64,000 bases of DNA, from contig QHXI01000073.1 in NCBI GenBank assembly GCA_003222895.1, positions 1,880 to 65,879 of the forward strand, written 5' to 3'. Under the pieces are notes generated by a model. The model was not told where the DNA came from, did not search any database, and saw only the letters and a list, made by a program, of their open reading frames with translations. Positions 1-64,000 of the stretch are shown piece after piece; position 1 is the stretch's first letter, and each line of letters begins with the position of its first letter. The DNA is from Acidobacteriota bacterium (lineage in GTDB: Bacteria > Acidobacteriota > Blastocatellia > Pyrinomonadales > Pyrinomonadaceae). The position numbers were made by a program, and so were the translations under genes.

Positions 1-390
1 ATGGAAAAGACTCCTGAGAAAGACGTCAGACTTACGATGGGCAGCTACAATGGCTTGGGAGGGATGTTACTAAGTCAGAGGAAATATGCTCAAGCAGAGC
101 ACATATTCAAGAAGTCGTTAGAATTCGGAGAAGAGTACGGCCAATCAGAGCCGGAGCAAATGTACTTTGCCCTTGATGGCTTAGCGCTTGCTTTCAAGGC
201 ACAGAACAACAATGAAGATGCTGAGTCGCTCTACCGTCGAGAAGTTGCCTTTTGTGAGAAGGCGTTCGGTTCGACGGATGACCATCTTGCCTCTGCTCTT
301 GACCATTATGCAGAGCTATTAAGAAGGTTGGGGCGTGACGCAGAGGCTGAGAAGTTCGAAGTACGTGCTAAAGCAATCAGAAAAGAGTAG
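1..390 (+). CDS. TPR-repeat protein, probably 5'-truncated by window edge (cassette 1)
   Basis: The 129 visible residues contain about three tetratricopeptide-like helical pairs with the spacing of kinesin-light-chain-like TPRs, for example YAQAEHIFKKSLEFGEE near residues 29-45 and EDAESLYRREVAFCEKAFG near 73-91. The window opens on an ATG, but that is chance at the boundary and the protein may be longer. The stop at 388-390 lies 20 bp before attC1, as expected for a cassette gene. TPR proteins act as protein-interaction scaffolds; no partner or enzymatic domain is visible, so no specific role can be given. Confidence 0.7.
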   Translation: MEKTPEKDVRLTMGSYNGLGGMLLSQRKYAQAEHIFKKSLEFGEEYGQSEPEQMYFALDGLALAFKAQNNNEDAESLYRREVAFCEKAFGSTDDHLASALDHYAELLRRLGRDAEAEKFEVRAKAIRKE

Positions 391-410
391 TGGTGCTTAG
401 TGAGCGCACC

Positions 411-516
411 GCCCAACAAATCGTTGGACGCGAGCGGCGGGAGCGTGTTTCTCAACTAACTTGGTGCGACGAAAGGTGCTTTGATGCGCGCCGCCGCGTC
501 AACTCAACCGTTCGGT
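411..516 (+). other. attC site 1
   Basis: The left core R'' is GCCCAAC at 411-417, followed by AAATCGTTGGACGCGAGCGG. The right side reads CGCCGCGTCAACTCAACC and ends in core GTTCGGT at 510-516. GACGC on the left pairs with GCGTC on the right, giving the imperfect hairpin expected for folded bottom-strand attC. Length is 106 bp. Recombination would occur between G510 and T511, so cassette 2 starts with TTCGGT. Confidence 0.88.
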
Positions 517-535
517 TGCTTGCTGAGCTCTAAAG

Positions 536-940
536 ATGAAGATAACGCTTTACATGGAAGCGTTCATCTCCTGGGCGACTGCACAGGCTGATATTGAAGC
601 CGTCGCGCTCGTGGGTTCTTATGCCCGCGGCGCCGCTACTGAAAACTCGGACATTGATTTAATAATCTTGACGTCGAAGCGCGCCCGATACTTGGAGAAC
701 CAGGATTGGTTGTCGTTATTTGGTGAAATCGAGCGATCCAAAAATGAAACTTGGGGCGACGTAAATACAATACGCGCAACTTACAAAACTGGCCTTGAAG
801 TCGAATACAACTTTTCAACGCCGTCATGGGCTTCCGTGCCGATCGACCCTGGAACTCGGCGCGTGCTCAATGACGGCATGAAGATCTTGTATGACCCAAT
901 TGGAATACTCGACGCTCTGCGAAATGCGGCCTTTGCTTGA
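536..940 (+). CDS. Nucleotidyltransferase-fold protein (cassette 2)
   Basis: This 134-aa protein has the DNA polymerase-beta-like nucleotidyltransferase signature: GSYARG at residues 27-32 and SDIDL at 38-42 (Asp39 and Asp41 as metal ligands), with a likely third carboxylate in LEVEYNF (Glu90). The family includes MNT antitoxins and aminoglycoside adenylyltransferases, and the length fits a minimal catalytic domain with a short helical tail. No HEPN partner lies next to it, so a MNT/HEPN toxin-antitoxin role is not supported, and a drug-modifying role is untested speculation. The ATG lies 26 bp inside the cassette, and the gene is followed by attC2. Confidence 0.8.
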   Translation: MKITLYMEAFISWATAQADIEAVALVGSYARGAATENSDIDLIILTSKRARYLENQDWLSLFGEIERSKNETWGDVNTIRATYKTGLEVEYNFSTPSWASVPIDPGTRRVLNDGMKILYDPIGILDALRNAAFA

Positions 941-964
941 GGTCCTGCACTTAACTAAACCGCC

Positions 965-1106
965 ACCGAACAAATCGTTGGACGCGAGCGGCGGGAGCAA
1001 GAGTAAGGATGAAGGCGGAATGATGAAGGATGAATTGTTGCGGCGGCTTTGATGCGTCCCGTTGAGAAGTAAAACTTATCTCACGGAGTCAACTCAACCG
1101 TTAGCC
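965..1106 (+). other. attC site 2
   Basis: The left core is ACCGAAC (965-971), followed by AAATCGTTGGACGCGAGCGG. The right arm is GAGTCAACTCAACC with core GTTAGCC (1100-1106). ACCGAAC is the exact reverse complement of GTTCGGT, the core at the start of the same cassette (510-516). That is the relation expected if the cassette was once a closed circle with a single complete attC. Length is 142 bp with a long variable centre. Confidence 0.9.
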
Positions 1107-1164
1107 GAAAATCGCGATGCGACTCAGACCGATGGGGAAAATGCTCGGCTAGTGGAGGCGGCCC

Positions 1165-1788
1165 TTGAAATCTAAAGCAAAACTGTCAGCCTCAATGACC
1201 TTGACGCAGTTCGACAATGGTTATTGGTATGCAACCGAACTAAAGAAATTCGCGGAGACGATCAGACTCCCATCCGCGGGCAAGCTGCGCAAAGACGAGC
1301 TGGAAAGAGCCATCAGACTCTTTCTCAAGACCGGCGAGATCAAAAACCCCACCAAAAGAAATCTCTCGATATCGGGTATGCGAGACGTTCAAAGAGGTCT
1401 GCGCCTCGATCTTCCGGTGGTGGTCTATACCAACGATAAGGAGACCAAAGACTTCCTCGAACGAGAGGCTCAGAAGCTCGCTCCGGGCTTGAAGAGGAAA
1501 TCCGGCGTGCGCTACCGGCTCAATCGTTGGCGTGAAGAGCGGCTCATCAAGGGCGTCAAGCTAACCTACGGAGGCTTGGTTAAGGAATACGTGCGACTGA
1601 ACCAAATCAAGGTGCCCTTCGCTCGAATCCCTCACGGGAGATACATCAATTTCATGAGCGACTTTTTGGCGGTGGAGAAAGGGGCCACGAGAGAACAGGC
1701 GATAAAAGCCTGGAGAAAGCTGAAGCGGCTGGACGTTCCCAAGAACTATCGTTCGTGGCTGGAATCGCAGTCGCGGAAGGTAAGGTGA
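1165..1788 (+). CDS. SAP-like domain protein, DUF6434-type (cassette 3)
   Basis: This is a basic 207-aa protein. Residues about 12-58 resemble a SAP-type helix-extended-helix (LPSAGKLRKDELERAIRLFL), a fold often used for nucleic-acid binding. The C-terminal half contains YGGLVKEYVRLNQ and FARIPHGRYINFMSDFL, which I associate with the DUF6434/SAP-like family; that assignment is from memory. The start is a TTG at 1165 with GGAGG at 1153-1157; an alternative ATG lies at 1195. It sits alone between attC2 and attC3. The molecular role is unknown. Confidence 0.75.
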   Translation: MKSKAKLSASMTLTQFDNGYWYATELKKFAETIRLPSAGKLRKDELERAIRLFLKTGEIKNPTKRNLSISGMRDVQRGLRLDLPVVVYTNDKETKDFLEREAQKLAPGLKRKSGVRYRLNRWREERLIKGVKLTYGGLVKEYVRLNQIKVPFARIPHGRYINFMSDFLAVEKGATREQAIKAWRKLKRLDVPKNYRSWLESQSRKVR

Positions 1789-1826
1789 CTGGTGAAGGAA
1801 GTGACTGGTGACCGGCTTTTGTGTTT

Positions 1827-1966
1827 GGGCAACAAATCGTTGGACGCGAGCGGCGGGAGCGTGGCGGAATACCTGCCACCCGCTACCGCAGGCGGTTCTG
1901 AGACTGCTCGATGCGGCGAAGCGTGCTTTGATTCGCGCCGCGGCGTCAACTCAGACACGGTCACCA
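1827..1966 (+). other. attC site 3, degraded right end
   Basis: The left half is intact: GGGCAAC (1827-1833), then AAATCGTTGGACGCGAGCGG. The right half keeps GCGTCAACTCA (1944-1954) but then reads GACACGGTC instead of ACCGTT, so no proper GTTRRRY core remains. The centre contains a REP-like hairpin (1876-1904). The left core does not complement the leading core of cassette 3 (GTTAGCC), suggesting mutation or rearrangement. The site is probably inactive or weak. Confidence 0.75.
1876..1904 (-). repeat. REP-like palindrome inside attC3
   Basis: Read on the minus strand the segment is GTCTCAGAACCGCCTGCGG followed by TAGCGGGTGG. This resembles the family at 11764-11850 (GTCAGTACC, then a GC-rich hairpin ending in GGGTGG). 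It lies in the variable central loop of attC3 and may be an insertion that helped disable the site. Confidence 0.55.
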
Positions 1967-2016
1967 ATCGATAGGTCTAATGCATTAGGACTGCTTTGCT
2001 GGAGAGGATGATCATA

Positions 2017-3630
2017 ATGAGAAAACTGCCGGTGACTTGGATCGTGGCGCTGGTGTTTGGCTACCTCTATGTATTGCCGTGCCAAGCGCAGCACACTCTC
2101 GAGGGTGATTGGACTGGTGGAATAGATTTTGGCAGAGAGTGGCAACCGGTGCGCTTCTCGTTCAAGAGTGAAGGCGCAACCATCAAAGGTACTCTGGATT
2201 TTCCCCAACAAAACCGCACCGGACTTGCGCTGAAACAAGTTATCTTCGAGTTTCCTCATGTCCATATCGAGTGGCAGGGCAGGACGGCCGTCGCGGGCTT
2301 TGATGGGGTACTTGAAGATGAATCGATTTCGGGTGAATTCGTGCAAGGCGAGCGAAAGGCGAAATTCGGGTTGGTTCGTGTCGCGAGAGTGGATCTCAAG
2401 CTCAATGAAGAGTATTCGGGGAGTTATCAACTGAGCCCGGATCGGATCATTGATATGGGACCTATCGGAGATCACATTAGATTCGTTGACTCCAAGACCA
2501 GACAGACGAGGTACCTTTATCCATCATCGGAGACATCGTTCTTTTCCGGCCCGTCAATAGGTATTCCTTTTCCGGTTGAGCTGCGAGTAACGTTCCTAAA
2601 GAATAAGCAAGGGAAAGTCTCGGGTCTTATATGGAAGGAAAATGGGGGTCGCCCGCTGAAGGCCAAGCGACTCCCTTATAAGGAAGAGGAAGTGACGTAC
2701 CAATACGGGGACGCTACGGTCACCGCAAAGCTTTTGATTCCTGCGACGCAGGGGCTGCACCCAGCGCTGATCGATATAGGGCAAGGATATTTTTTGGGTC
2801 CTGACAACGGACCAGACCAGTACTTTTATGTTCGCCAGGGGCTCGCCATGATGACGCCGATACGACGAACCATCGGCGGCTCCGAAGCAAACTATCTAAA
2901 ATCCAGCTTTGAGGAACGGGCACGAGAGGTTCTGGCGGGAGTTGAGATGCTCAAGCAACGGAAGGATATTAATCCTCGCCGGATTGGGCTCTATGGTGAC
3001 AGTCAGACAGCATGGATTGCACCGCTGGCGGCAACTCTTTCCACTGACGTTGGGTTTCTTATTCTTAGAGTTCCTTCGGCGCTGCCTGTAACCGAGAATC
3101 TCCTCTACGAAATTGAAAGTAATCTGCGAAGGGAAAACTTTTCCGAAGTAGACATCAAAAAAGCACTCGCACTTCGCCAACTCATCCATCGCACGATTTT
3201 GACTAACGCGGGATGGGAAAATCTCAAAGCTGAGATTAATAAGTCGAAAGATGAAAAATGGTTTCCCTATGTGCGGGCCGGCTGGTTTCCCGCGCTCAAG
3301 ATTCCGCCAGACGAGGCGACTGCTAAAGGACTGCGCGACCCGCTTACCTATGATCCTCTGCCGGTTTTACAAACTGTCACCGTACCTGTTTTGGCTCTGA
3401 ATGGAGAACTGGATGAGGCGGTCCCAACAAGTAAAAGTGTACCCATTTTAGAGGCCGCTTTACGTAAGGCGGGAAACAAGGACTTTGCCGTCATCGTTCT
3501 GCCTAAAGCCGGCCACAATTTCCTGGAAACGGATAGAGCATATGGTGCTGAGGAATTTGTGCGCAAGACGAGGTACGTTTCAGGATATTGGGACACAATG
3601 GCGATCTGGCTCAGAAAACATGTGAAGTGA
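2017..3630 (+). CDS. Secreted alpha/beta hydrolase (cassette 4)
   Basis: This 537-aa protein has a Sec signal peptide (MRKLPVTWIVALVFGYLYV, cleavage near CQA-QH), then an N-terminal beta-rich domain (about 25-140) of the kind preceding serine hydrolases, then an alpha/beta-hydrolase domain. The probable triad is Ser329 in GLYGDSQTAW, Asp466 in NGELDEAVP and His500 in KAGHNFLE. The nucleophile elbow is atypical: the usual GxSxGG is GDSQTA. The likely role is a periplasmic or exported esterase/peptidase-like hydrolase; substrate unknown. ATG 2017 is preferred because GGAGAGG lies at 2001-2007; an upstream TTG (1996) is in frame. At about 1.6 kb it is large for a cassette gene. Confidence 0.8.
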   Translation: MRKLPVTWIVALVFGYLYVLPCQAQHTLEGDWTGGIDFGREWQPVRFSFKSEGATIKGTLDFPQQNRTGLALKQVIFEFPHVHIEWQGRTAVAGFDGVLEDESISGEFVQGERKAKFGLVRVARVDLKLNEEYSGSYQLSPDRIIDMGPIGDHIRFVDSKTRQTRYLYPSSETSFFSGPSIGIPFPVELRVTFLKNKQGKVSGLIWKENGGRPLKAKRLPYKEEEVTYQYGDATVTAKLLIPATQGLHPALIDIGQGYFLGPDNGPDQYFYVRQGLAMMTPIRRTIGGSEANYLKSSFEERAREVLAGVEMLKQRKDINPRRIGLYGDSQTAWIAPLAATLSTDVGFLILRVPSALPVTENLLYEIESNLRRENFSEVDIKKALALRQLIHRTILTNAGWENLKAEINKSKDEKWFPYVRAGWFPALKIPPDEATAKGLRDPLTYDPLPVLQTVTVPVLALNGELDEAVPTSKSVPILEAALRKAGNKDFAVIVLPKAGHNFLETDRAYGAEEFVRKTRYVSGYWDTMAIWLRKHVK

Positions 3631-3678
3631 AGAAGTGATTTGAGCAATTATGCGACCGGGCACTTTGTCCTATGCGGT

Positions 3679-3786
3679 GGATAACAAATCGTTGGACGCG
3701 AGCCGCGATTGCGTGTCTTTCATCAGGGCTTTATTCTCTCATGTTGTCGCGACAACCGCGCGGCCACCTGAACTCAATCGTTGGGT
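3679..3786 (+). other. attC site 4
   Basis: The left core is GGATAAC (3679-3685), followed by AAATCGTTGGACGCGAG. The right side is CACCTGAACTCAATC and core GTTGGGT (3780-3786), which fits GTTRRRY exactly. Length is 108 bp. Cassette 5 starts with TTGGGT. Confidence 0.87.
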
Positions 3787-3817
3787 TGCTAATCCCTTTC
3801 ATCCGAATTAAACCCGT

Positions 3818-3973
3818 ATGAAAAGAGACATTCTTAAAATCACTGGCATTTTACTTTCGATATCCGCAGCGTTGATTGTCTTAACGGATTCCAGCGTGGC
3901 GCACGACTCGCCAACTCAAGATATTGCGTTACGCTTAACTCACCTATTCATCAAAGGTAACCTAAACGTATGA
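3818..3973 (+). CDS. 51-aa signal-peptide-like microprotein (cassette 5, first gene)
   Basis: ATG 3818 opens a 51-codon frame ending TGA at 3971-3973. The product begins MKRDILKITGILLSISAALI, a charged n-region and hydrophobic core like a signal peptide or single membrane anchor, with possible cleavage after SVA-HD. The stop overlaps the next gene's ATG (ATGA at 3970-3973), so the two genes are probably translationally coupled. It begins 38 bp after the attC4 recombination point, where cassette first genes usually start. I do not recognise a family. Alternatively it is only a leader peptide tuning translation of the next gene. Confidence 0.55.
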   Translation: MKRDILKITGILLSISAALIVLTDSSVAHDSPTQDIALRLTHLFIKGNLNV

Positions 3974-4545
3974 AGAAAATTAATCGCAATAAAAAGGAGT
4001 TGCCACCAGAACAGCGTGAAGAACTACTCAGAGCATTGAAAGCCCGTTTTGAGAAAAACATGAACCGCCATAAAGGTCTTGAATGGGCCAAAGTACAAGC
4101 AAAGCTGGAAGCTCATACTGAAAACCTATGGTCGCTCAATGAAATGGAAAAAACCGGTGGGGAACCGGATGTTGTCGGGTTTGATAAAAAGACGGACGAA
4201 TACATTTTTTATGATTGCTCAGCGGAAAGTCCCAAGGGCCGCAGAAGCCTTTGTTACGACCGTGAAGCGCTGAAGGCAAGGAAAGAACATAAGCCGAAAG
4301 AGTCTGCTATTGATATGGCTGCTGCCATCGGCATCGAGCTTTTAACGGAAGAAGAATATCGGGAGCTGCAGAAACTTGGAAACTTCGATACGAAGACGTC
4401 GAGCTGGATTACAACGCCTTCTGATATTAGAAAACTCGGGGGCGCCCTTTTTTGTGATCGCCGCTTCGGTCGCGTCTTTGTCTATCACAACGGTGCGGAA
4501 TCTTACTATGGCGCGAGGGCGTTCCGTGGCTCGCTAAGAGTCTAA
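3970..4545 (+). CDS. DUF4256 family protein (cassette 5, second gene)
   Basis: The 191 residues match the DUF4256 pattern as I remember it: a charged N-terminal helix, then EPDVVGFDKKTDEYIFYDCS near 64-83, SPKGRRSLCYDREAL (about 85-99), AIDMAAAIGIELLTEEEY (about 112-129), and the C-terminal GGALFCDRRFGRVFVYHNGA segment. Such proteins are about 185-190 aa, so this one is full length. Function is unknown; conserved Asp, Cys and His residues suggest an enzyme. Its start overlaps the 51-aa gene by 4 bp. Confidence 0.85.
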   Translation: MKKINRNKKELPPEQREELLRALKARFEKNMNRHKGLEWAKVQAKLEAHTENLWSLNEMEKTGGEPDVVGFDKKTDEYIFYDCSAESPKGRRSLCYDREALKARKEHKPKESAIDMAAAIGIELLTEEEYRELQKLGNFDTKTSSWITTPSDIRKLGGALFCDRRFGRVFVYHNGAESYYGARAFRGSLRV

Positions 4546-4619
4546 TGGATTTTGAATTTTTTCAGCCTGGAGTCCTCGCATAATTGAAGACTCTAAGGTG
4601 CGGTTGGGGAAGTTTGAAG

Positions 4620-4644
4620 TCATGAATCAACTCAACCGTTATGT
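4620..4644 (+). other. Terminal attC half-site
   Basis: GAATCAACTCAACC followed by GTTATGT (core 4638-4644) matches the right half of the attC sites above. No AAC-AAATCGTT left half is found in the 4546-4620 gap, and the ACCCAAC core expected from the start of cassette 5 is absent. This is the right-hand boundary of the array and appears to be a remnant; 4546-4619 holds nothing else recognisable. Confidence 0.7.
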
Positions 4645-4791
4645 TGCTTCCCGTTCGCGCCGCACACGGAAATCGATTGCTGGGATACTCGATCACCGGG
4701 CCTCGCTGAAACGGATTCCGACGGCTCGACTTTCAGCGGTCGAACGTGGTATTTCAGACATTCTAAAACCAGCAATCATAGGAGAGAAAAT

Positions 4792-5115
4792 ATGGCCTAC
4801 ACGCATAATGAACTGAAACACAAAACCCTCGCCGAGCTGCGCGACATCGCCAAGGACATCGAGCACGAAGCCGTGCAGGGCTACACGCAATTAAATAAAG
4901 AGCACCTGATCGTGGCGATTTGCAAAGCGCTGGGCATCGAGATGCACGAGCATCACGAAGTTGTTGGCGTCGATAAGGCGGCAATCAAGACACGCATCAG
5001 GGCGCTCAAGACAAAACGTGACGCCGCGCTGGCCGCGCACGATCACCAGCAGTTGAAGATCGCGCGCCGCGGCATTCATCGTCTCAAGCGACAGATTCAC
5101 AAAGCCACCGTCTAG
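4792..5115 (+). CDS. Small basic protein with Rho-N/SAP-like N-terminus
   Basis: This 107-aa protein contains LKHKTLAELRDIAKDIEHEA followed by LNKEHLIVAICKALGIE (residues about 9-46), a helix-turn pattern like the Rho N-terminal or SAP fold used for nucleic-acid binding. The C-terminus is a basic helical segment (KTRIRALKTKRDAALAAHDH), likely coiled coil. ATG 4792 is preceded by AGGAG. It lies outside the cassette array, with its own terminator. Role unknown; a chromatin- or RNA-associated function is only a guess. Confidence 0.65.
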   Translation: MAYTHNELKHKTLAELRDIAKDIEHEAVQGYTQLNKEHLIVAICKALGIEMHEHHEVVGVDKAAIKTRIRALKTKRDAALAAHDHQQLKIARRGIHRLKRQIHKATV

Positions 5116-5128
5116 GTTTCTCCACCGC

Positions 5129-5157
5129 AGAACCCTGTCGAGCGGGTTCTTGCTTTT
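5129..5157 (+). terminator. Rho-independent terminator
   Basis: AGAACCC (5129-5135) pairs with GGGTTCT (5144-5150), followed by TGCTTTT. It sits 14 bp after the stop of the gene ending at 5115. Confidence 0.8.
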
Positions 5158-5315
5158 CGTACAATCCTATTGCAAGCAAAGTCGAATGATCCCGCGAGGA
5201 TCGGCGCGGCAATGAACTCGTAACATATTCTCTCGGTTATTGCTTTGCCCTTTCTCTTCCCAGACTAGCCTCAAAGGTCGCAGTAATACTTTGACGGAAA
5301 AGGAGAATAAGGGAT

Positions 5316-5924
5316 ATGGGACGTAAAGTTATTTTAGTAATCGGCGCGATCTTTGTGTCGATTGTATTCATCACTGCTAATGCAACAACGGCAGCGGCCC
5401 AGGGTAAAAGCCGGGGCGCGGGCGGACAGGGTGCTTCGCCGGGTGGCCCACCTTCGGGCACCGGAGTTGGCCGTGGCATCGGCTCTTCTTCTGACAATTC
5501 GGTGGGACGCGCCGATACCGGACGTGGAACTGCTTCAGACAGATCAAATGGTCGTTCGGATGCGGGTTTGGATCGAGCGCGCACCGCAAGTGACAATTTG
5601 CACGCGGCTGACAATGATCTGCAACGACATCCGAATCTCGCCAGCGACATGCACCTCAGTGCAAATGGTCTGCGCGCCGGATATCAATCTGCTTTGACAG
5701 CTAATCCAAACTTAACATTTGGGCAGTATGTTGCTGCAACAAGATTGGCGCATAACCTGGGTGCAAACAATCCGAATATTACCCGCGACGCGATTCTGGC
5801 GGGCTTGGCGGCGGGCCACAGCATCGGCCGAACGTTGCAAGATTTAGGCTTGAGTAAAGACGAAGCTAAGACCGCGAGTAAGCAGGTCGACACCGAGATC
5901 AAACAAAGCCGACGCCGCGGTTAA
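5316..5924 (+). CDS. Secreted Gly/Ser-rich hypothetical protein
   Basis: This 202-aa protein has an N-terminal signal peptide (MGRKVILVIGAIFVSIVFIT, cleavage after AAA-QG), then a low-complexity Gly/Ser/Arg region (about 30-85) and a helical C-terminal domain (about 95-200) with repeated Asn/Ala-rich helices ending SRRRG. The preceding AAAAGGAG motif (5298-5305) gives a reasonable ribosome-binding site. No family recognised; likely exported or cell-envelope associated. It is a single-gene unit with a strong terminator. Confidence 0.65.
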   Translation: MGRKVILVIGAIFVSIVFITANATTAAAQGKSRGAGGQGASPGGPPSGTGVGRGIGSSSDNSVGRADTGRGTASDRSNGRSDAGLDRARTASDNLHAADNDLQRHPNLASDMHLSANGLRAGYQSALTANPNLTFGQYVAATRLAHNLGANNPNITRDAILAGLAAGHSIGRTLQDLGLSKDEAKTASKQVDTEIKQSRRRG

Positions 5925-5950
5925 GAGCGCACCTAAAGCCTTTTCACATG

Positions 5951-5990
5951 AAAGAGCGTGCCGGCGTTTTCAGCCTGCACGCTCTTTCTT
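5951..5990 (+). terminator. Rho-independent terminator
   Basis: AAAGAGCGTG (5951-5960) pairs perfectly with CACGCTCTTT (5978-5987), followed by CTT. The symmetry means it could also serve minus-strand transcription from 6036. Confidence 0.8.
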
Positions 5991-6035
5991 CGTGACAAGT
6001 CTCTCGGTCTTGTCTTAACTCACGTCATCAGGCGA

Positions 6036-7067
6036 TTAGTGTTGCGCCGCCCATTGCTCCAAAGTGATGAATTTGGAACTGGCAACATCGAAGACTTCGA
6101 TCTTGTAAACCGGATGAACTTCCCAAACCGATCGTCGTAACGGATTTCCGCCAGGACGCGGTTTCGAGCAAGAGTTCGGCATATGGCTTCCATCAAAAAA
6201 CAGTTGTCCGGTAATCCTTACGCGAATTCCTTTGACAGGCAGTGGACTCGTAACGTGCCTTGACGTGCATGAGTTGGAATCAAAGCGATCCCACACTGCC
6301 GGGCGGAAGTGAGGCAAGATCTCAGCGGTGACGCTGTTGCATTCGCCCATCGTCGCTGTTCTTCCGAGCGCGATGTGAATGTCGTTCCACTCAAGTAAGC
6401 TGTTTTTGCAGTTCACGGTTTCGCCGCCGAAACCAAACGGAAAAGTGTCATCGTGTTTGGCATCGAGAACGAACGCGTCGATCGTGACCAGATCACCCTC
6501 TCCGATTTTGACTGGGTGGCCGTTCTTGTCGACAGTGTCGAGTTTGCCGCTGCCGATCAGCGGACGAACATCCGGCTGGGGTGGGCCACTAGGCGGACCT
6601 TTTCCATAGCTGATTTTGTGCTGCGTTACCATCTTGTCGACATCAACTTGGAGCCGATCGATCGAGCCGAAACTGATTTCGACCGGCGTGCCCGTGGCGC
6701 AAAAGTTATTCTTGATTCGATTTTGGGTTATGTCGGGCGGATTCTTGGTGCAACCTTCATTCGGACAATGCTCGTCGACCGGATGACTCTCACTTCCGCT
6801 AAAGGGCAAGGTGCATCCAGCGACGAATGGCTTGTCCGTGCCAAGCGTGCATTTGCTCGCGGCCTGATTTGAAGGTGTCGGGTCATTGCAATGATTGACC
6901 TGCTTCGGTGGTTTTTTCTTGCCGCGCTTGTGACCTGGGACGTTGTTGGAGTTTCCATTCGCATGGCGTGCGGCAAGACTTTCACTGCTAATCAACACGC
7001 TCGTCACCACGCAGAGCGCACCAACTACAAACCAGGTAATGATGGGAACTCTCGACGGGAGTTTCAT
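6036..7067 (-). CDS. Secreted Cys-containing hypothetical protein
   Basis: This 343-aa protein has a signal peptide (MKLPSRVPIITWFVVGALCV, cleavage after SLA-AR), a short Lys-rich linker (GKKKPPKQ) and a mostly beta-type domain with about ten cysteines, several spaced like extracellular disulfides. Segments such as VNCKNSLLEWNDIHIALG and VKGIRVRITGQLFFDGSHM suggest a beta-sandwich. I do not recognise a family. AAAGGAGAC just upstream of ATG 7067 supports the start. It is transcribed towards the terminator at 5951-5990. Confidence 0.65.
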   Translation of the reverse strand: MKLPSRVPIITWFVVGALCVVTSVLISSESLAARHANGNSNNVPGHKRGKKKPPKQVNHCNDPTPSNQAASKCTLGTDKPFVAGCTLPFSGSESHPVDEHCPNEGCTKNPPDITQNRIKNNFCATGTPVEISFGSIDRLQVDVDKMVTQHKISYGKGPPSGPPQPDVRPLIGSGKLDTVDKNGHPVKIGEGDLVTIDAFVLDAKHDDTFPFGFGGETVNCKNSLLEWNDIHIALGRTATMGECNSVTAEILPHFRPAVWDRFDSNSCTSRHVTSPLPVKGIRVRITGQLFFDGSHMPNSCSKPRPGGNPLRRSVWEVHPVYKIEVFDVASSKFITLEQWAAQH

Positions 7068-7488
7068 GTGGTCTCCTTTCGTGGTTGAAGTTGCGAGGTT
7101 GGAGTTATGGTTCTATCGGCGATCGTCCGCCGACCTTGTGTATTCAACGCGTACTGTAGTCGGCACACTTGCTCCTGTCAACAAAAGTGAATCACACTGG
7201 TCCTTGGTTTGGTGTTGCGAGTCTTGGCGCCTTCGCGTGTATGCGTGAAATAACCTCTCGCGCGGCCGCGTTCACAGAGGAGCAAAGCCGTAGAGAAAAA
7301 CCGCAAAGTAAGACACTACACAATCAATTGGATCCATTGGTGAGTTAATTGCAAGTGACTCGGTAGATGAAATCGAGATCGATGGCGCGGCCCAAAAGCG
7401 ATGGCATTGACTTTCATCGCAAACTGGCATAGAAAACCTCACGCAAGTTCCCCATTCACATTTCAATCGGTAAGCGAGGTAGCTACGA
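7068..7488. other. Intergenic region between divergent genes
   Basis: About 420 bp separate the divergent gene at 7067 and coxS at 7489. Promoters for both should lie here, but no -35/-10 pair stands out. No ORF, tRNA or riboswitch was seen. Confidence 0.4.
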
Positions 7489-7962
7489 ATGAAGCAAGCT
7501 ATCAGTATCAATGTCAACGGGGCCGATCATGCCGGCGAAGTCGAGCCGCGTCTGTTGCTCGTGCATTATTTGCGCGACGTGCTCGGTCTGACCGGAACAC
7601 ATATCGGTTGTGAAACTTCGATCTGCGGTGCCTGCACGATTCTGCTCGATGGCCAAGCGGTAAAGTCTTGCACGATGTTCGCGGTGCAAGCCGATGGATC
7701 GAACATCACTACGATCGAAGGCCTCGCCACGAACGGCAACTTGCATCCGATGCAGGAAGGTTTTTGGGAATGCCATGGTTTGCAGTGCGGTTACTGCACG
7801 CCGGGAATGATCATCGCGGCAACGCAAATTGTCGACAGAAACCCGAACCCATCGCGCGATGAGATTCGGCACGGGCTGGAAGGAAATTTGTGTCGCTGCA
7901 CCGGCTATCAACATATTGTTGAGGCCGTCGAGTACGCGGCAGCAAAAAAGTCTGGAGTCTGA
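7489..7962 (+). CDS. coxS: CoxS-like [2Fe-2S] subunit of xanthine/CO dehydrogenase family enzyme
   Basis: The 157 residues carry both ferredoxin-type cluster sets of molybdenum hydroxylase small subunits: [21 protein letters not shown] (about 43-64, plant-type [2Fe-2S]) and CGYCTPGM with CRCTGYQ (about 101-133). The protein passes electrons from the Mo centre to the FAD subunit. It is the first gene of a coxS-coxL-coxM-coxG order. The last codons (TCT GGA GTC TGA) lie inside the left arm of the element at 7948-8381, so the natural C-terminus was replaced by repeat-derived residues. Confidence 0.93.
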
Positions 7963-8381
7963 AGTCTTGAAGTCTGAAGTGGTGCAGTGGCGACATTCTC
8001 TCGACTCGAAGATACAGGTTTGGCAGAAAGCTCGCCACGTCACAAAACAGATCTATGAGACAACATCAAACGGAAAATTTGCCCAGGACTACGGCTTACG
8101 AAATCAAATTCAGCGGGCCAGCGTATCGATCATGGCCAATATCGCTGAGGGATTTGGTCGCAGGTCCGATAAGGAGTTTGCCAACTTCTTGAACATCGCT
8201 CCTGGATCGGTAGCAGAAGTTCAGTCTCATCTCTATCTTGCTCTTGATTTGGCTTACATCACTAGAGCGACCTTCAATGAGCTGAACGGACTACTTGATG
8301 AAGTCTCTCGAATGACTCTAGTGCTTGCTCAACATTTGAGGAAATCTAAATTCTGAGTCTTTGACTTCAGACTCCAGACTT
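7948..8381 (+). mobile_element. Stem-flanked four-helix-bundle element between coxS and coxL
   Basis: AAGTCTGGAGTCTGAAGTC at 7948-7966 is the exact reverse complement of 8363-8381 (19/19). Both arms are iterations of a 7-8-bp word around AGTCTGA, extending to 7980 on the left and to about 8396 on the right. The loop is a single four-helix-bundle gene. The element begins inside the coxS stop region and ends just before the coxL ribosome-binding site. The layout resembles 23S rRNA intervening sequences, which also encode this protein type between complementary ends, but here it is in a protein operon. That it is mobile is inference. Confidence 0.7.
7979..8356 (+). CDS. Four-helix-bundle protein (23S rRNA intervening-sequence protein family)
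   Basis: The product of about 125 aa shows the family pattern: an N-terminal W-x-KARHVTKQIYE helix, LRNQIQRASVSIMANIAEG, GRRSDKEFANFLNIAPGS, then SHLYLALDL. Starts are ambiguous: GTG 7979 or 7982, or TTG 7967; all lie in or next to the left arm. Family members are known from 23S rRNA insertions and as accessory proteins in diversity-generating retroelements (Avd); no reverse transcriptase is present here. Biochemical function is not established. A relative lies at 43807-44181 with unrelated arm sequence. Confidence 0.85.
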   Translation: MVQWRHSLDSKIQVWQKARHVTKQIYETTSNGKFAQDYGLRNQIQRASVSIMANIAEGFGRRSDKEFANFLNIAPGSVAEVQSHLYLALDLAYITRATFNELNGLLDEVSRMTLVLAQHLRKSKF

Positions 8382-8405
8382 CGCACTCCAGACTTGGGAG
8401 GAAAA

Positions 8406-10805
8406 ATGACTAAGTACGTCGGACAGAGAGTGAAGCGCACAGAAGACCCGCGTCTGATTAAAGGCCTTGCGCACTACGTTGACGACATTGGTTTGCCGGG
8501 AACCTTGCATGTGGCGTTTGTGCGTTCGATGTACGCGCACGCGAAAATCAACGGCATCGATACAACGGAAGCTTTCAAAGCGCCGGGCGTGGTCGCCGTT
8601 TACTCCGGCAAAGACATTGCGACGAAGGTCGGACCGGTTCCCTGCGCGGCAGCGCTGCCCGATTTGAAAGTGCCGGATTACCGAGTGCTCGCAACCAACA
8701 AAGCTCTTTTCGTTGGTCATCCAATCGCCGCGATTGTCGCCACCGACAAATACGCGGCCCGCGATGCGGTCGATCTAATTTTTGTTGATTACGAAGAATT
8801 GCCGGCCGTGGTCGACGTTGAAGCGGCTGCGAACGGTGGCACCATTATTCACGAAAGCTTCGGCGACAACGTCGCTTACAAGCTCACATCGGGCGAAGGC
8901 GATATCGATGCGGCGATGAAAGCCGCCGATAAGATCGTTTCGCAAAAGATGGTTCATCAGCGTCTCGCGCCGATCGCGATGGAGCCGCGCGGAGTATTGG
9001 CTCGCTACTTTCCCGGCGAAGAAGAACTTACCGTTTGGTCTTCGACGCAAATTCCGCATCTGCTGCGAACCCAACTCGCTTTGATGATCGGCATCCCCGA
9101 AAACAAGCTGAGAGTCATCACGCCGGAAGTCGGCGGCGGCTTCGGATCGAAGTTGAATGTTTATGCGGAAGAGGCTCTGCTCGGTTGGATTTCGATCCAG
9201 CTTGGCAAACCGGTGAAGTGGATCGAGTCGCGCCGTGAAAATGTGCAAGCCACGATTCATGGCCGCGCACAAGTCGGCACGGTCGAAGTCGGCGTGAAGA
9301 ACGATGGCGCGATCACCGGATTGCGCTACAACGTGGTTGCGGATCTCGGTGCTTATCATCAACTGCTGACGCCGGCGATTCCGACGCTGACCGGATTGAT
9401 GTTAAGCGGCGCGTACAAAATTCCCGCTATACAGATGAACGTCACCGGCGTCTTTACCAACAAGATGTCCACCGACGCTTATCGCGGCGCTGGCCGTCCT
9501 GAAGCTACTTACGTAGTCGAACGGGTGATGGATGTCATCGCGCGTGAATTGAACCTCGATCCAATCGAAGTGCGTCGCAAGAATTTTCCCAAGGCAGACG
9601 AATTCCCTTTTCACACCGCGACCGGTTTGGATTACGACAGCGGCGATTACGACGGTGCTTTGAATAAAGCGCTCGATCTTTCCGGCTATCAAAGTCTGCG
9701 CGAAGAGCAGAAGAAGGCACGCGATAACGGCAAACTAATCGGCATTGGAGTCTCGAGCTACGTCGAGATTTGCGCGCTTGGTCCATCCCAGGCAATGCCG
9801 GCCGGCGGTTGGGAGAGCGCCACGGTGCGCATTGAGCCCACCGGCAAAGTCACGGTTCTCACCGGCGCTTCGCCGCACGGCCAGGGCCAGGAAACTTCTT
9901 TTGCGCAAATTGCGGCGGATGAACTTGGCGTGGACCTCAACGATGTGACTGTTATTCACGGCGACACGGGCATTGTGCAATACGGCATCGGAACATTTGG
10001 TAGCCGGGCCACCGCGGTTGGCGGCACGGCAGTATTGATCGCGATTCAAAAGTTGAAAGAGAAAGCGTCGAAGATCGCCGCGCACATGATGCAGTGCGAG
10101 GCTTCCAGTCTCTCATTCGAAGATGGATGCTATACGAAAAAGGAGGCCGCGGCCGCATCGGTAACCGGAAAATCTGAACCGGTTGTGCCCGTTGGAGAAG
10201 GACCCGCTGGCGCCTTGAACGATGTGCCCACACCAACAAATGGCCGCCACAAACTCACAATTCAGGAAATCGCGTTGGCGGCGCACGTCGCGAAAGAAAT
10301 TCCACCAGACACTGAGCCGGGCTTGTCGGCAACTTACTTTTTCGAGCCGAAGAATTTCACTTTTCCGTTCGGCACGCACGTCTGCGTCGTCGAGATTGAC
10401 AAAGAAACAGGCGAGACAAAGATCGTTAAGTACGTCGCAGTCGACGATTGCGGCAAAGTAATCAATCCGCTGCTAGTTGACGGACAAGTTCACGGCGGGA
10501 TCGTGCAAGCAATCGGACAGGCATTGTACGAAGAAGTTGTTTACGACGAGCAAGGCCAACTGGTTACCGGCGAGTTGATGGATTATGCGCTGCCGAAAGC
10601 TTCGCAGATGCCGTGGTTCGAAACTGATCGCACCGAGACACCTTCACCGGTGAATCCCCTCGGCGTGAAAGGTGTCGGCGAAGCCGGAACGATCGGCGCG
10701 ACACCGGCTGTCGTGAACGCGGTGGTCGATGCCTTGTCTGCTTACGGCGTTACGCACATCGACATGCCGATTAGGCCGGAGAAGATTTGGAAATTGATTC
10801 GTTGA
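8406..10805 (+). CDS. coxL: CoxL-like molybdopterin-binding subunit, form II
   Basis: This ~800-aa subunit of the xanthine dehydrogenase/CO dehydrogenase family would bind the Mo-cytosine-dinucleotide cofactor. Seen: TEDPRLIKGLAHYVDD at the N-terminus, GGGFGSK, the active-site loop AYRGAGRPEA, GQGQETSFAQIA, and GVKGVGEAGTIG near the C-terminus. The AYRGAGR loop is of form II; bona fide form I CO dehydrogenases have AYRCSFR, so CO oxidation should not be assumed and another aldehyde or heterocycle substrate is possible. ATG 8406 is chosen for GGGAGG at 8396-8401; the upstream in-frame ATG lies in the repeat arm. Confidence 0.92.
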   Translation: MTKYVGQRVKRTEDPRLIKGLAHYVDDIGLPGTLHVAFVRSMYAHAKINGIDTTEAFKAPGVVAVYSGKDIATKVGPVPCAAALPDLKVPDYRVLATNKALFVGHPIAAIVATDKYAARDAVDLIFVDYEELPAVVDVEAAANGGTIIHESFGDNVAYKLTSGEGDIDAAMKAADKIVSQKMVHQRLAPIAMEPRGVLARYFPGEEELTVWSSTQIPHLLRTQLALMIGIPENKLRVITPEVGGGFGSKLNVYAEEALLGWISIQLGKPVKWIESRRENVQATIHGRAQVGTVEVGVKNDGAITGLRYNVVADLGAYHQLLTPAIPTLTGLMLSGAYKIPAIQMNVTGVFTNKMSTDAYRGAGRPEATYVVERVMDVIARELNLDPIEVRRKNFPKADEFPFHTATGLDYDSGDYDGALNKALDLSGYQSLREEQKKARDNGKLIGIGVSSYVEICALGPSQAMPAGGWESATVRIEPTGKVTVLTGASPHGQGQETSFAQIAADELGVDLNDVTVIHGDTGIVQYGIGTFGSRATAVGGTAVLIAIQKLKEKASKIAAHMMQCEASSLSFEDGCYTKKEAAAASVTGKSEPVVPVGEGPAGALNDVPTPTNGRHKLTIQEIALAAHVAKEIPPDTEPGLSATYFFEPKNFTFPFGTHVCVVEIDKETGETKIVKYVAVDDCGKVINPLLVDGQVHGGIVQAIGQALYEEVVYDEQGQLVTGELMDYALPKASQMPWFETDRTETPSPVNPLGVKGVGEAGTIGATPAVVNAVVDALSAYGVTHIDMPIRPEKIWKLIR

Positions 10806-10807
10806 AA

Positions 10808-10899
10808 CATTGGTTCATTGATTCATTGCGTCATTGATTCATTGGCTTGTCGGTCATGTTTTCTAATGAATCATTGAATCAATGAGTCAATGGACCAAT
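10808..10899. repeat. Inverted arms of an 8-bp word (ATTGATTC type), no ORF
   Basis: The left arm (10808-10845) reads ATTGGTTC ATTGATTC ATTG and continues in the same 8-bp phase. The right arm (10865-10899) is the inverted form, its reverse complement starting ATTGGTCCATTGACTCATTG. About 17 of 19 bases pair at the outer ends. It lies directly after the coxL stop and just before the coxM ribosome-binding site. The plan matches the four-helix-bundle elements but the loop is only about 20 bp. Confidence 0.75.
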
Positions 10900-10912
10900 T
10901 GGAGGCTATTTC

Positions 10913-11782
10913 ATGATTCCAGCAGAATTTAATTACGCTCGAGTTTCAACTCTCGATGAAGCGCTGACGCTGCTCGCGCAAAATGAAGACGCCAAAATTC
11001 TCGCCGGCGGACACAGCCTGATTCCGGCGATGAAGTTCCGGCTGATACAGCCTCCGCTACTCGTCGATATCGGCCGCATCAAAGACTTGTCGTACATTCG
11101 TGAAGAAGGTGGCCAGATTCGCGTCGGCGCGATGACCACGCATTATCAAATTGAGGCGTCAGATTTGCTGAAAGAGATCTGTCCGCTGCTGCCTGAGTGT
11201 GCCGGATCGATCGGCGACATGCAGGTCAGGAACAAAGGAACCATCGGCGGCAGTCTTGCTCACTCTGATCCTGCGGGTGATTGGCCTGCTGCCATACTCG
11301 CGCTGAATGCTGAACTTGTCGCGGTCAGTAAGAACGGCGAACGCACGATCAAAGCTGAAGATTTCTTTGTCGATCTACTCACGACGGCGCTCGAACCCGG
11401 CGAGATTCTGCGCGAGATCCGCATCAACAAGCCGAACGGCCGGACCGGTCATGCTTATATGAAGATGCATCATCCAGCATCTGGTTTCGCGGTTGTCGGC
11501 ATCGCCGCGAACCTGTCGTTCAATGGAAATAATAAGTGCAAAGCAGCCAACATCGGCGTCACCGGTGTCGCCGCGAAAGCCTATCGCGCGACTGGAGTTG
11601 AAAGCGCTTTGACCGGCGTGAATCTCGACGACGCATCGATCGGCGCCGCAGCAGCACATGCAACTGACGGTGCTGATGCGAACGGCGATCTGTTTGCATC
11701 GGCAGATTACCGGCGGCACCTGGCTGAAGTTTATACGAAGCGAGCAATCGCAGCGGCAATGAAGTCAGTACCATCCGCGTGA
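10913..11782 (+). CDS. coxM: CoxM-like FAD-binding subunit
   Basis: The 289 residues match the FAD subunit of molybdenum hydroxylases: AGGHSLIPAMKFRL (about 32-45) and TIGGSLAHSDPAGDWPAA (about 104-121) form the PCMH-type FAD site, and the C-terminal domain ends with helices of the CO-dehydrogenase flavoprotein C-terminal fold. It receives electrons from the [2Fe-2S] subunit. ATG 10913 is preceded by GGAGG. The last codons (TCA GTA CCA TCC GCG TGA) are part of a REP-like palindrome, so the terminal SVPSA is repeat-encoded. Confidence 0.92.
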   Translation: MIPAEFNYARVSTLDEALTLLAQNEDAKILAGGHSLIPAMKFRLIQPPLLVDIGRIKDLSYIREEGGQIRVGAMTTHYQIEASDLLKEICPLLPECAGSIGDMQVRNKGTIGGSLAHSDPAGDWPAAILALNAELVAVSKNGERTIKAEDFFVDLLTTALEPGEILREIRINKPNGRTGHAYMKMHHPASGFAVVGIAANLSFNGNNKCKAANIGVTGVAAKAYRATGVESALTGVNLDDASIGAAAAHATDGADANGDLFASADYRRHLAEVYTKRAIAAAMKSVPSA

Positions 11783-11850
11783 GCGGATGGGTCAAAACAA
11801 TTGAATCGAAGATGATCCATGATCCCACCCGCTGACGCGGGCGGTACTGA
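11764..11850. repeat. Inverted pair of REP-like palindromes between coxM and coxG
   Basis: One unit at 11764-11792 reads GTCAGTACCATCCGCG then TGAGCGGATGGGT (stem CCATCCGC/GCGGATGG). A second in opposite orientation (11823-11850) reads, on the minus strand, GTCAGTACCGCCCGCG then TCAGCGGGTGGG. The second shows compensated changes that keep the stem. A third copy lies at 48272-48300. This resembles enterobacterial BIME pairs in layout. The first unit contains the coxM stop codon. Confidence 0.8.
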
Positions 11851-11857
11851 CTATTCC

Positions 11858-12316
11858 ATGAAGATCACCGGAACTCAGGAAATCAAAGCACCGCGCGAAC
11901 GCATCTATGCTGCTCTCACCGATCCTCTAATTCTCCAACGCTGCATTCCGGGTTGCGAATCGTTGGAAGAAACCATCCCGCACAACTACATCGCGACGAT
12001 GAAAGCAGGCATTGGCCCGGTCAAGGGTATATTCAAAGGCAGCGTGCACCTGGAAGACATGCAGCCGCCGGAACATTACCGAATGATCGTCGATGGCAAA
12101 GGCGGGCCGGGATTTGTGAAAGGTGTCGGCAATTTCAAGCTTGAAGAAAAAGTTGGCGCGACAGTTGTAAACTACGAAGGCGAGCTGCAAGTCGGCGGCG
12201 TCATCGCCAGCGTGGGCCAGCGCATGATCGAAGCCGCAGCAAAGATGCTCGCGGCGCAATTCTTCAAAGGACTCGAAGCTGAAATCAAGTCCCCACCTGA
12301 TCCTCTTCAACGCTGA
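11858..12316 (+). CDS. coxG: CoxG-like SRPBCC protein
   Basis: The 152-aa protein begins MKITGTQEIKAPRERIYAAL and contains RCIPGCESLEE and GVGNFKLEE, typical of the CO dehydrogenase subunit G family, a START-like (SRPBCC) fold thought to help recruit or mature the enzyme at the membrane. ATG 11858 is preferred over the upstream ATG 11819, which lies in the REP-like repeat and would add a repeat-encoded leader. It is the last gene of the cox-type operon, convergent with the gene at 12360. Confidence 0.88.
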   Translation: MKITGTQEIKAPRERIYAALTDPLILQRCIPGCESLEETIPHNYIATMKAGIGPVKGIFKGSVHLEDMQPPEHYRMIVDGKGGPGFVKGVGNFKLEEKVGATVVNYEGELQVGGVIASVGQRMIEAAAKMLAAQFFKGLEAEIKSPPDPLQR

Positions 12317-12359
12317 TCGCAAAGAGATATGGAGCACGCCGCCTCAGCAATTCGCGCCG

Positions 12360-13172
12360 CTAATCCTTCAGCAGACCTCGTCGCTTTTCGGCTTTCTGGT
12401 GCTCGGTGAGTTTGAAATTGTATTCGTAAAGCGAGTTGGCCCAATTGCCATACATCGGATTAGGCAACACGATGAAGTGAGTTCCGAACTGGGATCTGTT
12501 TCGATCGGTTGCCTCGATCCGGCTCGCGATTGTCTTGCTCTTCTCGAATACCTCGTCGAAATCATTCAGGTCGTCGCCCATCAGCAACACGACGTGATAC
12601 TTCGCGCTGATTGCTTTTCGTCGAGCAGTCTTGCTTTCGACCGCTGGGTCGTCGCGCATCAACACAGTTTCGTCATTTACCGCCGGAAATCCCAGTCTTT
12701 TCAAGTTTTGCTCGGTCGCTTCTTTAGCGACGGTCTTGCGGTTCGTGACGTAGAACACGCGCACGCCGCGCGAGTTCGCGTAGTTCAGAAACTCGAGTGC
12801 GCCGGGAAGCGCCGTCGCTCGCGCTTGATTCATCCATTCGTTCCAGCCTTCAGGATAAGCCCTCTTCAGCTTCACGTTCATGGCTTCGTACGAACTGGTG
12901 TCCCAAACGGTTTCGTCGAGATCGAGGATCATGGCGCGTCGCATTCTGATGCGATGATTGTGCAAATCGCGATCGAGCAGCATCCGAGCGAGCGCGTAAG
13001 CCTGATAACAAAGAGCACGATGTTCACCGGACGATTGCTGCCACAGGATTGCGAGGACCTCGTTTTCCTTGTCGGCAGGTTCTGACGCCTGCGCAAGAAC
13101 AGGCGAAGCGCAGAACGTAATCAAGAGGATCAGAAAACCAAGTCGCGACGAAATGCGTTTTGTCGTCACCAT
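12360..13172 (-). CDS. HAD-family acid phosphatase, e(P4)/class B-like, exported
   Basis: This 270-aa protein has a signal peptide (LGFLILLITFCASPVLAQ) and HAD motifs: DLDETVWD (motif I, nucleophile Asp with the second Asp), TNRKTV (motif II region), and GDDLNDFDE (motif IV acidic residues). The C-terminal FIVLPNPMYGNW is characteristic of lipoprotein e(P4)-type 5'-nucleotidases/acid phosphatases. It would hydrolyse phosphomonoesters in the periplasm. No convincing lipobox cysteine is present, so it may be soluble. AAGGAAAG precedes the ATG. Confidence 0.87.
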   Translation of the reverse strand: MVTTKRISSRLGFLILLITFCASPVLAQASEPADKENEVLAILWQQSSGEHRALCYQAYALARMLLDRDLHNHRIRMRRAMILDLDETVWDTSSYEAMNVKLKRAYPEGWNEWMNQARATALPGALEFLNYANSRGVRVFYVTNRKTVAKEATEQNLKRLGFPAVNDETVLMRDDPAVESKTARRKAISAKYHVVLLMGDDLNDFDEVFEKSKTIASRIEATDRNRSQFGTHFIVLPNPMYGNWANSLYEYNFKLTEHQKAEKRRGLLKD

Positions 13173-13274
13173 TATAACTTTCCTTTTTAGTGCAGACGAT
13201 TAATTCAGACCGCCAGAAGCAAACGAGGGCGGACATCAGTCCGCCTCAGAATTAGATGACAGGATTCGCAAATC

Positions 13275-14912
13275 TCATCGGCTCGCCGTTTCTCGTCTGG
13301 CTTTTCCGATGAATGCTTCAACATCAGCGATGCTGCGCGGCAGCGCGCCGGTCAACCACTTACAACCATCGGGAGTGACCAGCATGTCGTCTTCAATACG
13401 CACGCCGATGCCTTTGTACTTTTCAAAGGCCGGACGAATAGCAGCGATAAATTTTTCGTTCTCAGGTGTCTTCGGCAAATTATCGAGCGCATCAAGCCGC
13501 ACATAAATTCCCGGCTCGTTTGTAAAGACCATTCCCGGCTCAAAGGAGCCACCGCCAACATCGTGCACGTTCATTCCGAGCCAATGGCTGGTGCCGTGCA
13601 TGAACCAGATGTGATATTGCCAGTCTGCGTTGCGATCTGTGATCAATCCGAGTTTCAGTAACCCATCTTTGATTACTTCCGTGGCCGCGTTGTGAACTTG
13701 CGAAAGGTTTCCGCCCGGCTTGATTACTCTGGCGGCAGCTTCCTGCGCGTCGTAAACGATCTGGTAAACGTCCGCTTGTTCTTTCGTGAACTTTCCACTG
13801 ACCGGAAATGTTCGCGTCACGTCGGCGGAGTAATGTTCGTACTCCGCGCCCACGTCCATCAAAAGAAGTTGCCCCGACTTAACCGGCCCCTGCGATTCTT
13901 CGTAGTGCAGCGTCGTCGCGTTCGGGCCACATCCGACGATATCGGGATAACCCCAGTTATCGGCGTTGCGCAACTTGAACGTGTACGCGACTTGCGCGTC
14001 GACTTCGTATTCCCACTTGGCTTGCGACGCGAAGACCTGCGCGCGTTGATGGGCCTCGATGCTGATGTCGATCGCGTGCTGCATCAGCTCGAGTTCCATC
14101 GGCGATTTGCGCAGACGCATCTGCGCGAAGATCGTCCAGGCATTCTGAAGATTGAAACCGGCGGGCGCTTTCAGCCATTCGGAACCAAAACGCTGCTCGT
14201 AACGATATTCCCGGCTTTCACCGCGGGAAAAGTCTCCCAAAAGATACAGCGACGCGGCGCCCTTTGAAGCCGCATCAAACAGCGAAGCGAAGCCGTCCGC
14301 TGTAGTAGTTTCAGCAGAATTCGAGAGAAAGACTTTGTCCGGCTTCGGTCGATAGGCTCGGTGGGTTCGCAGCGCTTCGGTGAAAGATTTGAACTCTTGT
14401 CCCACGTCGCCGATTGAGCGAATGTCCACATCCGCATCCCAGATCTCCTTGATTCCAGAAAGTTGGCTGGCTTCTTCTGGGGTGTACATTCGCCCATTCC
14501 AGAGTTCGGCCATCGGACTGCGACGCGGAAGAAAAAGTATCTCGGGTGTTTGGGGGTTTCCGGGCATCATTACCAGGATCGACCCCTTCTGATTCAGGTT
14601 CGTCAGATAGAAAAGATTGTTCTCTTGTCGAAACGGAAAATCGACGTCGTTGGTATAGACGCGCGGCTCAGCGCTGAAGAGCACCAGCATCGCTTTTGAG
14701 CCAATCGCATCGGCCACTTGCTTGCGCCGCGCCGCTAATTCATCGAGTCGCTTCGTATCATCAAACACCGGCGCAGGCGGCGTGATGCGAATTACGGTCG
14801 CCGGCGGCGTATCAGCCACAGCCGTCGATAACGGCAGTGATGACGCAAAAATGCAAGCGAGAGCGCTCAATATCAAAGCAAGGCTATAACGCATTTTGAT
14901 TCTTCTATTCAT
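13275..14912 (-). CDS. Exported M24 aminopeptidase P (Xaa-Pro aminopeptidase)
   Basis: The 545 aa consist of a signal peptide (RYSLALILSALACIFASS), an aminopeptidase-P N-terminal domain (about 50-200), and a pita-bread M24 domain. Metal ligands are visible in MDVGAEYEHYSADVTR (two Asp), HGTSHWLGMNVHD (His), TNEPGIY (Glu) and VRIEDDMLV (Glu). It removes N-terminal residues preceding proline, here probably in the periplasm. It starts 12 bp after the kinase gene stop (14925), so the two genes form an operon. ATG 14912 is supported by AGGAG. Confidence 0.9.
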   Translation of the reverse strand: MNRRIKMRYSLALILSALACIFASSLPLSTAVADTPPATVIRITPPAPVFDDTKRLDELAARRKQVADAIGSKAMLVLFSAEPRVYTNDVDFPFRQENNLFYLTNLNQKGSILVMMPGNPQTPEILFLPRRSPMAELWNGRMYTPEEASQLSGIKEIWDADVDIRSIGDVGQEFKSFTEALRTHRAYRPKPDKVFLSNSAETTTADGFASLFDAASKGAASLYLLGDFSRGESREYRYEQRFGSEWLKAPAGFNLQNAWTIFAQMRLRKSPMELELMQHAIDISIEAHQRAQVFASQAKWEYEVDAQVAYTFKLRNADNWGYPDIVGCGPNATTLHYEESQGPVKSGQLLLMDVGAEYEHYSADVTRTFPVSGKFTKEQADVYQIVYDAQEAAARVIKPGGNLSQVHNAATEVIKDGLLKLGLITDRNADWQYHIWFMHGTSHWLGMNVHDVGGGSFEPGMVFTNEPGIYVRLDALDNLPKTPENEKFIAAIRPAFEKYKGIGVRIEDDMLVTPDGCKWLTGALPRSIADVEAFIGKARRETASR

Positions 14913-14924
14913 CCGTACTCCTGA

Positions 14925-16613
14925 TCATGTTTTGTTCGACGAGGCCGTATCCCGTTTGATGGACGGCAGAGCCTCTAAGGTTGCGGAGTTGGGTCTTTTC
15001 GCCGGCTTCATTCCGGGATTGATCACGCGCGTCTTACCCTTTGGCCCAACGAAGATGACCGTGCCATCCGGTTGCTTAATCATTCGGCCGCGGTTAGGAA
15101 GCGTGCGGATTTCAGGCGTTGGACGTGGAAGCCCCGGCTGCCGAGCATCTGAAGGTCGAAACGGATCGAAGTCGCCTTGGCGGGGCCACTGCGGGTTCGG
15201 ATCGCGCGCACGATTAGGATCGCGATTCGGATCTCTGTTGGGATCGTGGCCAGGATCGCCGGGCCTGGGCGGTAGCGGATCGACCGTTACTGCTTTGTCG
15301 CTGCGCTCCGGTTTCTTCGTCGTCATTCGCTGCGTCGTGCTTTCCGTCTTCGGTTTCTCGGTCTTTACTTCGTTCGCCTTCGTCGGTTCGTTTGGACTTG
15401 AAGTCGCGGCAGAGCTATTCGTGGACTGGGAAGGTTGAGCAACAGGTTGCGACTCAGGTTGAGTTGGCGATGCGGCGCTCTGTTGATTTTGCCGTTGCCG
15501 GTAAGCAAAGAATCCGGCGGCGCCGCCTCCGATTACTAACAGTACAATTGCGGCCGCAATCCATGGCCGCCAACTTCGCGTTGGCTGTGCTGCACCCGCG
15601 GTGATCGTGCGCACGTTTGTCGCTTCGCCGGCAACCAGAGTCTGCGCCTCGCTGGCGAACGACGGAGCGCCGCGCTCTGTTTGTCCGCCGGCTAATTTCG
15701 TGGCTGATTCGGAAAGGATCGTGCTCGAACCCGCAAACGTCGCCGGCGCTCTGGTAACCAAGGTCTCGGCATCGCCCGTCGGGTGCTCCGCCGCCACGCG
15801 CATTGCTTCGCGCATCGCGTTCGCAGTCGCGAAACGATCGTCGCGCTTCTGCGACATTGATTTCGTCAACACGTTAGCGACCGACGCGCTGACCTCGGCG
15901 TTCATCTGATTCGCGGACGGCAGCGGATCAGGTAAGCCGTTGACCATTGCTGACGCGCGGCTTAATGCATCCGGCGGCTTTACGTTCGTGAGCAGATGAA
16001 ACAACGTGGCGCCCAGCGCGTAGATGTCGCTGCGCGTGTCGGTGCCCATTCCCTGGACTTGTTCGAGCGGAGCGTAATTCGGTGTATAGCCAAAGATGCT
16101 TGCAGAGGTCGTCACCGCGGTCATCTGCCCCGCCGATCCTTTTGCTAAACCAAAATCCAAAAGCACAATTTGGCCGCGGCCGGTCAGCTTCAAGTTTTGC
16201 GGCTTGATGTCGCGATGAATGATTTGCGGGTCTTGGGTGTGCAGGTAATCGAGAGCGTCGCATAATTGATCCGCCCAGCGCACGACTTCATCCTGAGGAA
16301 ACGGACCATTTCTTTGCGCCAGCATCTCTGCCAAATCTTCGCCGGTGATGTATTGCATCACCAGAAACTGGCCGCCACCTTCGTTAAAGTGATCGCTGAC
16401 GCGCGGCAGCGCTTGATGATGAAGCCGCGCGAGCAGACGCGCTTCACGCTCAAACTGTTTGCGCAGTTTCTCGTCCGCGAAGAGCGTTTCTTTGAGTGCG
16501 ACGATCGTATCGAGCCGTTCATCAATCGCCTCGTACACGGCGCCCATGCCGCCTTGTCCGAGCTGGCGCACGATGCGATAACGGCCTTGTAAAACTGTTC
16601 CTGCTGAAAGCAT
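14925..16613 (-). CDS. Membrane-anchored Ser/Thr protein kinase (PknB-type)
   Basis: In the 562 residues the kinase domain (about 11-270) has GQGGMGAVYEA (P-loop), VALKE (ATP-binding Lys), HRDIKPQN (catalytic loop) and DFGLAKG, followed by a spacer, one transmembrane helix (AAAIVLLVIGGGAAGFFAYR near 350-370), and a Pro/Thr-rich extracytoplasmic tail with imperfect DPNRDPNRDPN repeats. No PASTA or other recognisable sensor follows, so the signal is unknown. It phosphorylates protein Ser/Thr. It is the first gene of an operon with the aminopeptidase P gene. Confidence 0.92.
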   Translation of the reverse strand: MLSAGTVLQGRYRIVRQLGQGGMGAVYEAIDERLDTIVALKETLFADEKLRKQFEREARLLARLHHQALPRVSDHFNEGGGQFLVMQYITGEDLAEMLAQRNGPFPQDEVVRWADQLCDALDYLHTQDPQIIHRDIKPQNLKLTGRGQIVLLDFGLAKGSAGQMTAVTTSASIFGYTPNYAPLEQVQGMGTDTRSDIYALGATLFHLLTNVKPPDALSRASAMVNGLPDPLPSANQMNAEVSASVANVLTKSMSQKRDDRFATANAMREAMRVAAEHPTGDAETLVTRAPATFAGSSTILSESATKLAGGQTERGAPSFASEAQTLVAGEATNVRTITAGAAQPTRSWRPWIAAAIVLLVIGGGAAGFFAYRQRQNQQSAASPTQPESQPVAQPSQSTNSSAATSSPNEPTKANEVKTEKPKTESTTQRMTTKKPERSDKAVTVDPLPPRPGDPGHDPNRDPNRDPNRARDPNPQWPRQGDFDPFRPSDARQPGLPRPTPEIRTLPNRGRMIKQPDGTVIFVGPKGKTRVINPGMKPAKRPNSATLEALPSIKRDTASSNKT

Positions 16614-16772
16614 TTTGATAACTCAAACGAAGTTGGAGTCTACCATTCTGTGGAACGCAAGGCCAAGACAAACGGTTTCGTTTTTAGCCATCATCCGCCT
16701 CCATATTTTAGGACGGTTCAGCAACTTCAATAGTCTTTGATCATTCATCTTTTAAGCGTATGCTAGCCGCAC

Positions 16773-19640
16773 ATGAGTCAGCCAATGTCGTTTGATCGTG
16801 ACGGCGAAATCATCGACGTTACCCCAACCAAACCGAAGCGACGGCGGTGGAAGTGGCTGCTGGTTATCGCGATCGTGCTGTTGTTCGTTGTCGCGTCGCG
16901 CGCGCTTTCGATTTACATCTCGGCGCTTTGGTTCGGCTCGCTGGGATATTCGTCCGTTTTTTGGTTTATTTTCCGCGCCAAACTTCAACTCTTTCTGATT
17001 TTCCTGATCGCAACTACTGCGATTCTGCGGGTCGGCTTTTGGTTGGTCGAACGAGAGTTTGCGTCATTCTCTTTCGGCCGGCGCACCGTCTTTATCAATC
17101 AACAGCCGTTGAACTTTTCTCCGGCGCGTTTGCTAAGGCCGCTGGCATGGGTTGTTTCGATCATTGCCGGGCTGATTTTCGGGTTCGAGATGCGCGAAGA
17201 TTGGCGCAGTTTCGCGCTGTACTTTCACCAAGCGCCCACCGGCATCACGGATCCGATTTTTAACAAGCCGCTCGGATTCTATTTATTCACGCTGCCCATT
17301 TACGATTCAATTTCGTCGTGGCTCCTGTCGCTTTCTTTCATCATTCTCATCGCCACCGTTATCTATGCGGCGCTGGCCGTAACTCAGCAAGGAATTTCCA
17401 CCACGGGCGATCTAACGAAAGCGCGCAAGACAAGTTTGACTGCTGTATCGATCGCGCTCGCGCCCTTGCTGATCGTTCTCGCCTGGCGATTCTCGCTATC
17501 GCGATATCCATATCTTTGGGGCGACCATCAAACTTTTTCGGGCGTCACCTTTGTTGAAGCTAATCATCTGCTGCCCGCGTTTATGTGGGTCGCGGTGGCG
17601 CTCATCCTTGCGGCGCTTATTTTATTAATCAACGCATTTACGATGCGGAAGATCCGCATCCTGATTGGCGCGCTCGCAATTCCCTTGCTCGTCTACATCG
17701 TCGGCGCCGCGATCATTCCTGCTTACGTCACGAACTTTATTGTCAAACCAAACGAACTGGGCCGTGAAACCCCTTACATCGTTCACAACATCATCTGGAC
17801 GCGGCGCGCCTTCGGTATCGATCGCATCGAGCAGCGGAACTTCGAAGCGCTGACTACTCTGGACAGTTTCGATCTGCAAAATAATCGAGCGACCGTCGAC
17901 AACATTCGCCTGTGGGACTGGCGGGCGCTGAAGGATACGCTTACGCAGATCCAGGCGATTCGGACCTACTACGATTTCACCGACGTTGACGTAGATCGCT
18001 ATGTAGTCGGCGGCGAGCTGCGGCAGATGATGCTCGGCACGCGTGAAATCAATTCGGAGAAACTTCCCCCATCCTCGCGTAATTGGGTAAATGAAAAGCT
18101 GATCTACACGCATGGTTACGGGGTTACGATGAACACCGCTAACGGCTTTGATTCGGAAGGCATGCCGAAGTTCGTACTTTCCAACATGCCGGTCGAATCG
18201 ACCGCGCCCGAGATTAAGGTGACGCGCCCTGAAATCTATTTTGGCCAGGAAACAAACCACGATGTTTATGTGAAGACTAAGCGGATGGAGTTCAACTATC
18301 CGCAAGGCGAAACGAATAATCTGACGACATATGATGGAACCGGCGGCATTCCCATCGGAGGTTATTTCCGGCGTTGGCTGCTCGCGTGGGGATTGGACGA
18401 TCTCACCAAGTTGCCATTTTCCGACGATGTCACGTCTGAAAGTCGCGCCCTGATTCATCGGAACATCCGCGAAATTGTCGACGGCGTCGCGCCGTTTCTC
18501 ACTTATGACAACGATCCCTACATGGTCATAAATTCAGAAGGCCGAATGTTTTGGATCATTGATGCGTTCACCGAGACGGCTAACTATCCGTACTCGCGGC
18601 ATTACCAGGCCGGCGATAAGAACGTCAACTATATTCGTAACAGCGTGAAAGTCGTCATCGATGCTTACAACGGCACCACCAACTTTTACATTTTCGATTC
18701 GCAGGATCCTCTGATTCAAACTTATCGCGCCGTGTTTCCGACGCTCTTCCGTGACGCCAAAGACATGCCGCAAGATTTGCGCGCGCACGTTCGTTATCCT
18801 GAAACGCTGATCAAGACGCAAGCAGAAGTCTTCGGCCTTTATCACACGCAGGACACTAACTCATTCTTTCAACGCGAGGATTTGTGGAACGTTGCCCGGC
18901 AAGTCAGCCTTGGCGAAGACAAACAGCAGCAGGAACAATCGATCGAACCGTATTTCGTCTTAATGCAATTGCCAGGCGAGAACAAAGGCATCGAGTTCGT
19001 TGAAATTTTGCCCTTCACTCCCTCGAACCGAAACAACATGATCGGATGGATTGCCGGACGCTGTGACGGCGACGCATACGGTTCGCTAATCGCCTACAAC
19101 TTTCCAAAGTCGCGCCTGGTCGATGGCCCCCTGCAAATTGAAGCGCGCATAGATCAGAACGCACAACTCTCCGGACAATTCACTTTATGGAATCAGCAAG
19201 GATCGCACGTTCAGCGGGGTCATCTGCTTGTCATTCCAATCGGCCGCTCGTTGCTCTACGTCGAACCGATCTATTTGAAAGCGGAACGCAGCCCAATGCC
19301 TGAATTGCGGCTGGTTGTTTTGGCCACCCAGGATCGTCTTGAGTACGGATCCAACTTCGACGAAGCACTCAACAAATTGTTCGGTGAAGCGGTCAAGCAG
19401 ATACCTGCGCAACCTGCTCAGCCAGGGCAACCAAAACCGAATGCCTCTCCGCAAGCGTCGCCGACGCCACCCCCGACGGGGGCCCAAAATATTCAGCAGC
19501 TAATCAATCGCGCCATTCAGGAGTTCGATGAATATCAACGTCTAACTTCGGAAGGCAAATTAGGTGAGGCGGGCAAGAAACTCGAAGAGCACAAACGCAC
19601 GCTCGAAGAATTGAAGAAAGTCGGCAGCAGCAAACCATAG
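16773..19640 (+). CDS. UPF0182 family large membrane protein
   Basis: The 955 aa follow the UPF0182 plan: seven predicted transmembrane helices in the first ~330 residues (for example WLLVIAIVLLFVVASRALSI), then a long soluble domain with family segments such as YGVTMNTANGFDSEGMP, YGSLIAYNFPKSRLVDGP, and a Pro-rich linker before a C-terminal helix (about 905-955) with charged heptads, probably coiled coil. Members are widespread in Actinobacteria, Cyanobacteria and Acidobacteria; function is not established. It is divergent from the kinase gene at 16613. Confidence 0.9.
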   Translation: MSQPMSFDRDGEIIDVTPTKPKRRRWKWLLVIAIVLLFVVASRALSIYISALWFGSLGYSSVFWFIFRAKLQLFLIFLIATTAILRVGFWLVEREFASFSFGRRTVFINQQPLNFSPARLLRPLAWVVSIIAGLIFGFEMREDWRSFALYFHQAPTGITDPIFNKPLGFYLFTLPIYDSISSWLLSLSFIILIATVIYAALAVTQQGISTTGDLTKARKTSLTAVSIALAPLLIVLAWRFSLSRYPYLWGDHQTFSGVTFVEANHLLPAFMWVAVALILAALILLINAFTMRKIRILIGALAIPLLVYIVGAAIIPAYVTNFIVKPNELGRETPYIVHNIIWTRRAFGIDRIEQRNFEALTTLDSFDLQNNRATVDNIRLWDWRALKDTLTQIQAIRTYYDFTDVDVDRYVVGGELRQMMLGTREINSEKLPPSSRNWVNEKLIYTHGYGVTMNTANGFDSEGMPKFVLSNMPVESTAPEIKVTRPEIYFGQETNHDVYVKTKRMEFNYPQGETNNLTTYDGTGGIPIGGYFRRWLLAWGLDDLTKLPFSDDVTSESRALIHRNIREIVDGVAPFLTYDNDPYMVINSEGRMFWIIDAFTETANYPYSRHYQAGDKNVNYIRNSVKVVIDAYNGTTNFYIFDSQDPLIQTYRAVFPTLFRDAKDMPQDLRAHVRYPETLIKTQAEVFGLYHTQDTNSFFQREDLWNVARQVSLGEDKQQQEQSIEPYFVLMQLPGENKGIEFVEILPFTPSNRNNMIGWIAGRCDGDAYGSLIAYNFPKSRLVDGPLQIEARIDQNAQLSGQFTLWNQQGSHVQRGHLLVIPIGRSLLYVEPIYLKAERSPMPELRLVVLATQDRLEYGSNFDEALNKLFGEAVKQIPAQPAQPGQPKPNASPQASPTPPPTGAQNIQQLINRAIQEFDEYQRLTSEGKLGEAGKKLEEHKRTLEELKKVGSSKP

Positions 19641-19643
19641 TAG

Positions 19644-20420
19644 CTATTTGATCTTCTCTTGAAGTTTTTTCGCTTCCGCTACCGCTTCGTTGTATTCGGG
19701 CCCGTAATCCTGACCAGGCTTCATCGCCATCAACGCGTCAATTTGCTTTTGCGCATCCCCGTTGCGGTGATCCTGGGCATATGCTTCCGCCAGCCGCACT
19801 CGCAGCAGCGCGTTCCCAGGTCCGAGTTTCACTCCTTTTTCCAAATACTCGATCGCTTTCTGCGTGTCACCACCGAGTATGCGAGGTGATTGCAAATAGA
19901 CCTGGCCCAAAACCATGTAGGCGCTGCCGGATTGAAAACCTTCGTCGATCTTCAAAACGGTTTCCATCTCGCGCTTGATATCTTCAATCTCGGAAAGACC
20001 TGCGAGCGTGCTGATTTGCGCGTTGCCGCCATAGTTCGCACCCAACCAGAAATGACCTTCCGGTTTTCCGTCCTGCAATTTCACGGCCAGATTACCGGCG
20101 TCGATACCTTCGTGAAATGATTTCTCCTGTTCAGTTGAGTTAGGGCTGTGCGCGCCCAGATAATAGTTGTATTTGGAGAGACGCCAAGCGAGATCGTAGT
20201 TAGCCGAATCATCAGCCTGAGCCTGTCGCAAGGCGACAATCGCCTGCCTCACCTTAACCAGATCGTCTCGTCCTGCGTAGAGCTTGTCGGCCTCAGCGAT
20301 CGACTCGGCCGTCGGACGAACCGCCGCGCGATCATAGGTGGTTGTAGTCGCTTTTCGGCACGCAATTCCGACGAGAACGAAGGTACCGCAGGCGACGCAC
20401 ATTGCGAATTTTACGGCCAT
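19644..20420 (-). CDS. TatT-like TPR lipoprotein or secreted protein
   Basis: The ~258-aa protein starts with a hydrophobic segment (MAVKFAMCVACGTFVLVGIA) ending in Cys, followed by helical repeats resembling the TRAP transporter T-component family (YDLAWRLSKYNYYLGAHS, HFWLGANYGGNAQ, YMVLGQVYLQSPRILGGD and GNALLRVRLAEAYAQ). TatT proteins form periplasmic TPR scaffolds that accompany TRAP transporters; no transporter is adjacent. The lipobox (VGIAC) is weak. Starts at 20468 (ATG) or 20501 (TTG) are also in frame. Convergent with the UPF0182 gene, 3 bp apart. Confidence 0.78.
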   Translation of the reverse strand: MAVKFAMCVACGTFVLVGIACRKATTTTYDRAAVRPTAESIAEADKLYAGRDDLVKVRQAIVALRQAQADDSANYDLAWRLSKYNYYLGAHSPNSTEQEKSFHEGIDAGNLAVKLQDGKPEGHFWLGANYGGNAQISTLAGLSEIEDIKREMETVLKIDEGFQSGSAYMVLGQVYLQSPRILGGDTQKAIEYLEKGVKLGPGNALLRVRLAEAYAQDHRNGDAQKQIDALMAMKPGQDYGPEYNEAVAEAKKLQEKIK

Positions 20421-20549
20421 TTTCGCAGATGCCAACCGCCAATCGGTCTTATTGTATAGCAGTGTCATACACGGCCTAATTGCCTTTCTTTTCAGATCCA
20501 AATAAGTTATGTTCCACGCTTCAATTGATTACCTGCACACGGAGGAACG

Positions 20550-21212
20550 GTGGCCGCAGCAGCCTTTTACGATCTCGAAGGAACACTGGTCAGCACCAAC
20601 CTGGTCCATACACTCGGTTTCTATGCGCGGAATCAACCGAACCTGCTCCGTAGTTTCACCAAGAGCGCGACCACGCTTCTCAGTGTGCCGCTGTTTGCCG
20701 TGAGCGATCAGTATAGCCGAAAAGTCTTTAATGACCTCTTTTTCAAACGATACAAAGGTGAAACCGAAGATCGGATGCGGTTCTTCGCGGACTCGTTGTT
20801 CGAGAGTGTCCTTAAGCCCGCGGTCTTTCCAGGCGCCTTTGAGCTAATCGAAAAATCTCGCAGCCTCGGGTTGCGTCAAGTGGTCGTCACGGGTGCGCTC
20901 GACATTTCGGCCAAGCCCTTGATGGACTATCTCCGCATAGAAGATTACGTAGCTAACCGTCTTGAATTCGTGAACGGGGTCGCTACCGGAAGACTGCTTC
21001 CACCGGTGCTGGCATCAGCCACGAAAGCATCCTGGATTCGCACTTTTGCCGAACGTGAAGGAATTAACCTGAGCGACTCGTTCGCTTACTCGGACAGCAT
21101 GAGCGACTTGCCGATGCTCTCCATCGTTGGACATCCCGCGGCAGTAAATCCTGATTTGCGTTTACGACAAACAGCATTACATCACGACTGGCCGATTTTG
21201 AATTTGAAGTAG
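20550..21212 (+). CDS. HAD-IB family hydrolase, lipid-cluster member
   Basis: This 220-aa SerB-like HAD protein starts at GTG 20550 with GGAGGA at 20541-20546. Motif I is DLEGTLVST, so the usual second Asp of DxD is Glu; motif II lies in [10 protein letters not shown]; motif IV is [11 protein letters not shown]. Family members dephosphorylate small molecules or lipids such as phosphatidylglycerol-phosphate-like or lysophosphatidate substrates. The gene is first in the 20550-29015 cluster, 10 bp before the DUF2088 gene. The substrate is likely a lipid intermediate (inference from context). Confidence 0.83.
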
Positions 21213-21222
21213 CACAAAAACT

Positions 21223-22821
21223 ATGGCTCTTCAGTTAAGACGAAAAACACACGAGTCGATTATTTATATTGACAGCGACAGCGCGCCGCGCATCATTCCT
21301 TCGGGAGAAGATTTCATTCTCGAAGATATTCCAGTCGGCACGCGTGTGCTTTACCCGAACCCACCGATCAAGGGTTTGCCCAATCGGGAAGCTGCGATTC
21401 GTTACGCTTTGAATCACCCGCTCGGTTGCGATCCGCTGTTTGCGCAGCTTGAGCCTGGAATGAAAGTCACAATTGCAATCGACGATATCAGTCTTCCGCT
21501 GCCTCCGATGGCGACGCCGGATATTCGTCAGACGATGCTGGAGATCGTGCTCGGCATGCTTGCCGGCCACGGAGTCGATGACGTTCATATAATCATCGCG
21601 AATTCCCTGCACCGGAAAATGACCGCATGGGAAATGAAGCGAATGGTGGGCCAGAAAGTGTTCGATGATTTCTACCCCGATCGTTATTACAACCATGACG
21701 CCGAATGGCGAGATGGCCTAATAAAAATCGGCGAGACGCGTCACAAGGAACCTCTATTTCTCAATCGCCGCGCCGCCGAAAGCGACTTGCTGATTTACTG
21801 CAACATCAATTTCGTGCCGATGGATGGCGGGCACAAATCAGTCGCAGTCGGTCTCTGCGATTATGAATCGCTGCGCGCGCATCACGAACCACAAACAATT
21901 CGCGACTCAGACAGCTATATGGATCCCGCCCGTTCTGAGCTGGCTCACAAGTGCGAGCGCCTCGGGAAGATTGTCGATAAAGAACTCAACGTCTTTCACA
22001 TCGAAACATCCATCAACAATCGTATGTACGGAAGCGACATGGACTTTCTCCTCAAGAATGAGGATGACTTCACCGCGTTCGATCGCATGAAATTCGAAGC
22101 CATGCGCTACACGATGAGCAAATTGCCGCGCGCTGCGCGTCGTAAGCTGCTGCACTCGCGGCCCGCGCAGTACGAAATGACCGCCTGCTTCGCCGGCAAG
22201 ACTGAACCTGTCCATGCCAAGATCATCGAGAAAGGATTTCAGCAATACGCAGTTCCGGTGCGCGGGCAATGCGACATTCTGATTACCGGCATTCCCGACA
22301 TATCGCCGTACAATGTTTATTCGATTCTGAACCCGCTGCTGGTCCAAGTGATGGGGCTTGGCTATCACTTCAATTTTTATCGTAACAAGCCGCTGTTGAA
22401 GAAAGGCGGCGTGATGATCATTCATCATCCCTGTTACGATCAGTTCGATCACAACTTTCACCCGAGTTACATCGAATTTTTTAATCGGCTGTTGCCGGAG
22501 TCGCGCGACGCTTTTTACTTGCGTGAGAAATACGAACGGGAATTCGCGAACAATCCGAGCTACGTCGAGATGTATCGCCGCGGGAACGCCTATCACGGCG
22601 CTCATCCGTTTTTCATGTGGTACTGGGGCGAGAACGGCCGGCAACACGTCGGCAAAGTAATCGCGGCGGGTGCTGAGAACGCACACGTGCCGGCGATGCT
22701 CGGCTGGGACCGCGCCGATAATCTAACCGAAGCCATCGCGATGGCCCGGAATTACATGGGCAACTCGGCAGAAATCACGATGCTGCATCAACCGATGATC
22801 GGCATTGCGGATATGGAATAG
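21223..22821 (+). CDS. LarA/DUF2088-like protein, lipid-cluster member
   Basis: The 532 aa show the N-terminal LarA-like (DUF2088) domain: [20 protein letters not shown] (about 76-95) occupies the position of the nucleotide/nickel-pincer binding loop, and [17 protein letters not shown] and [11 protein letters not shown] follow. Authentic lactate racemase carries DxTRP in that loop; here it is DDISLP, so a racemase function should not be assumed. The C-terminal part (about 330-530) contains [20 protein letters not shown]. It sits directly between the HAD gene and the ankyrin gene, and was probably co-opted into lipid metabolism. Confidence 0.75.
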
Positions 22822-22824
22822 TTG

Positions 22825-23322
22825 ATGAATTTTGGGGCTCTCAAATTAATCGGCACACGTGCTGTCGCTTTCGCCAGCACACTTTTCATGTCGATCGCGA
22901 TCGTCAGCAGCATGCCGAAATTCAAAGAGCGGCGGCAAAAATATTTCACCGCAGCGGCGGCGAATGGAAGTCTGCATCGCATGCAGTTGCTTCATTTAGC
23001 GGGGGCTAATGTAAACGAGCGCGGCAGTGACAGCGCGCCGCTTCTGCTCGCGGCGGGCCAGGGCAGATTGGATGTTGTTCGCTATCTGCTGAACGAAGGC
23101 GCCGATGTGAACGCCCGCGAACTACACGGCAATACTGCGCTGACTGAAGCGACTTATTACGGCCACACTTCGATCATTAAGGAGCTATTACTGCGCGGCG
23201 CTGACCTGAACGCGATAACCGAAACCGGCACGGCGCTGGATATTGCATTGAGCAGAAAAGACTCGCCCAACGTCGATCTTCTAAATCATTACGGCGCCAG
23301 GCGGGCCAGCGATCTTCGATGA
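22825..23322 (+). CDS. Ankyrin-repeat protein with N-terminal membrane segment
   Basis: The 165 aa have an N-terminal hydrophobic stretch (GTRAVAFASTLFMSIAIVSS) and about four ankyrin repeats with canonical motifs such as GSLHRMQLLHLAGANVNERG, LLLAAGQGRLDVVRYLLNEG and NTALTEATYYGHTSIIKELL. Ankyrin repeats mediate protein binding. The gene is embedded in the lipid cluster, 3 bp after the DUF2088 stop and 6 bp before the large multidomain gene, so it is probably co-transcribed. ATG 22825 is preferred to TTG 22822. Confidence 0.85.
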   Translation: MNFGALKLIGTRAVAFASTLFMSIAIVSSMPKFKERRQKYFTAAAANGSLHRMQLLHLAGANVNERGSDSAPLLLAAGQGRLDVVRYLLNEGADVNARELHGNTALTEATYYGHTSIIKELLLRGADLNAITETGTALDIALSRKDSPNVDLLNHYGARRASDLR

Positions 23323-23328
23323 GTGTGA

Positions 23329-26300
23329 ATGATGACTAACAAGCTTTCACCGACTGACATTTTCAATGGCCGCAAGATGTTTCTGATCGGCGGCACGGGC
23401 TTTCTCGGCAAAGTCACGCTCAGCATGCTGCTGCATCGCTTTCCGAACATTGGCCGCGTGTATGTCACCGTGCGCGCGCGTTCGCAGGAAGAGTCAGAGA
23501 CGCGCTTTTGGAATAACGTCATCAGCACGCCGCCATTCGACCCGGTGCGCGAAAGATACGGCGCCGCATTCGAAGATTTCATTCGCGACAAGGTTGCGAT
23601 CGTCGGCGGTGACATTGCTGAACACAATCTCGGATTCACTGAAGAGGAAGCTGAACGCGTCGCCAAAGATATTGATGTCATCATCAACTCAGCCGGCAAC
23701 GTAACTTTCAATCCAACCTTGGAAAGTGCTTTGCGCACGAACGTGGTTGGAACGCAGAACGTGATTGCCTTCACTAAACGAATGAAGCGGCCATGTCTGG
23801 TTCACATCTCGACATGCTTCGTCGCCGGCAATCGATCCGGCGCGGTTTGGGAAAACGATGCTGTGGTTGGCTACTTCCCGCGCAAAGAAGAATTGAAAGG
23901 TGTTGAGTTTTCGGTTCAAAAGGAAATCGCAGACTGTGCCAAGATGTCCGAACGCGCGCGTGAAGAAGCAAAGGACGCGATGCGTCTGGCGCAATTTCGT
24001 GAACAGGCCCGCAAGCGTCTGAATGAAGAATTGCGAGACGCCGACGATCCGGATGCGCTTGGTTTGGCCGTCGCTCGCGAAAGAAAAGTCTGGACCCGCA
24101 ATCGTTTGACTGAACTTGGCGTCGAACGCGCGGCGTTCTGGGGCTGGCCCAACATTTACACCTACACGAAGTCGCTGGGCGAACAGTTGGTTGCCGCCGA
24201 GACTGAGATCGTTCGGGGGATCGTGAGACCGAGCATCGTCGAATCCGCGAAAGACTATCCGTTCCCCGGGTGGAACGAAGGATTCACGACGACGGCGCCG
24301 ATCATTTTCATGACGCTGAAGGGCCAGCGCCAACTTCCCGCGAATCCGAAATTAATTCTCGATATAACTCCCGTCGATCAGGTGGCGTCGGTGATGCTCG
24401 CGGTCGCGGCGCAAGCGTGTATAGAAGAACCGAAACTTGTTCATCAGGCGGCAACCGGTGATTCGAATCCCAATGACATGGAGCGAATCATCGGTCTGGT
24501 TGGTTTGTTCCGGCGGCAGGAAGAATCGAAGAAGAACGACAGTCTGCGGATCTTCCATGAAATTTCAGCCCGCCTTGAACCATTCCAGGTCTCACCCGAA
24601 CGTTTTGAAGCGACTTCCATTCCGATGATGAACAACGCGGCAAAGAAAGTTTCTTCACTGCTCGACAAAGCCAAGCCGCGGTGGGGCGGCGGCCGTTACG
24701 AAGGCGTCATCAATCGGATGAAGCAGACCGTGGATCGCGTCGAGCAGAAAACGCGGGAAGCGAAAGAAGCATTTGAGATGTTCAATCCGTTCACTCTTGA
24801 AAACGCTTACGTTTTTCGCTCAGATAACATTCGCGCGCTTTTCAATCGCATCAGCGAAGATGAGCAGCAACTGCTGACGTGGAATCCGGAAAAGTTCGAT
24901 TGGTACGACTACTGGCTGAAGGTTCATATGCCGGGATTGAATAAGTGGGTCCTGCCGACGCTCGAAGAAGACATGCGCGCGCAGCCCAAACGTGTTTACA
25001 CGTATCGCGATCTGCTCGAGATGTTTGAGACGACCACGAAGCGTCACGCGACACGCGTCGCGATGCGGATTGAACGCGACGGTCACAAAGAGCAATACAC
25101 GTACGCTGATCTGGGTGAATTAGCGACGCGCGCGGCTTCGTTCTTCGCTAGTCAAGGCATCAAGCATGGTGACCGCGTGATGCTGTTCAGTCACAACGCG
25201 CCTGAGTGGGGCATGACTTATTTTGGCGTGTTGCGCGCGGGGGCTACTTGTATTCCCGTCGATCCCGAAAGCTCAACGGAAGAAGTCGTCAACTTTGCAC
25301 GGGCGGGTGAAGCCTCTGGCATTGTCATCAGCGACCGATTAAAGCAGGAACGATCGGCGCTGCCGGATCAGTTGAAAGCCGCCGCCCTCGATAGCGTGAA
25401 GCTCTGGACTTTCGATGAAGTTTTCGAGCTGCCCGATCAGGAAACTGAGGACGAGCGCATCGCGATGTTGCCCTCGCGTGTGACGGCGCAATCAGTCGCT
25501 TCGCTCATCTTCACATCGGGCACGACTGGCCGCCCGAAAGGCGTGATGTTGTCGCATCGCAACCTGACCAGCATGGTCTCGATGCTCTCGTCGGTGTTCG
25601 ATATGGACACGAGCGACGGCGTCCTCTCCGTGCTGCCGCTTCATCACACGTTCGAATTCTCGACTGGTTTTCTTACACCGCTAAGTCGTGGGGCTCAAAT
25701 CACTTATCTCGACGAACTGAACAGCGAGAATCTCGCGAAAGCAATCAAGAACGGTCACGTCACCGGCATGGTCGGCGTGCCGGCGCTTTGGGAGTTGCTG
25801 CATCGGCGCATCAAGAATCGTCTGCACGATCGCGGCAAGTGGGTTGGCGAGACGGCCGATCTGCTGATCAAATTCAACGCCTGGTTGCGGGACACGACGC
25901 CGCTGAATTTTGGACAACTTCTGTTCTATCCGATTCACGAAGGCATGGGCGGGCGCGTTCGGTATTTCATCAGCGGCGGATCCGCGTTGAATGAAAAAGT
26001 GCAGCGCGATTTCCAGGGACTTGGTTTTACGATTCTCGAAGGCTACGGTCTGACAGAAGCATCGCCTGTGCTGACCGTCACGCGACCGGAAAATCGAATG
26101 CTCGCCGGCACTGTCGGCAAGTCTCTGCCGGGCGTCGAGATTCGCATCGCCGATCCCGATCAGAGCGGTGTCGGCGAAGTGATCGCGCGCGGCCCCAACG
26201 TGATGCTCGGCTACTTCGGAAACGAAGAAGCAACGCGTGAAGCGCTAGTCGATCGCTGGCTCTACACCGGCGATCTCGGACGCATCGACGACGAAGGCAA

Positions 26301-27765
26301 TCTGTATCTGGTCGGACGATCGAAAGACATCATCGTCGACACAAACGGCAAGAATGTCTATCCGGACGAGGTCGAAGAAGTCTACCAGGAGTCGCCTTAC
26401 ATCAAAGAGATTAGCGTCATTGGATTACCGGACGGCATCGGCGAGAAAGTTGCTTGCCTGGTCGTGCCCGATTACGAATACGACATCGCGCTGTCGCGCA
26501 CCGAAGTGAAACAAAAGATCGACGAACACTTCCGCGAGGTGTCGGGCAAGCTGCCGTACTACAAGCGCGTCAAGCTTCTGCATTTTACCGACGACGAGCT
26601 GCCACGCACGGCGACGCGTAAAGTAAAGCGACGCGAGGTCGTGAAGATGATGCAGGAGATCGAGCAAGACGCACGGGCTTCCTCGGCAGACGCTATAGCC
26701 GAAGAAGTTACCGGCGATGCAGCCTGGCTCATCAGCATTGTCGCGTCGGTGTCGAACCGCTCGCTGGATGAAGTATCGATGAACACCCGGCTTGCCGATC
26801 TCGGCTTCGACAGTTTGATGTTCGTCGAACTGGCGCAGTCGATCGAAAACGCCGGCGGATCAATCACAGCCCCTGAACGCCTGAATGAAGTGCAGGACAT
26901 TCGCGAACTGCTCACCGTTGTCAATCGGCAAACGACTCAAGGCCCACGCAATGAACAGGGTCGCTTGCGACTGGATTCTGAAAAAGATGAAGAGATTCAC
27001 ATCCCCGAATTTCTAAAACTAATTGGAAACAAGACCGTCGAGATGGCGCAGCGCACTCTGTACGAACGAATTCTGCGCACCAAGTACGAAGGCCGGAGCA
27101 ACATTCCTTTTCACACTAATTTCATCGTGGCCGCGAATCACTCGTCGCACCTCGACATGGGTTTGGTAAAGATGGCGCTGGAAGATGCGGGCGAAGATTT
27201 GGTGGCGCTGGCGGCGGCCGATTATTTCTTTGACACGAAATACAAGCGCGCCTACATGGAGAACTTCACGAACCTGGTGCCGATGGAACGCACCGGATCG
27301 CTGCGCCAATCGCTGCGGCACGCGCGATCGTTTCTCGACCGCGGATACAATGCGTTGATCTTCCCGGAAGGCACGCGTTCGATGACTGGAAAGATGGCTG
27401 ACTTCAAACCGGTGATCGGCTATCTCGCGTTGGCTGCGCGTGTCGGCATTCTGCCGATTTATCTGCAGGGAACTTACGATGCATTTCCGAAGGGCTCGAC
27501 CATCCTGAGAAGCCGCGACGTTGGCGCGCGCGTTGGGCGCTTCATTGAAATCGAAGAGCTGGAAGAGATGACGCGCGGGCTGCCGCGCGCAGAGGCGTAT
27601 CGCTTGATCGCCGCGCGCGTGCGTCACGACGTTGTCAACTTGCGCGATCGCACCAAGGTGAAATTCGATCCGCAATCGATCCATGAAGAGTGGCAGGCTG
27701 AGCGGCGAGCCGGTAAGTTGCGAATCGAAGCAAGTGACGAAGAATTCGCGGCAGCAGAAGCATAA
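23329..27765 (+). CDS. elbD: ElbD-like fused fatty acyl reductase / acyl-ACP ligase / ACP / acyltransferase
   Basis: The 1478 aa contain, in order: an SDR-type thioester reductase domain (LIGGTGFLGKVTL near 17-29; YTYTKSLGEQ near 275), an AMP-forming ligase (LIFTSGTTGRPKGVMLSHRN near 723-743; YTGDLG near 979), an acyl-carrier domain (LGFDSLMF, with Ser1162 as the pantetheine site) and a PlsC-type acyltransferase (NHSSHLD starting at Asn1270; FPEGTRS at 1345). This order matches Myxococcus xanthus ElbD, which is required for bacterial ether-lipid formation. It probably loads fatty acids, reduces them to alcohols and acylates a glycerol backbone. The symbol is by architecture, not by alignment. 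Confidence 0.82.
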   Translation: MMTNKLSPTDIFNGRKMFLIGGTGFLGKVTLSMLLHRFPNIGRVYVTVRARSQEESETRFWNNVISTPPFDPVRERYGAAFEDFIRDKVAIVGGDIAEHNLGFTEEEAERVAKDIDVIINSAGNVTFNPTLESALRTNVVGTQNVIAFTKRMKRPCLVHISTCFVAGNRSGAVWENDAVVGYFPRKEELKGVEFSVQKEIADCAKMSERAREEAKDAMRLAQFREQARKRLNEELRDADDPDALGLAVARERKVWTRNRLTELGVERAAFWGWPNIYTYTKSLGEQLVAAETEIVRGIVRPSIVESAKDYPFPGWNEGFTTTAPIIFMTLKGQRQLPANPKLILDITPVDQVASVMLAVAAQACIEEPKLVHQAATGDSNPNDMERIIGLVGLFRRQEESKKNDSLRIFHEISARLEPFQVSPERFEATSIPMMNNAAKKVSSLLDKAKPRWGGGRYEGVINRMKQTVDRVEQKTREAKEAFEMFNPFTLENAYVFRSDNIRALFNRISEDEQQLLTWNPEKFDWYDYWLKVHMPGLNKWVLPTLEEDMRAQPKRVYTYRDLLEMFETTTKRHATRVAMRIERDGHKEQYTYADLGELATRAASFFASQGIKHGDRVMLFSHNAPEWGMTYFGVLRAGATCIPVDPESSTEEVVNFARAGEASGIVISDRLKQERSALPDQLKAAALDSVKLWTFDEVFELPDQETEDERIAMLPSRVTAQSVASLIFTSGTTGRPKGVMLSHRNLTSMVSMLSSVFDMDTSDGVLSVLPLHHTFEFSTGFLTPLSRGAQITYLDELNSENLAKAIKNGHVTGMVGVPALWELLHRRIKNRLHDRGKWVGETADLLIKFNAWLRDTTPLNFGQLLFYPIHEGMGGRVRYFISGGSALNEKVQRDFQGLGFTILEGYGLTEASPVLTVTRPENRMLAGTVGKSLPGVEIRIADPDQSGVGEVIARGPNVMLGYFGNEEATREALVDRWLYTGDLGRIDDEGNLYLVGRSKDIIVDTNGKNVYPDEVEEVYQESPYIKEISVIGLPDGIGEKVACLVVPDYEYDIALSRTEVKQKIDEHFREVSGKLPYYKRVKLLHFTDDELPRTATRKVKRREVVKMMQEIEQDARASSADAIAEEVTGDAAWLISIVASVSNRSLDEVSMNTRLADLGFDSLMFVELAQSIENAGGSITAPERLNEVQDIRELLTVVNRQTTQGPRNEQGRLRLDSEKDEEIHIPEFLKLIGNKTVEMAQRTLYERILRTKYEGRSNIPFHTNFIVAANHSSHLDMGLVKMALEDAGEDLVALAAADYFFDTKYKRAYMENFTNLVPMERTGSLRQSLRHARSFLDRGYNALIFPEGTRSMTGKMADFKPVIGYLALAARVGILPIYLQGTYDAFPKGSTILRSRDVGARVGRFIEIEELEEMTRGLPRAEAYRLIAARVRHDVVNLRDRTKVKFDPQSIHEEWQAERRAGKLRIEASDEEFAAAEA

Positions 27766-27773
27766 AAATATTC

Positions 27774-27921
27774 ATCCACAGATTTCACAGATTACACAGA
27801 TTAGCCAAACAAGGTCAGGAACATGCATAACAGGCCGAAGAGAATTTGGTAAAGACTTTTCGTCCTTGCTTGTTCCCTCTTGCCCTGTTTTTGAATCTGT
27901 GAAATCTGCGTAATCTGTGGA
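27774..27921. repeat. Inverted arms of a 9-bp word (CACAGATTA type), no ORF
   Basis: Left arm 27774-27803 reads ATCCACAGATTTCACAGATT and on in 9-bp steps. The right arm 27894-27921 is the inverse (AATCTGTGAAATCTGCGTAA then TCTGTGGA). The loop has a smaller inverted pair (GGAACA/TGTTCC). It lies between the elbD-like stop and the SDR start, 11 bp before ATG 27933. The same word family is at 31938-32053. Confidence 0.8.
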
Positions 27922-27932
27922 CTAATTTCCTA

Positions 27933-29015
27933 ATGGCAACTAAAACTCCAAAAAAACGAACCGCGGAGATCGTGCCGAAGAAAAGCACAAAGCGTCACGC
28001 TGCCGTAGTCAAGAAGGTTCCGCCGACGACTCTGATCACCGGCGGCACGGGCTTTCTCGGTTCGCACCTCGTCCGGCAACTTGTCGAATCGGGGGCGAAA
28101 GACATTCGCGTAATGGCCACTTCCATTCCTGAATGGCTGTTGGGGTTGGGCGTCGATACCTTTGAGGGTTCGGTAACGAACGCTGACGACGTGGCGCGCG
28201 CGGTCGATGGCGTCACGGAGATTTATCATCTTGCGGGAAAAGTTTCGCGCGACAAAGATAACTCGCGCGAAATGTACAAGCTGCACGTCGATGGCACGCG
28301 CCTGCTTTGCGATGCGGCGACGAAAGCCGGCGTGAAGACCATGGTGCTGGCGTCGAGCAGCGGCACAATTGCCGTCAGCGAAACGGCTGACGTGGTCGCG
28401 GACGAAACTTATTCAGCGCCGCTCGATATTATCGCGCGCTGGCCTTATTACGCGAGCAAGGCTTATCAGGAAATGGGTGCGCTGGAAAGATTCAACGGAA
28501 AAGGCGCGCGGTTGGTGATCTTGAATCCTAGTCTGCTGCTTGGGCCAGGCGATGATCGGCTCAGTTCAACCAAAGTTGTTCTGGATTTCATGGCCCGAAA
28601 AATCGGCGCAGTTCCTAACGGCGGCCTGAACTTCGTCGATGTGCGCGACACGGCGCAGGCGTTTCGGGTGGCGATGCAGAAAGGTCGTCACGGCCACCGC
28701 TATTTGCTCGGCGCGGTAAATTGGACGTTTGTGAAATTCTTCGATCGACTCGAGCGGCTAACGAAAGTCGCTTCGCCCCGGCTCGCCTTCCCTTCGAAGT
28801 TCGCGATTGCCGGCGCGCAAGTGATCGATTCACTTTTCCGCCAATGGAACTTCACCTCGCCGGTTCAAGCTGACGAAGTCGAGATGGCCGAATACTTCTG
28901 GTACTTCAAGCACGATAAGGCTCGCCGCGAACTCGGTTTCACACCACGCGATCCGAGCGACACTCTGAACGATACTGTGCGTTACCTGCGCGAGAATTTT
29001 TTGGGCGGAAAGTGA
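27933..29015 (+). CDS. NAD(P)-dependent epimerase/3-beta-HSD-type SDR, lipid-cluster member
   Basis: The 360 aa begin with a Lys-rich leader (about 1-25), then an extended-SDR Rossmann fold: TLITGGTGFLGSHLV (about 31-45, GxxGxxG), IYHLAGKVSRD, and the catalytic YYASK (about 172-176), with SSS upstream as the partner Ser region. Segment LLGPGDDRLSSTK is typical of dihydroflavonol reductase/3-beta-HSD relatives. It would oxidise or reduce a hydroxyl on a lipid or sugar substrate. It follows the elbD-like gene on the same strand; context suggests it modifies the lipid product. Its start sits just after the repeat at 27774-27921. Confidence 0.82.
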   Translation: MATKTPKKRTAEIVPKKSTKRHAAVVKKVPPTTLITGGTGFLGSHLVRQLVESGAKDIRVMATSIPEWLLGLGVDTFEGSVTNADDVARAVDGVTEIYHLAGKVSRDKDNSREMYKLHVDGTRLLCDAATKAGVKTMVLASSSGTIAVSETADVVADETYSAPLDIIARWPYYASKAYQEMGALERFNGKGARLVILNPSLLLGPGDDRLSSTKVVLDFMARKIGAVPNGGLNFVDVRDTAQAFRVAMQKGRHGHRYLLGAVNWTFVKFFDRLERLTKVASPRLAFPSKFAIAGAQVIDSLFRQWNFTSPVQADEVEMAEYFWYFKHDKARRELGFTPRDPSDTLNDTVRYLRENFLGGK

Positions 29016-29020
29016 GCCGA

Positions 29021-29452
29021 TCAAATCGCTCCCAACTGCCGATACATTTTCATAAAATCAAAGTTGTTCCAGGCCTCGACGATTTTGCCGTCTTTGATGC
29101 GCGTGATCGTTACGCCGGTGAATTCGACTGGCGAATTGGTCGCTGCAAATCCCAAACTATCGCCTTGATGCTTGCCGCGCACGCTGCAACGCGTGGCCAC
29201 GCGATCGCCCTCAGCAATCTGATCTTCGACGACAACTTCGATGTTGGGAAACGCTTCGCGGAACTGCGAGTGAAAGGGGAGAAAGCCGCTTGGGCCTTTC
29301 AAAGGCGCGTTGACATCGTCCGACAGACCGTGCGCGATTCCTTCTTCAGCAAACATCTCGGGAATCGCATCCGCGCGGCCCTTGTTCCAAACTTCTTCGA
29401 ACCAGCGACGGACCAGAGTTTTGTTTTCTTCCAGGTTGTTTTGTTCTGACAT
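29021..29452 (-). CDS. SnoaL-like ester cyclase family protein
   Basis: The 143-aa protein has the SnoaL/NTF2-like fold pattern: NKTLVRRWFEEVWNKGRADA at the N-terminus, HSQFREAFPNIEVVVEDQIA, then VATRCSVRGKHQGD and EFTGVTITRIKDGKIVEAWN. Members include polyketide cyclases and many uncharacterised environmental enzymes. ATG 29452 is chosen because GGAGG lies just upstream; the frame opens further upstream but without support. Convergent with the SDR gene, 5 bp apart. Confidence 0.8.
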   Translation of the reverse strand: MSEQNNLEENKTLVRRWFEEVWNKGRADAIPEMFAEEGIAHGLSDDVNAPLKGPSGFLPFHSQFREAFPNIEVVVEDQIAEGDRVATRCSVRGKHQGDSLGFAATNSPVEFTGVTITRIKDGKIVEAWNNFDFMKMYRQLGAI

Positions 29453-29587
29453 GAGGAACCTCCGATTGAAATATTCTTGCGTCTGGGGCCGTGTCAGAAG
29501 CCCGCGCGTAAGCAAGGGCTCCATTTACCGATCATGCCCTCCCTAATGGTCGGGCTTCCGATACGAAAAGTGAATTAACAACTTGCT

Positions 29588-29989
29588 TTACTTCACATCC
29601 TTCTCGTCGATATGAAACTTGTGCAGGACGCGGTGCGCGGTCGGCGCCAGGATGATGCCCATAAGAGCGATGAAGATCACGCCGCTGAAGAGGGCGTATA
29701 TCGAAGCGAAGATTTTTGCAGTGTCGTTGGGCAGCTCGCGCACCGGGCCCATTCCACCGAGAATCATGGAAGCTTCCAGCAGCGAATCGACGAAGTTGAA
29801 GCCGGCGATGAAGTGATAGCCCACGATGCCGATTGAGAGCGCGATCGCCATTAACGCGACGGCGAGGGCAAGCGACCCCGCGATTCTCTGCACGTAAACC
29901 GAAATCGGCGCGAGCTTCTCGTGTCGCCGTTCAAATCGTCGCCATGATTCTTTAGGTCGCTTCGGCAATTCTTCATTCCTTACGGGCAA
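29588..29989 (-). CDS. Small membrane protein resembling a two-helix ion-channel module
   Basis: The 133 aa have a basic N-terminus (PKRPKESWRRFERRHEK), a transmembrane helix (about 33-57), a re-entrant-like segment FVDSLLEASMILGGMG (about 66-81), and a second helix (about 93-115), then a short cytoplasmic tail. This helix-pore-helix layout recalls two-helix K+ channels, but the usual TVGYGD filter is replaced by LGGMGPV, so channel activity is doubtful. The gene overlaps the diacylglycerol-kinase-like gene by 10 bp. Confidence 0.65.
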   Translation of the reverse strand: MPVRNEELPKRPKESWRRFERRHEKLAPISVYVQRIAGSLALAVALMAIALSIGIVGYHFIAGFNFVDSLLEASMILGGMGPVRELPNDTAKIFASIYALFSGVIFIALMGIILAPTAHRVLHKFHIDEKDVK

Positions 29990-30930
29990 CGCACGCGCAA
30001 GGCTCGGGGCACTACTTCGAAGGTGGCCGGCAGACGGCCGAGGACCTCGCCGTCCAATTCAACCCGAATCACTGCGTCTTTGCGAACCGGCCGGGCAACA
30101 ACCTGTTTTGCAAGCGCGTGCGTTACCTCGTTCATCCGCAGATGCGCGCCGAGATAAAGCCGCGGCGCATTCGAGAGAATCCGGAACGCGCTGGCGTCGC
30201 CGATCGTCACCACGTCGAATAATCCATCATCGATCTTTGCGCCGGGAGCGATCTTCATGGCGCCGCCGTAATACTTTCCATTTGCAACTGCAAGTTCAGC
30301 GATGCGCATGCGGCGCTCATCATGATCGTCCAGTTGCACATAAATTTCCGTGGGCGAACTTTGCAGGGTCGTCTGCACCGTCGCAGTCGCATAAGAAAGC
30401 TTGCTGGTTATTTTGCGAGGCGTGAAAGCGGGAATCCATTTTTTCGTCTCACCGCTGGCCGCGCGGTCAAGCACCGCGGTGCTCATGCCAAAGCTGGCAA
30501 CGTTGACGAAGAAGCGCGTCTCTCGCTCGTCCGCACCATTGACGAAAGTTACTCGCCCCGCGTCGATCACTCGCGTCCGGCCATCGCGCAACCCGCGCGC
30601 CGCGGCAGCGATGTTCGTCGGCAAACCGATCGTGCGCCGAAAGTCACTGCCGGTACCGCCGGGAAGAATCGCCAGCTCGGCTTCCGTGCTCGACTCGATG
30701 ATTCCGTTCGCGACTTCAGAAATCGTGCCGTCACCACCACAGGCGATGATGAGTTTTGTTCCTTGCTTCGCAGCGGCTGCCGCAAGTTCGCGCGCGTGAC
30801 CAGTGGCTTCGGTGAACGCGACGGTGAACGCTCCGAAATGTGTGCGCAGGTCGCTGGCGAACTTGGGCCAGTTCTCGCGCGTTGCGCCATCGGCGGATGC
30901 GGGATTAACAATAACGAGTGGTAATGGCAT
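29980..30930 (-). CDS. Diacylglycerol kinase catalytic-domain lipid kinase (YegS/BmrU type)
   Basis: The 316 aa show VIVNPASADG at the N-terminus, the nucleotide-binding GGDGTISEV (about 65-73), and GGTGSDFRRTIG (about 90-101), then a beta-rich C-terminal domain with DDGLFDVVTIGDAS. These proteins phosphorylate diacylglycerol or related lipids (or sphingosine-like amines) in the cytoplasm. It stands between other lipid genes (elbD cluster, PlsC-like gene) and overlaps the small membrane-protein gene, so it may supply phosphorylated backbone intermediates (inference). Confidence 0.88.
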   Translation of the reverse strand: MPLPLVIVNPASADGATRENWPKFASDLRTHFGAFTVAFTEATGHARELAAAAAKQGTKLIIACGGDGTISEVANGIIESSTEAELAILPGGTGSDFRRTIGLPTNIAAAARGLRDGRTRVIDAGRVTFVNGADERETRFFVNVASFGMSTAVLDRAASGETKKWIPAFTPRKITSKLSYATATVQTTLQSSPTEIYVQLDDHDERRMRIAELAVANGKYYGGAMKIAPGAKIDDGLFDVVTIGDASAFRILSNAPRLYLGAHLRMNEVTHALAKQVVARPVRKDAVIRVELDGEVLGRLPATFEVVPRALRVRCP

Positions 30931-30942
30931 CGGAGCAGTTTT

Positions 30943-31098
30943 ACCACAGAGGACACAGAGGAAGAAAAAAATCAGCCACGAAGATGCACAGAAGGCACAA
31001 ACGATAAAAGGGAAACCACGGCTGCGGTTGATAATCCTTTTGTGCTTCTCGTGCCTTTTTGTGGCTGATTAGATTTCCTCGGCGTCCTCTGTGGTTAA
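30943..31098. repeat. Nested inverted arms of CACAGAGG/GGCACAA words, no ORF
   Basis: The outer left arm ACCACAGAGGACACAGAGGA (30943-30962) is answered on the right by TTTCCTCGGCGTCCTCTGTG then GTTAA (31074-31098). An inner pair AATCAGCCACGAAGATGCAC (30970 on) is answered by GTGCCTTTTTGTGGCTGATT (31051-31070). The right arm encodes the last residues of the PlsC-like protein (LTTEDAEEI). Words of this CCACAGAGG type occur in many unrelated environmental genomes. Confidence 0.78.
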
Positions 31099-31932
31099 TT
31101 CATTTCCATAGAGAGCGCGATCGGTTTCACCAAGTTCGCCAATCTTACCCATGACAAACTCGCCAATCTCTTTATAAGTTCGGACGTGATCCCTTTTGGC
31201 GATGAACTCGGACAAATCGAGTTGCGCGCCGAAATGAATGCGAATCTTATCTCCGCCAAACCAATTCCCTAACACTTGTTTCGCCAAATTGTTTCCGAGT
31301 CCGGCAACGAAGACCGGAATCACCTGAGGATTGGCTTCTTTGATCAACTTGCCCAGGCCGGGCTGCGGCCGCAGAAACGAGTACGGATCGTTGTTCTTGT
31401 TGCGCGTGCCTTCGGGATGAAACCCGATCACGTTACCAGCGCCTTCACGGGAAAGTTGCGCCAGCCGTCGCATCGAATACTTGTCGAACGCGCGTTTCTC
31501 AGGCATCGGATTTTTGCCGGTAACAAAGAACGGCGGATACATCGACCACCATCCCATGATGAGATTCACCAACATGCCGATAGGATTTTGATAGTAGAAA
31601 CGGCCGCGCACCGGAAAGAAGAGTTGCTTCTGCCATTTCGTTTTCCGAAACAGAGTGGTCGACACGACGTACATGTCGAAGAACGATCGATGGTTTGCGA
31701 CGAGCAAGATAGGTCGCGTGTGATCGACGGCCTCGACATTCTCAAGTCCGTACACGCGCATCAGATTGTAAGTTGAAATATGAATCCATCCCGCGCCGAA
31801 GAAATTCTGACACCAGGTCCAGAAACGCTTCCAGCGGCCGAGATTCATTCGATGAGTGAGACGGAAAGCGAAGCGTTCAAAGGGAGAAAGAACGGCGAGT
31901 TCTTCGGCAGATGGAACGAGTGGCTCACGCAT
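31069..31932 (-). CDS. PlsC-type lysophospholipid acyltransferase
   Basis: The 287 aa contain the acyltransferase motifs NHRSFFDMYVV (block I, His and Asp catalytic pair, about 80-90) and HPEGTRNKN (block III, about 165), with LSREGAGNVIGF before it. They acylate glycerol-3-phosphate or lysophosphatidate at the membrane. The C-terminal nine residues (LTTEDAEEI) are encoded by a repeat arm and are unlikely to be ancestral. The ATG at 31932 is immediately preceded by another repeat arm (31938-32053), leaving no clear ribosome-binding site. Confidence 0.88.
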   Translation of the reverse strand: MREPLVPSAEELAVLSPFERFAFRLTHRMNLGRWKRFWTWCQNFFGAGWIHISTYNLMRVYGLENVEAVDHTRPILLVANHRSFFDMYVVSTTLFRKTKWQKQLFFPVRGRFYYQNPIGMLVNLIMGWWSMYPPFFVTGKNPMPEKRAFDKYSMRRLAQLSREGAGNVIGFHPEGTRNKNNDPYSFLRPQPGLGKLIKEANPQVIPVFVAGLGNNLAKQVLGNWFGGDKIRIHFGAQLDLSEFIAKRDHVRTYKEIGEFVMGKIGELGETDRALYGNELTTEDAEEI

Positions 31933-31937
31933 GATTC

Positions 31938-32053
31938 ATCCACAGATTACACAGATTACACAGATTGAGAAACAGCACACCGCTAACCTCTCAGGAATGC
32001 CATTTTCAAGCACGCTCACTCGTTTTGCCTTCTAATCTGTGTAATCTGTGGAT
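31938..32053. repeat. Inverted arms of the CACAGATTA word, second copy
   Basis: Left arm 31938-31968 is ATCCACAGATTACACAGATT continuing in 9-bp steps; the right arm 32034-32053 is its inverse AATCTGTGTAATCTGTGGAT. It fills the gap between metH (stop at 32056-32058) and the PlsC-like start. The loop (about 65 bp) has no ORF. Same word as 27774-27921. Confidence 0.8.
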
Positions 32054-32055
32054 GT

Positions 32056-35000
32056 TTATTCAATCGAAAAGTATCGCGCTTCGGGGTGATGAATGATAAT
32101 CGCCGACGTTGACTGTTCAGGATCGAGCTGAAACTCTTCGGTAAGTTCGACGTCGATGCGCGAAGGATCGAGCAGCTCAAACAACTTCCCTTGATCTTCC
32201 AAATTCGGACAGGCTGGATAACCAAAGCTGAACCGCGAGCCTTGATAACCCTGGCGAAATAGCTCATTCAAATTCTTCGCATCACGATCGGCGATACCGA
32301 GTTCCTCGCGAACCTTCTTGTGCCACAATTCAGCCAGCGCTTCGGCGCCCTCAACGCTCAAGCCGTGAAAGTAAAGATAGTCAGAATAGTTGTCGCTCTT
32401 GAAGAGTTGCTGCGAGTATTCGCTCGCGCGCCGGCCCATTGTGACGAGATGAAATGCCACGACATCCAGACGGCCTGACTCCACTGAAACGAAAAGATCG
32501 TTTCCCGCCGATTGGCAATGAAAGTAACCGTAAACCGCGCGCGGCACGAGCAACCCTTCGCGTTCGCTGCGCTGTTTCAATTCTTCATAAACCGGCCGCA
32601 CATGTTCCGCTACAAGTGTCTGATATTCTTCCGCGGATTTTCTTCCCTGCTTGAATTGCCACTGACCCTTGAAGAGCGCGGTTTCGTTAACGTAGGCGAA
32701 AACATCTGCCAGGGGAATGTCCTGGACGACGCGCGAGCCAAAGAAAGGCGGATCGGGAATCGGAACATCAGCTTTAACGCTCGAGCGAATGGTGTGCGTC
32801 GTATCGCCGGATACTTTTGCAGCGCCACGCGGTCTTGCTGGTTTACTGATGCCGAGCTTCGCATCTTCGCCGACGAGATCTTCCGACTCATCAATAAACC
32901 CGGTCGCATCCACCACCCCACGCGGGCTGCCCGCGCGAGGCCCCCGCTCCGCTCCCGGTACTGACTCCACGCTGGCCGTAGCGCCTTTTGCCGCTTGCTC
33001 GCCATTGCCGGACATCAGCTTGTCCATCGTGTACAGACCGGCAAACGCGTCGCGCGCATAGAAGAGCGTGCCCTTATAAAGCGACTTCAGATCGTCTTCC
33101 ACATAACGTCGCGTCAACGCCGCACCGCCGAGCACGACCGGGACATTGATCGCGCGTTCGTTCATGACTTCGAGATTCTCTTTCATGATAAGCGTCGATT
33201 TAACCAGCAGACCGCTCATGCCAATCGCGTCGGCCTTGTGTTCTTCGTACGAATTAAGAATCGTATCAATCGTTTGCTTGATGCCGAGGTTGACGACCTT
33301 GTAACCGTTATTCGTCAGGATGATATCGACCAGGTTCTTGCCGATGTCATGCACGTCGCCTTTCACGGTGGCGAGCACCATGACACCTTTCGAGGTCGCG
33401 CCGCCTTTCTTTTCCATGAACGGTTCAAGAAAGCGCACGGCCGCTTTCATCGCTTCGGCTGATTGCAGCACAAACGGAAGCTGCATTTGCCCGCTGCCGA
33501 AAAGCTCACCAACGACTTTCATTCCGTCGAGCAGAATGTTGTTGATGATGTCGAGCGCGGAGTACTTTTCGAGCGCTGTTCGCAATTCGTCTTCAAGGCC
33601 GATCTTTTCGCCGTCGATGATGTGATTCTTCAGACGTTCTTCGACCGTTGCGCCCTTACTGGCTTTCTTGGCGCTCTTGGCCTTCACGCCCTCGAACAGC
33701 TTGGTGAATTCAATCAGCGGATCGTAGGTGCAAACGTCGCCCTGGAATTGACGCCGGTCGTAAACCAAATCGAGCGCAACTTTCAGTTGGCGTTCTTCGA
33801 TGCGATTGAGCGGTTCGATCTTGCTGGCGTTGACGATCGCTGAGTCGAGACCCGCGGCAACGGCTTCATGCAGAAAGACGGAATTCAGCACGATGCGCGA
33901 GGCCGGATTTAATCCGAAGGAAACATTTGAAACGCCCAGAATCGTGAAGACGCCAGGAAGTTCCGACTTGATTCGGCGAATCCCCTCGACGGTTTCAAGC
34001 GCGTTGCGTCGATCCTCTTCGATGCCCGTTGAGATTGGCAGCGCCAGCGAATCGAAGAAAATATCGTCAGCGGGAATTCCGTACTTCGTCGTCGCTTGTT
34101 CGTACGCGCGCTTGGCGATGTTGAATTTTCCCTCGGCCGTGCGCGCCATTCCTTCCTCGTCGATCGTTCCAATCACAACGCTGGCGCCATACTTCTTCGC
34201 AAGTTCCAGGACCTTGGCAAAACGCGGCTCACCGTCTTCATAGTTCGTCGAGTTCAGAATGCACTTGCCACCGGAGTGCTGCAGCCCGGCTTCCATCTTC
34301 TGCCATTCGGTCGAATCGAACATCAAAGGAATCTTGACGTTCGTCACCAGCCGCGACGCCAGCTCGTGCATGTCTTTCTCGCCGTCGCGACCGACAAAGT
34401 CGACGTTGACGTCGAGTATGTGCGCGCCCTCGCGTTCCTGCTCGCGCGCGAGGGAAACCAAACCGTCCCAATCTTCGGCGTTCAGCAGGTCGCGCATTTT
34501 TTTCGATCCGCTCGCGTTGACGCGCTCGCCGACGATCAGAAACGAGGTATCCTGACGATAGGGTTGTTGAATAAAGATCGAAGAACTCGCAGCCGTTCGC
34601 GGCACGTCACGCTTTAGCGGCGCGAGATTTTTGACAGCGTCCACCACTGCTTTCAAATGCGCGGGCGTAGTGCCGCAACAACCGCCGACGATGTTCACAC
34701 CAAGGTCGCGGGCAAAATGCGCGAGGTCTTTCGAAAGCGATTCCGGCGTTTCTTTAAACACGGCGTGACCGCCTACATTTTCAGGAATGCCGGCGTTGGG
34801 AATAACCGAAACCGCGAACTTTGAGTTCTGACACAGATAGCGAACGTTCTCGCTCATCTGCTGCGGTCCGGTGGCGCAATTCATTCCCACAACGTCAATC
34901 GGAAACGGTTCGATGGCCGTCAGCGCCGCGCCGATTTCAGTGCCCATCAACATCGTGCCGAAGGCTTCGATGGTGACTTGTGCAATCACCGGCACGCGAC

Positions 35001-35550
35001 GCTTCGACGATTCGAACTCTTCTAAGATCGCCGCCAGCGCAGACTTGGTCTGCAAAATATCCTGACACGTTTCGACGATCAGCAAGTCCGCGCCGCCATC
35101 GAGCAGACCGCGCGTCTGCTCGCGATAGGACGCCTTCATATCGAGAAAAGAAATGTGGCCGAGGGTCGGGAGCTTGGTGGTCGGACCCATCGAGCCGGCG
35201 ACCCAACGCGGCTTTTCTTTGGTCGAGAAGTCGTTTGCGATTCGTTTAGCGAGTTCCGCGGCTTTCTTGTTCAAATCATAAGCCAGGTGCGCGATCTGAT
35301 ATTCGGCCAGTACAATCGAAGCACCACCGAACGAATCGGTCTCGACGACGTCGCATCCAACTTCGAAAAATCCTGCGTGAACCTTTTCGACAGCGTCAGG
35401 CTTACTGATAAGCAGGTGCTCAGGGCAGCCTTCGAACTGCGGACCGCCGTAATCGTCGACAGTCAGATCCTGCGCGTGCAGATTGGTGCCCATCGCGCCA
35501 TCAAAGACGACGATGCGTTCTTTAAGAGTGTCGAGAAAGCTACTGGGCAT
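32056..35550 (-). CDS. metH: Cobalamin-dependent methionine synthase
   Basis: This 1164-aa protein transfers a methyl group from methyltetrahydrofolate to homocysteine through cobalamin. Domains in order: homocysteine-binding (about 1-310, NCATG and GGCCGTTPAHL carry the zinc cysteines), pterin-binding (about 330-600, ILDVNVDFVGRDGEKDM), B12-binding (about 640-850, DVHDIGK with the cobalt-ligand His734) and the activation domain (about 930-1150). The linker at about 861-880 is encoded by a REP-like palindrome (SVPGAERGPRAGSPRGVVD). No cobalamin riboswitch was seen upstream. The ATG is preceded by 7-8-bp periodic DNA. Confidence 0.96.
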   Translation of the reverse strand: MPSSFLDTLKERIVVFDGAMGTNLHAQDLTVDDYGGPQFEGCPEHLLISKPDAVEKVHAGFFEVGCDVVETDSFGGASIVLAEYQIAHLAYDLNKKAAELAKRIANDFSTKEKPRWVAGSMGPTTKLPTLGHISFLDMKASYREQTRGLLDGGADLLIVETCQDILQTKSALAAILEEFESSKRRVPVIAQVTIEAFGTMLMGTEIGAALTAIEPFPIDVVGMNCATGPQQMSENVRYLCQNSKFAVSVIPNAGIPENVGGHAVFKETPESLSKDLAHFARDLGVNIVGGCCGTTPAHLKAVVDAVKNLAPLKRDVPRTAASSSIFIQQPYRQDTSFLIVGERVNASGSKKMRDLLNAEDWDGLVSLAREQEREGAHILDVNVDFVGRDGEKDMHELASRLVTNVKIPLMFDSTEWQKMEAGLQHSGGKCILNSTNYEDGEPRFAKVLELAKKYGASVVIGTIDEEGMARTAEGKFNIAKRAYEQATTKYGIPADDIFFDSLALPISTGIEEDRRNALETVEGIRRIKSELPGVFTILGVSNVSFGLNPASRIVLNSVFLHEAVAAGLDSAIVNASKIEPLNRIEERQLKVALDLVYDRRQFQGDVCTYDPLIEFTKLFEGVKAKSAKKASKGATVEERLKNHIIDGEKIGLEDELRTALEKYSALDIINNILLDGMKVVGELFGSGQMQLPFVLQSAEAMKAAVRFLEPFMEKKGGATSKGVMVLATVKGDVHDIGKNLVDIILTNNGYKVVNLGIKQTIDTILNSYEEHKADAIGMSGLLVKSTLIMKENLEVMNERAINVPVVLGGAALTRRYVEDDLKSLYKGTLFYARDAFAGLYTMDKLMSGNGEQAAKGATASVESVPGAERGPRAGSPRGVVDATGFIDESEDLVGEDAKLGISKPARPRGAAKVSGDTTHTIRSSVKADVPIPDPPFFGSRVVQDIPLADVFAYVNETALFKGQWQFKQGRKSAEEYQTLVAEHVRPVYEELKQRSEREGLLVPRAVYGYFHCQSAGNDLFVSVESGRLDVVAFHLVTMGRRASEYSQQLFKSDNYSDYLYFHGLSVEGAEALAELWHKKVREELGIADRDAKNLNELFRQGYQGSRFSFGYPACPNLEDQGKLFELLDPSRIDVELTEEFQLDPEQSTSAIIIHHPEARYFSIE
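32911..32966 (-). repeat. REP-like palindrome in frame inside metH
   Basis: On the minus strand it starts GTCAGTACCGGGAGCGG and continues into CGCGCGGGCAGCCCGCG, a GC hairpin. The GTCAGTACC head is the same as in copies at 11764, 11823 and 48272. It adds about 19 residues to the linker before the MetH activation domain without breaking the frame. Confidence 0.65.
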
Positions 35551-35587
35551 TTTTGATTTCTGATTGTCGATTCTTGATTTCGTGCTT
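35551..35587 (-). repeat. 7-8-bp periodic tract abutting metH start
   Basis: Read with metH the tract is AAATCAAG AATCGACA ATCAGAA ATCAAAA immediately before ATG. It leaves no Shine-Dalgarno sequence within 30 bp of the start. No complementary arm was found nearby. The design (short word, drifting period, codon-adjacent) is like the arms of the elements above. Confidence 0.6.
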
Positions 35588-35645
35588 CAGTTCGCGGCGT
35601 GTTTCCTCAATTCACATCTCTAGATACTGACCAATCGCAAATAAC

Positions 35646-35680
35646 GAAAGCCCCGCGCTGGCGAACAACGCGGGGCTTTC
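35646..35680. terminator. Strong GC hairpin between divergent metH and coaD
   Basis: GAAAGCCCCGCG (35646-35657) pairs perfectly with CGCGGGGCTTTC (35669-35680). The stem has 12 bp with an 11-nt loop. No gene ends here, since metH and coaD diverge, so it is either a leader attenuator or the end of an unannotated small RNA. It lies about 95 nt upstream of metH and 200 nt upstream of coaD. Confidence 0.6.
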
Positions 35681-35825
35681 ATCAAACTGTTTCGAACAAG
35701 GTTGAAAGACGCCGAGCTGTTTAGCGGGTTGTTTTACGTGGCCGCAAGTCGCCTTAACTCACCACGTTTGCCGTCAGTTATTGAAACATTGCGCATCGGC
35801 AGAGTCAAGACAGCCACGCGGTCTT

Positions 35826-35877
35826 TACCATTTACGATTTACCATTTACGATTCATCAGTTTACCATTTACCATCTT
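35826..35877 (+). repeat. 7-bp periodic tract (TTACCAT/TTACGAT) upstream of coaD
   Basis: The tract reads TTACCAT TTACGAT TTACCAT TTACGAT then drifts and ends TTTACCATTTACCATC five bases before ATG 35883. No Shine-Dalgarno sequence is visible in it. The rest of 35588-35825 holds only the hairpin at 35646. Confidence 0.7.
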
Positions 35878-35882
35878 ATTTC

Positions 35883-36368
35883 ATGCGCCGCGCCATCTAC
35901 CCCGGTTCGTTCGACCCCGTCACCAACGGTCATCTCGATATTATTCAGCGCGGGTGCAAGCTCTTCGATGAAATTATTATCGCGGTGCTTGTGAATCCGG
36001 ACAAGACGCCGTTTTTTTCAGTGAGTGAACGATGCGAAATTCTGACCGATGTAATGAAGGACATCGATCACGGCGGATGCACGCTCATGGTCGAGAGCTT
36101 TGAAGGTTTGCTGGTTCAGTACGCTGCGGATCGAAAGGCGAATGCAATCGTGCGCGGCATTCGCGCGATCTCGGATTATGAATATGAGTTGCAAATGGCT
36201 TTGATGAACCGGCGGCTGGAGCCCAACATTGAAACCGTTTTCATGATGCCCGCTGAGACTTATTCGTACGTTAGTTCGCGTCTGGTCAAAGAGGTGTTTC
36301 ATTTGGGAGCCCGCATCGAAGGATTGGTTCCCGCGTTGGTCGAAGAGCGAATGCGACACAAGGAATAG
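35883..36368 (+). CDS. coaD: Phosphopantetheine adenylyltransferase
   Basis: The 161 aa begin [17 protein letters not shown], with the nucleotidyltransferase TxGH-type motif, and contain [20 protein letters not shown] and [20 protein letters not shown], hallmarks of bacterial CoaD. It makes dephospho-CoA from 4'-phosphopantetheine and ATP, the penultimate CoA step, in the cytoplasm. The frame extends upstream through the repeat tract, but family length fixes the start at 35883. It is followed by the aminotransferase gene on the same strand, about 28 bp apart. Confidence 0.95.
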
Positions 36369-36395
36369 TTTCACGTTTTCAGGTTTCAAGTTGTG

Positions 36396-37595
36396 ATGGC
36401 AGCCACGAAATTCTCTTCAAACTTCCAGAGCTCTGACAATGTCGCGCAGATGAAAGCGTCGTCGACTCTTGCGGCAATGCAAGCTGCGGAAGCGATGCGT
36501 ACCGCCGGTGTCGATGTGGTCGATCTCGGCGCGGGCGAGCCGGATTTCGACACGCCGCAAAACATCAAGGACGCAGCCGCTGAAGCTATGCGCGCCGGGA
36601 AAACGAAGTACACGCCGACCGCGGGCACGCGGGAATTGCAAAGAGCAATCATCGAAATGTATGCGCGCGACTTTGGCGCGAACTACGAACGCAATGAAGT
36701 CATGGCCACGTCAGGCGGCAAGCAGGCGATCTTCAACGCCGTCGTTTCGCTGATAAATCCGGGCGATGAAGTTCTAATTCCCAAACCCTATTGGGTAACG
36801 TTTCCGGAAATCGTGACGTTCGCGCGCGGCCGATCCGTCTTCATCGAAACGGAAGACAACGGTTTCGTCTTGACGGCCGAGATGGTGAACCGCGCGATTA
36901 CACCCAGGACAAAACTGATTATTCTGAATTCACCAAGCAATCCTTCAGGCCGCGTGATCCCGCCAAGCGAATTACGAAAAATCATGGAAATAACCGCAGA
37001 ACATGATCTCTATGCAGTCTCTGACGAATGTTATCTGCGATTTGTCTATCCACCAGCCGAGGTTTTCAGCGCTGCTTCTTTTAGATCCGAGTTGCGCAAA
37101 CGACTCTGCATCGCCGGATCATTTTCCAAGACGTACGCGATGACTGGCTGGCGCGTTGGATATTCTCTCGCGAACGCTGATTGGACGCGCGCGATGCTTA
37201 AAGTGCAGGGCCATTCAACGAGCAACGCGACTTCGATTTCCCAAGCCGCAGCGATTGAAGCTCTGAACGGCCCACAGGATTCGGTCGCGACGATGCTCGC
37301 GGAGTACACCCGACGTCGTGAATGGTTACTGAACGCGCTGAACGAAATCTCAGGTTTGCGATGTCCGCAACCGGAAGGAGCCTTCTACGCTTTTCCAGAT
37401 GTTCGAGACTGTTTGAAAAAGGGCGAGACTTCTGATGATTTCGTGAATCAACTGCTGGAGAAAGAGCAGACGGTCGTGACCGATGGGGCAGCCTTCGGCG
37501 CCGAAGGATTCATTCGCATTTCGTACGCGACCTCGCTGGATCGTTTGCAGGAAGGCGTGAAGAGAATTAGGCGCGTCGCGGAACGAATTATTTAG
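36396..37595 (+). CDS. Class I/II (aspartate-type) aminotransferase
   Basis: The ~399-aa PLP enzyme has DLGAGEPDFDTP (about 43-54), NSPSNPSGRV (about 172), DECYLRF and SFSKTYAMTGWRVGYS, where Lys in SKT forms the Schiff base and Arg of WRVGY contacts the cofactor phosphate; the substrate Arg is in FIRISYATS. The sequence fits the aspartate/prephenate aminotransferase group (AspC-like, subgroup I-gamma). It likely transfers amino groups between aspartate or arogenate and 2-oxoglutarate. ATG 36396 is next to an alternative GTG at 36393. Confidence 0.92.
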   Translation: MAATKFSSNFQSSDNVAQMKASSTLAAMQAAEAMRTAGVDVVDLGAGEPDFDTPQNIKDAAAEAMRAGKTKYTPTAGTRELQRAIIEMYARDFGANYERNEVMATSGGKQAIFNAVVSLINPGDEVLIPKPYWVTFPEIVTFARGRSVFIETEDNGFVLTAEMVNRAITPRTKLIILNSPSNPSGRVIPPSELRKIMEITAEHDLYAVSDECYLRFVYPPAEVFSAASFRSELRKRLCIAGSFSKTYAMTGWRVGYSLANADWTRAMLKVQGHSTSNATSISQAAAIEALNGPQDSVATMLAEYTRRREWLLNALNEISGLRCPQPEGAFYAFPDVRDCLKKGETSDDFVNQLLEKEQTVVTDGAAFGAEGFIRISYATSLDRLQEGVKRIRRVAERII

Positions 37596-37644
37596 CGTGG
37601 CTACCGCCCGTCGATGTGACACGATGTCCGCGCTCCCGGCAAAC

Positions 37645-37673
37645 AAAAAAGAGGCGGGCTAATTGCCCGCCTC
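37645..37673 (-). terminator. Rho-independent terminator for the TonB-domain gene
   Basis: GAGGCGGGC (37651-37659) pairs with GCCCGCCTC (37665-37673). On the minus strand it is followed by TTTTTTG. It lies 25 bp after the minus-strand stop at 37699. Confidence 0.85.
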
Positions 37674-37698
37674 TAACGTTTGAACTGAAATCATCGAG

Positions 37699-39456
37699 TT
37701 AGTACAGATTGAAGTTGTACTCCAACTGCATATACATCGAAACCGGATGACCATCTTTTGTCGCCGGCACGAAGCGAATGTTTTTCGCTGCCGCGATTGC
37801 TTTCTCGGTCAATCCGTCAGGCAAGCCCGACACCGAATGGATATTCGTTACCTGCCCAGACGCTGAGAATATCGCCTTGATAACAACCGTTCCGGTAATC
37901 TGATTCTTGCGCGCAGCTTCGGTGTATTGTGGTTCCGGCTTTTCCAGAACGCGTGCTTTTGTGGTGACCTCTCTCGGATTGAATACCCTCGTGTAGTCGG
38001 TGCCGCCGCCACCGCCGCCGGGACCACCGCCGCCTTCGCGCCGATCGCCGCCGCCGGTATTGCCGCCATTACCTGGGCCGTAGCCACCGCCACTGCCTGG
38101 GCCAACGCCGCCTCCGGTGCCGCTGCCGATTCCGTTACCGGTGCCTGGTCCGGACGAAGCCACGGTCGATTTCGATTTCGGATCGCCGTAGTTAAGCTGT
38201 CGCGTATCGGGTGGGAACAAAGCCGGATCAGCATCGAGTGTCGCCGGCATCGGCAACGCCGGATTCTTGATTACTGGCGGATGCGGATCGGGTGCTACGA
38301 CTTGCGGAATTCGCAAATCAGCTTGCGGCAGTTTTCCAAACGACGCGGGCGCCTGCTCTTCACGACCACCCCCGCCGCCGCCGCCGGCTTTTTCCTGCTT
38401 CGGCTTGCTGCCGCCGCCGTTGCCTTTGGCCATTCCCGCGGTGCCTTCGTCAGGCGTCGGCTGTTCATTCGGGATATCGGAAATCATCTGGGTCAATTCC
38501 AGATCGTCTTCTTTGGCTAATTCCGCAGCTCGGGCTTGCTGACGTCGATCCAGAAGAAACGCGCCGCCGACAACCAGGAAGAGCATCGCGAACGAAGCTA
38601 TGATCCCAGACAACACGTTGCGCGAATCAGATGGCCGCGCGCCCATGACCGCTGCGCCGCGATCGCGGCTAAGCCACGTCGCAAAGATACCCAACAAGCC
38701 GACAAAACCGATCACCGCCACGGCAATCATCGTGCGCCGCGAGGGGCCGCCGGCTCCGCTGCGATCAAGTAAGAAAATCGCACCGACCAATGCTCCCATC
38801 GCCACGACGGAAACCAGCATCGCGATTACCGCATCGCGACTGGCGAAAAACTTTCCGGCCATCGAGCCATAGCCCTGAATCGATCGTTTCACGAAACCAA
38901 ACGGATCGCGTTTGAATTCAGGCCATGTTAATTGATAGTTGTGAGCGACGTTACCAAGCTCGCCGGCAAGTCGCGTTATCAAACCCGTGTCTTCCAGAAT
39001 CGTGAGGTGATACTCGCCAATCATGTCGTGTCCGACTGCGGATGTGACCGCTGCTGCCGGCACGCTAATCTTGGGTGGCGGCGTTGTCGCGCGTTGACTC
39101 GCGGCGCTTACGGTTTCTGACATCGGATATGAAGTTTCGATGTCCGCCGGCTTTGCTGCCGGAGGCGGTGTGGGCGCCACGGGAACCGCACTCAAAGGCG
39201 TTCCATCCACCGGACAGAAACTAAATCGATCGGCGAATTGTTCCTGGCACGAATTACAAAATTTCATCTTAACTACCTCGCTGTCCCGCTGGGGATCAAG
39301 TACTGAACCTAATTGCCCGTTCATGCCGGCCATCGTCTGTTGATACGAGGCCGCTACCCGCTGATCCAAAGACTGGGGAGCTTCCGGCGTGTTCCACTTA
39401 TTAAGCAAAACACGCAGCTCCTCGTCCTGCATGAACTTCGATTCCGAATTACTCAT
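37699..39456 (-). CDS. Zinc-ribbon, membrane and TonB C-terminal domain protein (likely anti-sigma)
   Basis: The 585 aa run as follows: N-terminal cytoplasmic helix (LRVLLNKWNTPEAPQSLDQR), a zinc-ribbon-like FCNSCQEQFADRFSFCPVDG (about 66-85), three to four transmembrane helices (about 205-310), a long Gly/Pro-rich linker, then a TonB_C domain (about 500-585, PQYTEAARKNQITGTVVIKA, VTNIHSVSGLPDGL, AAAKNIRFVPA). It sits 43 bp after an ECF sigma gene, suggesting the N-terminus holds the sigma factor, and the TonB domain senses or transduces across the periplasm. The anti-sigma role is inferred. Confidence 0.8.
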   Translation of the reverse strand: MSNSESKFMQDEELRVLLNKWNTPEAPQSLDQRVAASYQQTMAGMNGQLGSVLDPQRDSEVVKMKFCNSCQEQFADRFSFCPVDGTPLSAVPVAPTPPPAAKPADIETSYPMSETVSAASQRATTPPPKISVPAAAVTSAVGHDMIGEYHLTILEDTGLITRLAGELGNVAHNYQLTWPEFKRDPFGFVKRSIQGYGSMAGKFFASRDAVIAMLVSVVAMGALVGAIFLLDRSGAGGPSRRTMIAVAVIGFVGLLGIFATWLSRDRGAAVMGARPSDSRNVLSGIIASFAMLFLVVGGAFLLDRRQQARAAELAKEDDLELTQMISDIPNEQPTPDEGTAGMAKGNGGGSKPKQEKAGGGGGGGREEQAPASFGKLPQADLRIPQVVAPDPHPPVIKNPALPMPATLDADPALFPPDTRQLNYGDPKSKSTVASSGPGTGNGIGSGTGGGVGPGSGGGYGPGNGGNTGGGDRREGGGGPGGGGGGTDYTRVFNPREVTTKARVLEKPEPQYTEAARKNQITGTVVIKAIFSASGQVTNIHSVSGLPDGLTEKAIAAAKNIRFVPATKDGHPVSMYMQLEYNFNLY

Positions 39457-39499
39457 TTCTAAAAACTCTTATTCGTCATGCAGGCGCGGTAACTGCGTT

Positions 39500-40087
39500 T
39501 CACGCCCGCCTCACTGTAGCAGCTTCGCGGCCAATTCGGAAATATCGATCGAGGCTCGCGCGCAGCTTATCGCGGGCCCGAAACAGCCGCGCTTTCACCG
39601 TGTTCGAATCGACGCCGACGATGGCTGCGATCTCTGCCAGTGAAAGCTCTTCATACTCGAAAAGAACTAACGCTTCGCGTTGCAGCGGAGGCAAATCCGC
39701 GATTGCATTTCGAACTTCCTCAGTCAGCTCGCCGTCGAGCACTTGCCGGATTGGTTGATGTCGATCAGCAAGCCTTGGCTCGCTGGTCAAATCATCGAGA
39801 GCTGCTTCGCGTCCAAACGTCTGATACCGCTTCGCCGCCTGGTTCCTTGCCGCCGCATAAAGATACGTACGCAGCGAAGCTTTCTCTCGATCAAACCGAC
39901 GCGGTTCTTTTAGCAAACCCAGGAAGCAATCGTGCGCGACGTCCTCGGCCGCTTCCGTCGAGCCGAGCATTCGGTAAGCAAACCGAAAAATCGGATCTCG
40001 GTAACGTTCGTAAAGAATCTGAAACGCTTCGGTGTTGCCGTTCGCTGCCTCTTCCAACAGCCGCTCGTCTGTTTCCTGGTTCGCCAA
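39500..40087 (-). CDS. ECF-type RNA polymerase sigma factor
   Basis: The 195 aa have region 2 (FQILYERYRDPIFRFAYRML, about 19-38; AEDVAHDCFL, about 46-55) and region 4 (LPPLQREALVLFEYEELSLA, about 131-150, followed by EIAAIVGVDSNTVKARLFRA). They bind core polymerase and direct it to specific promoters. It is the first gene of an operon with the TonB-domain protein, its probable regulator. No autoregulated promoter motif was identified in 40088-40336. Confidence 0.93.
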   Translation of the reverse strand: MANQETDERLLEEAANGNTEAFQILYERYRDPIFRFAYRMLGSTEAAEDVAHDCFLGLLKEPRRFDREKASLRTYLYAAARNQAAKRYQTFGREAALDDLTSEPRLADRHQPIRQVLDGELTEEVRNAIADLPPLQREALVLFEYEELSLAEIAAIVGVDSNTVKARLFRARDKLRASLDRYFRIGREAATVRRA

Positions 40088-40336
40088 TCAAAGCGCTCGA
40101 TCCTGTAGGAATTAGCTCCCTACTGCTGTATTACTGCTAATCGTTAAGAAGTTACGGAAAAATCTTCAGTGCCATGAACCTTTGCGGAGGCAATTATACT
40201 TCGTTTCGCTCCGGCTGAGCAGCATTAAGCTCTGCTGACACAGGGCTTTGATGCTGCAGAAGCGGCTCAGGTTGACGACCTTTACATCGACATCTAAACT
40301 CTTTTTCAACGCATCCCAACTAGCTTTCCGTAACGG

Positions 40337-41761
40337 TTGGGAATTTCAAACGAAGCCGCCAAAACCATAGTGAATTCGGCAAAATCCAAGCACAGAACCC
40401 GTCAACGACCCAGCTATCGCTCCAGCTTAATAGTCGTTTTGGTCCTTACTTTCCTTTCGTCGGCGCCGGCGCAAGGGAATTTTCCTGGGCCCAACCGAGA
40501 GCAATTGTTAAATGGCTTGACGATTCTTTTTTTCCCCCGACCCGGCGACGCAAACGTTTTTCTCAAGCTCCGAATTCAGAGTGGCGCCGCGTTCGATTTG
40601 GCCGGAAAAGCCGGCACGATGGCTTTGCTTGGTGACTCGCTGTTTCCTGATCCGGCGACGCGGGAATACGTCACCGAGCAGCTCGGTGGCCGCCTGGAAG
40701 TCTCGACGAACTACGATTCGATCGACGTAACGATTGCGGGCAAGGCCAGTGAGTTGGAGCGAATGATCGAATTGCTGCGAAACGCGGTGGTGACCACAAA
40801 TCTTTCGGTCGAAAACGTCGCAAGGTTGCGTGAAGCTCGGCTCAAACATTCGTCAGAGAAACCGCCGTCGGCTTCGCAAATTGCCGATCGAGAAATCGCG
40901 AAGCGGCTATTCGGGTCTTTCCCTTACAGCAATCCAGCCAATGGAACAGTCGAATCGCTCACGAAAGTTGAACGCGCAGATTTAATGCTGGCGCGCGAGC
41001 GCTTCCTTCATTCTGATAATGCAACTCTGGTTGTCATCGGCGGAGTTGATAGATCGCGATTGATGCGCGACCTGCGGCAGTTGCTTGGGCCGTGGCCGAA
41101 AGGCGATCGCACCTATCCGTCAACTTTTCGGCAACCCAATACACCCGATGCTCGGGTTTTAATAGTCGACGCTAAGGAAGCTAAGAATGCTGAGGTTCGC
41201 ATCGGGGTGCGAGGACTGGCGCGATCGGATCGCGACGCGCTCACGGCTTCTTTGCTGGCGCAAATCGCGCGCGATCGTTGGCACACTGCTGTGCCGGAAA
41301 TTTCCAATGTGTTCGTGCGACATGATGCCTACCTGTTGCCCGGCATGTTCGTTTTCGGAGGCAGCACTCCATCATCGTCAGCGGGCAGAGCGATCTCTGC
41401 GGCAGCCGAAGTGATGAAGGCGTTGGTCCAAAACGGGCCGACTCCGGCTGAACTCGATCGGTCGCGCACGGCATTAATGACGGAGATGAACAAGCTCGGG
41501 GCTTCGCCTGATTCCCTCGCCAGCGCGTGGCTGGATTCCGAAACTTACAAACTGCCAAACGCCAATCCATCCGCCGAACTGAATCGCTTAATCGCCGCCG
41601 ATCTTCAACGCGTGGCCACTCGCTTATTCAAAGACACGCCGCCGGCAACGATCGCCGTCGGGGACACCGCGCAACTGAAAGCCGCGCTCGGCGACAAAAT
41701 CGAAACTCGCCATGATGCTAAAACCGCCGCCGATTCAGCCGCTCCAGCCAAGAAGCCCTGA
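40337..41761 (+). CDS. M16-like zinc peptidase homologue without HxxEH (inactive)
   Basis: The 474 aa have a signal/anchor segment (SSLIVVLVLTFLSSAPAQG) and the two M16 halves, for example LRIQSGAAFDLAGKAGTMAL at the position where active enzymes have AHFLEHMLF, and the downstream Peptidase_M16_C region (SNPANGTVESLTKVERADLM). The catalytic HxxEH motif is absent, so it is probably a non-catalytic partner or chaperone-like homologue. The TTG start at 40337 is uncertain; GTG 40370 is an alternative. It is followed by the ubiE-type gene. Confidence 0.82.
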   Translation: MGISNEAAKTIVNSAKSKHRTRQRPSYRSSLIVVLVLTFLSSAPAQGNFPGPNREQLLNGLTILFFPRPGDANVFLKLRIQSGAAFDLAGKAGTMALLGDSLFPDPATREYVTEQLGGRLEVSTNYDSIDVTIAGKASELERMIELLRNAVVTTNLSVENVARLREARLKHSSEKPPSASQIADREIAKRLFGSFPYSNPANGTVESLTKVERADLMLARERFLHSDNATLVVIGGVDRSRLMRDLRQLLGPWPKGDRTYPSTFRQPNTPDARVLIVDAKEAKNAEVRIGVRGLARSDRDALTASLLAQIARDRWHTAVPEISNVFVRHDAYLLPGMFVFGGSTPSSSAGRAISAAAEVMKALVQNGPTPAELDRSRTALMTEMNKLGASPDSLASAWLDSETYKLPNANPSAELNRLIAADLQRVATRLFKDTPPATIAVGDTAQLKAALGDKIETRHDAKTAADSAAPAKKP

Positions 41762-41806
41762 TTTACAAACCGATCGCAAGCGGCTTGCAACCATTCCGCG
41801 AGGCTC

Positions 41807-42526
41807 ATGGGCTTAACTGATCCCGGACAGATAAATTCAGCACCGGACCACGCTCGGCGGGTGCGAGAAATGTTTGCGCGTATCTCGCCGCGATACGATT
41901 TGCTGAATCATCTGCTCTCAGCGAACATCGATACGCGCTGGCGACGGCATGTCGTCAAGAAATTGCAACCGCTGCTGGCTGAGAATGCTCGCGTCCTCGA
42001 TGTCGGATGTGGCACCGGAGATTTGAGCATTGAGTTATTTGAAAGAACTGCGGCGCGCGTTGTCGGAATCGATTTCTGCCGGCCGATGCTGCAGCTGGCG
42101 AAACAGAAAGCGCCCCGACTTAAGTTTATCGAAGGCGATGCGTTAAGGCTGCCATTCGCCGACGCAACTTTCGACGGAATCACGATCGGGTTTGCGTTAA
42201 GAAATTTGGCGAGCGTTGAGCAAGGCTTGGCTGAATTGCATCGGGTGCTGAAGCCGCAGGGGTGGCTCGCGATTCTGGAATTCTCAGAACCGAGTGTTCC
42301 GGTTGTCCGGCAATTTGTCCGATTTTATTACTCGCGATTGCTTCCTTGGATCGGTGGCCGGTTCAGCGGTTCGCGAAATGCCTATGAATATTTGCCTGAT
42401 TCGATTTCGAAGTTTCCGAATCAGGAAAAACTTGCTGGCATGGTGCGTGCAGCAGGATTTGAGAGTGTCGAGTTTGAAAATTTGAGCGGCGGCATCGCGG
42501 CCCTGCATGTTGGCCGCCGCATGTAG
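41807..42526 (+). CDS. ubiE: Demethylmenaquinone/ubiquinone methyltransferase UbiE/MenG
   Basis: The 239 aa carry MFARISPRYDLLNHLLSANI near the N-terminus (the UbiE signature), VLDVGCGTGDLSIELFER (SAM-binding motif I, about 63-80), and GITIGFALRNLASVEQGLAE (family post-motif). It methylates demethylmenaquinone (MenG role) in the final step of menaquinone synthesis; Acidobacteriota normally use menaquinone, so menG is the better functional reading. It follows the M16-like gene and ends at a perfect hairpin. Confidence 0.93.
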   Translation: MGLTDPGQINSAPDHARRVREMFARISPRYDLLNHLLSANIDTRWRRHVVKKLQPLLAENARVLDVGCGTGDLSIELFERTAARVVGIDFCRPMLQLAKQKAPRLKFIEGDALRLPFADATFDGITIGFALRNLASVEQGLAELHRVLKPQGWLAILEFSEPSVPVVRQFVRFYYSRLLPWIGGRFSGSRNAYEYLPDSISKFPNQEKLAGMVRAAGFESVEFENLSGGIAALHVGRRM

Positions 42527-42582
42527 CACAAGATTTGATCTTGTGCTCGATGAAAATCTGGCGACGCAAGACTTCGGTCTTG
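42526..42582. terminator. Two consecutive hairpins after ubiE
   Basis: GCACAAGAT (42526-42534) pairs with ATCTTGTGC (42538-42546) around TTG, and overlaps the ubiE stop codon. CAAGAC-TTCG-GTCTTG (42567-42582) has a stable UUCG-type tetraloop. Neither has a T-run, so they may be processing or RNA-stability structures rather than classical terminators. The rest of the gap to 42796 shows only GC-rich short repeats. Confidence 0.55.
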
Positions 42583-42796
42583 GGCCACAGATTGGTTGCA
42601 GTCCTAGTGGCAGCAATCATCAGAACGTAGTCTACGGGGTTCGTCTGGCTGACGGGGTTTGGTTGTCGGGGCCGAACCTGGTTGGTGAAAGCGGGCCCCG
42701 GCTACGTTTTTCTTTTTGCCAACAACATAGCCGCACTTCCCTTCCATCTGTTATTATCCGCGCTCGTCAGGACGTCACGGCTCACACGTTCCAAGA

Positions 42797-43789
42797 ATGA
42801 AGCGCAAACTGTTTGGATTGCTACGCCGGATTGGCTTTCTAATCCTGGTCGTGTGGACGGTGGTCTCGCTCGTCACGATTCTGATCGAGCTTGTCCCCGG
42901 AGATCCTGCGGTTGCGGTGCTCGGCGAACAAGCAACGCCGGAACAATTAGCTCAATTCAGGGCAAAGCACGGACTGGACCGGCCTCCGTTCTTCTTTGGC
43001 TTTCCCAGCGATGATCACGGCCAGCGTCACTTTCGCTTGTACGGTTTGGATAATCGCTACGACGATTATTGGGTAGCAATCCTGCATGGCGATTTAGGAA
43101 ATTCCTTTCGCACCGATCAACCCGTAATCGATCTAATCTTCGAACGCTATCCGGCCACGATCGAGCTGGCAATCGCGGCGATGCTGATCGCAGTGGCGAT
43201 CGCAATTCCTTTGGGAGTTGTCGCGGGAAAAAATCGGGGGACGCTCCTGGACAATGGCCTATCGGTGATCGCTTTGGTTGGAATAAGTCTGCCGAGTTTC
43301 GTTATTGGACCAATGCTCGTTTACCTCTTCGCTGTGAAGCTTGGGTGGTTGGCGCCGTCAGGCAGATTCGACTGGAGCGACATCATTCTTCCTTCGTTCA
43401 CTTTGGGTGCCGCGCTGTCTGCGATCCTGACGCGCATGGTGCGATCGTCTGTGATCGAAGAGTTGGGCGAAGGCTACGTCCGCACCGCGCGCGCAAAGGG
43501 TTTGAGCGAACGCTCGGTCGTTTACAAGCACGTATTGAAGAATGGATTAATTCCGGTGGTCACCGTATTGGGTTTGCAGCTTGGCGTTCTGCTGGCCGGC
43601 GCGATTATCACGGAAAAGATTTTTGGCTGGCCCGGGCTCGGCCTGCTGCTGGTCGAAGATGGAATTGGGAAACGCGATTATCGCATCGTACAGGGCTGCG
43701 TGCTGGCAATTAGCACGACCTACATCATCGCGAACACGCTCACAGATATGATTTATCGTTGGTTGGATCCGAGAATCCGAGTTCAGTGA
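42797..43789 (+). CDS. Dipeptide/oligopeptide-type ABC transporter permease (DppB-like)
   Basis: The 330 aa begin with a membrane helix (IGFLILVVWTVVSLVTILIE) and the DppB N-terminal signature VPGDPAVAVLGEQATPEQLA, with a short periplasmic insertion (residues about 55-90), then five further helices and the EAA loop EELGEGYVRTARAKGLSERS, which docks with an ATPase. It forms the pore with the DppC-like protein at 44276. No substrate-binding protein or matching ATPase lies in the window. Its last codon abuts the arm of the element at 43786-44273. Confidence 0.9.
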   Translation: MKRKLFGLLRRIGFLILVVWTVVSLVTILIELVPGDPAVAVLGEQATPEQLAQFRAKHGLDRPPFFFGFPSDDHGQRHFRLYGLDNRYDDYWVAILHGDLGNSFRTDQPVIDLIFERYPATIELAIAAMLIAVAIAIPLGVVAGKNRGTLLDNGLSVIALVGISLPSFVIGPMLVYLFAVKLGWLAPSGRFDWSDIILPSFTLGAALSAILTRMVRSSVIEELGEGYVRTARAKGLSERSVVYKHVLKNGLIPVVTVLGLQLGVLLAGAIITEKIFGWPGLGLLLVEDGIGKRDYRIVQGCVLAISTTYIIANTLTDMIYRWLDPRIRVQ

Positions 43790-44273
43790 CAAGTTGCGAG
43801 TGACAAGTGACGAGCAAATCAATAGTGCAAGGTTTTAGAGACCTGTTAGTCTGGCAAAAGTCGATGCTCTTGGTGAAGCAGACATATTTTCTAACTCGTC
43901 AGTTTCCAAATGATGAGAGATTCGGCCTTATCTCGCAAATGCGCCGAGCGGCAGTTTCAATCCCGTCGAACATAGCTGAAGGACAAGCCCGTCATTCGAC
44001 CGGTGAATTCATACAGTTCATTTCAAATGCGGAAGGTTCAGTAGCTGAGTTGGAGACACAACTCGAGATTGCTGTTGACTTGGGATATTGCACTCCGTCT
44101 CAAAAAGAATTCGTGCTGGCGCTTGCCGAAGACATACGAAAGATGCTCAACGGTCTTCGCAGGAGATTACAAGGCCTATGAGTTTCGCGTACGACCATCT
44201 TGCTCGCGGCTTGTTACTTATCAACCGCAATGTGACTTGCTTGTCACTCGTCACTTGTCCCTTGTCACTTGTC
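43786..44273 (+). mobile_element. Stem-flanked four-helix-bundle element between dppB- and dppC-like genes
   Basis: Left arm 43786-43814 reads GTGACAAGTTGCGAGTGACA then AGTGACGAG; the right arm 44240-44273 is CTTGTCACTCGTCACTTGTC then three more 7-bp words. GACAAGTGACGAG (43802-43814) is the exact complement of 44247-44259, and the arms share the GTGACAA word. The arms begin in the dppB-like stop codon and end 2 bp before the dppC-like ATG. The loop is the four-helix-bundle gene. Arm sequence differs completely from 7948-8381 but the architecture is the same. Confidence 0.7.
43807..44181 (+). CDS. Four-helix-bundle protein (23S rRNA intervening-sequence protein family), second copy
   Basis: The 124 aa show the family pattern: FRDLLVWQKSMLLVKQTYFL, then GLISQMRRAAVSIPSNIAEG, GEFIQFISNAEGSVAELETQ, and a final amphipathic helix ending RKMLNGLRRRLQGL. 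The GTG start (43807) lies in the left arm. It is clearly related to the copy at 7979-8356 (shared RAxVSI, NIAEG, GSVAE) but diverged, so the two are not a recent duplication. Function is not known for the family; binding to the arm stem RNA is an attractive guess. Confidence 0.87.
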   Translation: MTSKSIVQGFRDLLVWQKSMLLVKQTYFLTRQFPNDERFGLISQMRRAAVSIPSNIAEGQARHSTGEFIQFISNAEGSVAELETQLEIAVDLGYCTPSQKEFVLALAEDIRKMLNGLRRRLQGL

Positions 44274-44275
44274 TT

Positions 44276-45091
44276 ATGAATCGTCTGTCAATCATCGGCA
44301 TCGCCATCGTCGTCATCTTCGTCCTCGTGGCGATCTTCGCGCCATGGATCGCTCATTACGACGTCGGTGCGACGAATCTGGCAATGCGTTACATGCCGCC
44401 GTCCGCGGCACACTGGTTCGGAACCGACTCAACCGGCCGCGATATTTTTTCGCGAGTAGTTTTTGGCGCGCGCATCTCGCTCGAAGTCGGCTTGGTCGTC
44501 GTCGCGGTTTCCGCATTCATCGGAACATTGATTGGAGCAGTTGCCGGCTATTACGGCAGATGGATCGATGCTTTGTTGTCGGGCTACATCTTCAACGTGT
44601 TTCTCGCGTTTCCCGGACTGCTACTTGCGATCGCTTTGGTCGCGTTTCTTGGCGCCGGTCTCAACAAGTTGATCTTTGCCCTGTGTATCATCGGTTGGGT
44701 CGGCTACGCGCGTCTGATTCGCGCGCAGGTTCTGAAGGTTCGCGAATATGATTTCGTCCAAGCCGCGCGCGCCCTCGGTGCCGGAGACTTTCGCATTCTG
44801 TTCGTTCACATTCTGCCGAACGCAATCCAACCTCTGATCGTGCAAGCAAGCTTAGGAATGGCGGGCGCGGTTCTTTCTGAAGCTGCGCTTTCGTTTCTGG
44901 GCCTGGGTGTGCCGCCGCCAGCGCCGTCCTGGGGCGTAATGATCGAAGAGGCACGCGACCTCTCGACGCTGCAAGCCGCGCCTCATGCCTTGATTTTTCC
45001 GGGAATCGCGATTGCGCTCACGGTGCTCGCATTTAATTTCATCGGCGACGGCCTGCGCGAATATCTCGACCCGCGCCAACGGCGGCGATAA
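44276..45091 (+). CDS. Dipeptide/oligopeptide-type ABC transporter permease (DppC-like)
   Basis: The 271 aa begin MNRLSIIGIAIVVIFVLVAI and include HWFGTDSTGRDIFSRVVFGA, the classic DppC segment, six helices, and the EAA loop REYDFVQAARALGAGDFRIL. It pairs with the DppB-like permease. ATG 44276 follows the repeat arm directly with no Shine-Dalgarno sequence visible, so the inserted element may have changed its translation. It overlaps no gene; the ABC ATPase follows 4 bp later. Confidence 0.9.
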   Translation: MNRLSIIGIAIVVIFVLVAIFAPWIAHYDVGATNLAMRYMPPSAAHWFGTDSTGRDIFSRVVFGARISLEVGLVVVAVSAFIGTLIGAVAGYYGRWIDALLSGYIFNVFLAFPGLLLAIALVAFLGAGLNKLIFALCIIGWVGYARLIRAQVLKVREYDFVQAARALGAGDFRILFVHILPNAIQPLIVQASLGMAGAVLSEAALSFLGLGVPPPAPSWGVMIEEARDLSTLQAAPHALIFPGIAIALTVLAFNFIGDGLREYLDPRQRRR

Positions 45092-45095
45092 CCAC

Positions 45096-46133
45096 ATGCC
45101 CGCCGAAACAAAAGCAATCGTCATCGCTGTCGATCGTTTATCGAAGACTTATCCCGTTTCGTTTCTTCGGCTGAAAAAACTCCTGCGTCGAAAATTCAAA
45201 CCGCCCGTGGAAGCACTGCGCGAGATTTCATTCGCCATAAAAGAAGGCGAAATCTTTGGGCTGATTGGTCCCAACGGCGCCGGCAAAACGACTCTCACCA
45301 AAATCATTGCCACCCTCGTGCAACCAACGTCCGGCAACGTGATCGTCAAAGGTCACGACTCGGTGGCCGACGATCAGAATGTGCGTCGCAACGTCGGTCT
45401 CTCGGGTGCTGAGGAGCGAAGTTTTTATTGGCGTCTGACAGCGGAACAGAACCTTTTGTTTTTTGCGCGGCTGCATGGATTGAATGGCCGCGTGGCCAGG
45501 AATCGGATCGCGGAATTGTTTGCGTTGCTCGAGCTTCAAGAGCTTGCAACTCGCCGGTTTGCCGAATTGTCAACCGGAAACAAGCAACGCTTGTCGGTCG
45601 CGCGCGCGTTACTCGCAAAGCCGGCCGTGTTGTTGCTCGACGAGCCGACGCGCTCACTCGATCCGATCGCCGCCGCGCGTATGCGTTCGATAATAAAGTC
45701 TCTCGCGCAAACAAATAATGCGACGATCTTTTTGACTTCACATAATCTGACGGAAGTGGAAGAGCTTTGTGATCGCGTCGCGATCATCGGCAAAGGCGAG
45801 ATCCGGGCGCTCGATACTCCGCAAAATCTGCGTACGACGCATACTGAAGAAGAGCGCTTGACAATCGCTTTTAGCGGCCTGAGTGTCATCGATGCTGAAC
45901 AAGCGCTGGCAAGATCATTCAAACCTGAGTTGTTCGTCTTCGAGCCTTCGTGTCCAGATGAATCATTAGTCAAATTCACCAGGGCGGCTGATGATGATTT
46001 GCTCGACCGCGTCCTGCGCGTTTTGCAGCAGAGCGGCGCGACCATTCGATCTGTTGAGAGTGAAAGAGCGACATTGTTGGATGTGCTTGAGAGCTATGAG
46101 AAGCAGAGTGGCGAATTACCTTCTCTCTCGTAG
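45096..46133 (+). CDS. ABC-2 type transporter ATP-binding protein
   Basis: The 345 aa carry Walker A (GPNGAGKTTL), the signature ELSTGNKQRLSVARAL (a variant of LSGGQ), Walker B (AVLLLDEPTRSLD) and the switch His of LTSHN. The C-terminal about 100 residues form a regulatory domain as in multidrug or lipid exporters. It likely powers the permease encoded next (46134-46874). It starts 4 bp after the DppC-like stop but belongs to a different transporter class. Confidence 0.9.
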   Translation: MPAETKAIVIAVDRLSKTYPVSFLRLKKLLRRKFKPPVEALREISFAIKEGEIFGLIGPNGAGKTTLTKIIATLVQPTSGNVIVKGHDSVADDQNVRRNVGLSGAEERSFYWRLTAEQNLLFFARLHGLNGRVARNRIAELFALLELQELATRRFAELSTGNKQRLSVARALLAKPAVLLLDEPTRSLDPIAAARMRSIIKSLAQTNNATIFLTSHNLTEVEELCDRVAIIGKGEIRALDTPQNLRTTHTEEERLTIAFSGLSVIDAEQALARSFKPELFVFEPSCPDESLVKFTRAADDDLLDRVLRVLQQSGATIRSVESERATLLDVLESYEKQSGELPSLS

Positions 46134-46874
46134 TCAAGAGAGCGATTAGAAACCCATGATCCTTTTTCTTCGATCTTTATTTCGAAAATCTTTTCAGGAT
46201 TCGCCGATCCAAGATTCGGACAGTGGCGCGATCCTCTAGCGGCATGGCTGACCGGGTTGGCCGTACTGAATTATTTCATGACTGGATTCTCGAGCCTCGC
46301 AAACGCTATCCGTCAGGAGCAGGTGCAGGGCACACTCGAAAGCGTTTTGATGACCCCGATCAGTGTTCCGACAGTTATCGTCGCAAGTTCAACGTGGGAC
46401 TTTGTGCAGGCAACTTTTTTTTCGTCACTCTATCTTTTGTTCGGCTGGTTGTTCTTCGACGTCCATTATCGCGGCAGCTTTCTGCTGGCGCTGATGTTCC
46501 TGGTGCTGACCACAATCGTACTTTCATGCCTGGGAATTCTGTCCGCGAGTTTCGCGATGGTTTTCAAGCGGGGTGATCCATTCGGGGTATTTCTTGGGAC
46601 GGGCTCGGCGCTGTTTTCGGGCGTATTCTTTCCGACGCAGCTCATCAACCAATATGCAGGTTCACGCGTAGCAAGCATCTCGCGCGTGCTGCCGCCGACG
46701 TATGGTCTGGATGGGATTCGACGCGTGCTGATCGAAGGTCAAACTCTGGCCCAGGTGCAGCAACCGCTAATCACGCTTCTGGTGTTTTTGATTGTCCTGT
46801 TGCCGTTTTCTCTTTGGGTGTTTGGGCGCGCGGTTAGGAAAGCGAAGCGCGAAGGAAGCTTGATTCAGTATTAG
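46134..46874 (+). pseudogene. ABC-2 type permease gene, 5' end damaged
   Basis: The frame open from 46134 encodes SKIFSGFADPRFGQWRDPLA, then the classic LNYFMTGFSSLANAIRQEQV and GTLESVLMTP segment, and four further helices to the stop at 46874. The N-terminal ~45 residues with the first transmembrane helix, normal for this family, are missing and no ATG lies in the expected place. A different frame (ATG 46156) reads RSLFRKSFQDSPIQ but stops at 46239. This suggests a deletion or frameshift at the 5' end; a TTG start at 46257 (205 aa) would give a shortened protein. Confidence 0.65.
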
Positions 46875-46882
46875 GAGGAGTG

Positions 46883-47101
46883 GTGAACAATCATAACGAG
46901 ACTTTGAACACGGAGATTGATGATTATCTGGAGCGAGTTCGTTCTGGATTGGTCGATGCTAATGCCGGTAGAGTGATTGATCAAGATCGAGTCTGCGAAT
47001 GGCTCAGCACTTGGGGAACGGCTCATGAAACACAACCGCCGTTGTATACGAATTCATCGACGTCTTCACAGTTGCCACGCAGGGCGATGACTGATTTGTA
47101 A
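46883..47101 (+). CDS. Orphan antitoxin-like small protein
   Basis: About 72 aa with GTG 46883 and AGGAGG at 46873-46878. Residues about 10-47 (DYLERVRSGLVDANAGRVID then QDRVCEWLSTWGT) match the type of small antitoxins paired with ParE/RelE toxins. The last ~20 residues (QPPLYTNSSTSSQLPRRAMT) do not fit and may be read-through of a lost toxin start. No toxin gene follows before the VWA gene on the other strand, so it is an orphan or remnant. Confidence 0.55.
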   Translation: MNNHNETLNTEIDDYLERVRSGLVDANAGRVIDQDRVCEWLSTWGTAHETQPPLYTNSSTSSQLPRRAMTDL

Positions 47102-47107
47102 TTTCCT

Positions 47108-48166
47108 CTACTGTCGCGCAATCGTTGGCGCGGTCGTGTAACTATCACGTGCGCGCACGACGAGATTCGGATAACGCACTTTCACTCTAATCGATCGCTC
47201 AGCGTCGCTCGAGTTTTGTTTCGGAAAGTAGCCGAGCGTGTATTGCACTCCCAGTTCGGCCGTAATCGCTTCGAACGCCGGGCCAACATCACGCAAATCA
47301 TCGGCGCGATAGTAACGGCCGCCGGTTTTCTCAGCGAGAGCGCGCAGGTACGGTTCGCTGATCGCATAACCCTTCATCAGTCGCGCTTGCACTTTTCGTC
47401 TTGCCTTCTCACTCTTGATCGCGCTGAGGCGCTGCGGCAGTTGCGGCAGAGTATTGTACTGCACGGTGTAGATGAGCACGTCGTCTTCAGCAATCTCGTC
47501 GACGGTACTCTTGAGTGTGGCAACGCTGTTTTGATCGACGCCGTCGCTCATGAGCACGATCGCCTTGCGTCCGGGAATCGAGGCCATCTGCTTCAAAGCG
47601 AATGCTACCGCGTCGTACAGCACAGTCCCGTCAGTGACCGCGGGAATATGCAGCTTTGATTGGCGAATCGCGCTGACGTTAGCCGGCTCGGTCAGCACAT
47701 TGATCTTGCCGTCGAAAGCAATCGCCATCATCCGATCGTTGTATCGGAGACGACTGACGAACGTGTTCGCCGCGTCGCGTATTTGCGACAGCTGATACTG
47801 CGTGGATCCGCTCACATCCAACAACAGAGCGACGGTGAAAGGTTTCTCGATCGATCCGAAGGACAGGACATTTTGTTCGACACCGTCTTCATAGATGCGA
47901 AAATCTTCTTTGCGCAGATTGGCGATGTAGCGCCCGTTCCGATCCATTACGACAGTGGGAATCGTGACGAGGATCGGACTCGTTTGTGAACCACCGCGGT
48001 TCATTGCAACCTGCTCCGTTTGGCGGCTCGGGTACGAACTAGTCGAACGAAGCACTGGCGGACGCCGCGCTGGATCAGTAGTTTGGGCTTGCAAAGCAGT
48101 GGTACTGCCAAACAACACAAGAGTTATCAAAACGGTCGCTGTCTTATATCGGGTCATCACAGTCAT
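47108..48166 (-). CDS. VWA-domain protein, acidobacterial VWFA-related type
   Basis: The 352 aa have a signal peptide (TATVLITLVLFGSTTALQAQ), the family entry segment VVMDRNGRYIANLRKEDFRI, YEDGVEQNVLSF, and a von Willebrand A domain with MIDAS residues DVSGST (about 127), DGT and MSDGVD. The family is most common in Acidobacteriota and is the main taxonomic pointer here. It likely binds a ligand or protein at the cell envelope; partners unknown. Convergent with the orphan antitoxin gene. Confidence 0.92.
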   Translation of the reverse strand: MTVMTRYKTATVLITLVLFGSTTALQAQTTDPARRPPVLRSTSSYPSRQTEQVAMNRGGSQTSPILVTIPTVVMDRNGRYIANLRKEDFRIYEDGVEQNVLSFGSIEKPFTVALLLDVSGSTQYQLSQIRDAANTFVSRLRYNDRMMAIAFDGKINVLTEPANVSAIRQSKLHIPAVTDGTVLYDAVAFALKQMASIPGRKAIVLMSDGVDQNSVATLKSTVDEIAEDDVLIYTVQYNTLPQLPQRLSAIKSEKARRKVQARLMKGYAISEPYLRALAEKTGGRYYRADDLRDVGPAFEAITAELGVQYTLGYFPKQNSSDAERSIRVKVRYPNLVVRARDSYTTAPTIARQ

Positions 48167-48271
48167 TTCAGTAGCAGGCTCTTAGAGCCCTCGTCTCGAT
48201 CAATTTCAGCAGATTACAAATACTTGAAACGACGAAACCAGGCGGAATTTCAAAGGAATTCGTCGAATCAG

Positions 48272-48300
48272 GTCAGTACCATCTGCGTGAGCGGATGGGT
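48272..48300 (+). repeat. REP-like palindrome, isolated copy
   Basis: GTCAGTACCATCTGCGTGAG then CGGATGGGT: nearly identical to 11764-11792. It lies in the region upstream of the VWA gene. Confidence 0.8.
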
Positions 48301-48364
48301 TAATCACATCCTCACGATGTTCCCCGTTCCTCTCGGTTCTGTTGGGGTAGCGTCCTAATTCGAA

Positions 48365-48470
48365 ATTCTCTGCGCCACCTCCGCATTCTCTGTGTCTCCG
48401 CGTTGAGTGTATTTGAACGCAGATTCACCGCCGAGACGCGGAGCTCGCCGAGATCACTCAGAGAGGAAAA
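48365..48470. repeat. Inverted arms of CTCCGCG/TCTCTGTG words, no ORF
   Basis: The left part (TCTCTGCGCCACCTCCGCAT, then TCTCTGTGTCTCCGCGTT) is answered by CACCGCCGAGACGCGGAGCT and GAGATCACTCAGAGAGG. The 373-bp gap 48167-48539 holds only this and the REP-like copy at 48272; no ORF is supported. Confidence 0.65.
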
Positions 48471-48539
48471 TGAAATTAGGGAACTACTTCTGTTGGTCTT
48501 GCCTTTACGCGTCTGGCGTTTCGCTCTAACCTATCTTCA

Positions 48540-49304
48540 ATGTTCCGCATTATCAGATATTTTATTTACGCCTTCAGCGGAATTTTTCTGGGCGGGTTGA
48601 TCTTCGAAGCGGCGACGCTGCCTCGCGTAGCGAATTTGGGCGATGAAAATCCGGCGACAACGTCCATGATTGAAACGCGCATTCGCGAAGCTGAACGCAA
48701 TGGTCAGCAGCCGAAGCGAGTTCAAATCTGGATGCCGTTGGAAAAGATTTCGCCGCAGCTTCAACGCGCCGTGCTCGCCGGCGAAGACACGAACTTCGCG
48801 ACGCATCACGGTTTCGATTACGAGGCGATTCAACACGCGTGGGACCAGGCGCAGAAAGAAGCCGACAAGGAAGCGAAACAGGAAGGCGAGAACGATTCAT
48901 GGCTGCCGAACATGCCGGACTTCAAGCGTGGAGCATCGACGGTCTCGCAACAGCTCGCCAAGAATCTCTATCTATCCAGCGAGCGCTCGTTCATGCGCAA
49001 AGGACAGGAAGCGATCATCACGTATTTCATGGAACGCAATCTTTCAAAGCGGCGCATCCTCGAGCTTTATCTGAACGTGATCGAATGGGGCGACGGGATT
49101 TACGGAGCCGAGGCGGCATCCCAATATTACTTCCACAAACCCGCCGCGGCGCTTAATCAAAGGGAGGCCGCATTTCTTTCGGCGATGATTCCCAACCCGC
49201 GAACTGTTTTCAATCCGCAAGTGAATCCCAAGCGCGTCGCGCGACGACAACGAATCATTCTGAAGCTGATGCCGGGCGTGAAGATGCCGCAAGGCACGGG
49301 GTGA
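48540..49304 (+). CDS. mtgA: Monofunctional biosynthetic peptidoglycan transglycosylase
   Basis: The 254 aa have one N-terminal membrane helix (IIRYFIYAFSGIFLGGLIFE) and a GT51 domain: AVLAGEDTNFATHHGFDYEA (catalytic Glu in EDTNF), RGASTVSQQLAKNLYLSSER, and EAASQYYFHKPAAALNQREA. It polymerises glycan strands from lipid II at the outer face of the inner membrane. Its last 142 bp are repeated at 49907-50049, the other side of a toxin-antitoxin module. Confidence 0.93.
   Translation: MFRIIRYFIYAFSGIFLGGLIFEAATLPRVANLGDENPATTSMIETRIREAERNGQQPKRVQIWMPLEKISPQLQRAVLAGEDTNFATHHGFDYEAIQHAWDQAQKEADKEAKQEGENDSWLPNMPDFKRGASTVSQQLAKNLYLSSERSFMRKGQEAIITYFMERNLSKRRILELYLNVIEWGDGIYGAEAASQYYFHKPAAALNQREAAFLSAMIPNPRTVFNPQVNPKRVARRQRIILKLMPGVKMPQGTG
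49163..49304 (+). repeat. Direct repeat copy 1 (native mtgA 3' end)
   Basis: This 142-bp segment starting GGAGGCCGCATTTC recurs at 49907-50049 with about six substitutions and one inserted C. Copies flank the 602-bp interval holding the toxin-antitoxin pair. Confidence 0.9.
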
Positions 49305-49365
49305 CACAGCAGGCGGCTACGCTCGAAAATGTGGTAACGTTAGCACCGCTGAAAGGAAACCGACC

Positions 49366-49548
49366 ATGAGCACCGAGATTGATTCGCTGCTGACGCGCAA
49401 GTATGAGCATCTCACGCCCGCCGGAGTGCACGCGGCTCTTGCGTACTATTTCGCAAACAAACAGCAGATTGATACTGAGATCGCCGCCGATCAAGCCGAA
49501 GCCGAAAAGATTGAAAAGGAATTCCTTGAACGGCAACGGGTTGCTTGA
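49366..49548 (+). CDS. Antitoxin-like DUF433-related small protein
   Basis: 60 aa: MSTEIDSLLTRKYEHLTPAG followed by VHAALAYYFANKQQIDTEIA and a helical Glu-rich tail. The HLTPAxVHAALAYYxAN segment is typical of DUF433-type antitoxins. ATG 49366 has GAAAGGAAA upstream. Its TGA overlaps the ATG of the next gene (TGATG at 49546-49550), as in toxin-antitoxin operons. Confidence 0.72.
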   Translation: MSTEIDSLLTRKYEHLTPAGVHAALAYYFANKQQIDTEIAADQAEAEKIEKEFLERQRVA

Positions 49549-49907
49549 TGCAGATCCGCCTCTATCTCGACGAAGACGCGATGGACAATGATTTGGTGCG
49601 CGCTCTTCGACTGCGTGGCCTGGATGTCATAACAGCTCTGGACGTTGGCCTCATTGGCTCAACCGACTTAGACCACTTGGAACATGCAATTGAACGTGGC
49701 CGAGTGCTGTATTCTTTCAATGTTAGTGACTTTCTAAACCTTCACACTCAGTTTCTGGCGACCGGAAGGAACCATGCAGGGATCGTTTTCGGCCAACAAC
49801 AACGTTACAGTGTCGGCGAACAGATGCGGCGCATGGTCCGACTTGTCCAGATGCGATCGGTGGAAGGTATGCGCAATACAGTTGAGTTCCTTAGTGCTTG
49901 GGGATAG
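49548..49907 (+). CDS. DUF5615 PIN-like toxin candidate
   Basis: 119 aa beginning MQIRLYLDEDAMDNDLVRAL, with conserved acidic LDED, and LDVITALDVGLIGSTDLDHL, LYSFNVSDFLNLHTQFLATG and HAGIVFG. This is the DUF5615 (PIN-like nuclease) pattern, where Asp residues coordinate metal. Paired with the DUF433-related antitoxin, it is likely a type II toxin acting on RNA (inference from the family). The stop TAG 49905-49907 is followed directly by the second mtgA tail copy. Confidence 0.8.
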   Translation: MQIRLYLDEDAMDNDLVRALRLRGLDVITALDVGLIGSTDLDHLEHAIERGRVLYSFNVSDFLNLHTQFLATGRNHAGIVFGQQQRYSVGEQMRRMVRLVQMRSVEGMRNTVEFLSAWG

Positions 49908-50049
49908 GAGGCCCGCATTTCTTTCGGCGATGATTCCCAACCCGCGAACTGTTTTCCATCCGCAAGTGAATCCCAAGCGCGTCGCGCGACGACAACGAAT
50001 CATTCTGAAGCTGATGCCGGGCGTGAAGATGGCGCAGGGTACCGGGTGA
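49907..50049 (+). pseudogene. Duplicated 3' fragment of mtgA
   Basis: The segment repeats the last ~47 codons of mtgA with an extra C near the start (GGAGGCCCGCATTTC), so it is out of context and not translated as MtgA. It ends at the same TGA, which overlaps the GTG start of the following membrane-protein gene. Confidence 0.9.
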
Positions 50050-50646
50050 CGCAATTGAACGATCGTTATGATCCCGAGCCTCGTTGGCCCGCGGCCGTCG
50101 CTGTGATCGCGGTTGGGGGTTTGTATCTCGCGTTGCCTTCGTTTTTGATTATTGGACCGCGTTGGCTTTTTCCCGCGGTCGTCCAAAATTCTCGGTTTCG
50201 GGGTTACGGGTTTAGTGACTTTGGGAATGATCGCGTCGGTGGTCCTGCTCATCGCTGCTTTGCCGGCGCACAAAGAATCTCCCACGCAGCTTCTGGTATC
50301 GGCCGCGTCTTTGTGGGCCACAAACATTCTGGTCTTTGCTTTGTGGTACTGGCGTTTGGATGCCGGCGGTCCGCACCGGCGAGATTCGCGCGTCGGCCAT
50401 CCGGACGGAGCTTTTCTGTTTCCGCAGATGACTATGCCTGCTGATGAGAAGGTTAAGGCAGGGCAACACACCTGGTCACCAAACTTTCTCGATTATCTGT
50501 TTGTAGCTTTCAACACGAGCACGGCATTTTCACCGACGGACGTGCCCGTGCTCGCGCGCTGGGGCAAGGTCTTGATGATGCTGCAATCAATCATCTCACT
50601 GACGGTGCTGGCTCTGCTGGCGGCACGCGCCGTGAACATTCTGTGA
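50046..50646 (+). pseudogene. DUF1345 membrane-protein gene with internal deletion and frameshift
   Basis: Frame 1 from GTG 50046 reads MTQLNDRYDPEPRWPAAVAV and GLYLALPSFLIIGPRWLFPA. The continuation of the family (ILGFGVTGLVTLGMIASVVL, then NTSTAFSPTDVPVLARWGKV and MMLQSIISLTVLALLAARAV) is in another frame from about 50185. The join lacks about 15-20 residues (second helix), so a small deletion shifted the frame. If real and not a sequencing error, the gene is dead. Confidence 0.75.
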
Positions 50647-50664
50647 TGGCGCGCTGCTTCGCTC

Positions 50665-51090
50665 TCAGTTCCTGTTGATTAACTGTCTCTCACCTGTTGA
50701 TTCCACTAAAAAAGCAATTCGGTCGGCGAGGAAAAAATTGCAGATTGAGCAAGCCGCAACGCTCGCCACGTTAGCGCCCGCGATCGGCAGGCCGAGGCGT
50801 CCGACCAAAAGGCTCATAAAGATCAGATTGCCAGTGATCGAAACCGCGCCATTCGTGATGTTGAACTTGATGAGCCGGCGCAGCGTTTCGCCCCAGGTTG
50901 CAGACGGCCGATCGCTCCACGTCCAACGTTGATGCCAGACAAAGTTATTTAGTACTGCCAACTCAACTGCAGCTGCGGTCGCCGCCAGGTAACCCAACGG
51001 ATGCGGGCTGTGCGTCAAAGCGAAAAGCGCGCCGGTTTGCAAAGTGAACCCAAGCACGCCAACCAAATTAAACCTTATGAAGTGAATCAT
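50665..51090 (-). CDS. GtrA-like flippase-associated membrane protein
   Basis: 141 aa with four hydrophobic segments: FIRFNLVGVLGFTLQTGALF, LAATAAAVELAVLNNFVWHQ, NGAVSITGNLIFMSLLVG and ASVAACSICNFFLADRIAF. The VELAVLNNFVWHQRWTW segment is the GtrA signature. Members help move polyprenyl-phosphate-linked sugars across the membrane. It lies 37 bp after the CDP-alcohol phosphatidyltransferase gene and is likely co-transcribed. Confidence 0.87.
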   Translation of the reverse strand: MIHFIRFNLVGVLGFTLQTGALFALTHSPHPLGYLAATAAAVELAVLNNFVWHQRWTWSDRPSATWGETLRRLIKFNITNGAVSITGNLIFMSLLVGRLGLPIAGANVASVAACSICNFFLADRIAFLVESTGERQLINRN

Positions 51091-51127
51091 TCAGTGAATT
51101 CGTAATCCGGCAAACTGCGAAGTTGAC

Positions 51128-51862
51128 TCACTGCTTCGGCAGGCGTTCTAACTTGTAGAGCGTGTGCGTATGCTGGATCGACAGGACAACCAGCATTAGT
51201 GACATCCCGAAAGCTGCGATTACTCCGCCGACATCGAAAAGCAGGTAACGGTGGTGATACACGCGCGGCCGGTAAAATAGAAACACGTTGCCAATCATTA
51301 GCAGCAGACGCAACTCGGTCGGGCCCAACTTCCATTGTGAGATCTTGAATATGCCGATCGAGTACGCTGCCAGATAGGAATTAATGGCCAGCATGAAATA
51401 AGAGATCAGCACCGCTGCGGCCACGCGCTCGCTCATATAACCTGAACGCGTCATGCCGAACAGAAGAAAAAATATGCCGAAGGTGTCGATGATGTGGTCC
51501 ACATAAAACCCGTAGCGCGGGCGCTGTCGATCTCGGTACCGCGCCAACGTTCCATCCAGGCTGTCGCCAAACCAGTTCAAAAATATGAAGACATTCACCA
51601 GGTGCAGCATCAACGGATTGTGCTGGCTCGCCGCATAAAACGCGCCGGCTCCGATCATGCCGATGAACCCAAGAATCGAGAGGTGGTCCGAATTCACCCA
51701 CGCCGGCATGCGCCTCGCGAATCCATAAAGCGCGGCCCGCTCAAGCGGAGCGAGGATACTTGTCTGCTCTCGCTGAGCGTCGCGGAAGGCCCTGGTTCCA
51801 GTCTTGTCTTCGATGTTGGTTACGGTTCTGGTTTCGGTCTCGATTGCGATTTCCATCTGCAT
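51128..51862 (-). CDS. CDP-alcohol phosphatidyltransferase family membrane enzyme
   Basis: 244 aa with the family signature D-G-x2-A-R-x8-G-x3-D-x3-D in DSLDGTLARYRDRQRPRYGF and YVDHIID (about residues 100-124), six membrane helices, and a charged N-terminal tail. It transfers a phosphatidyl-type group from a CDP-linked donor to an alcohol such as inositol or glycerol. ATG 51862 is chosen for AGGAG upstream; the frame opens further but the extension is atypical. First gene of an operon with GtrA. Confidence 0.85.
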   Translation of the reverse strand: MQMEIAIETETRTVTNIEDKTGTRAFRDAQREQTSILAPLERAALYGFARRMPAWVNSDHLSILGFIGMIGAGAFYAASQHNPLMLHLVNVFIFLNWFGDSLDGTLARYRDRQRPRYGFYVDHIIDTFGIFFLLFGMTRSGYMSERVAAAVLISYFMLAINSYLAAYSIGIFKISQWKLGPTELRLLLMIGNVFLFYRPRVYHHRYLLFDVGGVIAAFGMSLMLVVLSIQHTHTLYKLERLPKQ

Positions 51863-52104
51863 TTGGGGACTCCTGCTTTCTGCCTGCTCTTTGAGAGCCG
51901 ACTTCCTTGTCGGCGGTTCGCGGGCATCCTGCCCGCTCGGTATTCCGCCGCCCGAATGGCAATCAAGATGCCACACGGGCCGGATGAGAGACGGCGCTAT
52001 TAAAGGCTATTACGAATGATTTAGTGGGGTACGTCAGCGATAATCGAAGATTGAGGCGATATCCAAGTGGCGTAGAAATGCGGCATGTCGGTTCGCTTAG
52101 ACAA

Positions 52105-52133
52105 ACTAAAGGCCCGCCGAAATCAGCGAGCCT
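52105..52133 (-). terminator. Rho-independent terminator for the roadblock gene
   Basis: On the minus strand GGCTCGC pairs with GCGGGCC around TGATTTCG (one G-T/A mismatch), followed by TTTAGTTT. It lies 30 bp after the stop at 52164. Confidence 0.65.
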
Positions 52134-52163
52134 AAGATTTTCAACTTACGATTGCGATTGAAA

Positions 52164-52529
52164 TCACACCGCGAATTCATTGGAAAGAATTAGCTCTGCC
52201 TTTCTCAATTCGTATCGTCCGCGTCCGAGATTGCCGTCGGGTCGCATTGCGAGGAAGACGAAATAATCTTTATGAAGCGCGCGCATCAGCAATGTCGCGT
52301 TTTCTGATGTAACCATCAGTTCGCGCACGTCGCCGAGATTGAGATCGTTCGCTGAACGAGCCGCGGTACGAATCAACGAGGTGAATTCAGCGGCCGCGAC
52401 ATCGAGATTGGCTTCGCTGCCCTCGTCGCTGAAAAACTTTTCGACCGATAAGCCATCTGTTCCCATGATGACCGCGCCGAGCGCGCCATCGGTCTTTTCC
52501 ACGATCTTTTGCAGCGTTTCTTTGAACAT
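52164..52529 (-). CDS. Roadblock/LC7 domain protein (MglB-like)
   Basis: 121 aa with the roadblock fold: FKETLQKIVEKTDGALGAVI, MGTDGLSVEKFF, VAAAEFTSLIRTAARSAND, TLLMRALHKDYFVFLAM. In bacteria such proteins act with small Ras-like GTPases (MglA) in polarity and type IV pilus motility. No mglA is in the window, but the gene follows pilQ. A strong terminator between pilQ and this gene (52540-52576) means it probably has limited read-through or its own promoter. Confidence 0.87.
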   Translation of the reverse strand: MFKETLQKIVEKTDGALGAVIMGTDGLSVEKFFSDEGSEANLDVAAAEFTSLIRTAARSANDLNLGDVRELMVTSENATLLMRALHKDYFVFLAMRPDGNLGRGRYELRKAELILSNEFAV

Positions 52530-52539
52530 AATTCGCTAG

Positions 52540-52576
52540 AAAAAACTATGGCGCAAGTTAGCAACTTGCGCCATAG
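52540..52576 (-). terminator. Strong Rho-independent terminator after pilQ
   Basis: CTATGGCGCAAGTT (52546-52559) is the perfect complement of AACTTGCGCCATAG (52563-52576): a 14-bp stem with a 3-nt loop, followed on the minus strand by TTTTTT. It ends the pilM-pilQ transcript, 22 bp after the pilQ stop. Confidence 0.93.
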
Positions 52577-52597
52577 GAATCAAACTGAATTGCGAGG

Positions 52598-54505
52598 TTA
52601 AGGCCGCTGTCCGCCGACTGCTCCGGGGCGAGCTGAGTTTGTCGGGGCGGTCGCCGGATTGCTCGGTGCGCCCAACACGTTCGGCTGTGTCGACGGACCG
52701 ATAGCCGGATTTTTCTCCTGCTGTTGCAGTTCAGTCGGCGTCGGCGTGTTCGACTGGGGATTACCAAGTGGCACCGGCTGCGGAACACTCTGCGTACGCG
52801 GACCGCTGCTCGGTGCGACCGTCATCGGATGACCAAAGTAATCCGGCCGATAGATATGCGGCGTGATGAAGAACAGGATTTCGGTTGAATCCTTGGTCAC
52901 GAGTTTCCGCTTGAACATGTTGCCGATGATCGGAATGCTGGCGACGCCTGGCGTTCGCTGTCTTTGGGTAGTTTCCGAATCCGCCAGCACTCCACCCATG
53001 ACGGTCGTGCCGCCATCCGGCACCAGCACTTCCGACTGCATGCGCTGAGTATCGATTCCCGGAACGCCACCAACGGCAATGCCCGTGTTCACAGTGTTAT
53101 TTTCAATCGTCACCCGCAGGACGACAGTGCCGGCATCCGTGATTTGCGGAGTAATCGAGAGACGCAGCGGAACTGAAACGAAGGTCGTGGTTACTACCGC
53201 GGTTCCCCCGGCAGCTTGAGTTGTCTGCACCGGAATCTGCGATCCGCTTTCGATCTGTGCGGGACGATTGTTCAAAGCAGTCACGCGCGGAGTCGCAACC
53301 GTCTTAACTTCGCCGCGAGTCTCAGCCGCGCTGAGCAGCGCGCTGATTTGCGCCGTTCCGAATAAACCGGTGGTCAATCCAATTACCGTATTCGCTGCGG
53401 CCGCGGCCAAATTGTTGAGCGGTTGGTTCGTACCATCCATGCCGCCAAAGACTCCGAATCTATTCGGTCCGGTATTGACGGTGCTAGTGCTTCCAGTGCC
53501 GCCTGTGCCGCCTGACGATCCAGACGTGCTGGGCAGCGTGGTGAAGCTGGCCAATCCACCGCGATTCAAGTTCGCGACACCTAACGAAAGTTGCGCGCCG
53601 AGATCGCGGCTGAAGTTGTGCTGCGCGATCACGATTCGCGTTTCGATTTCAACCTGCGGTTCGGGTTGATCGAGAATTGCGATCAACTGGCGAATCGCTT
53701 CGACGTTTTCCTTCACGTCGGTGATGATGAGCGTATTGCTCTGGCCCATAACTTCGACAGAGCCAAGCCGTGACAGCCGGCGCTTGATGATCGGCAGCAT
53801 ACCCTGATCGCCGCCGCCGCCAGTCGAGTCGCCACCGGCGCCGCCGCTGAAACTCAGATTCGTCGATCCGCCGGCGAAAGCACCCGTCGAGCCCGCCGCT
53901 TGCGCCAGAGTTCCCGACGCGCGCACATAATTGAGCCGGACCATCTCAGTAATCAAAGGCGAGTTGTTCAACTGCGCGTCCTTGATGACTCGTTGAGTGT
54001 CTGCCTCTTTAGCCAGAGTTTCGCTGGTTGCGACCCGCAAAATGTTTCCGTTGACATCAACGCCTAAACGGTTCGCTCGCAGAATCGCATCCAGCGCATT
54101 GTTCCACGGGACGTCCTGAACGTTGACGGTGACGGGCACCGCACCCACTGAACTGTCGATCACGAAATTGATTCCGTACTGCTCAGTGATGTAATTCAGA
54201 ATGTCGCGCACGTCCGCATTAACTACATTCAAGTTAATCGGCTCGCCGACAAAACCAGCCTGGCCATACTGCCGGCCCTGATTCGCCTGCATCGTCATGT
54301 TGTCCTTCGCAGGGGAAACCGGCGCCTTCTGCGGAGTTGGCGAAGCTTCTGGCAACGGCGAAAGCGACGTCGCGGAACTGCGTGAGCGCTTCGCGTTGGT
54401 CCTGGCGGACGCGCCGACAGCCAAAGCAAAACTGTTGAGCGACAAACCGGCAGCACATGCAAGAGCGCATGCTCTAACGGCTAGATTCTTGGAATACTTA
54501 GGCAT
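52598..54505 (-). CDS. pilQ: Type IV pilus secretin PilQ
   Basis: 635 aa with a signal peptide (KNLAVRACALACAAGLSLNS), a Pro/Ser-rich spacer, a secretin/TonB short N-terminal domain (NLNVVNADVRDILNYITEQY, about 80-99), an N1 domain, and the secretin core (VATPRVTALNNRPAQIESGS, VPLRLSITPQITDAGTVVLR, TRQRTPGVASIPIIGNMFK-like gate segments, EILFFITPHIYRPDYFG). It forms the outer-membrane pore for the pilus. ATG 54505 with GAGGAGG upstream. Last gene of pilM-N-O-P-Q. A Gly/Ser-rich loop (about 230-260) and a Pro-rich C-terminus are longer than usual. Confidence 0.94.
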   Translation of the reverse strand: MPKYSKNLAVRACALACAAGLSLNSFALAVGASARTNAKRSRSSATSLSPLPEASPTPQKAPVSPAKDNMTMQANQGRQYGQAGFVGEPINLNVVNADVRDILNYITEQYGINFVIDSSVGAVPVTVNVQDVPWNNALDAILRANRLGVDVNGNILRVATSETLAKEADTQRVIKDAQLNNSPLITEMVRLNYVRASGTLAQAAGSTGAFAGGSTNLSFSGGAGGDSTGGGGDQGMLPIIKRRLSRLGSVEVMGQSNTLIITDVKENVEAIRQLIAILDQPEPQVEIETRIVIAQHNFSRDLGAQLSLGVANLNRGGLASFTTLPSTSGSSGGTGGTGSTSTVNTGPNRFGVFGGMDGTNQPLNNLAAAAANTVIGLTTGLFGTAQISALLSAAETRGEVKTVATPRVTALNNRPAQIESGSQIPVQTTQAAGGTAVVTTTFVSVPLRLSITPQITDAGTVVLRVTIENNTVNTGIAVGGVPGIDTQRMQSEVLVPDGGTTVMGGVLADSETTQRQRTPGVASIPIIGNMFKRKLVTKDSTEILFFITPHIYRPDYFGHPMTVAPSSGPRTQSVPQPVPLGNPQSNTPTPTELQQQEKNPAIGPSTQPNVLGAPSNPATAPTNSARPGAVGGQRP

Positions 54506-54707
54506 TATTCCCTCCTCAGGGGATTGGGCTGAACTCCGCCGCACGCTCGCTCGAAATGTCCTACAACAATCATTCGAAGCGTACACCGCACTACGCGGTC
54601 ATTCAGCTGTTGTCAAAGAGTGAACGAAGCCGATGCTTCGAGGGGCTGACTATCGCTCACGGGTTGAGCTGATGGTGACGAGCATCACAATCAGCTGAAA
54701 ACTTTTG

Positions 54708-55397
54708 TTATTGCTTTTCCGGGACTACCGGCTTGGCAGTTTCTTTTTCCGGGACTACCGGCTTGGCAGTTTCTTTTTCCGGGACTACCGGCTTGGCAGT
54801 TTCAACTGTCGGCGCATCGGAAGGAGCGGCTTTAGCCGCAGTCATGGCTTCGACCGGGCTCGGTGTTCGGAGAGGCTTGACCTCGACTGACTTTTCTCTG
54901 CGACCATCGGTCCAAACCGTATCGCGACGAAAGATCAAACGGCCTTCTTCGATGGCCACAAGTTGGCCATCAAAGAACCTTTCGCCGGGATAAATCACGT
55001 ACGAAAGTTTGGGAGCTAGAGGTGTCGCTTCGACCATCGCTGACCAGCCGCGCGGCGAGCGGAAGATGCCCGTCACTTGTACTTCGTTGAGCAGCAAAGC
55101 CGTGGTTGGCTTCGGGGCGGCAACGTGTGCGTTAGCAGCGGCCATCTTCTCCGCGCGATAACGCTCGATGCGCATCTGAATTGAAGGCGCCTCGAGCTTG
55201 GCAACAACCCTGGTCTGCTTGACCGGTGGCTGATATTTCTTGAAAGGATCGCGAACAGACGACTTCTCGTTGGCCGGCGGATTCTTCGCTTCGCTTTTTT
55301 CTTTTTCTTGCGCAGCGGCGCTAATCGCAACGAGGCTCATCGCGCCAAGGATGGCCGCGAAGCTTAAGCTGTAACGGATGGCTGTTTTGAAGTTCAT
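54708..55397 (-). CDS. pilP: PilP-like type IV pilus assembly lipoprotein-type protein
   Basis: 229 aa with a signal peptide (YSLSFAAILGAMSLVAISAA), then the PilP core (SVRDPFKKY, about 46-54; LNEVQVTGIFRSPRGWSAMV, about 108-127; GERFFDGQLVAIEEGRLIF). PilP links the inner-membrane PilN/PilO complex to PilQ. No lipobox Cys is evident. The C-terminus is three tandem copies of ETAKPVVPEK from a 30-bp repeat, probably variable between strains. Gap of 202 bp to pilQ contains an imperfect hairpin (about 54666-54698). Confidence 0.85.
   Translation of the reverse strand: MNFKTAIRYSLSFAAILGAMSLVAISAAAQEKEKSEAKNPPANEKSSVRDPFKKYQPPVKQTRVVAKLEAPSIQMRIERYRAEKMAAANAHVAAPKPTTALLLNEVQVTGIFRSPRGWSAMVEATPLAPKLSYVIYPGERFFDGQLVAIEEGRLIFRRDTVWTDGRREKSVEVKPLRTPSPVEAMTAAKAAPSDAPTVETAKPVVPEKETAKPVVPEKETAKPVVPEKQ
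54711..54803 (-). repeat. 30-bp tandem repeat in pilP 3' end (x3)
   Basis: The unit starting TTCTTTTTCCGGGACTACCG recurs at 54741 and 54771, with a slightly altered copy at 54711. It encodes ETAKPVVPEK and keeps the frame at any copy number. Confidence 0.95.
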
Positions 55398-55415
55398 AGT
55401 CGTGTTTCCTGAAAA

Positions 55416-56096
55416 CTATTTGGCTGGGGGAACAGCTTGTTGTACCGCTTGTTGGGTAGCGGCGGCGGGATTGGCTCCTGGCTGGTTCGCTGCCGGCGCG
55501 TTCGGCTGCGCCGCTTTCTGTTGTTGTTGCAGCTTCTCAGACGAAACGTAGTAGGCCGTAAGATCGAATCGCGCTTCTACGGTCTTGTTGGATCCCTGAG
55601 CATCCAATTGCTTGATCTCAAAGTTTGTGATCGAAACGATTCGTTGATAGTGCGCCATCTGATCGAAGAAGGTGCGCAGCCCCGCAAAAGAGCTTTGGAC
55701 CGCCACGTCGATCTTCTTGCCGCTATAGAAGTCCTGTTGGACGTCGTCCTTCGGCGTGAAATGTCTTAGCGACAAACCTGTCTCGCGCGCATGCTCCTGA
55801 ATGCCTTCCAGCACCGTTGTCAACTCGCGTTGTTCGGGCAGCAGCGCTTTCAGCTCTTCTAATTCTTCCTGCTTGTTTTTGTAAGCGGTGCGAAATTCGC
55901 TCAGCCGCTGCGAAGCGATCTGCGCTTCCTGATTAGCTTTTCGCAGCGTGGCGATTTGTTCCTGCAGGGCCTTGGTTTCTTTGCGCGTGCCGCGGGTAGC
56001 GAAGTACCAGAAGCCGCCATAAACGAGCACGGCCACCCCGCCCAAAATGACGAAGCGCAAGTACCAGGGAAGATTGTTGATGTTTCCGAGCTTCAT
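55416..56096 (-). CDS. pilO: Type IV pilus alignment protein PilO
   Basis: 226 aa with a single membrane helix (LRFVILGGVAVLVYGGFWYF), a coiled coil (about 40-80, ETKALQEQIATLRKANQEAQ) and a PilO ferredoxin-like domain (ELEELKALLPEQRELTTVLE; ALRTFFDQMAHYQRIVSITNF-like segment). The C-terminal tail is Ala/Gln/Pro-rich. It forms a heterodimer with PilN on the periplasmic face of the inner membrane. Between pilN and pilP. Confidence 0.92.
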   Translation of the reverse strand: MKLGNINNLPWYLRFVILGGVAVLVYGGFWYFATRGTRKETKALQEQIATLRKANQEAQIASQRLSEFRTAYKNKQEELEELKALLPEQRELTTVLEGIQEHARETGLSLRHFTPKDDVQQDFYSGKKIDVAVQSSFAGLRTFFDQMAHYQRIVSITNFEIKQLDAQGSNKTVEARFDLTAYYVSSEKLQQQQKAAQPNAPAANQPGANPAAATQQAVQQAVPPAK

Positions 56097-56130
56097 GATG
56101 TTTTCCTACGCGAACGATTTGTGTCGCAGT

Positions 56131-56841
56131 TTAATTGCGAGCCGCGACATGATTCGTCGCACTGTTGGCAGCGGGAGTTTGGTTGGCAGGTTGCGGCAAT
56201 TTGTTGTGCGAGTAGTTGCACTTGATGGTGAAGGCCACAACTTCGGGCAGCGCTAAAGCCGGAATTGCCGCAGCGTTAGGCGCTGGAGCGTTGCTAGTGC
56301 CGCTCTTCCCTTCCTGCGGGACCTCGCGTTGCGTCTCGATATTCAAATTCGTGAACAGGCCTGAAGAGAATTCCATGCTCTGCCCGAATCGGGTTACTGC
56401 GGCTTCATTCGGCGACTCGCCTTTGATCACCAATTCCGCTTCTTTTTGCTCAACGCTCTTCAGGTACAGACCCGGGACGCCGTCAAATCGAGCCTTGATC
56501 TCGGCTAGCACGGCGCTCGGTCCCTGCTGCGAAGCCCGCAACTTCTGAATCGCGTCGATGCGAAGATTGATTTCGCCCATCTTCTTTTCAAGGTCAGCCT
56601 GTTCGTGCTTGACCGCGTTCATCTGATCGTTGATGCGACGTTCTTTCTCAAGATCATTCGTCGCTGTCTGGTGTTGAGAATTCGCGCTTACGTAATCGAA
56701 ACCTATTCCCAGGACTAACAAAGCCACGACCGTCAGCACCAGCAACAGTGTTTGCGTACGCGTGCTCGAAACTTTGTCCTCAACGAACGCCACGCTCGCT
56801 GGACGATCAGTGATCGATTCCAAAAGGTTAACTTTGATCAT
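56131..56841 (-). CDS. pilN: Type IV pilus assembly protein PilN
   Basis: 236 aa beginning MIKVNLLES, the short cytoplasmic motif that binds PilM, then a membrane helix (LLLVLTVVALLVLGIGFDYV), a coiled coil (about 60-100) and a ferredoxin-like periplasmic domain (FDGVPGLYLKSVEQKEAELV). Its ATG overlaps the pilM stop (ATGA). The C-terminus is Ala/Asn/Pro-rich. Confidence 0.92.
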   Translation of the reverse strand: MIKVNLLESITDRPASVAFVEDKVSSTRTQTLLLVLTVVALLVLGIGFDYVSANSQHQTATNDLEKERRINDQMNAVKHEQADLEKKMGEINLRIDAIQKLRASQQGPSAVLAEIKARFDGVPGLYLKSVEQKEAELVIKGESPNEAAVTRFGQSMEFSSGLFTNLNIETQREVPQEGKSGTSNAPAPNAAAIPALALPEVVAFTIKCNYSHNKLPQPANQTPAANSATNHVAARN

Positions 56842-57896
56842 CGCGCGTCAACTCCTCTCAGCGCCAGTCCGACCGCTATAGCCATCTCGGGCACAATGTC
56901 CCGCATGTATTCGGGATCGAAACCGCGAGAATCGATTTTGATTTTTCGGAACGGATCGAAGACCTCAACGGGAATGTCGAATTGCTTCGACAGAAACTCC
57001 ATCAAGCCGGCCAGCTTCGAACCACCGCCCGAAACCAGAAGGCGTTCGACCGCTGAGCTGCCGTCTTCAACTGTCGCGCGATAGAAGTCCATCGTTTTTT
57101 GAACTTCAAGCGCCAAAATATCGGACACGGTTTCGAGTATCGGCGCGATCTCGCGATCCTCGATGCCAACGGGCAACGGCATGCCGCGCTTCACTTGCTC
57201 GGCTTGCTCGAATGTCAAGCCCAATTCCTTTTGCAGCAATGACGTGTATTGGTTGCCACCGAACGATGCGTCACGGGTGAAGACCGATCGCTCGCCATTG
57301 AGAATGTTGATGTTCGTCGTCGACGCGCCGATATTCAGCAAAGCAACCACTTGACCGGGCTGGGGGGCATAGTTCAGCTCGTAGCAATTCTGAAGCGCGA
57401 ACGCGTCAACGTCGATCACGGCTGGTTGTTTGCCAGCGAGTTGAATAGCTTGCTTCAGGTTCGCAATCTTGTCGCGCTTGCACGCCGCCATCAAAACGTG
57501 AATTGCGTCGTCTGAGTCTCCAGTGACATGGTAGTCCAGGTTCACATCAGAGATGTCGAACGGGATGTGCTCTTCCGCATGCCACGCGAACGATTCCTTA
57601 AGCTCGTCTGAACTCATCTGCGGCAGCACAATATTCTTCACGATTACTGAGTGACCGTTCACACCGGCGGCAACCCTGGTCGTTTTGATCTTGTGCTCGG
57701 TGAAAATGTTAGCGATCGCATTCGACACAGAGTTCAACTCCATAATCTGTCCGTCAACGACCGAATCAGGTTCGAGTGGTTCGTAGCCAAGGCTGACCAG
57801 TTGAAAATCTCCGTTTTTGCCTTGAAGCTCGACGGCCTTAATGCTGCTCGAGCCAATGTCGACGCCCACCATGCTCTTGTTAACTCGTTTCCACAT
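56838..57896 (-). CDS. pilM: Type IV pilus assembly ATPase-fold protein PilM
   Basis: 352 aa of the FtsA/actin-like fold: VGVDIGSSSIKAVELQ (phosphate 1), FAWHAEEHIPFDISDVNLDY, LLNIGASTTNINILNGE (phosphate 2), and LLVSGGGSKLAGLMEFL. It binds nucleotide and the N-terminus of PilN in the cytoplasm. ATG 57896 with GAGGAG upstream is preferred; an upstream extension lies in palindromic DNA. First gene of pilM-N-O-P-Q. Confidence 0.94.
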   Translation of the reverse strand: MWKRVNKSMVGVDIGSSSIKAVELQGKNGDFQLVSLGYEPLEPDSVVDGQIMELNSVSNAIANIFTEHKIKTTRVAAGVNGHSVIVKNIVLPQMSSDELKESFAWHAEEHIPFDISDVNLDYHVTGDSDDAIHVLMAACKRDKIANLKQAIQLAGKQPAVIDVDAFALQNCYELNYAPQPGQVVALLNIGASTTNINILNGERSVFTRDASFGGNQYTSLLQKELGLTFEQAEQVKRGMPLPVGIEDREIAPILETVSDILALEVQKTMDFYRATVEDGSSAVERLLVSGGGSKLAGLMEFLSKQFDIPVEVFDPFRKIKIDSRGFDPEYMRDIVPEMAIAVGLALRGVDAR

Positions 57897-58353
57897 TATC
57901 AATTGCTCCTCGCAACTTTGAAGATTAGGAGGCGCTGTCGGCGCACGCGCACGCGGGCTCGACGAGCCCGCCATAATCCGGCGCGCACTAATCGGACGCG
58001 GCATGAATTGCTTGTGTTCTTCGTCATTGAATTTTCCAAAACAGTTATTGAAAGGCTTCGCTTAGTGGCGAAGGGCGGGGCTGATTCTGGCGGGTTCGCC
58101 GCCGGCAGTGATTGGCGAAAGAGCTGGATGCCCAGTCGGTAGAGCGGCCGGGCCACGACTGCCAACCTCAGGCTACAATATGCGAGCAACCACTGTCAAC
58201 ATGATTTTACTACGTTCAACTTCTACAAATTAGGTCGAAATTTCAAGGAAGACATAAATCAAACTGACCGGGCGGCGTTAAAACGGCGCCGATTAGGAGC
58301 TTTGCGCCTACTAATCGGAACTGCGGTTGCCAATTGGTCAAACACGGTTTAGG
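57897..58353. other. Intergenic region with palindromes, pilM leader
   Basis: Divergent genes flank about 457 bp. GCGGGCTC-GAC-GAGCCCGC (57953-57971) is a perfect hairpin 57 bp upstream of pilM, so it would be in the pilM leader RNA. CCGATTAG/CTAATCGG (58288-58317, with inner pairing) is a second hairpin about 40 bp upstream of the next gene, with a related ACTAATCGG at about 57988. No ORF supported. Confidence 0.55.
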
Positions 58354-60069
58354 ATGCGTCGATTGATCACTCGTCGTCGCGCATTATTCTCGATTTTGCT
58401 TATTGCTGTGCTGCTCGCTGCAGCATGGATCTATTGGAACCGACTAACGCGCTCTGATCTTTCGGCCTTTGCGCCCTCCAATTGCCTCGCCTTCGTCGAG
58501 GGGGACGATCTCGCGGCGCTCGTCACAGGCATCGAGCAAACCGAAGCCTGGCGAACGCTTAGTGGTCCACTCGCGGCTCCGCAAACCCTGCTTCCAAATC
58601 GATGGCTGTTACGTCTCGCCAGATGGACCGGTACCGGATCGGCAGATACAATTTTGTTTGCGCGTTCGCAAGTCGGGGTCGTCTTTACCGGTGCTGAAGC
58701 GTCGCAGTCCGAGGCAACGCTTACGATAAAGCCGCTCGCCACTTTCATCGTAGAGACTCACACATCACAAGGCCGGATGAAGCCGGCGGTCGAGCGACAC
58801 ATCGAGGACTTGGCACGCCGCGTTTACAGGAATCCGGGATTGTTGCGTAAACAGATTGATGGGATCGATCTCGAAGAATGGATCTCAGATGACAAGTCTC
58901 ATCAAATCGTGTTTGCCTTTGTCGATACGACTGTCATTGTCGGTAATGATGAATCGACGGTATTGCACTCGATCGAAGCGCACAATGGAAAGCGTGCTTC
59001 GCTACGAGACGCAAAGGAATTTGCAGTGCAGCGGAATGGCGTCGGCGAGTCCAGCACTTTGCTGTTTGGATACATTTCGCAGTCAGGCGTTAGGTCCCTG
59101 CTCCAGGCATTCGTCATCTACAGAGGGGGTTCGTCCGCCGACGCAATCACAACGGCGCCCATCTTCGCAGACACCTTCGGGGCTCTCGTTAATAGCATCA
59201 GCTGGACGTCTAGGCTTGCAGATGGTTCGGTTGAGGATCGCTGTCAGATTAATTTGCCCGACGACGTCGCCGAAAAGTTGCGAAGCATGGTGCCTCAGCA
59301 CGGTTTCGATCTAACAAAACTTTCCTTCATCCCGTCGGATGCTTATTCATTCTCCAATTATCAACTCCGAGATCCTGCGACCTTCTGGAGTAACTTGAAC
59401 GCAGTGGTTTCATCGCATGCTGATTTGATCGGTTCCGTCGCCGCGCGGCCAATCTTGCGCGGCCTCCTGAAGCCATACGGGATTGACGACCCGGACACCT
59501 TCGCGCGAGCGATTGGTCCAAACTTGCGCACGATTCGTATTGAAGAAAACTCGCCATCGGTCCTAATCGTCGAAGCATTTGATCGGCAGGCGCTAAGAAC
59601 ACTTATCCTGAAGCGTTTGGGTAAAAACTCTAAATCCGGGCAAGCCGGAAACGCAGAAATAATGGTTTCATCATCAGACAATTTCGCAGCGGCGTTCATT
59701 GATAATTACGTCCTGCTTGGACCAGCGGAAGCAGTGCGGCGATGCCTGGCAACGGCCACACAGTCGCAATCGATTACTTCCCAGGAATCATTTCGGCGCG
59801 CTGAGAAAGTCCTGGACGTGTCACTGCCGTTTACCGTCATCACGTTTGCAAGCGACCAGCGCGCTGCGATTTCCTTCGTCGAGGCCTTTTCCCGTCAAGA
59901 GCGTCCGGCTTTCGCAACCAACGCCGCGCAAGTCGATCAAGCGGTGAGCGGTTTGCCCTATGCCGTTAGCGTCACGCTGCTGAAGGGATCGTCGATCGAG
60001 TGGACTTCGCGCTCGTCATTCGGCCTGGCGGGTTCGCTCGTGGCTCAGTTCGCGCCTGAATCCAAATGA
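58354..60069 (+). CDS. DUF3352-like membrane-anchored protein
   Basis: 571 aa with an N-terminal helix (ALFSILLIAVLLAAAWIYWN), then an extracytoplasmic domain starting SAFAPSNCLAFVEGDDLAAL, a pattern shared with DUF3352-type proteins (proteins that begin by measuring a protein-family 'P-x-x-A-xx-F' start). Repeated beta-alpha units such as VIVGNDESTVLHSIEAHNG and SSDNFAAAFIDNYVLLGPAE occur twice, suggesting internal duplication. Function unknown. It overlaps rdgB by 4 bp (ATGA), so the two are translationally coupled. Confidence 0.65.
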   Translation: MRRLITRRRALFSILLIAVLLAAAWIYWNRLTRSDLSAFAPSNCLAFVEGDDLAALVTGIEQTEAWRTLSGPLAAPQTLLPNRWLLRLARWTGTGSADTILFARSQVGVVFTGAEASQSEATLTIKPLATFIVETHTSQGRMKPAVERHIEDLARRVYRNPGLLRKQIDGIDLEEWISDDKSHQIVFAFVDTTVIVGNDESTVLHSIEAHNGKRASLRDAKEFAVQRNGVGESSTLLFGYISQSGVRSLLQAFVIYRGGSSADAITTAPIFADTFGALVNSISWTSRLADGSVEDRCQINLPDDVAEKLRSMVPQHGFDLTKLSFIPSDAYSFSNYQLRDPATFWSNLNAVVSSHADLIGSVAARPILRGLLKPYGIDDPDTFARAIGPNLRTIRIEENSPSVLIVEAFDRQALRTLILKRLGKNSKSGQAGNAEIMVSSSDNFAAAFIDNYVLLGPAEAVRRCLATATQSQSITSQESFRRAEKVLDVSLPFTVITFASDQRAAISFVEAFSRQERPAFATNAAQVDQAVSGLPYAVSVTLLKGSSIEWTSRSSFGLAGSLVAQFAPESK

Positions 60070-60689
60070 GAACAGACCGACGCTTATTACTCGCTTCGCA
60101 CAATCAAGGGAAGTTGCGCGAACTGCGCGAACTACTCCGCGATATTTCAGTTATGATTACAAGCCTCGATGGTTTTCCGCATCTGCATGCCGTCGAGGAA
60201 ACAGGCCGAACATTTGCAGAAAACGCTTCGCTGAAAGCAGGGAGTTACGCAAAGCAAACTCACCTGCTGACGATTGCGGACGATTCGGGCTTGGAGGTTA
60301 AAGCACTCGAAGGCAGACCTGGTGTTTTTTCTGCGCGCTATGCCGGACCCGGTTCATCAGACGAACTGCGAACCCAAAAGCTCTTGTCAGAGTTAGCCTC
60401 GCTCTCCCCGGAACTCCGATCAGCTCGGTTCTGTTGCTCGGTCGCATTAGCAGACGAAGAAGGCAAGATCATTCACATTTCAAACGGAATATGCGAAGGG
60501 CGGATCGCAATCGCAGCAAGGGGATTAGGCGGATTCGGTTACGATCCAATCTTCATTCCAGAAGGTTTCCAGCAAACTTTTGGTGAACTGAAACCGGAGA
60601 TCAAAAACCAGATCAGTCATCGCGCCCGAGCACTCGCTGGCACGCGCGCGTTTCTACGTTCCTTGACCGGTTCTTCCAAGGCTCGCTAG
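60066..60689 (+). CDS. rdgB: Non-canonical purine NTP pyrophosphatase RdgB/HAM1
   Basis: 207 aa with [17 protein letters not shown] (about 7-23, substrate-binding), [20 protein letters not shown] (catalytic Glu/Lys), [20 protein letters not shown], and [20 protein letters not shown]: all motifs of the ITPase family. It hydrolyses dITP, XTP and similar nucleotides to keep them out of DNA and RNA. Start ATG 60066 overlaps the DUF3352-like stop. Confidence 0.95.
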
Positions 60690-60723
60690 AATGGCGAGTC
60701 TTCTTCGGTCGAAGTGAGACAGC

Positions 60724-60801
<78 letters not shown>

Positions 60802-61099
60802 AAACATTTCACCGCCCCATTCCGCCGAAGTCTTTCACTAACAACATTTGAGTTTAGCCTTTAGCCTTTCTGGACGCGACTCTGAAGGGTCGCTCGATGA
60901 GCGGGATTGGACGACGTTCGGAAGAATCACCGTGCCGTTGTCGCCTTTCAGGACGCCGTCGTGCATAAGAGGTCCGAAACTTTTTTCGTAAAATTGGCCA
61001 AAATCTGCGATTTTTAGCAGACTTTACGTCTTGTCTGTGGTATATCTGCCTGCGACAGCTTTCCCATTTTGTTGAATCTTTGGAGGTAGTACACCACAC

Positions 61100-61414
61100 A
61101 TGGCGACTAGCACGGCTACAGGCAAGAAGCGGATGACCCAGTCCGACGTGATCAATTATTTCGCTGAACGGACGGGCATGAAACGCGCTCAAGTCAAACA
61201 GCTATTCGAAGATATTGCCAATCTGGCGACGACCGAAGTCAAGACCAACGGCGAGTTTGTGCTCCCTGGCTTCGGAAAACTCGTTCGATCAGATCGAAAA
61301 GCGCGTGAAGGACGTAATCCGGCAACCGGCGAAACGATTCAAATCCCCGCGAAAACCACTTTAAAGTTTCGCGTTGGTAAGGCGATGAAGGACTCTGTCC
61401 TTCCGAAAAAATAA
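61100..61414 (+). CDS. hup: HU/IHF family histone-like DNA-binding protein
   Basis: 104 aa with a short basic extension (MATSTATGKKR) ahead of the HU core: MTQSDVINYFAERTGMKRAQ, LPGFGKLVRSDRKAREGRNP (beta-arm with the DNA-intercalating Pro of RNPATG), and FRVGKAMKD. It bends and compacts DNA. GGAGG lies at 61082-61086, 13 nt before ATG 61100. The 298-bp gap after tRNA-Pro (60802-61099) holds the promoter; no other gene seen. Confidence 0.92.
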   Translation: MATSTATGKKRMTQSDVINYFAERTGMKRAQVKQLFEDIANLATTEVKTNGEFVLPGFGKLVRSDRKAREGRNPATGETIQIPAKTTLKFRVGKAMKDSVLPKK

Positions 61415-61693
61415 CCGGTTCGGCTTATTTAACACACGTTCTTCGAAGGATCAGCGAAACGTCGGTGAAGTGTCGCCAGATTTGGGGGCACCATCGACGT
61501 TTCGTCTTTTTTGGCAGATTTCTAGAGACCTTCGCTTGATTTGGCGCTTGTTGCCGAACCCATGGGACAGCGTTATTAACATCCCAAAACCGAACGAAAA
61601 AAATCGGGATTATATACTTGACGTTCCCGAAAGGAAGTTTACAAGATGGAACAACGTGACAGGCTATCGAGATTGACAGGTGGAGTAAGATAC
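61415..61693. other. Intergenic region after HU
   Basis: About 280 bp without a supported gene. An open frame at 61470-61676 has no ribosome-binding site, no recognisable domain and unusual composition. No terminator was clear directly after hup. Confidence 0.4.
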
Positions 61694-61733
61694 TAAAAAG
61701 GCGAAAGCCGCGATAGCCTCACGCTTCGCGGCT
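61694..61733 (-). terminator. Rho-independent terminator for the frameshifted minus-strand gene
   Basis: TCGCGGCT/AGCCGCGA (61726-61733 with 61706-61713), an 8-bp stem; on the minus strand it is followed by TTCGCCTTTTT. Confidence 0.7.
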
Positions 61734-61815
61734 AGAGAGTACATTTAGCACTCACTTCTAAGTTGATTGAGATTCTATCAGCTAAGGAGTTGCTATGTAC
61801 ACTCTTTTCTTAACT

Positions 61816-62735
61816 CTAACGTCTTTTCCTACTTGGCGATTTCGGAGTGGAGGGCTTTTCAGATTCGCATTTCGGTATCTGCGTCTCGCATCCTTGGCCT
61901 TCGTTCTTGTGCTCGTACCAGCAAGCACCCGTCTTTGTAATGCGCAGAAGATCAATAGGCTCGCCAACGTAGGCGCTCGCAGTGACACTTTCGAGGAGAA
62001 CCAGAAATCTAACACCGAGAACGTCCCCGAAAGCCTTCCAGAAAGTCGTCTCTCCCCACTCGATTCTGTCGATTGCTTCTCGATGCCCGATAGGATACAT
62101 AAGGAACGCTGTAGCAGGATATTTGAGCGGGCAACCAGTAATCGTTGTGACGAGTTCGGGCGCTCTCGGAGGCAATTCGGATTTTTGAATAAGTGTCTCT
62201 CCTGGAGACAGGTCCATTGCAACATAAGTCGGGATTCCATTCTCAAGTCCGAATACAATGACCTGCAACATAGGTGCACGGAAAAGGGCTTGATGGTAGA
62301 AGGACGGATTCCTGTCACGAATTTTTCCAAGAGTGTAATGAGAGACGGTCGTACAGCTCGTTCAAAGATCGTGACTTTTTCGAGAAGCGTCTTACCTTTC
62401 TTGAAACTTTCGACTGCCATCGCATCAACATCAAAATCGTACTGGCCAGCGATAGCATAGAACGTGGAGTTATCTGCTTGTCGGATTTTGCATTTAAGAG
62501 TTGCCCCAACAGCGACGGGCTCACCAATAATGTTGAGTTGATAATTAACGGCCTTACTATCCGCCCCGACAACTATCGTGCTGGGAGTTCTTCTTATGAC
62601 AATAGTTGTCGCTCTGCCATCGGTTGGAACTGCAATCAACCCGATCACGAGAATCATTACGACGTGACTTTTACGGGAATGCCGGGACAAAGCGGCCCCG
62701 CATTTGTAGATCGGATTAAGCCACGTGTGAGACAT
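61816..62735 (-). pseudogene. Frameshifted exported protein with proteasome-like (Ntn) start
   Basis: Frame A (from 62735; likely start near 62657, MILVIGLIAVPTDGRATTI) encodes a signal-like segment then TTIVIRRTPSTIVVGADSKA, QADNSTFYAIAGQYDFDVDA, EKVTIFERAVRP, resembling the N-terminal strand pattern of Ntn-hydrolases. Frame B (62271-61816) continues MLQVIVFGLENGIPTYVAMD to the end CESEKPSTPKSPSRKRR. The two join if one A is added in the GGAAAAATTC run near 62325: LLEK-IRDRNPSFYHQALFRA. So a single-base slip disrupts the gene, or it is a sequencing error. Confidence 0.7.
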
Positions 62736-62803
62736 CGCAGGAGCCTCCGAAGGAAAGCAGGGTTGAGAGCGAGTGCATTATATCACTGATCCAGATGTGA
62801 AAG

Positions 62804-62950
62804 CTACTTCTTGCGCTTAGTTTTCTTAGCGGATTTCTTTGTGGCCTTTGGCTGTGGCTTGACCATCATTAAGCCTCTCATGGCCTCTGCGGGCTTTAGT
62901 GGATACAGGCTGATAGGTTCTGCGTTCTTAGGTTGATCTCGTTCTTTCAT
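62804..62950 (-). CDS. 48-aa Lys-rich small protein coupled to XRE regulator
   Basis: ATG 62950 opens MKERDQPKNAEPISLYPLKP, AEAMRGLMMVKPQPKATKKS and ends in AKKTKRKK. A central helix with MRGLMMVKP is followed by a strongly basic tail. The start overlaps the stop of the XRE gene (ATGA at 62950-62947), so the pair is translationally coupled. The ISLYPL-xxxEA-LL-xVKP pattern with Lys-rich tail recalls small uncharacterised proteins of environmental bacteria; the basic tail suggests nucleic-acid or partner binding. Confidence 0.65.
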   Translation of the reverse strand: MKERDQPKNAEPISLYPLKPAEAMRGLMMVKPQPKATKKSAKKTKRKK

Positions 62951-63189
62951 GGCAGTTTCATCTTATCATCGACAAGCGTTTCCATCGGAACTTTCGCGAG
63001 CCGCGCGTACTTCAAAACGACAATCAAATCAGGCTCGCGTGTCCCCAGTTCAAAGTTAGAGACCGCCGAATAATGCACCTTCAATCCTAACGCCTTCGTC
63101 ATTTCCGTCTGACTCATTCCAAGCCTCTGCCTGATACGCAATAGCTTACGGCCAAGATGCTTCGGCCTGTTGCGCGGAGTGCGTCCCAT
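62947..63189 (-). CDS. XRE-family HTH regulator, small
   Basis: 80 aa with the helix-turn-helix segment LRIRQRLGMSQTEMTKALGL and AVSNFELGTREPDLIVVLKY (about 17-62), typical of lambda-repressor-like proteins. It likely controls its own operon or the adjacent small gene. ATG 63189 is preceded by a weak site. Its TGA overlaps the start of the 48-aa gene. The pair may be an antitoxin-regulator remnant; no toxin is adjacent. Confidence 0.85.
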   Translation of the reverse strand: MGRTPRNRPKHLGRKLLRIRQRLGMSQTEMTKALGLKVHYSAVSNFELGTREPDLIVVLKYARLAKVPMETLVDDKMKLP

Positions 63190-63344
63190 TAAAACACACT
63201 CCCGCTCTTGCGTGTATATGTATTCTCACATAGACTGTGCGCCGCTTTAGAGGATGGTCGGAGCGCCCGCGTCTTACGGGCGCAAAGCATCAGCCGCTTC
63301 TACCTTGTGGCTTGGTTGGCATAACGGTCAGGTAGGCACAGCAT

Positions 63345-63611
63345 ATGGAAGAAACTCCCGCCACGCAATACTTTTTCTCACCTAACAATGCAATTTATCA
63401 TCTTGTCGAAAGCGAGAATGCGACCCTTTGCGGACGCTACGTTTTAGGCAAGCCAGAGCAACGACGGCGCAGAGACGATCTTCGGATCGTGAATGAGAAG
63501 CCGGAAGGCCGGTTCGTTGCGCTATGTCGCCAGTGTCAGGGCTTGCCGGATTATGAACTAGTCTCGCCTGAGTTGCGTTACAGTAGAATCCTACCCTACC
63601 CGCACTTATAA
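63345..63611 (+). CDS. Hypothetical 88-aa protein
   Basis: 88 aa with LCGRYVLGKPEQRRRRDDLR and CRQCQGLPDYEL; the three Cys (LCG and CRQC) might bind a metal. No family recognised. The stem GCGCCCG/CGGGCGC at about 63263-63283 precedes it. Function unknown; start ATG 63345 is plausible but unsupported by a strong site. Confidence 0.5.
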   Translation: MEETPATQYFFSPNNAIYHLVESENATLCGRYVLGKPEQRRRRDDLRIVNEKPEGRFVALCRQCQGLPDYELVSPELRYSRILPYPHL

Positions 63612-63655
63612 CTATCACCATCGCCAGCTTTGCATTAGAATCCTGCTAACAACTT

Positions 63656-63726
63656 TCGGCTCGCCTAACTCACGTCTAGCTAACGAGAGGAAAGGCCGCG
63701 ACATCCTGACGCGACGGGCGAGCCGA
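63656..63726. other. Structured intergenic hairpin, possible small RNA or regulatory RNA
   Basis: TCGGCTCGCC (63656-63665) is the perfect complement of GGCGAGCCGA (63717-63726). Inner CGTC/GACG (63673-63676 with 63709-63712) could extend pairing. The 51-nt loop includes AACGAGAGGAAAGGCC. It is 34 bp upstream of the next gene and may be its leader. No known RNA family recognised. Confidence 0.5.
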
Positions 63727-63759
63727 TTATCTTTCAGGACTGGCTAACAGGAAAGCTGA

Positions 63760-64000
63760 ATGAAACGAGCGAAGCGGTCCCCGCTAGAGCACGTCAAACA
63801 TCTCATCCAAAAACTGTCGGCAGAAGAACGGCAGCAGATCGTCCCTTTCCTCGCCGAATTCTCAGACAGCGGAGTTCAGTCATACGACCTGACAGAAGAA
63901 ATTGAAGCATTAGAAAAGCACGGGACTAGACTGCCGCCCGAAGGTTCGCACGACAACATAAGCCTAGTATTTATTCGAGACTTAGTTGAAATCTTTCTTG
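63760..64000 (+). CDS. Hypothetical protein, 3'-truncated by window edge
   Basis: ATG 63760 opens a frame that runs to the window end, about 80 residues so far: KRSPLEHVKHLIQKLSAEER, QQIVPFLAEFSDSGVQSYDL, EEIEALEKHGTRLPPEGSHD. The LSAEERQQIVPFLAEF helix pattern occurs in small addiction-type or regulatory proteins. No firm family. GGAAAGC upstream may be the ribosome-binding site. Confidence 0.6.
   Translation, partial: MKRAKRSPLEHVKHLIQKLSAEERQQIVPFLAEFSDSGVQSYDLTEEIEALEKHGTRLPPEGSHDNISLVFIRDLVEIFL

Follow-up and report, generated by a model that had tools for sequence, protein, structure and literature searches.

What is a small four-helix-bundle gene doing between the dppB- and dppC-like permease genes of this genome, and what are the inverted arrays of short words that enclose it? 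The window, i.e. the whole stretch of DNA analysed (64,000 nucleotides), holds at positions 43785-44273 an IVP/S23 gene (23S rRNA-intervening sequence protein, PF05635) inside inverted 7-bp GTGACRA arrays (Table 1). The original prediction of a four-helix-bundle gene between inverted arms is borne out by the PF05635 match and by the arms, since the alignment of the upstream and downstream flanks scores 39, above all of 100 dinucleotide shuffles (mean 17.6, maximum 25). The perfect pairing of 13 bp that had been claimed (43802-43814 with 44247-44259) proved exact on recheck. The longest arm register (43785-43821/44233-44269) covers 37 nt with 81% complementarity, and since each arm is an array, further registers occur at steps of one word. 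In the predicted RNA fold of the element the arms pair with each other (z = -3.6). The element fits tightly between its neighbours: the stop codon of dppB (43787-43789) falls within the first word of the left arm, and the ATG of dppC lies only 2 bp beyond the last word of the right array. The likely start of the IVP gene itself is GTG 43825, immediately inside the arm; GTG 43807, within the arm, is the less likely candidate.

Table 1. Features of the window discussed in the text (positions are those of the window)
Feature	Position	Strand	Remarks
dppB-like permease gene, upstream neighbour	42797..43789	+	ORF; location next to dppC conserved in relatives
Left arm	43785..43821	+	7-bp word array AGTGACA/AGTTGCG/AGTGACA/AGTGACG
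IVP gene (23S rRNA-intervening sequence protein / four helix bundle, PF05635)	43807..44181	+	PF05635 E 2.3e-39
Right arm	44233..44273	+	Inverted array TGACTTGC-TTGTCAC-TCGTCAC-TTGTCCC-TTGTCAC-TTGTC; paired part 44233-44269
dppC-like permease gene, downstream neighbour	44276..45091	+	ORF
Second IVP element, word AAGTCTG (7 bp), gene L007	7948..8381	+	Arms 7948-7966 and 8363-8381
Gene-less hairpin, 8-bp word ATTCATTG	10809..10899		Word and period as in IVP element L012 elsewhere in the genome

The encoded protein belongs to the IVP family, with 134 bits to PF05635 at a curated cut-off of 33.8. The AlphaFold2 model (pLDDT 93.9) has the four-helix-bundle fold of the family, the closest solved structure being 2gsc (TM 0.83-0.96), which is XCC0516 of Xanthomonas, a relative reported as a pentamer. 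No catalytic residues or catalytic site were recognised in the IVP protein. With the rRNA intervening sequences (IVSs) the window element has the inverted flanks around an IVP gene in common; its place is not inside an rRNA gene but between dppB and dppC.

It had also been proposed, from two cases, that the architecture is conserved and not the sequence, and the second IVP element of the window indeed combines the same design with another word. The 4.77 Mb genome gives 17 IVP hits (two of them fragments of a single disrupted gene), and nearly all of them lie inside inverted word arrays, each with a separate word; arms were undetectable at G000:C164:12538-12855 (L008) and G000:C25:11826-12008 (L015). 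The latter gene has an internal stop. Inverted flanks are by no means confined to this genome, so that the refuting case named in the original prediction, namely their absence around other family members, did not arise. Among 126 IVP loci from 65 genomes of the Blastocatellia family, arms (score of at least 28 and above all shuffles; a score of 28 is reached at 0.25% of random window positions) surround 107, with a period of 7 bp in 101, 9 bp in three and 8 bp in one. A search of all bacteria gave 80 loci, 79 of them analysable, with arms in 67 (period 7 in 57, 8 in seven and 9 in three). These armed loci come from Planctomycetes, Bacteroidetes, Proteobacteria, Firmicutes, Spirochaetes, Chloroflexi, Gemmatimonadetes, cyanobacteria and candidate phyla. 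The unit consists of inverted arrays of a single short word, most often 7 bp long, enclosing a gene that encodes a four-helix-bundle protein. This protein is under strong purifying selection (dN/dS 0.10-0.15).

A parallel design was found for GxxExxY (PF13366) genes, with inverted arms at 28 of 31 loci and words mostly of 8-10 bp. The window has gene-less hairpins of 9-bp words (ACAGATT.. / CACAGAGGA) at 27775-27921, 30940-31098 and 31937-32054, and this word class flanks GxxExxY (PD-(D/E)XK-like) genes in relatives. A 30-bp tandem repeat in three perfect copies at 54715-54803 lies within a minus-strand reading frame.

The original prediction proposed looking for occupied and empty sites in related strains, and both occur, at the dppB-dppC junction and in cyanobacterial plasmids. 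A word-array hairpin is present at the junction in 18 of the 34 genomes that could be read there, including the genome of the window. These hairpins use 14 different words (one of 9 bp), and three of them carry IVP genes, each with a different word. In G006, the closest relative (82-83% identity in dppB/dppC), a 55-bp spacer devoid of arrays separates the two genes, and in four other relatives dppB and dppC overlap or abut. With so many words received, the gap between the two genes in the relatives (L018-L062) looks like a preferred landing site.

The cleanest insertion was read in cyanobacterial plasmids. The flanks of L384 (Trichormus variabilis) and of the empty site L387 (Nostoc linckia) are 98% identical, and the insertion in the former consists of a 423-bp element (AAATCAG...CTTCTTT) with a 5-bp target duplication, GTAAT, both absent from the latter. 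The same insertion is found in L396, where the left arm is 14 bp (two words) shorter. Relatives of the L384 element occupy other sites (L394, L395), and the L395 copy also begins with AAATCAG. A gene-less insertion of 234 bp with a 4-bp duplication (TGAC) was found at L403. Precise insertion with target duplication was accordingly read within the class at L384 versus L387, not at the window copy, and two further cases are weaker. Target duplications are clear in only two cases; direct repeats of at least 5 bp beside the arms show a modest excess (19.5% versus 11.4%, 174 elements), and in the empty-site comparisons of L382, L383 and L385 the sequences are too diverged to give exact ends. A decayed copy with a large internal deletion stands at the L384 site in Nostoc sp. 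C052 plasmid pC052_E (L388), and gene-less elements with AGGAGTC words occur in plasmids (L399/L401); these are possibly steps from gene-bearing to gene-less elements. It is the entire unit that moves into narrow intergenic gaps, leaving a 5-bp target duplication in the cleanest case.

The main expectation, that arm words co-vary with protein clade, holds for 205 elements and for Blastocatellia alone. When each element was compared with its nearest homologue in another genome, the words differed by at most one mismatch in 80% of comparisons at protein identities of at least 70%, in 54% at 60-70% and in about 9% at 50-60%, the base rate for random pairs in this set being 3.4%. Within Blastocatellia, pairs with at least 60% identity had words within one mismatch in 45% versus 5.6% after permutation (maximum 10%), same-genome pairs and pairs with homologous outer flanks being left out. 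The nearest relatives of P0001 in other genomes (L064, L065, L066, L070 and L071; 61-70% identical) occupy other sites with GTGAC[AG]A or close variants, and other relatives of similar distance have the word GGGACGA. Words kept within other clades across genomes include GAGGGAT, GATGAAC, GATTGCG, AGTGGTC, AGCAGTG and AAGTTTC. Word length behaves similarly: the three nearest homologues of L012 (67-76% identity) also have 8-bp words, and the next ones 7-bp words. Even across phyla, elements of cyanobacterial plasmids and of Acidobacteriota, with proteins that are 68-78% identical, have a common word family (AAGTCAG/AGGAGTC). Both word identity and word length go with the protein clade, across genomes and across phyla. 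Permuting the word order in one arm lowered the pairing in 82 of 100 elements, which indicates that an odd word in one arm has its counterpart in the other. Columns of the IVP alignment, searched for specificity residues, gave no convincing ones.

Many hairpins lack the gene. When 830 kb of the genome were scanned de novo, 64 inverted word-array hairpins were found, versus one in shuffled sequence; an IVP gene is present in 11 and the other 53 are gene-less. The arms lie outside reading frames in 53 of the 64 although non-coding DNA makes up only 15% of the sequence, and the median distance from gene ends is 9-10 bp. Among 28 gene-less hairpins of period 7, the word is identical to that of some IVP element in 17 (random expectation 1.2) and within one mismatch of an IVP word in 27. 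The 8-bp word of L012 likewise recurs in gene-less hairpins, one of them in the window, and in the GTGACRA family gene-bearing and gene-less copies have common outer ends of the type TAAAAGCAGTGAC. Hairpins that draw on this word lexicon but lack the gene are common; as short multi-copy inverted-repeat elements with empty sites they correspond to MITE and REPIN families. Their distribution over genomes is uneven. More than half of 119 genomes have no GTGACRA arrays, and those with the word-matched clade have more of them (p = 0.006, n = 5). Gene-less hairpins showed no significant preference for the words of the IVPs in their own genome (p = 0.21). Matches to three GTGACRA words number 743 in G079 and 884 in G080, two genomes of one genus, several-fold above the other genomes searched, and no IVP gene was found in G079 (83% complete) despite these arrays. 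The strict expectation that a cognate IVP is present wherever its word abounds fails for G079, G011, G020, G023 and others.

Taken together, the evidence supports the original interpretation as regards covariation and mobility. We consider it probable that the window element represents one copy of an IVS/IVP-class mobile hairpin element, whose protein would act on arms of its own word while a host or co-resident enzyme would do the cutting. The IVP pentamer would hold the folded arms of its own word, either as hairpin DNA or as the corresponding RNA hairpin, and if it does so, each word would therefore mark the arms for recognition by one protein lineage. It is likely that the IVP protein reads its own word. 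The protein would also mobilise gene-less copies in trans. Since the IVP has no recognisable catalytic site, cutting and joining would probably be left to a host or co-resident enzyme that makes a staggered cut of 4-5 bp. The arrays may grow and shrink by whole words, with the arms kept complementary word by word, and the IVSs of 23S rRNA would be those copies whose insertion site was an rRNA gene.

A correlation between word and clade would also follow from joint inheritance of gene and arms. The main rival explanation is therefore one of passive linkage, in which a mobile element carries gene and arms together and words track clades through joint copying, the protein not reading the word but acting as an RNA chaperone, in hairpin protection or in a host function. 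It owes its rank to the gene-less families that abound in genomes without the cognate gene, as in G079 and G011, and to the lack of a significant own-genome preference; the fading of covariation below 60% identity and the unconvincing alignment columns also fit it. We nevertheless regard it as unlikely, though well worth keeping in mind, in view of arms that are iterated words instead of ordinary flanks, a word length that shifts with the clade, gene-less period-7 hairpins that, all but one, keep within one mismatch of an IVP word, and the higher number of GTGACRA arrays in genomes that have the word-matched clade. An improbable explanation makes the IVP mere cargo, with gene-less hairpins and IVP units alike being passengers of an unrelated transposase, which could be RAYT/REPIN-like or a DDE enzyme that acts on the ends. 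The gene-less majority does resemble MITE and REPIN families, and target duplications of 4-5 bp resemble those of DDE transposition, but this would require a separate transposase for the word of each IVP clade, whereas the elements carry none, and they leave no room inside for a RAYT (Y1) transposase. Single-strand transposases of the REP/IS200 type are not known to leave a target duplication, which speaks against that variant.

The protein fold raises retrotransposition as a further option, with a reverse transcriptase copying an RNA form of the hairpin and the IVP acting like Avd of diversity-generating retroelements. The IVP model superimposes on Avd (4dwl, TM 0.90), the fold also occurs in the complexes of these retroelements with reverse transcriptase (8ub7), and the window protein matches PF22296 (bAvd), at a level below the curated cut-off. 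Such retroelements combine Avd with a reverse transcriptase, however, and RVT_1 gave no match in the genome of the window (G000, 17 IVP hits) nor in 85 of the 119 family genomes, many of which bear IVPs. A resident reverse transcriptase was accordingly rejected as the motor for G000. The sense strand of the arms is also free of a G-U bias (119 versus 96, p = 0.13), so that an RNA form is unsupported by that test, and we judge retrotransposition to be very improbable. Finally, the hairpins could be local regulatory structures such as terminators or RNase III sites, arising and expanding in place by slippage and immobile. Their intergenic position close to gene ends would suit this, and heptamer arrays elsewhere have been taken as regulatory sites (PMC2700814, PMC4679880). 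A purely regulatory reading of the whole unit is contradicted by precise insertions with empty sites and by the recurrence of one gene and word at unrelated sites as well as in other phyla, which makes it extremely improbable; a regulatory side effect of the hairpins is possible. We thus retain the mobile hairpin element whose protein acts on arms of its own word as the preferred explanation.

A wider version of this explanation, which we put forward tentatively and rate at slightly below even, is a bacteria-wide class of mobile elements free of transposases. A pentameric Avd-like protein and an iterated word of 7-9 bp would evolve together like lock and key and would mobilise hairpins with and without the gene; rRNA IVSs and several heptamer arrays would be known fragments of the class, and the GxxExxY nuclease-like system with 8-10 bp words would be a parallel. 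Scattered reports on rRNA IVSs and on the heptamer arrays of Xanthomonas, Geobacter and Beggiatoaceae would so be joined into one mobile class across the bacterial phyla sampled. The match of word and clade offers a direct biochemical handle on the role of IVP/S23, a question that goes back more than 25 years, to the discovery of IVSs in rRNA.

Among known systems, the heptamer arrays of Xanthomonas (GGGAATC, intergenic, 70-75 convergent pairs; PMC4692102), Beggiatoaceae (TAACTGA, intergenic; PMC4679880) and Geobacter (paired or tandem heptamers between genes; PMC2700814) are tandem 7-bp words between genes, as in the elements described here. Such arrays were present in all 26 Xanthomonas genomes searched, and the IVP element L415 of X. 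codiaei has the word GGGATTC, matching the GGGAATC arrays. As far as searched, none of the array reports makes a tie to an IVP gene or to insertion events, and a literature search of open-licence papers found no paper linking IVP genes to intergenic word arrays. The 23S rRNA IVSs with an S23/IVP frame, known from Leptospira, Coxiella and Brucella, are similar in protein family, inverted flanks and length (about 430 bp). Unlike the present elements, which lie between protein genes, have word arrays in both arms and include gene-less families, they lie within rRNA, from which RNase III excises them. The IVS of Coxiella has 2-3 tandem heptamers GACAGAT before the S23 gene in a copy number that varies between strains, and its protein is reported as probably not made (PMC4990558). 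Both the Coxiella IVSs and the Xanthomonas arrays appear to belong to the word-array IVP class. Avd has the same fold as the IVP, but it is accompanied by an adjacent reverse transcriptase, whereas the IVP here has none. Similar to REPIN-RAYT systems and MITEs, the elements comprise small gene-less intergenic palindromes along with a rarer gene-bearing copy. In contrast to these systems, they have no tyrosine or DDE transposase, they show target duplications, and their arms are tandem words that change with the four-helix-bundle protein.
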